A stretch of DNA of 64,000 nucleotides, taken from Ascidia mentula. Lineage: Eukaryota; Chordata; Ascidiacea; Phlebobranchia; Ascidiidae. The stretch covers positions 24,082,266 through 24,146,265 of the forward strand of contig OX387197.1 in NCBI GenBank assembly GCA_947561715.1, written 5' to 3'. The number at the start of each line of letters is the position of its first letter. Positions within the stretch are counted from its first letter, which is position 1. Under the pieces are notes generated by a model. That model saw only the letters and a list, made by a program, of their open reading frames with translations. It did no database searches and was not told the DNA's origin. Positions 1-64,000 of this stretch are shown in pieces. The position numbers were made by a program, and so were the translations under genes.

Positions 1-269
1 AGCTCAATTCTATGTAGGTCATTTGCACGTGGGTGTGACACGACCCACAACCAGAGAGGAAATATAACAAACATTTACCGATCCATTTGACAGATTGTTC
101 ACATGTTGCTTCCAATTGTCCACCTGGCTTCCTATAAGTCTGTTCTTTCAGCCTTTTTATCGTTATAACAACCAGATTAACTATAAACTATATAAATATC
201 GTCACATTCGCCACCTTGTCCAGATTCGTAGCAATATAGGTTAATTTCCACAATTACAAAGTTGTGCAG

Positions 270-386
270 GGTCGTTAGTTTAACCTCACCGGGAGCTTGA
301 TTTTTCAAATCACGCTTCGACTTGTCGGGAAAAGTGACTGATCCAACTTGGCTGCATTGCCTGGGCTACGAAGCCTGTAAACCTAA
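270..386 (+). repeat. SINE-like dispersed repeat, copy 1
   Basis: The segment contains a run reading 'cctcaccgggagcttga', a 'cttgtcggga' block and an ending 'gaagcctgtaaacct'. The same order of blocks recurs at about 6936-7066 and, inverted, at 37513-37640. The fuller copies have 'gagttcaaacctcacc' at the head, which resembles a tRNA B box, so a tRNA-derived SINE is the likeliest reading. It sits in the MOGS intron that opens the window. The family name is not known to me. Confidence 0.5.
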
Positions 387-425
387 AGATTTTCACAATT
401 AATGACGTTACATTTTATTACGCAG

Positions 426-3400
426 GCTTCCATCAACTACTGGTGAGCAAGTGGGACCGCTCACTCAGCGAAGAAATTATACAGAGTTGGCTTTCTATGG
501 TTAATATTGAAGGGTGGATCCCCCGAGAGCAAATCCTGGGTGACGAAGCACGCAGCAAGGTAATCCTGACGTTGACTGCAAGTCGACAAACTTAGTGATT
601 TGTTGCGTTCTAATTAACCCCAAACCATAGGGCCTAGTGGTAACGCATAGTTTAAGTCTTATAAATCGAGGACACCTTGATGATTTATCCCGACCTAGGA
701 TAATAAAAAGTCAAGTTATATATGCCCTTACACTTGTGTTACATTTTCACTTGTATCGTAAATGCCTTTGGAGTTTTTTTCCATTTAACAAATTTTCTCG
801 TTTAGAGCTAATTTTTCCTTTTTTCTCTGCCTCTGATAAAGCGTGCGTTAGCATTTAATAAATCTATACAGAAATCGTCATTAAATAAATACGTCATCAT
901 AATGTCTTCGTCGTCCTTGTAAAGGCACAATTTGTGATTTTTTTTACGCAACCACTTCAGGTACCGAATGAGTTCGTGGTTCAGCGTAACATTAACGCAA
1001 ATCCTCCGACCCTATTTCTCGCCATCGAGTCGATAATCGAATCTTTCGGCACCGAAGCCATCACCCAAAGGGATCGCGAGTTCCTCACAAAGATATACCC
1101 CCGCCTTAAGGTAGGTACCTGACACAGCGAGAGAGCAGTACAATGAATCTAATTAAACTTTTGGTTCCTACAAAAGGGAAACGTCAGAGTTATTGTGTTA
1201 TTCACGGTAAAGCAAATGTTTCGAACAACTACTTTTGATTCCCAAACCTTTAAATTTATGCTCTTGTTTGAATTTTACGCTGCCACGCATTTGCCGTTGA
1301 AATTTAAGTTTAGAGCCAACGATCATTGCCTAGCTACCTTTCTATATGTTGAACCATAAGCATCCATAAACAAATCGTCCATACTTTTGTAAAGAAGACA
1401 GAGAAGAACGTCAGGAATTTGACTGTAGCAATCAGCCTTTGCAAGTTCGTGACCGCCAGATCTGTCTTTGCAAATCAACATAATATTCCTAGACCTCCAA
1501 AAGGAGTTTTTTAAGACAAAAACAGAAGCTACCAATAGGCGAAATTAATATTTCTCGAATAAAGATCTTACTGGCACTGATCGTCTTTTACTCCTTTTGG
1601 AGCTCTAGGAATGTTACTTTTGTAAAGATCATACATTTTCACATAAATATTTTATATGTGAATTTGGATTATTAACTGTTGGTACAAACAGAACAAAATC
1701 AATGTCGTGTTCTGTGCACATAACCTCCGGGTGCTGTTTGTGGAACCAATAATTTTTACCCGTACGCAGGCGTGGTACAACTGGTTCAACACGACGCAAA
1801 CCGGTCGAGAGCCGTTCACCTACAGATGGAGGGGACGGAATGGTGACACGGACGCCGAACTGAACCCCAAAACTCTCACATCGGGACTTGACGATTATCC
1901 ACGAGCCTCGCATCCTTCGGATGAGGAGAGACACGTGGATCTAAGATGTTGGATGGCGTTTGCTTCGGACACGATGGCCAAAATCGCCCGAGTGGTTTAC
2001 TCTGGTGAGTCATAAGTCTTAATGGGTATAGACTTAGTCTATAGGGCGCTTCACGGTGGTTCGTCTCTGTTGTTGAACGGATCGATCGACGTTGACCGAA
2101 ATGTATCACAAAGTAGATGTCTGTGTGCCTCCTAGATATAAAGCTAGTTCAGTGCCACAATCAACAGCTGCACTGATGAGACCTTTAGATCGAGTGTTAG
2201 TATTTATCTCTTGTATTAGTAGCTGCTGCTTTTTGTTGTTTGTTGAATCACTATCATTAATCATTAATTTCGTCTAGGTACTTCAACTAATGCATTGTTG
2301 ACACTGACACTTCTTAATACATGTAATTTGTTTCGTTGTGTCATACTGATCATTCGGTATTTCATTGGTTACTAAGTTTACTTGCATCGAAACAAAATGT
2401 ACATCCATTATTCTCTTTTAACGCTGGTTCGTCCTGTATATGCACACAACAAGCGCACCAATCAAAACACCCTGATATTTTCAGAAAACCCATCGGAAGC
2501 TGAGCAATACGCAGAGACTCACCGTCTGTTATCAGACAACGAGCTCCTCAGAAAGCTGCACTGGTCGGCAGAGATGGGAATATTTGCTGATTTCGGAAAC
2601 CACACAGATCGCGTCACTTTGATGAGGCGAACCTACCAGAATCCCCAACAGGGACAACCCCCTATAACACGTACTGTGCGCGTGGAACGACAAGCTCCAA
2701 AGTTGCGATTCGTCGATTCGTTCGGCTACGTCAGCCTTTTCCCGTTTCTTATGCAGGTTGGAATTGGTTTTCTTTCTTTAATGAACTGTAGATAAAGGAA
2801 CGAAACCCAGAGGTTGATGAAAAACCTTGAATTTGTTGTTAACAACAGAAAGTGAAATTACAATATGCCTGAGGGTAACAGCAACCCAATGTTTAATTGT
2901 GTTGGGCAGTTTTACAATAGCGTGGTTCCACATAATTGTCTTGATTTGAATTAATATGCGCAACTCGCTATTGCATTAATACTCGGGCAAAGGTGATAGA
3001 TGCGCATTTTACGTTGGATTGAGAGAGAAGTTATTCGCCCTATCCTTTTTCACAGCTTCTGGAGCCCGACTCGCAGCAACTCAACCAGTTGCTTCAGGAT
3101 CTGCGAGGTGACGACAATCTTCTTTGGACGCCCTATGGTTTACGATCTCTATCCAAACGCGACCCGCTGTACATGAAGCGGAACACGGAACACGACCCTC
3201 CCTACTGGCGAGGCCAAATTTGGATCAACATCAATTTCTTGGCCGTGCGCGCTCTGAAGCATTATTCCAATGTGGTGGGGCCTTACGCATTAAAGGCTGG
3301 AGAACTGTATCAGGCGCTTAGGAAAAATTTAGTTAAAAATCTGTTCGACCAGTACTCAAAAACCGGTTACTTATGGGAAAATTACAATGACATCAATGGC

Positions 3401-3472
3401 AAGGGTCAGGGTTGTCACCCATTCACAGGGTGGTCGGCGTTGGTGGTTTTGATGATGTCAGAGGAGTATTAA
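426..3472 (+). CDS. MOGS: Mannosyl-oligosaccharide glucosidase (glucosidase I), 3' part
   Basis: GH63 enzyme of the ER that removes the outermost glucose from the N-glycan precursor. Predicted exons: 426-559, 961-1110, 1770-2004, 2485-2756 and 3056-3472. All have GT-AG borders, phases agree, and TAA ends the frame at 3472. About 400 residues are visible, the C-terminal (alpha/alpha)6-barrel part; the 5' exons lie before the window. Family motifs in order are [84 protein letters not shown] and [16 protein letters not shown]. In this family an Asp of GLDDYPR and the Glu near WENY are the expected acid/base pair (from memory). The last ~20 bp of exon 3, and exon 4, are duplicated inverted at 40607-41239. 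Only this copy can be functional. Confidence 0.95.
2165..2192 (+). repeat. Hammerhead-like element, decayed partial copy
   Basis: Contains AGCTGCA, then CTGATGA (2173-2179), then a short GACC/GATC hairpin, but the GAAA that should follow has changed to GAGT. It is read as a relic of the family best seen at 25307-25355. It lies in a MOGS intron. Confidence 0.35.
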
Positions 3473-4667
3473 CAACAGTTTCAATGAATAGGAAAATTCT
3501 GACACACTTGCTGGGTGCCTTTAATTTTGACTGCTCAACGAGTGTTTGGGTGTTCGTTTCTCGATGTGCTTTATATATGGGTTTTTGAGTGTATGCTCAC
3601 ATGCAATGCCGCTAATGGTACCGCTAGCTATCTTATTACGTGGCAAACACTGCCTGGGGATGACGATGGTCTCCCAACGTTCGTTTTCACCTTTTTACAC
3701 AACACATGAAAAATCATGTTGCTCATCTTTTGCGTCAGAAACGTTTGTGCAGAAGGTGGTAGTTAAAAGCGTGCTGTAGAAGCTGTAAAAAGTGCTGTAA
3801 AAAACTCAGATTAAGCAGACGTACTTTCAGTTATCTTTTGTTATTGTGGATACTTTTACTTTAATAATCTTGTTATTGTGCTACTTCCATGACTAGAGGT
3901 TATGTGTCCATGCCAACTTGAACAACTTGATCGTATTTAGCGGACAGAAAGTGAGGTAAATTAACGCAAACGTTTCGCAGATAAGCATAGTAAAATAATT
4001 ACTGAACTAAAATTGCAGTTACCTCGTTTAGAACATGTTACACCAGGACCGGTTGTAGGAAATCCGTTAGAACGATTACAAAAAAATACAGGGCCCGGCA
4101 GACACGTGTACATCACCTAAAAAAGCGCCGAGTTTGATTTGGTGAAACACCACTGTTTGGTGCAATAATGTTCGCCAAAAACAACATGCACAACTTCAAT
4201 CGTTTTCCTTGACCATTACAAATTGCAATATACGTAATTTATTTTAAACAACGTTCAATGATTTGGAAGCTTTATGATCATTGAAGCAAACGTTAGGAGT
4301 TGATCTATCGTGATTTGTCCCAGCTTTATGTTAAAACAATGGCATTTTTTTACTTTTAAAATACAAATGAGCAATTACAGCTCCTGTACATGATAGGTTA
4401 ATTTTCCTGCCCCTAACCGGAAACGCTTTGTCGTAGAATTCATCATGCGCTGTTTAAATTTTTTTGTTGCAGCCAGACATGCATTGTAAATGTGACGAAG
4501 TTGAACCATTGTCTGGGTATTTTTTTGCGTTGCTCGTCGGTGCGTAAACTACAAAAAATCCTATATTTGCACTGACCGAAGTCGGTTTGCTGGTCTGTAT
4601 GTGTTGAACTTCTGGCAGATTGTTTATAGATAGTGACATTATAACACGAGAAAATCAGACCTACAAG
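3473..4667. other. MOGS 3' flank and ABCC4-like copy A upstream region
   Basis: No coding exon recognised. The first part should be the MOGS 3' UTR. The stretch 2757 to about 3965 has no counterpart in the right palindrome arm. From about 3966 on, mirror similarity resumes, matching 39901-40593, and must include the promoter of copy A. I could not pick out a convincing TATA box. Confidence 0.6.
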
Positions 4668-16942
<12,275 letters not shown>

Positions 16943-18040
16943 ATTTGAAATACACTGTTAAAGTGTCGAGGAAAAGCTCATGACAGTGATTGGCTTGCAA
17001 ACGGCTGCAAACTTGACTTGCAAAATTTGCGTTTGTTACACCGTGACTAAATACAATGGAGCTGACCATACAATTTTTGTGATGCTAAGGTCACCGTAAC
17101 AAGGCATACTCTATAGTATAGACATACACTACAACAAAACACGTACTCGTATTGTGATCAACAAACTGCCGAAGCAACATTATGTATTCCGATTAAACGA
17201 TTTCGGAAACCCACTCATTCTGACCCTATAATCAAAAACGATTTCCACCTTTTGCTTACGTTGCTTTTATTCAGACAGTGGAGCTGCTATTTAGCGAAAT
17301 AAATTTGTCTTATATAAGCAATAGAGCCAATAATGTTTTTTTTTATAGTGAGCTGCAGACAGTGCCACTTTTTCTATTTAATAGGTCTAATGACTGCAGC
17401 CATGACTTACATCGATCTTTTTAACTGTCTACTTCTCACTACGTTTGTTTTATGTATAAAAACATTTCAACACGGAAACATATCTTTCCATACAAATGGC
17501 AAGCACGTTTATTAAAAAAGGAGAAATGCACATTTTTTGTCATTGCCGTTTTTCCTAATCTCCTGGCGAGGTTTTGAGTATAATAAACATGCGTGAGCAT
17601 CCAAATGCCGTTTAACCGACTCCAGACAATAATAATTGAAGTTGTAAATTTCCATTGATGTTGAAACGTTTTCGGCGAACCGCAATAAAGTTCAATATAT
17701 TACTGAACTTGCGAAACAAACAATTCCGAACGTTTTTATGTGTTTAATATACTGCTTGCACGGGATAAATAGGTCACGAACCCCATGACTGTGTATCTGA
17801 CGTCACATTTCTCGTATGTTATGTTGTGTTTACGTGGCATCTTTATGCATTAAACTGACAGATTAACTTTGGTTTAGATAGTAGCCTTTTTATCAGGAGT
17901 CAGATACACGGCAGTGTTAATATTTTGTGTAGACGTTTTAAATAACGCCCTACAACTGAAACCGTCGAAAAAGGGTGTTAACTTCCTAACTTGTTTGAAG
18001 CGTTTTGCTCTGTGATATTTGCGGTCAAACCGTATATACA
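16943..18040. other. 3' flank of ABCC4-like A, no gene seen
   Basis: Intergenic, mirror of about 24801-26152. AATAAA at 17298-17303 is a possible polyadenylation signal for copy A. The short element at 17351-17400 is listed separately. No convincing exon. Confidence 0.5.
17351..17400 (-). repeat. Hammerhead-like element, decayed left-arm copy
   Basis: On the minus strand GCTGCA and TGCAGC frame the element, and AGT-GGC-ACT followed by GTC fits stem III and a cleavage triplet. The CTGATGA strand and stem II have decayed. It is the mirror of the better copy at 25307-25355. Confidence 0.45.
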
Positions 18041-18834
18041 TGCAGGGTTAATGTATCGCATAAGCCTTTACTGATGGCCAAACATGTAACAATAAGAAAT
18101 CCTGATATGGTCAAGGCAACAAAACCAAATTTGCAATACCAAATTGCTTTGTGATAAGTTGATAAAACGTGTGCGTGGAACCAACGTTCAGTTTATGTAA
18201 ATAGAAGCACCTTTGTCACAGGCTGAGGGGACCATAACTCCTTTTACCATTGACGTGCCATACGTACCTCCTCCAAAAGACTGCCCTGCTGTACAACCTG
18301 TAGGAAAAACTGCTGTCATTGAGTCTGTGGCAAGGGGCAGGGCAACTAGATTTACCAGAGTCAGTCCAATAGTAATTGTTGGTTGATATCAATCATTAAA
18401 ATCTTTTTTTAATGGGCAAAACGCTGTACTTTCCATATTGTAATTGTGATCCAAGCTAAATCAAATCAAGCTTGAAACTCATGAAATCCTGTAATATTCT
18501 CTGTTGCTTTTCAATGATAAGGTCATGATATGTGCAAAAAGAGCCAAAATCAATATTGTGAGCTGCAAAAGAGCCATAACCATGGAGTTCTCAAGGTAGT
18601 GATTGTCCAAAACCTAAAATCACCTAAAATGGAATTATTGTAGAAAAGTTGCAATTTCATTCTACATAAAATATGATCAATTTGTGTTGTGCTCGTCAAT
18701 CAGGTGTAAACTGTTGGAAAACAATTGATGTTTTTACGAATATATCTCTTCTTGTGCTCTTCTCTAAAAATGTGCGTTAATCAAATTAATTATATAAACG
18801 CCAGCATTCGTGAGTAGCCAAATTGGTTTAGCAG
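18041..18834 (+). pseudogene. Left-arm-only insertion with a MOXD1/DBH-like last exon
   Basis: The right arm runs straight from the mirror of 18040 to the mirror of 18835, so about 794 bp is extra here. Inside, a 'tttgtcacag' acceptor opens a 54-codon frame (18222-18386) beginning AEGTITPFTIDVPYVPPP and ending in TGA. It closely resembles the final exon of the monooxygenase-like gene at 60787-60855 (VTGVITPLTIDEPYVPPP). No other exon of that family was seen nearby, so it is read as an orphan gene fragment. The flanking intron does not match the 60.8 kb locus, which suggests it came from another paralog. Confidence 0.65.
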
Positions 18835-19836
18835 AAACTTGTATTGATGAGGTACATCTATATTGTCTACAATTCAATTCAATGAACTCCATGTCGAGGC
18901 AGTTACTGATGGAGATTCTTAAGCGGGTTGCGATGCGTGATAAATGAACACAAAACTCAACTTTTTAGCAAAAAAATTAACAAAAAAGACAAAAACTATA
19001 TGTCTGGTAGACTTGAAACTGGAATATTCTGGTTTCAATATGGTCTGTTATAGAATATCTTCGTATTAAAAAAAATCTCCAGTAAACAGAAATTTCTGCA
19101 GTCTGTCGTCAGGATAAACGATTTTTTATCGCAAATGCTTCAACATGCAGTTGACCACAATCGTTGAAAGAATATTATTATTTTTTTGTTGGAAGTTACT
19201 GCAGTTTTACCCGAAAGTCTGAGAAAACTTCCTTCGAGTGATGGAAGTTTGCTTTCCTGCCAAGGTTACTACAAACAAATACGCAAAATACTGTATTTAA
19301 ATGCAGCAAGATTAAAAAACACTTTTTCTCTGGTGTTTTCTTATAGTGTCTAAGCCCCGTCGTTGGGCTCACACTAATAATACGCAGAGCTTTGCCAATT
19401 ACTGCCAACGTTCCTTTGTAGCTTGGAGTATTTGTATTTTGTCGGAAATCAACAACCTTACGTGTGAAAACTGAATTTGTTGCAATAATTTTCACAGATG
19501 GTCTTTTTCCTGTGTAGTGTTGACCGTGAACGACACCAGGATTGTATGAGGATTTTTACTTTAAACTCACCTGAATGTGTGAGGAATGTATTGAGTATGA
19601 AACGGGTTAAAAAGTTTGTCGACTGGTTATAATGAAGATGACTGCTATCCATTGAAAATACTGACTCCAAACATGTGCTGGTAATAATCAAATCAAAATC
19701 AAGTTCACAAAACATTTTGGCTTCAATATTTATTAAGGTTTTATCAAAATTGTACCACATTGAATTAATTTTTATAACATGCACTAACTTTGTAACGATC
19801 GCAGAAACAAGGGCAACTAGATTGAGAAAGTTGCCA
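18835..19836. other. Sulfotransferase-like left copy 3' flank
   Basis: Mirror of about 23734-24788. Open frames here have no family resemblance and are partly frame shadows. Probably 3' UTR and intergenic DNA between the converging ABCC4-like A and sulfotransferase genes. Confidence 0.5.
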
Positions 19837-21282
19837 TTACCAAAAAACATAACACAACAAGCCAATGACGATTCCCGTTAGCACAATGATGAATTGAACT
19901 TCTTTTTTGATTTGGTTGAAGATGTACGAGTTGTCCAGAAACTCTTTAACATTCTCCCCGCCATTGTTCCTGTGTGGGAACATTGTATCCGGTATTGGTT
20001 TGTCGAGGAACTTGCAGAGTGGTTCCCATCCTTCCGTCAGTTTAAAGTAAAGGGTTTTGTCCTTGGGAGCCGCCTACAACATGGAACTTTGTGATATCGT
20101 GAAACTTGTAGCATATAAACAATGGTCGAATTTGAATATATTAGCAGCCGGTTCTCTCACTATCAGCATGCTGTGTAGTAAGCGCTACAAGACTTGATGT
20201 GAAACATCGGTCTGCACATACTGAAACAACTGTAAGTTCGGGTAGGCCATTAAATTACAAGAACCGGTTCGCACCGCTGAATCCAACCACAACCACAGCT
20301 GTTTTCGCCAACTACCTTACGTCAATGTTTGCCACAGTGTTTATTTACTCTGTTGACTTTAGGACTCCACATTTCCGAAAAGTACTTTGGTGTTTGGAAA
20401 GTTTTAGTACAAAAACAATAACTTGTGATCTTATGACTCAACGTAAATGTATGAATGTTGGTTGATGTTACGGAAGCAGTTTTTAGCGAATTTGAAAATA
20501 TTGGCCAATTTACAGCGGAGTTAGTACTACATGTTAGAAGCTTTAAACACAAAACAAACAATTAGGTTTCATTTGAATCTAAAAAAGGCGCGAATAGTAC
20601 CGATAAAAAAGTTTGGCAACCGCAGAAGTACTCTATTCTTGTATTTTACAGGAGACGTTGTGATTTTGCGCGTGGGAAAAAGAAACAAACATACCTCCTT
20701 CACTCGAGCGTTGTGTTGCCTGTATGCTTTCTTGGTAGCCATAAGGTTCCGTGGCACTCCAAGCTGAACTGTCACTTCAAACAATTGAAAATTAAATAAA
20801 TCTAAAATGTATTTCTGCGATTATGTTAATTATACAGAAAACAGAAAAGCGTATGATTATACAGTTTATAGGTTCCCAACCTTCGTTCTCCAGTTTAACC
20901 CCTGGTTGCTTTTGAAAACTGAATTGACCCCTATGTATTACCATACTAATTTTAAAAGGTTTTGAAATACATATGCGAACGAATTGTATCGAACTTAAAA
21001 GCACTACTTCGAATTTACCTTGTTGGAAATCGATGATATAGTTGATGATGTGTCACGATAATCTCGAAAGCAAATCAACTACTTATCGGTTGCGTATATT
21101 TAGCATCATCTTAAATATAGGAGCGTATATTTACTTCCGTCCCTAAGAAAGGCTTTTAATTTTCTCCCGGTCGGAGATACGATGACGATGAAGTTTAAAA
21201 CCAAGTCCTGAGTCATGGAAGCCAACTGCTTCTCCCAACTTTTTGCGTATTCCGCCTGACTGCTTCGCTCCATATGAATAAT
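19837..21282 (-). CDS. Sulfotransferase-like protein, 3' half, left copy
   Basis: Predicted exons in transcription order: 21135-21282, 20695-20774 and 19837-20073; GT-AG borders and matching phases, 154 residues plus stop. The protein reads IIHMERSS...EYAKSWEKQL, then YRQHNARVKE, then EGWEPLCKFLDKPIPD and FPHRN, and ends with a hydrophobic span FIIVLTGIVIGLLCYVFW. This pattern fits the Sulfotransfer_4-type P-loop proteins (family recalled from memory), whose C-terminal half carries the GWEPLC...P.P..FP..N block. The N-terminal P-loop exon is not found upstream: the palindrome centre begins there. It is either a 5'-truncated relic or a gene with distant 5' exons. Convergent with ABCC4-like A. 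Confidence 0.72.
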
Positions 21283-21320
21283 CTGTAAAGATATGGAATC
21301 CACAATCACACAAAACATAA

Positions 21321-22217
21321 TTTTTCAATTTTTGGTGACAGGGTTGGTTATAAGAAGCCGCATAAAATTTGACCGGTTGCGACCCTTCCGTGAGTAATGC
21401 CCACTTTATCTGACATTTGCACACATTTTTGATCAATTGGTTTTGAAAGTTTAGACTGACTTGATCAAAATAAACATGGGAAATAGAACCGCAAGACAGA
21501 CAGTTGAAAGCCATATCTAACATTAGTAGCCGAGTGACAATCCCCGCTCAATGACGTTCCAACTTCCTTATTTTGCGGTATTTGTAATCTTTCATCCAAT
21601 CAAGATATGTTTATATTTTAGACCTTGTTAATCCAAACAGCTTGATGTTACGCTCCCACCAGTTACACCATGTAAACATGTGTCAATCAGAACATCATAT
21701 GAACTCATTGCCAAGGGGTGGCTATTATTTACTCGACATATGTTCGTACAAGCGGTACAACTTTGATATTTTAGATTTCCAATAAAAACACCGTTGACCT
21801 TGTAATTGAGTGTACGTCACTCCCTAGTGCAACTTGATGCAATCGTACGGCATACGGTAATTTTGGAGATACTTAAACCAAGGGCGCTTGACTCGAAAAC
21901 CTTCTGGTGGTATGTGTGTCCAATGCATTATATTTTGCATGTTTGAAAATTTTTAGTCTGAGCGCTGTAATGCATTTTAACATTGTCAATATTAAACCGA
22001 CAAATCTCCGTGCAGAGTAGACATGATTAACAGCATACTAGCTTTGACTTCACATTCAAAATGGCTCCATATTATGCCAAAATGCATTACATGATTACAG
22101 TTTAGCGATTTCGTATCCCATAAATTAAAAAAATATGTGCGTTTACTTTATAATTTCTGTTTCCCACCTTTGCATCCGGAAACGCCCAGTGGATTTCCTC
22201 CCACAATGCCGCAGCTG
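21321..22217. other. Palindrome centre (~0.9 kb single-copy spacer)
   Basis: Neither half matches the other. I searched both strands for the missing sulfotransferase P-loop exon and saw none. Open frames exist but lack family features. If the flanking half-genes are transcribed, this spacer would have to hold divergent promoters. Confidence 0.7.
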
Positions 22218-22259
22218 GTATGTACGTTTTATATGATTGTATATTCCATATCTCTACAG

Positions 22260-23733
22260 ATTATTCATATGGAGCGAAGCAGTCCGGAGGAATATGCAAA
22301 AAGTTGGGAGAAGCAGTTGGCTGCCATAGCTCAAGGCTTTATTTTGAAATTTGTCTTCATCGTATCCCCGACCGGAAGAAAATTAAATGCCTTTCTTACA
22401 GACGGATGTAATTATACGGTCCTATATTTAAGATAATGCTAAATATACGCAACTACTTCTTCCTGAGAATCCCAAATATATGAAAAAGTAGTTGATTTGC
22501 TTTCGCGATTATCGTGACACATAAAGGGGAAAATTTGACTTTTTCTTAAGGAAAAATTGTGTGAACAATGTACTCCATGCAGTTTTTGGTTAGTTATTGT
22601 TACATTATTTTTTAGCTTCTCTGTAGTGCTTTTAGGTTCGATACAATTTCGTTCGCTTATGTATTTCAAAACGTTGCAAAATTAGTATGTCAAAACATAG
22701 GGGTCAATTAAGTCTTCAAATGCAGCCAGGGGTTAAATTGGAGAAAGAAGGTTGGGAACCTATGACTTATATAATCATAATTTTCAATTGTTTGAAGTGA
22801 CAGTTCAGCTTGGAGTGCCACGGAACCTTATGGTTACCAAGAAAGCATACAGGCAACACAACGCTCGAGTGAGGGAGGTATGTTTGTTTCTTTTTCCCAC
22901 GCGCAAAATCACAACGTCTCCTGTAAAATACAAGAATAGAGAACTTCTGCGGTTGCTAAACTTTTTTATCGGTACAATTCGCGCCTTTTTTAGATTCGAA
23001 TGAAACCTAATTGTTTGTTTTGTGTTTAAAGCTTCTAACATGTAGTACTAACTCCGCTGTAAATTGGCCAATATTTTCAAATTCGCTAAAATCTGCTTCC
23101 GTAACAACAATCAACATTCATAGATTTGCGAGAAGTCATGAGATCACCTTACTGTTTTTGCACTAAAACTTTCCAAACACCAAAGTACTTTTCGGAAGTG
23201 TGGAGTCCGAAAGTCCACAGAGTAAATAAACACTGTAGCAAACATTGACGTAAGGTAGTTGGCGAGAACAGTTGTGGTTGTGGTTGGATTCAGCGGTGCG
23301 AACCGGGTCTTGTAATTTACTGACCTACCCGAACTTACAGTTGTTTCAGTATGTGTAGACCAATGTTTCACATCGAGTCTTGTAGCGCTTACCACACAGC
23401 ATGGTGATAGTGAGAGAAGCGGCTGCTAACATATTCAAATCCGACCATTGTTTATATGCTACAAGTTTCACGATATTAAAAAGTTTCATGTTGTAGGCGG
23501 CTCCCGAGGACAAAACCTTTTACTTTAAACTGATGGAAGGATGGGAACCACTCTGCAATTTCCTCGACAAACCAATACCGGATACACCGTTCCCACACAG
23601 GAACAAAGGCGGGGAGAATGTTAAAGAGTTTCTGGACAACTCGTACATCTTTAACCAAATCAAAAAAGAAGTTCAATTCATCATTGTGCTAACAGGAATC
23701 GCCATTGGCTTGTTGTGTTATGTTTGTTGGTAA
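22260..23733 (+). CDS. Sulfotransferase-like protein, 3' half, right copy
   Basis: Mirror of the 19837-21282 copy with identical exon lengths: 22260-22407, 22798-22877 and 23497-23733 (148, 80 and 237 nt). The reading stays open and ends at TAA. It has EYAKSWEKQL, YRQHNARVRE, EGWEPLCNFLDKPIPD, FPHRN and the C-terminal hydrophobic anchor ending LLCYVCW. It differs from the left copy at scattered residues (for example CKFL/CNFL, DTMF/DTPF), without stops. The P-loop exon is also absent upstream. Convergent with ABCC4-like B. Retained open frames suggest either recent duplication or continued use. Confidence 0.7.
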
Positions 23734-25306
23734 TGGCAACTTACTTAATCTAGTTGCCCTTGTTTGTGCGATCGTTACAAAGTTAGTGCATGATATAAAA
23801 ATACACCTACTTCGCACAAGAAACAAAAAGCATACAACTTTCTATTCAATGTGGTACAATTTCGATAAAACCTTTATAAATATTGAAGTCAAAACGTTTT
23901 GTGAACTTGATTTCGTTTTGATTATTACCAGCACATGTTTGGAGTCAGTATTTTCAATGGATAGCAGTCAGTTTCATTATAACCAGTCGACAAACTTTTT
24001 AACCCATTTCATACTCAATACATTCCTCACACATTCAAGCGAGTTTAAGGTAAAAATCCTCATACAATCCTGGTGTCGTCCACGGTCAACACTACACAGG
24101 AAAAAGACCATCTGTGAAAATTATTGCAACAAATTCAGTTTTCACACGTAAAGTTGTTGATGTGAGAACGACACAAGCAAGAAACTGAAATCCTGGTTAT
24201 TTCCGACAAAATACAAATACTCCAAGCTACAAAGAAACGATATGTTTTCAGTAATTTGCAACGCTCTGCGTATTATTTGTGTGAGCCCAACGATGGGGCT
24301 TAGACACTATAATAATACAACAAAGAATCTTGCTGCATTTCATTACAGTATTTTGCGTATTTTTTTTCAGTAAACTTGGCAGGAAAGCAAACTTCAATCA
24401 CACGAAGAGGTGTAAATTCCACCAAAAAATAATAATAGTCTTTCCACGCTTGTAGCCAACTGCATGTTGAAACCTTCGCTAAAAAAGTTGTTGATCTTGA
24501 CCACAGACCGCAAAGGTTTGTGTTTAACTAGAGAATTTTGTTTAGAATACGAAGATATTCTGTAACAAACCATGTTGAAACCGGAATTTTCCAGTTTCAA
24601 GTCTACCAGACATATTGTTTTTGACTTTTTGGCATTTTGGTTTGCTTAAAAGGTGAATTTTGTGTGCACTCATCACGGATCGTGACCCGCTTAAGAATCT
24701 CCATTAGTAACTGCTTCAACATGAAGTGCATAAACGTGTATTGAACAGAAATGTAGAAAATACAGAGTTACGTCATCAATACAAGTTTTATATACGGTTT
24801 GAAAAACGATGCGAACAAGTTTAGAAGTTAGCACCCTTTTTCGACGGTTTTAATTATGGCAGTTCGCGACCTTTTATCCCGTGCAAGCAGCATATTGAAC
24901 ACATAAAAACGTTCGGAATTGTTTGCTTCGCAAGTTCAGTTAATGACATTGAACTTTATTCCAGTTCGTCGGAAACCTTTGAACATCCGTGGTAATTTAT
25001 AACTTTAATTATTATTGTCTGGAGTCGGTTTAAACCTTTAAACCATCCAACAACCCGTGCAATGGACTCTACGTCACCTAAGTCAAAGTGTTACAACGGC
25101 ATTTGGATGCTCACGCATGCTTAATTTACACAAAAAGCTTGCCAGAAGATTAGGCACAAGGACAATAAAAAAAAATGTGCATTTCTTCTTTTTTAATAAA
25201 CGTGCTTGCCATTTGTATGGAAAGATATGTTTCCGTGTTAAAATGGTTTTATCCATAAAACAAACATAGTGAGCTGCAGACAGCTGACAAGATCGATGTA
25301 AGCCAT

Positions 25307-25355
25307 AGCTGCACTGATGATACCTATTAGGTAGAAACAGTGGTCATGTCTGCAG
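25307..25355 (+). ncRNA. Type I hammerhead ribozyme-like motif, best copy
   Basis: Read 5'->3': stem I strand CTGCA (25309-25313), CTGATGA (25314-25320), stem II TACC/GGTA (25321-25324 with 25330-25333) around loop TATTA, GAAA (25334-25337), short stem III where A25337, C25338 and A25339 pair with T25349, G25348 and T25347, the triplet GTC (25348-25350), then TGCAG (25351-25355) pairing back with CTGCA. This is the hammerhead core in the type I order. The very short stem III is also known in metazoan retroelement hammerheads. Related decayed copies lie at 17351, 36089, 45093 and 53509. Activity is untested. Confidence 0.55.
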
Positions 25356-25394
25356 ATCATTATAAAAGAAACATTGTTGGCTCTATTGCTTATA

Positions 25395-25736
25395 TAAGAC
25401 AAATTTTGAATAAAAAAGCCAAAGCTAAGGTGCTGTTAACCATTTTGAGTAAACGTTTCGAACCTATACTTGGTTCATCATCAGTACTACTGCAGCAGGT
25501 TGCAGAAAAGCGTCGAGTTAATAGAGGACTGAAAGGCAGAAGGGAAACAGCAGCAACAACAACGAGCAACAAGCCGGAGGCGTGTAGCGTGACAGCAACG
25601 TCGATAGCACAGAGTGACGTCATCATTTGCAAAGAGTCAAGCTGCAGTGCAGACCTAGGTGTTGAAAAGGTATAGAGGTTTAGAGCTGTCATCAATGTTC
25701 AGTGTTGGTTTATGGTGCTGGATGTAAGACAAATTT
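25395..25736 (-). mobile_element. Right-arm-only insertion with 12 bp target duplication
   Basis: The 12-mer 'taagacaaattt' stands at 25395-25406 and again at 25725-25736, bracketing 318 bp. The left arm has it once (about 17300-17311, reverse complement), so this is a filled site and its empty site. The insert begins with the 'aagccaaagctaa' family block also seen near 54480, 60240 and 63110. On the minus strand it has CTGATGA, one base, a 5 bp GAACC/GGTTC hairpin and GAAAC. A long target duplication suits a retroposon rather than a cut-and-paste transposon. Confidence 0.7.
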
Positions 25737-26152
25737 ATTTCGCTGAAAAGCAGCTCCACTGTCTGTAAAAAAGCAACGTATGCAAAAGATGGAAATCGGT
25801 TTCATTATAGGGTCAGAATGAGTGGGTTTCCGAAATCGTTCATTCGGAATGCATGCTTGTTTCCATTATAATTGTACGGCTGGATAATGTGGCTTCGGCA
25901 GTTTGTTGATCACAATACGAGTGCGTGTTTTGTTGGCGTTATATAAATAGTTTATACCTATAGAGTATGCCTTCTTATGGTAGCACCACAAAAATTTTAT
26001 GGTCACATTTTATTCGAATATTCAACAGTAATTCTTGAGCTCCATTGTATTTAGTCATGGTGTAACTAACGCAAATTTTGCAAGCCAAGTTTGCAGCCGT
26101 TTGCAATCCAAGCACTGCTATGAGATTTTTCTTGGCACTTTAACAGTGTATT

Positions 26153-39900
<13,748 letters not shown>

Positions 39901-40606
39901 ATTGTACGTCTGATTTTCTCGTGTTATAATGTCACTATCTAAAAACAATCTGCCAGCACGCCACAACCAATTAAAACATGCAGACCTGCAGACTAACTTC
40001 GGTCAGTGCAAATTAAGGATTTTGTGGAGTTTACGCACCGACGAGCAACGCAAAAACATACCCAGACAATGGTTCAGCTTCGTCACATTTGCATTGCATG
40101 CCTGGCTGCAACAAAAAATTTAAACAGCGTGTGATGAATTCTACTTTCGAAAATTAACCTATCATGTTCAGGAGCTGTAGTTTCTCATTTGTATTTTGAA
40201 AGTAAAAAAAATGCCATTGTTTAAACATAAAGCTGGGACAAATCACGATAGATCAACTCCAAACGCATGGTTCAATGATCACAAAGCTTCCAAATCATTG
40301 AACGTTGTTTAAAGTAAATTACGTATATTGCAAATTGTAATGGTCAAAGAAAACGATTGAAGTTCGATACACGCTCCGGCTTAAAACATGTTGTTTTTGG
40401 CGAACATTATTTCATCAAACAGCAGTGTTTGACCAAATCGAGCTCTGCGCTTTTCCAGGTGAAGTACACGTGTCTACTGGGCCCTGTATTTTTTTGTAAA
40501 CGGATTTCCTACAACCGGCACTTGTGTAACAAGTTCTAAACGAGGTGACGGCAATTTTAGTTCACTACAATTATTTTACTATCTAATACCTATCTGCAAA
40601 ACGTTT
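39901..40606. other. Upstream region of ABCC4-like B
   Basis: Mirror of about 3966-4667. It must contain the 5' UTR and promoter of copy B. No TATA box or known operator-like motif stood out. Confidence 0.5.
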
Positions 40607-41239
40607 TTAACCTGCATGGGAAACGGAAAAAGGTTGACGTAGCAAAAGGAATCGCCGAATCGCAAGTCGTTCCACGCGCACAGTACGTGTTATAGGGGGT
40701 TGTCCCTGTTGGGGATTCTGGTAGGTTCGCCTCATCAACGTGACGCGATCTGTGTGGTTTCCGAAATCAGCAAAGATTCCCATCTCTGCCGACCAGTGCA
40801 GCTTTCTGAGGAGTTCGTTGTCTGATAGGAGACGATGAGTCTCTGCGTATTGCTCAGCTTCCGATGGGTTTTCTGAAAATATCAGGGTATTGGCTGGTGC
40901 GCTTGTTGTGTGCATATACAAGACGAACCAGCGTCAAAAGAGAATAATGCACGTACATTTTGTATAATGCCAGGTACACTTTATGTGCAAGTAAATATAG
41001 TTACCTATAAAATACCGCATGATCAGATAAGACGAAACGAAACAACATGCTTAAGAAACGACGATTAAGATATGTTAGTGTCCACAATGCATGGCTGAAA
41101 TTAATGCTAGCGAATTAACAAACAACGAAAAGCAGCAACTCCTAAAACAAGAGACAGTTGCTGACACTTTATACTGTTCTATGGACTAAGTCTATTGCCA
41201 TTATCATCCTTTCTCACCAGAGTAAACAACCTGGGCGAT
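40607..41239 (-). pseudogene. MOGS: MOGS fragment (exon 4 plus last ~22 bp of exon 3)
   Basis: The minus strand matches MOGS exon 4 (40607-40872, with 'tttcag' acceptor), the intron before it and the tail of exon 3 (41218-41239). Relative to 2485-2756 it lacks 11 bp after the codons for VRVER, which shifts the frame, so [11 protein letters not shown] is lost. The sequence after exon 4 jumps directly to the mirror of about 3966, so the last exon is missing. It lies between the divergent ABCC4-like B and C genes. Non-functional as glucosidase I. Confidence 0.9.
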
Positions 41240-42376
41240 CAGGGTCAGCTGAGCTAGAGTCCACGCATTTAAGGGCAGTAGGTGCCACACAAAAGTAATA
41301 ATAACGCGGATAATCACAGATAGCATTCTGCAAATCATGAGCACAGAGCGATGCGTCCAACGTTACAATGTGTAATTTACTGAAGCGCGACCACCGCATT
41401 TTTCTTATCCCTTCGCCCTCTTATTCTCACCACATCGAATCGGTGTCAATTACTTTGTTTTCCTTCGGGGTGAAAATGAAAAACATGTTCTTTTTTGCAG
41501 CTAATCGCCAACTTTTCGGTTTAGTTTTATTATTTATTCTGCAAACAAAAAATAGATACACTCAAATCCATGTATTGGTATTTATGGCTTTAGCGAGTGA
41601 TGCTTGCAATGGAAAAGGAAGTCCTATGTATGTGGTTGCCAACACCATAAAACACAGTTCTCCACGAGCACCACGGTAGTCAGGTACGGAATAAGTTAAT
41701 GAGAAAGATGTCTTTCTACGAGTAGAAATATTCTGACTGTATTATTTACAAAAGTATATTTTATCAGATGAGGTCGTACATTCCCTAATAAATGACGCAT
41801 AACCATTATAAATCAAATCATTTGTCAATTCAAAACAGTAACAGCAACATTATTTTTGTCAATTCATTTGCATTTCACGTAAAAGATACCATGCTGATGA
41901 ACAACACAACAAACAGAACGGCGTGGGCCTCGATTAACAATAGAGGTTATCAAGTCTTTGGCGCTCATTATAACCAAACATTTCGAACGCTGATTTTTTA
42001 ATTACCAGTTGAGGCCACAAACACGAGAAAGGAGGGCTAGACTCCGATAAATTCAATTGCCAAGATAAAAAGGCGATTTCCGCTCAAAGAGGTTTTCATC
42101 ACACGATAGCAGGAGTAGAAGAAGGGATGCTCACAACATTTTGTTTTTTCGCCGCAAGGCAAATTCACAAACTTTTTGGTGTTTAGCTGTTTCGGGTCTG
42201 TTCGAATGCAATCAGACCATAGGTATCTACGGTCCTCGTCAAGCAGTGATGGTATGTAATTACAACATTGTAATAGGTTGGTATTGTAATTACAGCAGAT
42301 TATATTGCCGTAAGCGGGAAGAAAGTTAGTCATTCGATATATTTTCTTGGTTGTCCCAGACAGGAAAAAAAACAAG
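41240..42376. other. Outer flank of the palindrome and ABCC4-like C upstream region
   Basis: Unique sequence with no similarity to the MOGS side. No gene recognised; frames here (for example 42037-42441 minus) overlap the start of copy C and look like chance frames. Should hold the promoter of copy C. Confidence 0.5.
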
Positions 42377-57162
<14,786 letters not shown>

Positions 57163-57862
57163 AAGTGTGGAAGAGTAATTCGATTTGCTAAAGCAAAATG
57201 GCAAACTTGTTTGTTGTACAAGAAACCACATTTTGCAAAAAAAACGTATTGGTGCCTGATCATGAATTGTAAAATAAAATACCTTTATACGTTGTTCCTA
57301 ACGTCACAATCCAGTAGTGCAGAGATTTAGAAATCAAATCGCTTGTGTCCAGCTTCAAGCAAATTGTTTAAAAAAATACACATACGTTGTTGTATAAGGT
57401 TCATACATCGCATGACGAGCACATAGAACTTGTGAGATTTAGTTTTTCTAATGGTGTATTTAAAGAAGAAACTCTTAAATTTAAGGTCACGGATTGCAGT
57501 ATTTGGCTTGAATTCCCATTTTCTTTGTTTAAAACATTTCTCACCAAGTAAGTTTTCAAAACAAAAACAACAGCATAGGGGCAGCGTGAGATGACATACC
57601 GACAACCGAACGTTGGTGTTCCTGCACGTTTTTTAAAGCTGATATCAGACTTTTCCAATGTGTAATTGTAAACTCTGTGCCCGGAGACAAACTTCCGTTT
57701 GTGACGAATAGAAAATTTCAAGAAATCGCACGTCTTTCGGTCAACAAAATGATGAACGTCATCGTGACAGGAAGGGAGGCGTTCCTGGTAGTTTAAAGCT
57801 GACAGCATTTGCTCAACTTTTATTCAGTTGATTGGTGATCACGGCGCACTGTTGACAACAAG
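57163..57862. other. ABCC4-like C 3' flank and TIMP-like upstream region
   Basis: Tandem-oriented intergenic stretch. AATAAA at 57273-57278, about 110 bp past the stop, is a good polyadenylation signal for copy C. No gene recognised in the rest, which includes the TIMP-like promoter. Confidence 0.6.
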
Positions 57863-59833
57863 ATGTTTTTTTGCCTGGCGTTGATCGCCTCTCTGTGCGT
57901 GTTGATTCAGGCGTGGCCGTTGTTCCAATGCAGAAATGTACACGAGCAAACCATGTTCTGTGAGCATCCAGGTATGTATATTTCTTACATTCAAATTTTA
58001 AACACTTTGCTGTTGGTTTGTGAAACTGTGCCCTTTGGAGAAAAACAACAAAGGAAAAAATCATAAAAAAAAAAAAATTTTCATCAAAAGGGATAATAGC
58101 AAATCCAATTCTCTCCGAATGCCAATGATCGTTTAAGAAATAGTTTACAATATAATAGTTTAGATTGATTACATTGCAAATAAAGCAAGCCATGTTTTAC
58201 GTTGTGCACAAAGAACAAGCATCCAATGCTAATTCAACTGATGAGCCTGATTAACTTTATGCGCAGATGTTCCGGCGGCCGAGTTTCGTGTATTGGAAGG
58301 CACAAAGGGTTACTGGTCATGGGACAGATTCATGAACGAGTCAGCTTATATGGCCTGGATGTCAGGCCCCAACTCCTACTTCTACATCAATCCCTACAAG
58401 GGTTCACGCTATCGCATTGAAATCATTAAGGTGAATAATCTTTGCTGCTTATTCGTATGAAGGGAAACGTTGTACGGCTCACGAACAATTATCACATACA
58501 CAGACAGACATACCGATATCACACGGTGCCAAAGGCTGATTTATTTTTATTTCTACTGCAAACATCAAAGACAGTTTTTATGGTCGGATCCAGAAGAGGC
58601 CAAATGAGTCGACCACCCCCCCTCCCTCTAGAATGTGTGAAAACCCTGAAATAAACGTTGCAGATAAAAACACGCAGCAGAGTTGTAGAAAAGAAGGGTG
58701 GTCTTAAATTTTTAATTCATTCACAGTGTGCTTTGTCTGCCGCTTGCACGATATCTACTTGTCGCCTTTATATTGCGTCACAATGAGTTTTGGATAGCCT
58801 CGGGTAGATTTATAGTTAGGCCCATATCGCGCTACCAACCTTAATATTTTGTTTCATGCAGATCTATAAAGGGGCGAAGTTCTTCAACGCCAACAACAGC
58901 GACTACATTCAAACTGAAAACCAAACCAGATTCGAAGGAATTGAGTTGACTGCGAACAAGACTTACTTGGTCATGGGAGGTTTGTATTACTTTATCCGGT
59001 ATGTTTTTTCCTGTCAGTATCCTTCAACGTTTATATTACGGCGTAACAATATCCAAGTACATTGTTTTTTACTTCCAACCCCTAGTACATGCAAGAAAAC
59101 GTGGAAAAAAACTTAGATCAGCATGCGTGTTGTACGATGTAAAGCACTTCTGTTTGTCAGTGAAAGCTGCGTGCTTTAATGCCATCACGTCTTCTGCAGG
59201 GTCGTTTGTCAATAAAGGCTCGGAAAACCTTTGGTTCTACACGTCGTGCGACAAGGTGATTCCCCTCAGTGACTTGAGCGGAAATGACGCGGCCTGGGTG
59301 AGGAAGAACTACGAGACAAACTACGCACTCGGGTGCAACTATTGCTCCGTGAGCGACTGCAGGTGGTCAGCAATATGCAAAGAGGTTCGTCAAAATCTTA
59401 TAGGACTACAGAAGAACTCGGAATTTTGCCTAATTCGGACAAATCGAATCCACAATAACTGAGTTGTACTGTAGTACAATATTTCAATGTTCATAGTCTA
59501 TGACGTTTTTTAGAAAATTGGTTATTTGTTTAAAACACTCACATACTGACTTAATAAGTCATATATTAAGTTAATAGCATTACAAAATCTTGGTGTTTCC
59601 TTTACGTTTTTTTCTTATCCCAGACAACTATAGCCACGCCACCAAGATGTTTTCATTATTTAAAAACACTAAAAAACTTAACTTTAGCCTTTTTAATGCA
59701 GCAAGGTTTCTGGGATTCAGACAATATGCTCTGCCGCGTAGGGGAGCGCGAGAGCCGATACTGGACATCGGATTCTGTTTGTTTGCCGAACAGAAAAAGA
59801 AATCAGTGTCGTTGGTACAGATTTAAATGGTAG
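57863..59833 (+). CDS. TIMP-like secreted protein lacking the first cysteine pair
   Basis: Five exons: 57863-57971, 58267-58430, 58862-58979, 59200-59384 and 59702-59833; phases close, 235 aa, TAG stop, AATAAA at 59890-59895. Residues 1-17 are a signal peptide (MFFCLALIASLCVLIQA). An N-terminal NTR-type domain follows (HEQTMFC, YRIEIIKIYKGAKFF, ANKTYLVMGG, WFYTSCDKV). The C-terminal Cys-rich part is GC-YC-DC-IC-LC-VC-QC, ending CRWYR as in vertebrate TIMPs (CAWYRG); all seven Cys align. Two TIMP cysteines are missing: the zinc-chelating Cys1 (here Phe21, before Cys23, the Cys3 equivalent) and its partner near residue 70 (region TRFEGIEL). By family it would inhibit metalloproteinases in the extracellular matrix; without Cys1 classical inhibition is doubtful. 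A more general NTR-domain role is possible. Confidence 0.85.
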
Positions 59834-60786
59834 GACAGTGCAACAAACTATGGTGTTTAAAAGGTCGAACTGCATGATGACGTAGTCGGAATAAAACAAC
59901 TTCATGCTGGCAACGGATTGTTGAATTTTGTGTTTAAATAAACAATGTGTTTCTTCAGCATGAAAAGTTTCAAACGAAGTCTTGTTGAAACCGAAACCCA
60001 CTAAACTTTCGCGTTGAAGATGGTGACATAGATTTCGTGTGTATTTATTCGACAAAACGTTTTGTGGTTTACCACGGAGCGTCTAGCATTGGTTTACCGT
60101 GTTTCCTAGGAAATGAGCCAAAGTTATGAATATTGTTAAATGTTACTAACACTGGCGATACTTAGTTAGTTCACAGCACTGATGAAGAGCACAGTATTGT
60201 TCGAAACGTCTGCTCAACAATGTTCAGCATATTAGCTTTGGCTTTTCTATTCAAAGTAATTGACTGCAAGGTTTCGCACTTAAGTTAACATGTATCTCTA
60301 AAATGCTGTTCTATGACCTTATGCACGAGAAAAATGTTTCTTCATGTTATCCTACTATTAGCTAAAATGATTGCACAATTTTTTGATTTCTTCAAAATGA
60401 TGTAAGTTTTCTTGCTCAGCACTAAGTAGTTTTGTGTGTGGGCTATTTTAGAGAAACACAATCACCGTACTAAAGTTATCGTCCTGTCAATTGAAAAACA
60501 TTTGAGTTGCTCGTCAATCAGAGAAAATGACACATAGTACATTTATTTGATTTTGAGTGCATTATTCAGAGATCAAGTTATGCTTAATCGGCGACACACA
60601 AAATTAGTACGCTATATCATACAGTGAATCAAATGATTATCTTTTTGAAAAACATTAATTTTGATTTGATGAAAATCGTATGACAAAAGGACGGGATACA
60701 TTTGACAACTTACAAGAATGTTTTGGTTAGTGAGGTCATAATCACATTTATAATTAGGGGCCACAGGCTCAAGGGCAGCGGTTTCT
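59834..60786. other. Intergenic region between convergent TIMP-like and monooxygenase-like genes
   Basis: Contains the TIMP-like polyadenylation signal, the dispersed repeat at 60172-60256 and, next to 60787, the 3' UTR of the minus-strand gene. Nothing else recognised. Confidence 0.55.
60172..60256 (+). repeat. Dispersed repeat with CTGATGA-hairpin-GAAAC core
   Basis: CTGATGA at 60180-60186, one extra A, a GAGCA/TGTTC hairpin (60188-60192 with 60199-60203), GAAAC, a second hairpin, then 'tattagctttggcttttc'. Same family as 54480-54588 (half element). Confidence 0.55.
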
Positions 60787-63700
60787 TCAAGGGCAACCAC
60801 TTGGAGGAGGCACGTACGGCTCGTCGATGGTGAGCGGAGTTATGACTCCAGTAACCTGCGATAAAAATGCTTTCACTCAGTTGTAAAGAACACAAACAAA
60901 ACATTAGGATTGGTCATAGACGCATTTTTAAACTGCAGTTATGCTTCTGTTGATATCTTCCAACGTTTTATGAGGCAAGCTTGTTTAGCGTCAATTTTAC
61001 AGTAAGAAGTAATAACAACAGTAATATCCACTTTTACTTTACGATATCTGACAACTGGGATGGATATATGGTCACACTGGCCGTAACAAGAATGGCACAG
61101 GATGTACATAGCACAGTTGAAATATCTAGTTGAAGCCGTGGCTCACCTAAAATGCTTGGTTTAGTGTATTTAGCAGAAACAACACTGCAAACCGCTTTCC
61201 GCTAACATTTTTTACCACACCGAGACTCGAAGGTTGTCGTGGGCAAGAATATTGATCAGGTTTTCCACTTGTAATATGGGTCGAATACAATTTACAAATG
61301 CATTGTTAAGAGCTCAAACTGACCCCCTGTGGTCGGCCTGTTACAGTTGCACATCTTTGATAATGCATCATGGTATTGGCAGCATCAATAAACTTTGTAG
61401 CTGACTCCGAGTTCCAATTTATCTGAAAGGTAGGATAAGTTTGTAAGACAATTATTTTTATTTTTTTAATTGATAATAATCCCTGGTGTCTTGGATCGCG
61501 GGAAAGTTGGTGTAACTTATCAAGAAACTTGTCAATTTACGTCCCCGAAGATTTTTAGCAAGTGACATTCGCAAAAAATGACAGCATATAGTCACTGAGA
61601 CCGACCTGTAAGGTCTCATCAGTGCTACTGATGACTGTGGCATTGCGCTAGCTTTTACAAATAGTCATGTTTTTCTGATAATACTCCTGGCGCCTTTTGA
61701 ACCCACAACCTAGGGCATACCTGGTGATTGGTCTGTCAACTATACAATGAAGCTCACCGGTTAGAATGTGTCTATTATTGTCAAGATTAGCTTTAAATGA
61801 TTTTATAGATCAATGGCATTTTTAATCACATTGCAGCAACGCAATCGGATTTTAAGACGCTGTTCAGCGACATTTTGACAGTAAATAAGTCTTCTGAAGT
61901 TTGATTGTGAGAAAGTTCTGCTTTTAAACAACGTGGAAAGGCGAAATCAAAGATTGCTGTCAACTGCTGTCTCTAACCGTTTCCAGCTAAAACATGCAGT
62001 CAGTTTTTTCGAAGATTACAATATTATAAGTTTTGCGACTTACGGCATTGATAACTTCGTAGGCAGTTTTGCCTGCGTGTTCCGGGGGAGCCAAGACAAG
62101 AATGTCGTGAAGATTAACAAGCTTTTCGTTGCTCGTCTTCCTGTTATAATCAGACAACATTTTATATTGTGATAAGTACATGTATGGTATGGTTACAACG
62201 TTACGCTTGAGGACAAACACGTATGCTTAAGGTGGTAGACAAAATAAAAGACATTTGCGCACAAAATGTTCACAAAAAATAAAAATGGTCGCAAAAGGAA
62301 TAAAAGTATCGTTAATGTTTACAAGATCCCAATACGTAATGGCGCGATTGTCATCACTTTGATCTAAGATAAACATTTTCAAACTTACTCGAATTCAGTG
62401 ATCCCAAAGTAGTGCATGAGGCTGTTCAGATAAGGGGCCGACTGACAGTAGGACAAGGATAGTTTGGGATAATAGATCAAGTAGGCGAAGCACATTTCGT
62501 CAGTGGTAGCTTGGCCACCCTATACATAAATATTAAGATGTCGGGTGTCAGAATTTTAATCGGTGCCAAGTCAAAACGTTGACGATAGCTAAATATTGGG
62601 AGACAGTTCCAGTGCCAGGGAAATTCAATTCTATAACTAAACCATGGAATAGAAAGCAGCGAGTTAGCTCGGGACGAAGCTGTGATAACCTCCATGGGCG
62701 GTACAGCTTTTATAACATGTCGTATTTGTAAGCAATTAGCGTTGTTTAATTTTCACAAATCAAAAAACTCATTATAGTGTTGCCATGCGGGGGTTACAGG
62801 GATATTTTTGTGAGCTGGGAATGCACAGATTGCCAAAAATCTGCATAAAAAAAAAGGTTACATACCATAGTAATATCTGTCCTTTCCGTCGATTGGTAAT
62901 TGCAAACGATTTGCATAGAGTCACCTTTCTGTACAACCCGTTCCTCTTTCAAGGTTCTCGTCTCCTGGAAGTTGAAATCGTAATTCGATTCCGTAGAGAT
63001 AGGTGGAAGCTCAGTGCCGTTTCTGGTGAAAGTATTTTCTTGTTAGTTCGTAGCACCGATGATGAGCACAGTCGTGTTCGAAATGTATGCTTTACATAAG
63101 TCAGCATATTAGCTTTATTTTTGTAGACTTGACAATTTGACATGCGGACGTCCAATAATTGTTTCATAAAACTAGCGGCTTATGTTGCATTTCATATCGT
63201 GTTTGCACTTTCATCCACTCAATTTAGTTCAAAAAACGTAAATGACAAGCAAATACCAAGTAAACAACACCCTAATTTATTCTTTTATTTTTTGCATTGT
63301 TGTGTATTTCGGAGAACATCTGTGGAAAATGAAACAAAGAACTACGTTTTAAATTCTTCGTAAATGAGTAACAAAAGGGTCTTAATGAATGTTTGCAAAC
63401 ACCCACGTCTTCATGTAAGATATTATACCGATTGTAAGCCGCGGCTTATAAAGTTTTTTAACCTACCGTTTGTGCGGCTTACAATCGAGGACGGTTTATA
63501 TTCGAGGGCGGCTTACATTGTTTAATGTCATGCGATATTTTGTCTGCGACTCTGTGTTTTAATGAAATTTACCATTAACTCGTCCCATCGTACCAATATG
63601 TTTTATCGCCCAAGGTTGTCAGCGTACCTGACAATTTTAAACGACAGATTTGTTGACAATTATTGTTGTAGGGCACCTAAGTTTGCCTTTAACATTTACG

Positions 63701-63851
63701 TGCGGCATACAATCGAGGGCGGCTTACAATCGAGTAAATACGGTACACATATCTACCTGATGTGCTTCAGTTTGATGCCTCTGGCAATGGTGTGTGCGTG
63801 CAACATAACCGCGAACACATTAATGGAATCTTGACCGCCAGCTTCCAGACT
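60787..63851 (-). CDS. DBH/MOXD1-like copper monooxygenase, 3' half
   Basis: Six exons in transcription order: 63757-63851, 62866-63022, 62389-62519, 62044-62140, 61345-61422 and 60787-60855; 208 residues plus TGA, all phases consistent. It matches the C-terminal catalytic domain of the DBH/PHM/MOXD1 family. VFAVMLHAHTIARGIKL carries the HxH copper ligands, DFNFQE and VVQKGD follow, and GGQATTDEMCFAYLIYYP holds the Met ligand in EMC. Then come INWNSESATKF and the tail TPLTIDEPYVPPPSGCP. The family hydroxylates phenethylamine-type or peptide substrates in the secretory pathway; the substrate here is unknown. N-terminal exons lie beyond 64000. The stop after PPPSGCP gives a short tail with no hydrophobic anchor. 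MOXD1 fits better than DBH by exon content, but I cannot separate them firmly. Confidence 0.87.
61590..61628 (-). repeat. Hammerhead-like element, partial copy
   Basis: The minus strand has CTGATGA (61616-61622) followed by a GACC/GGTC hairpin, but GAAA is replaced by GGTC. Intron of the monooxygenase-like gene. Confidence 0.35.
63045..63119 (+). repeat. Dispersed repeat, third half-element copy
   Basis: 'gtagcaccgatgatgagcac', a GAGCAC/GTGTTC hairpin, GAAA, then a TATGCT/AGCATA hairpin and 'tattagcttta'. Same family as 60172-60256. Lies in an intron close to the acceptor of the 62866-63022 exon. Confidence 0.55.
63426..63745. mobile_element. ~320 bp terminal-inverted-repeat element (non-autonomous DNA transposon-like)
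   Basis: Begins 'taccgattgtaagccgc' and ends with the inverse 'gcggcttacaatcgag' plus 'taaatacggta'. Internal 'gcggcttac' blocks repeat. No transposase frame. The end motif resembles 'gcggcttata...aaatacggta' repeats known in many animal genomes. It stops about 11 bp from the splice donor of the monooxygenase-like exon 63757-63851. Confidence 0.72.
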
Positions 63852-64000
63852 CTACAGGAAATTTTAAATTAATATTATTGTGGTAATTTTGCAAAAGTTC
63901 AAATAAATACAAAATGTGCACAGATATTTAAGGTATCATCCTGAATCATTTACCGCAGGGGCAAGCGTTCCAAATTTAGTAAAAATAGCATTTGAGCTGA
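63852..64000. other. Intron of the monooxygenase-like gene
   Basis: AT-rich sequence upstream (minus strand) of exon 63757-63851. No further exon seen before the window ends. Confidence 0.5.

Follow-up and report, generated by a model that had tools for sequence, protein, structure and literature searches.

In the region analysed, an ABCC4-like transporter gene of Ascidia mentula probably became a convergent gene pair by an inverted duplication in place: the segment from a MOGS-like gene to gene A was copied and inverted, which produced the pair A and B ahead of a third paralogue, gene C. The mirror pair is probably a real, repeated kind of duplication rather than an assembly mistake. All positions refer to the window, the whole stretch of 64,000 nucleotides that was analysed, unless a contig is named; C1 is the contig that carries the window, at 24082266-24146265. 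The features are collected in Table 1.

Table 1. Features of the palindrome, its genes and its relatives elsewhere in the genome
Feature	Position	Strand	Remarks
Arm A	1983..21319	+	original copy; self-BLAST and base-level alignment
Arm B	22223..41239	-	inverted copy; self-BLAST and base-level alignment
Spacer	21320..22222		903 bp, between the innermost arm pair
Gene A	4668..16942	+	ABCC4/MRP4-like, 1271 aa, 29 predicted coding exons
Gene B	26153..39900	-	ABCC4/MRP4-like, 1273 aa, 29 predicted coding exons
Gene C	42377..57162	+	third ABCC4-like paralogue, 1295 aa, 29 exons
Exon 2 of gene C	42743..42853	+	likely conversion tract with B; agrees with exon 2 of B at 110/111 bases
MOGS-like gene, 3' exons	422..3463	+	PF03200, GH63; one further match upstream of the window
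PF03200 matches in the window	422-562, 958-1113, 1749-2000, 2484-2759, 3041-3463	+
Segment with the last MOGS-like exon	2760..3986	+	arm A only
Orphan MOGS-like exon in arm B	40609..40981	-	11-bp deletion
Third copy of the inner flank of arm A, then the second half of the spacer	C1:24246731-24248506	-
Second ABCC4-like palindrome	C67:10320128-10346378	D +, E -	chromosome 4; genes D and E around an 887-bp spacer
Third convergent pair, F/G	C67:15516250-15523900		chromosome 4; within an 11-copy array

The initial annotation had described an imperfect palindrome of about 39 kb with a spacer of about 0.9 kb, and our alignments bore this out. It had also proposed a self-alignment along the arms. Self-BLAST gave a single inverted chain between approximately 2.4-21.3 kb and 22.2-41.0 kb, about 19 kb per arm, whose blocks of at least 150 bp each showed 78-96% identity. 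At base level, the outer limits of homology were 1983 and 41239, and the innermost arm pair was 21089-21319 against 22223-22453. The arms are thus adjacent, inverted and homologous over introns and flanks. Their overall identity was 92.0% for 15,248 confident pairs (78.9% of arm A), with 95.5% for coding and 90.8% for noncoding pairs. As the annotation had noted, indels accompany the substitutions: a global alignment between positions 3988 and 21319 of arm A, in which some stretches are misaligned, contained 26 indels of at least 30 bp, arm B being longer in 20 and arm A in 6. The noncoding divergence was clumped, with a variance-to-mean ratio of 4.1 vs 0.91 in shuffles, and windows over 19378-20781, close to the centre of the palindrome, exhibited 93-97.5% identity. 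Scans of the window against Rfam at gathering scores and for tRNAs gave no matches. A 274-bp intron segment found in arm B only was considered as a mobile element and rejected, with one genome copy in a search that skips very common words.

Genes A and B lie tail to tail, and genes B and C head to head. The start codons of B and C are 2.48 kb apart in opposite directions, and therefore the two genes may share regulation. Gene C and the MOGS-like gene at the left edge were absent from the initial annotation. For the exon models, we used open frames common to A, B and C, GT-AG borders and phase, with hand-adjusted seeds. None of the three models, with 29 exons each, contains an internal stop. 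Two open ABCC4-like genes in opposite orientation had been claimed, and this part stood, but the models have 29 coding exons instead of the 30 first counted. All splice sites of the three genes are predictions from DNA, weak at the exon 15/16 junction and at the acceptors of exons 6, 10 and 21. As a control, a spliced aligner with protein C on the A region returned 32 exons, 26 of which were identical to one of the model's 29. Among the 550 solved proteins matched by draft protein A, ABCC4 chains were the best 8 of the 60 listed, and within the matches listed the best ABCC4 chain scored 1105 bits vs 763 for the next family. Protein A carries two PF00664 and two PF00005 stretches in Pfam, and its model starts 23 residues ahead of the WWLN motif, with no TMD0, as in ABCC4/MRP4. 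Walker A, signature, Walker B and H-loop, also expected of ABCC4/MRP4, are present in both NBDs of A, B and C.

Proteins A and B are identical at 1206 of 1271 residues. The two genes differ with dS 0.126, dN 0.024 and dN/dS 0.19, dN being larger in TMD1 (0.037) than in NBD2 (0.014), and the dS to gene C is 0.45 from A and 0.43 from B. The upstream sequence common to A and B is about 90% identical over 3988-4667. ABCC4 is an exporter of organic anions, with cyclic nucleotides, urate or eicosanoids as substrates. By analogy, the products of A and B would be membrane exporters of organic anions. Both copies would be expressed and would export ABCC4-type substrates, and a second copy with similar upstream sequence should raise the dose, alongside slow divergence. 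Two repeats touch gene C. An intron holds a 23-bp tandem array of 85 copies (50575-52519), and coding exons 27-29 fall within a 16.6-kb direct repeat of 99.5% identity between C1:24138563-24155139 (window coordinates 56298-72874) and window coordinates 91536-108108, which is either a recent duplication or a residual assembly duplication.

The MOGS-like neighbour, a single-copy glucosidase gene, distinguishes the two arms. Across the 195.8-Mb genome (79 contigs), PF03200 matched at seven places, six of them in a row in the MOGS-like gene next to A (window coordinates about -328 to 3463), the seventh in arm B. The homology of the palindrome stops at 1983, within the MOGS-like exon matched at 1749-2000. 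The segment with the last MOGS-like exon has no counterpart in arm B between 40582 and 40609, and beyond the broken exon arm B meets gene C, not the rest of MOGS. Because arm B has one broken MOGS-like exon and then gene C, arm A is, judging by this layout, the original neighbourhood and arm B the inverted copy. Compared with its parent, the broken exon showed 7 synonymous and 0 nonsynonymous differences over 75 codons, while a B lineage evolving neutrally should have gained about 13 nonsynonymous changes (P of 0 about 3e-6). An old dead duplicate would look different. Three histories would fit: a functional MOGS allele converted the exon not long ago, the B copy lost its function only lately, or the two arms go back to two homologues. 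The bases beyond the 11-bp deletion, on the other hand, look unconstrained.

Two more convergent pairs of the same family lie on chromosome 4 (contig C67). In the second palindrome, genes D and E are predicted to be probably intact, from a spliced aligner that can mask a stop by inserting a small intron; the D-E comparison paired 25 exons and left out exons 1, 11, 15 and 29. For the 22 exons whose length is the same across genes A to E, dS was 0.121 between A and B and 0.140 between D and E, and it was saturated between the pairs. In their 3' half, the F and G proteins were 75% identical, and the pair matches mainly in exons (10 kb, C67:15513901-15523900). In this half, the three convergent pairs form a series of 97, 96 and 75% protein identity. 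A FastTree analysis of the 3' half gave the groups (A,B), C, (D,E) and (F,G), with support of 1.0 for the D-E pair, 1.0 for the F-G pair and 0.94 for the branch parting A and B from the rest. The simplest reading of the tree would be that the three pairs came from separate events, but conversion within pairs could yield an identical tree.

The family is also large. Its exon 12 was found at 57-97% identity in at least 17 places in the genome: at least 3 on C1 and, on C67, at least 2 at 10.33 Mb, 11 at 15.44-15.59 Mb and 1 at 18.18 Mb. At least 7 more relatives, at 42-45%, lie at 13.5 Mb of C67. In the array at 15.5 Mb, nine of the 11 copies are on the plus strand and two on the minus strand, so inverted copies are a minority there. 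Among the matches listed in searches of open papers on ABCC4 or ABC transporters in ascidians or tunicates, no title dealt with this locus or with an ABCC4 expansion in Ascidia. Fragments of the family occur on the minus strand in a 6.35-kb tandem repeat of 99.75% identity (C1:24212843-24226068, window coordinates 130578-143803), which contains ABCC4-like exons 21, 22 and 24-26. Another ABC transporter, at C70:14955686-14959069, is one open frame of 1381 codons without introns; compared with the approximately 29 exons of the ABCC4-like genes, it is a possible retrogene or contaminant. Read with table 13 (the ascidian mitochondrial code), the COX1 gene of contig C79 stays open and has 18 AGA/AGG codons, many of which stand at glycines conserved in COX1, which makes the host a tunicate with this code.

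Silent divergence between the paralogues depends on the exon. Between A and C, synonymous differences amounted to 28/195 sites in the NBD2 exons 23-28 vs 90/199 sites in the TMD1 exons 4-9 (Fisher p 2e-11). Between A and B, they were even, with 18.5/195 in NBD2 vs 23/199 in TMD1 (p 0.5, computed on 18 and 23). This contrast suggests gene conversion with C. Such an exchange is preferred because a lower mutation rate or silent constraint in NBD2 would lower the A-B values as well. The tract at exon 2 between B and C had p 2e-7 against their average, as a single-exon value uncorrected for 29 exons, and A and B differ at 7/111 bases of that exon. The clumped noncoding divergence of the arms may likewise reflect conversion, but constraint or allelic history could also produce it.

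The initial annotation had named an assembly join of two diverged haplotypes as the alternative, in which A and B would be alleles of one locus, misjoined in opposite orientation. We consider such a join very unlikely, even though several observations speak for it. Ascidians can be highly polymorphic, and kaAscMent1.1 represents one haplotype and is incompletely phased, according to the genome note (PMC11109543). The near-equal dS of the A-B and D-E pairs looks like two samples of one heterozygosity, and the copies of the MOGS-like exon differ synonymously alone. Against the join, the outer flanks are not allelic and there is no gap where the arms meet. The MOGS-like fragment of arm B is frameshifted, its last exon is gone, and the homology stops in mid-exon with gene C next. 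N bases are absent from 224 kb around the window and from 30 kb of the second palindrome. Two false joins would be required at each of two loci, and the third convergent pair, at 75% protein identity, is clearly old. The assembly method argues in the same direction: the genome note describes PacBio HiFi reads, hifiasm, purge_dups, YaHS and manual curation, with a contig N50 of 11.9 Mb, QV 64.9 and 1.2% duplicated BUSCO genes (PMC11109543). The broken fragment, the absence of N and the two other convergent pairs thus disfavour the join.

Two further readings accept the palindrome as real. In one, a young palindrome was made from two diverged homologues, and its 12% silent divergence would be allelic and would leave the event undated. 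The broken MOGS-like exon, with synonymous changes only, the near-equal dS in two unrelated palindromes and the patchy divergence of the arms all agree with this reading. Because of the first two observations, an allelic origin of the arm divergence is kept among the possible explanations. We nevertheless regard a young palindrome as unlikely: the arms differ by 26 indels of at least 30 bp in the global alignment, no constraint is apparent beyond the 11-bp deletion, the available portion of the genome note does not mention heterozygosity, and a recent conversion by a MOGS allele accounts for the exon equally well. In the other reading, an old convergent pair was copied to several places, with arm-to-arm conversion keeping each pair alike. 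The members of all three pairs are indeed closest to each other, and arm identity is patchy. Yet the spacers of 903 and 887 bp do not match, for which reason a single spacer element behind both palindromes was also rejected, and the fragment of A's own neighbour gene in arm B points to copying in place; this reading has hardly any probability left.

Our preferred reading remains an inverted copy made in place. The segment copied would extend from within the MOGS-like gene through gene A and its 3' flank. Inverted and set beside itself, the copy would have left the 0.9-kb unique loop and turned a single gene into the convergent pair A and B, ahead of gene C. A template switch during replication, of the fold-back type, would be the maker of the inverted copy. 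A relative of the palindrome centre occurs on C1, and its similarity stops at 22222-22223, where arm B starts. Over the innermost 275 bp, it was 91% identical to arm B vs 82% to arm A. No fold-back was present at this relative (24.247 Mb) within the 3.4 kb examined, and a 500-bp probe taken from B's 3' end matched four places, all on C1. After the duplication, gene conversion would move sequence between patches of the two arms and among the NBD2 exons of A, B and C, while the membrane domains would diverge. As a tentative and rather doubtful generalization, ABCC4-like genes may multiply in this genome by repeated convergent inverted duplication, with the pairs and neighbours like C trading ATPase exons by conversion while their substrate-facing membrane exons diverge. 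If true, mirror pairs would be a route to new exporters with a shared engine and a variable pore.

The three pairs, graded in divergence within a single gene family of a non-model chordate, lend themselves to studying how inverted copies arise off sex chromosomes and how they are modified by conversion. In addition, this filter feeder has a large ABCC4-like expansion. A lesson for assembly is that a truncated neighbour gene can weaken a suspected haplotype join.

Ascidians are hermaphroditic. The initial annotation had pointed to sex chromosomes, and mammalian sex-chromosome palindromes do resemble this locus in their gene-bearing inverted arms, short spacer and some signs of conversion. However, their arms are more than 99% identical. 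A sex-chromosome palindrome was rejected here on the 92.0% arm identity and on the genome note (PMC11109543), whose available portion lists no sex chromosome. Like ABCC4/MRP4 organic-anion exporters, the genes have ABCC4 as their best solved relatives and a doubled pair of Pfam domains; a difference is that their exon 12 recurs in this genome, many copies being in arrays. The IRK channel genes, as described in PMC1999503, are likewise neighbouring paralogues in opposite orientation, for which a palindromic (anti-tandem) duplication has been proposed. That pair is ancient and was inferred from gene positions, whereas the arms here align over introns and flanks. Fold-back (tandem inverted) segmental duplications share with this locus the adjacent inverted copies, the short unique spacer and an outer end within a neighbour gene, with a truncated passenger exon. 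Unlike them, three convergent pairs are present here in one gene family, probably from separate events. The type of rearrangement is already known, and its recurrence within one family is what is seen here.
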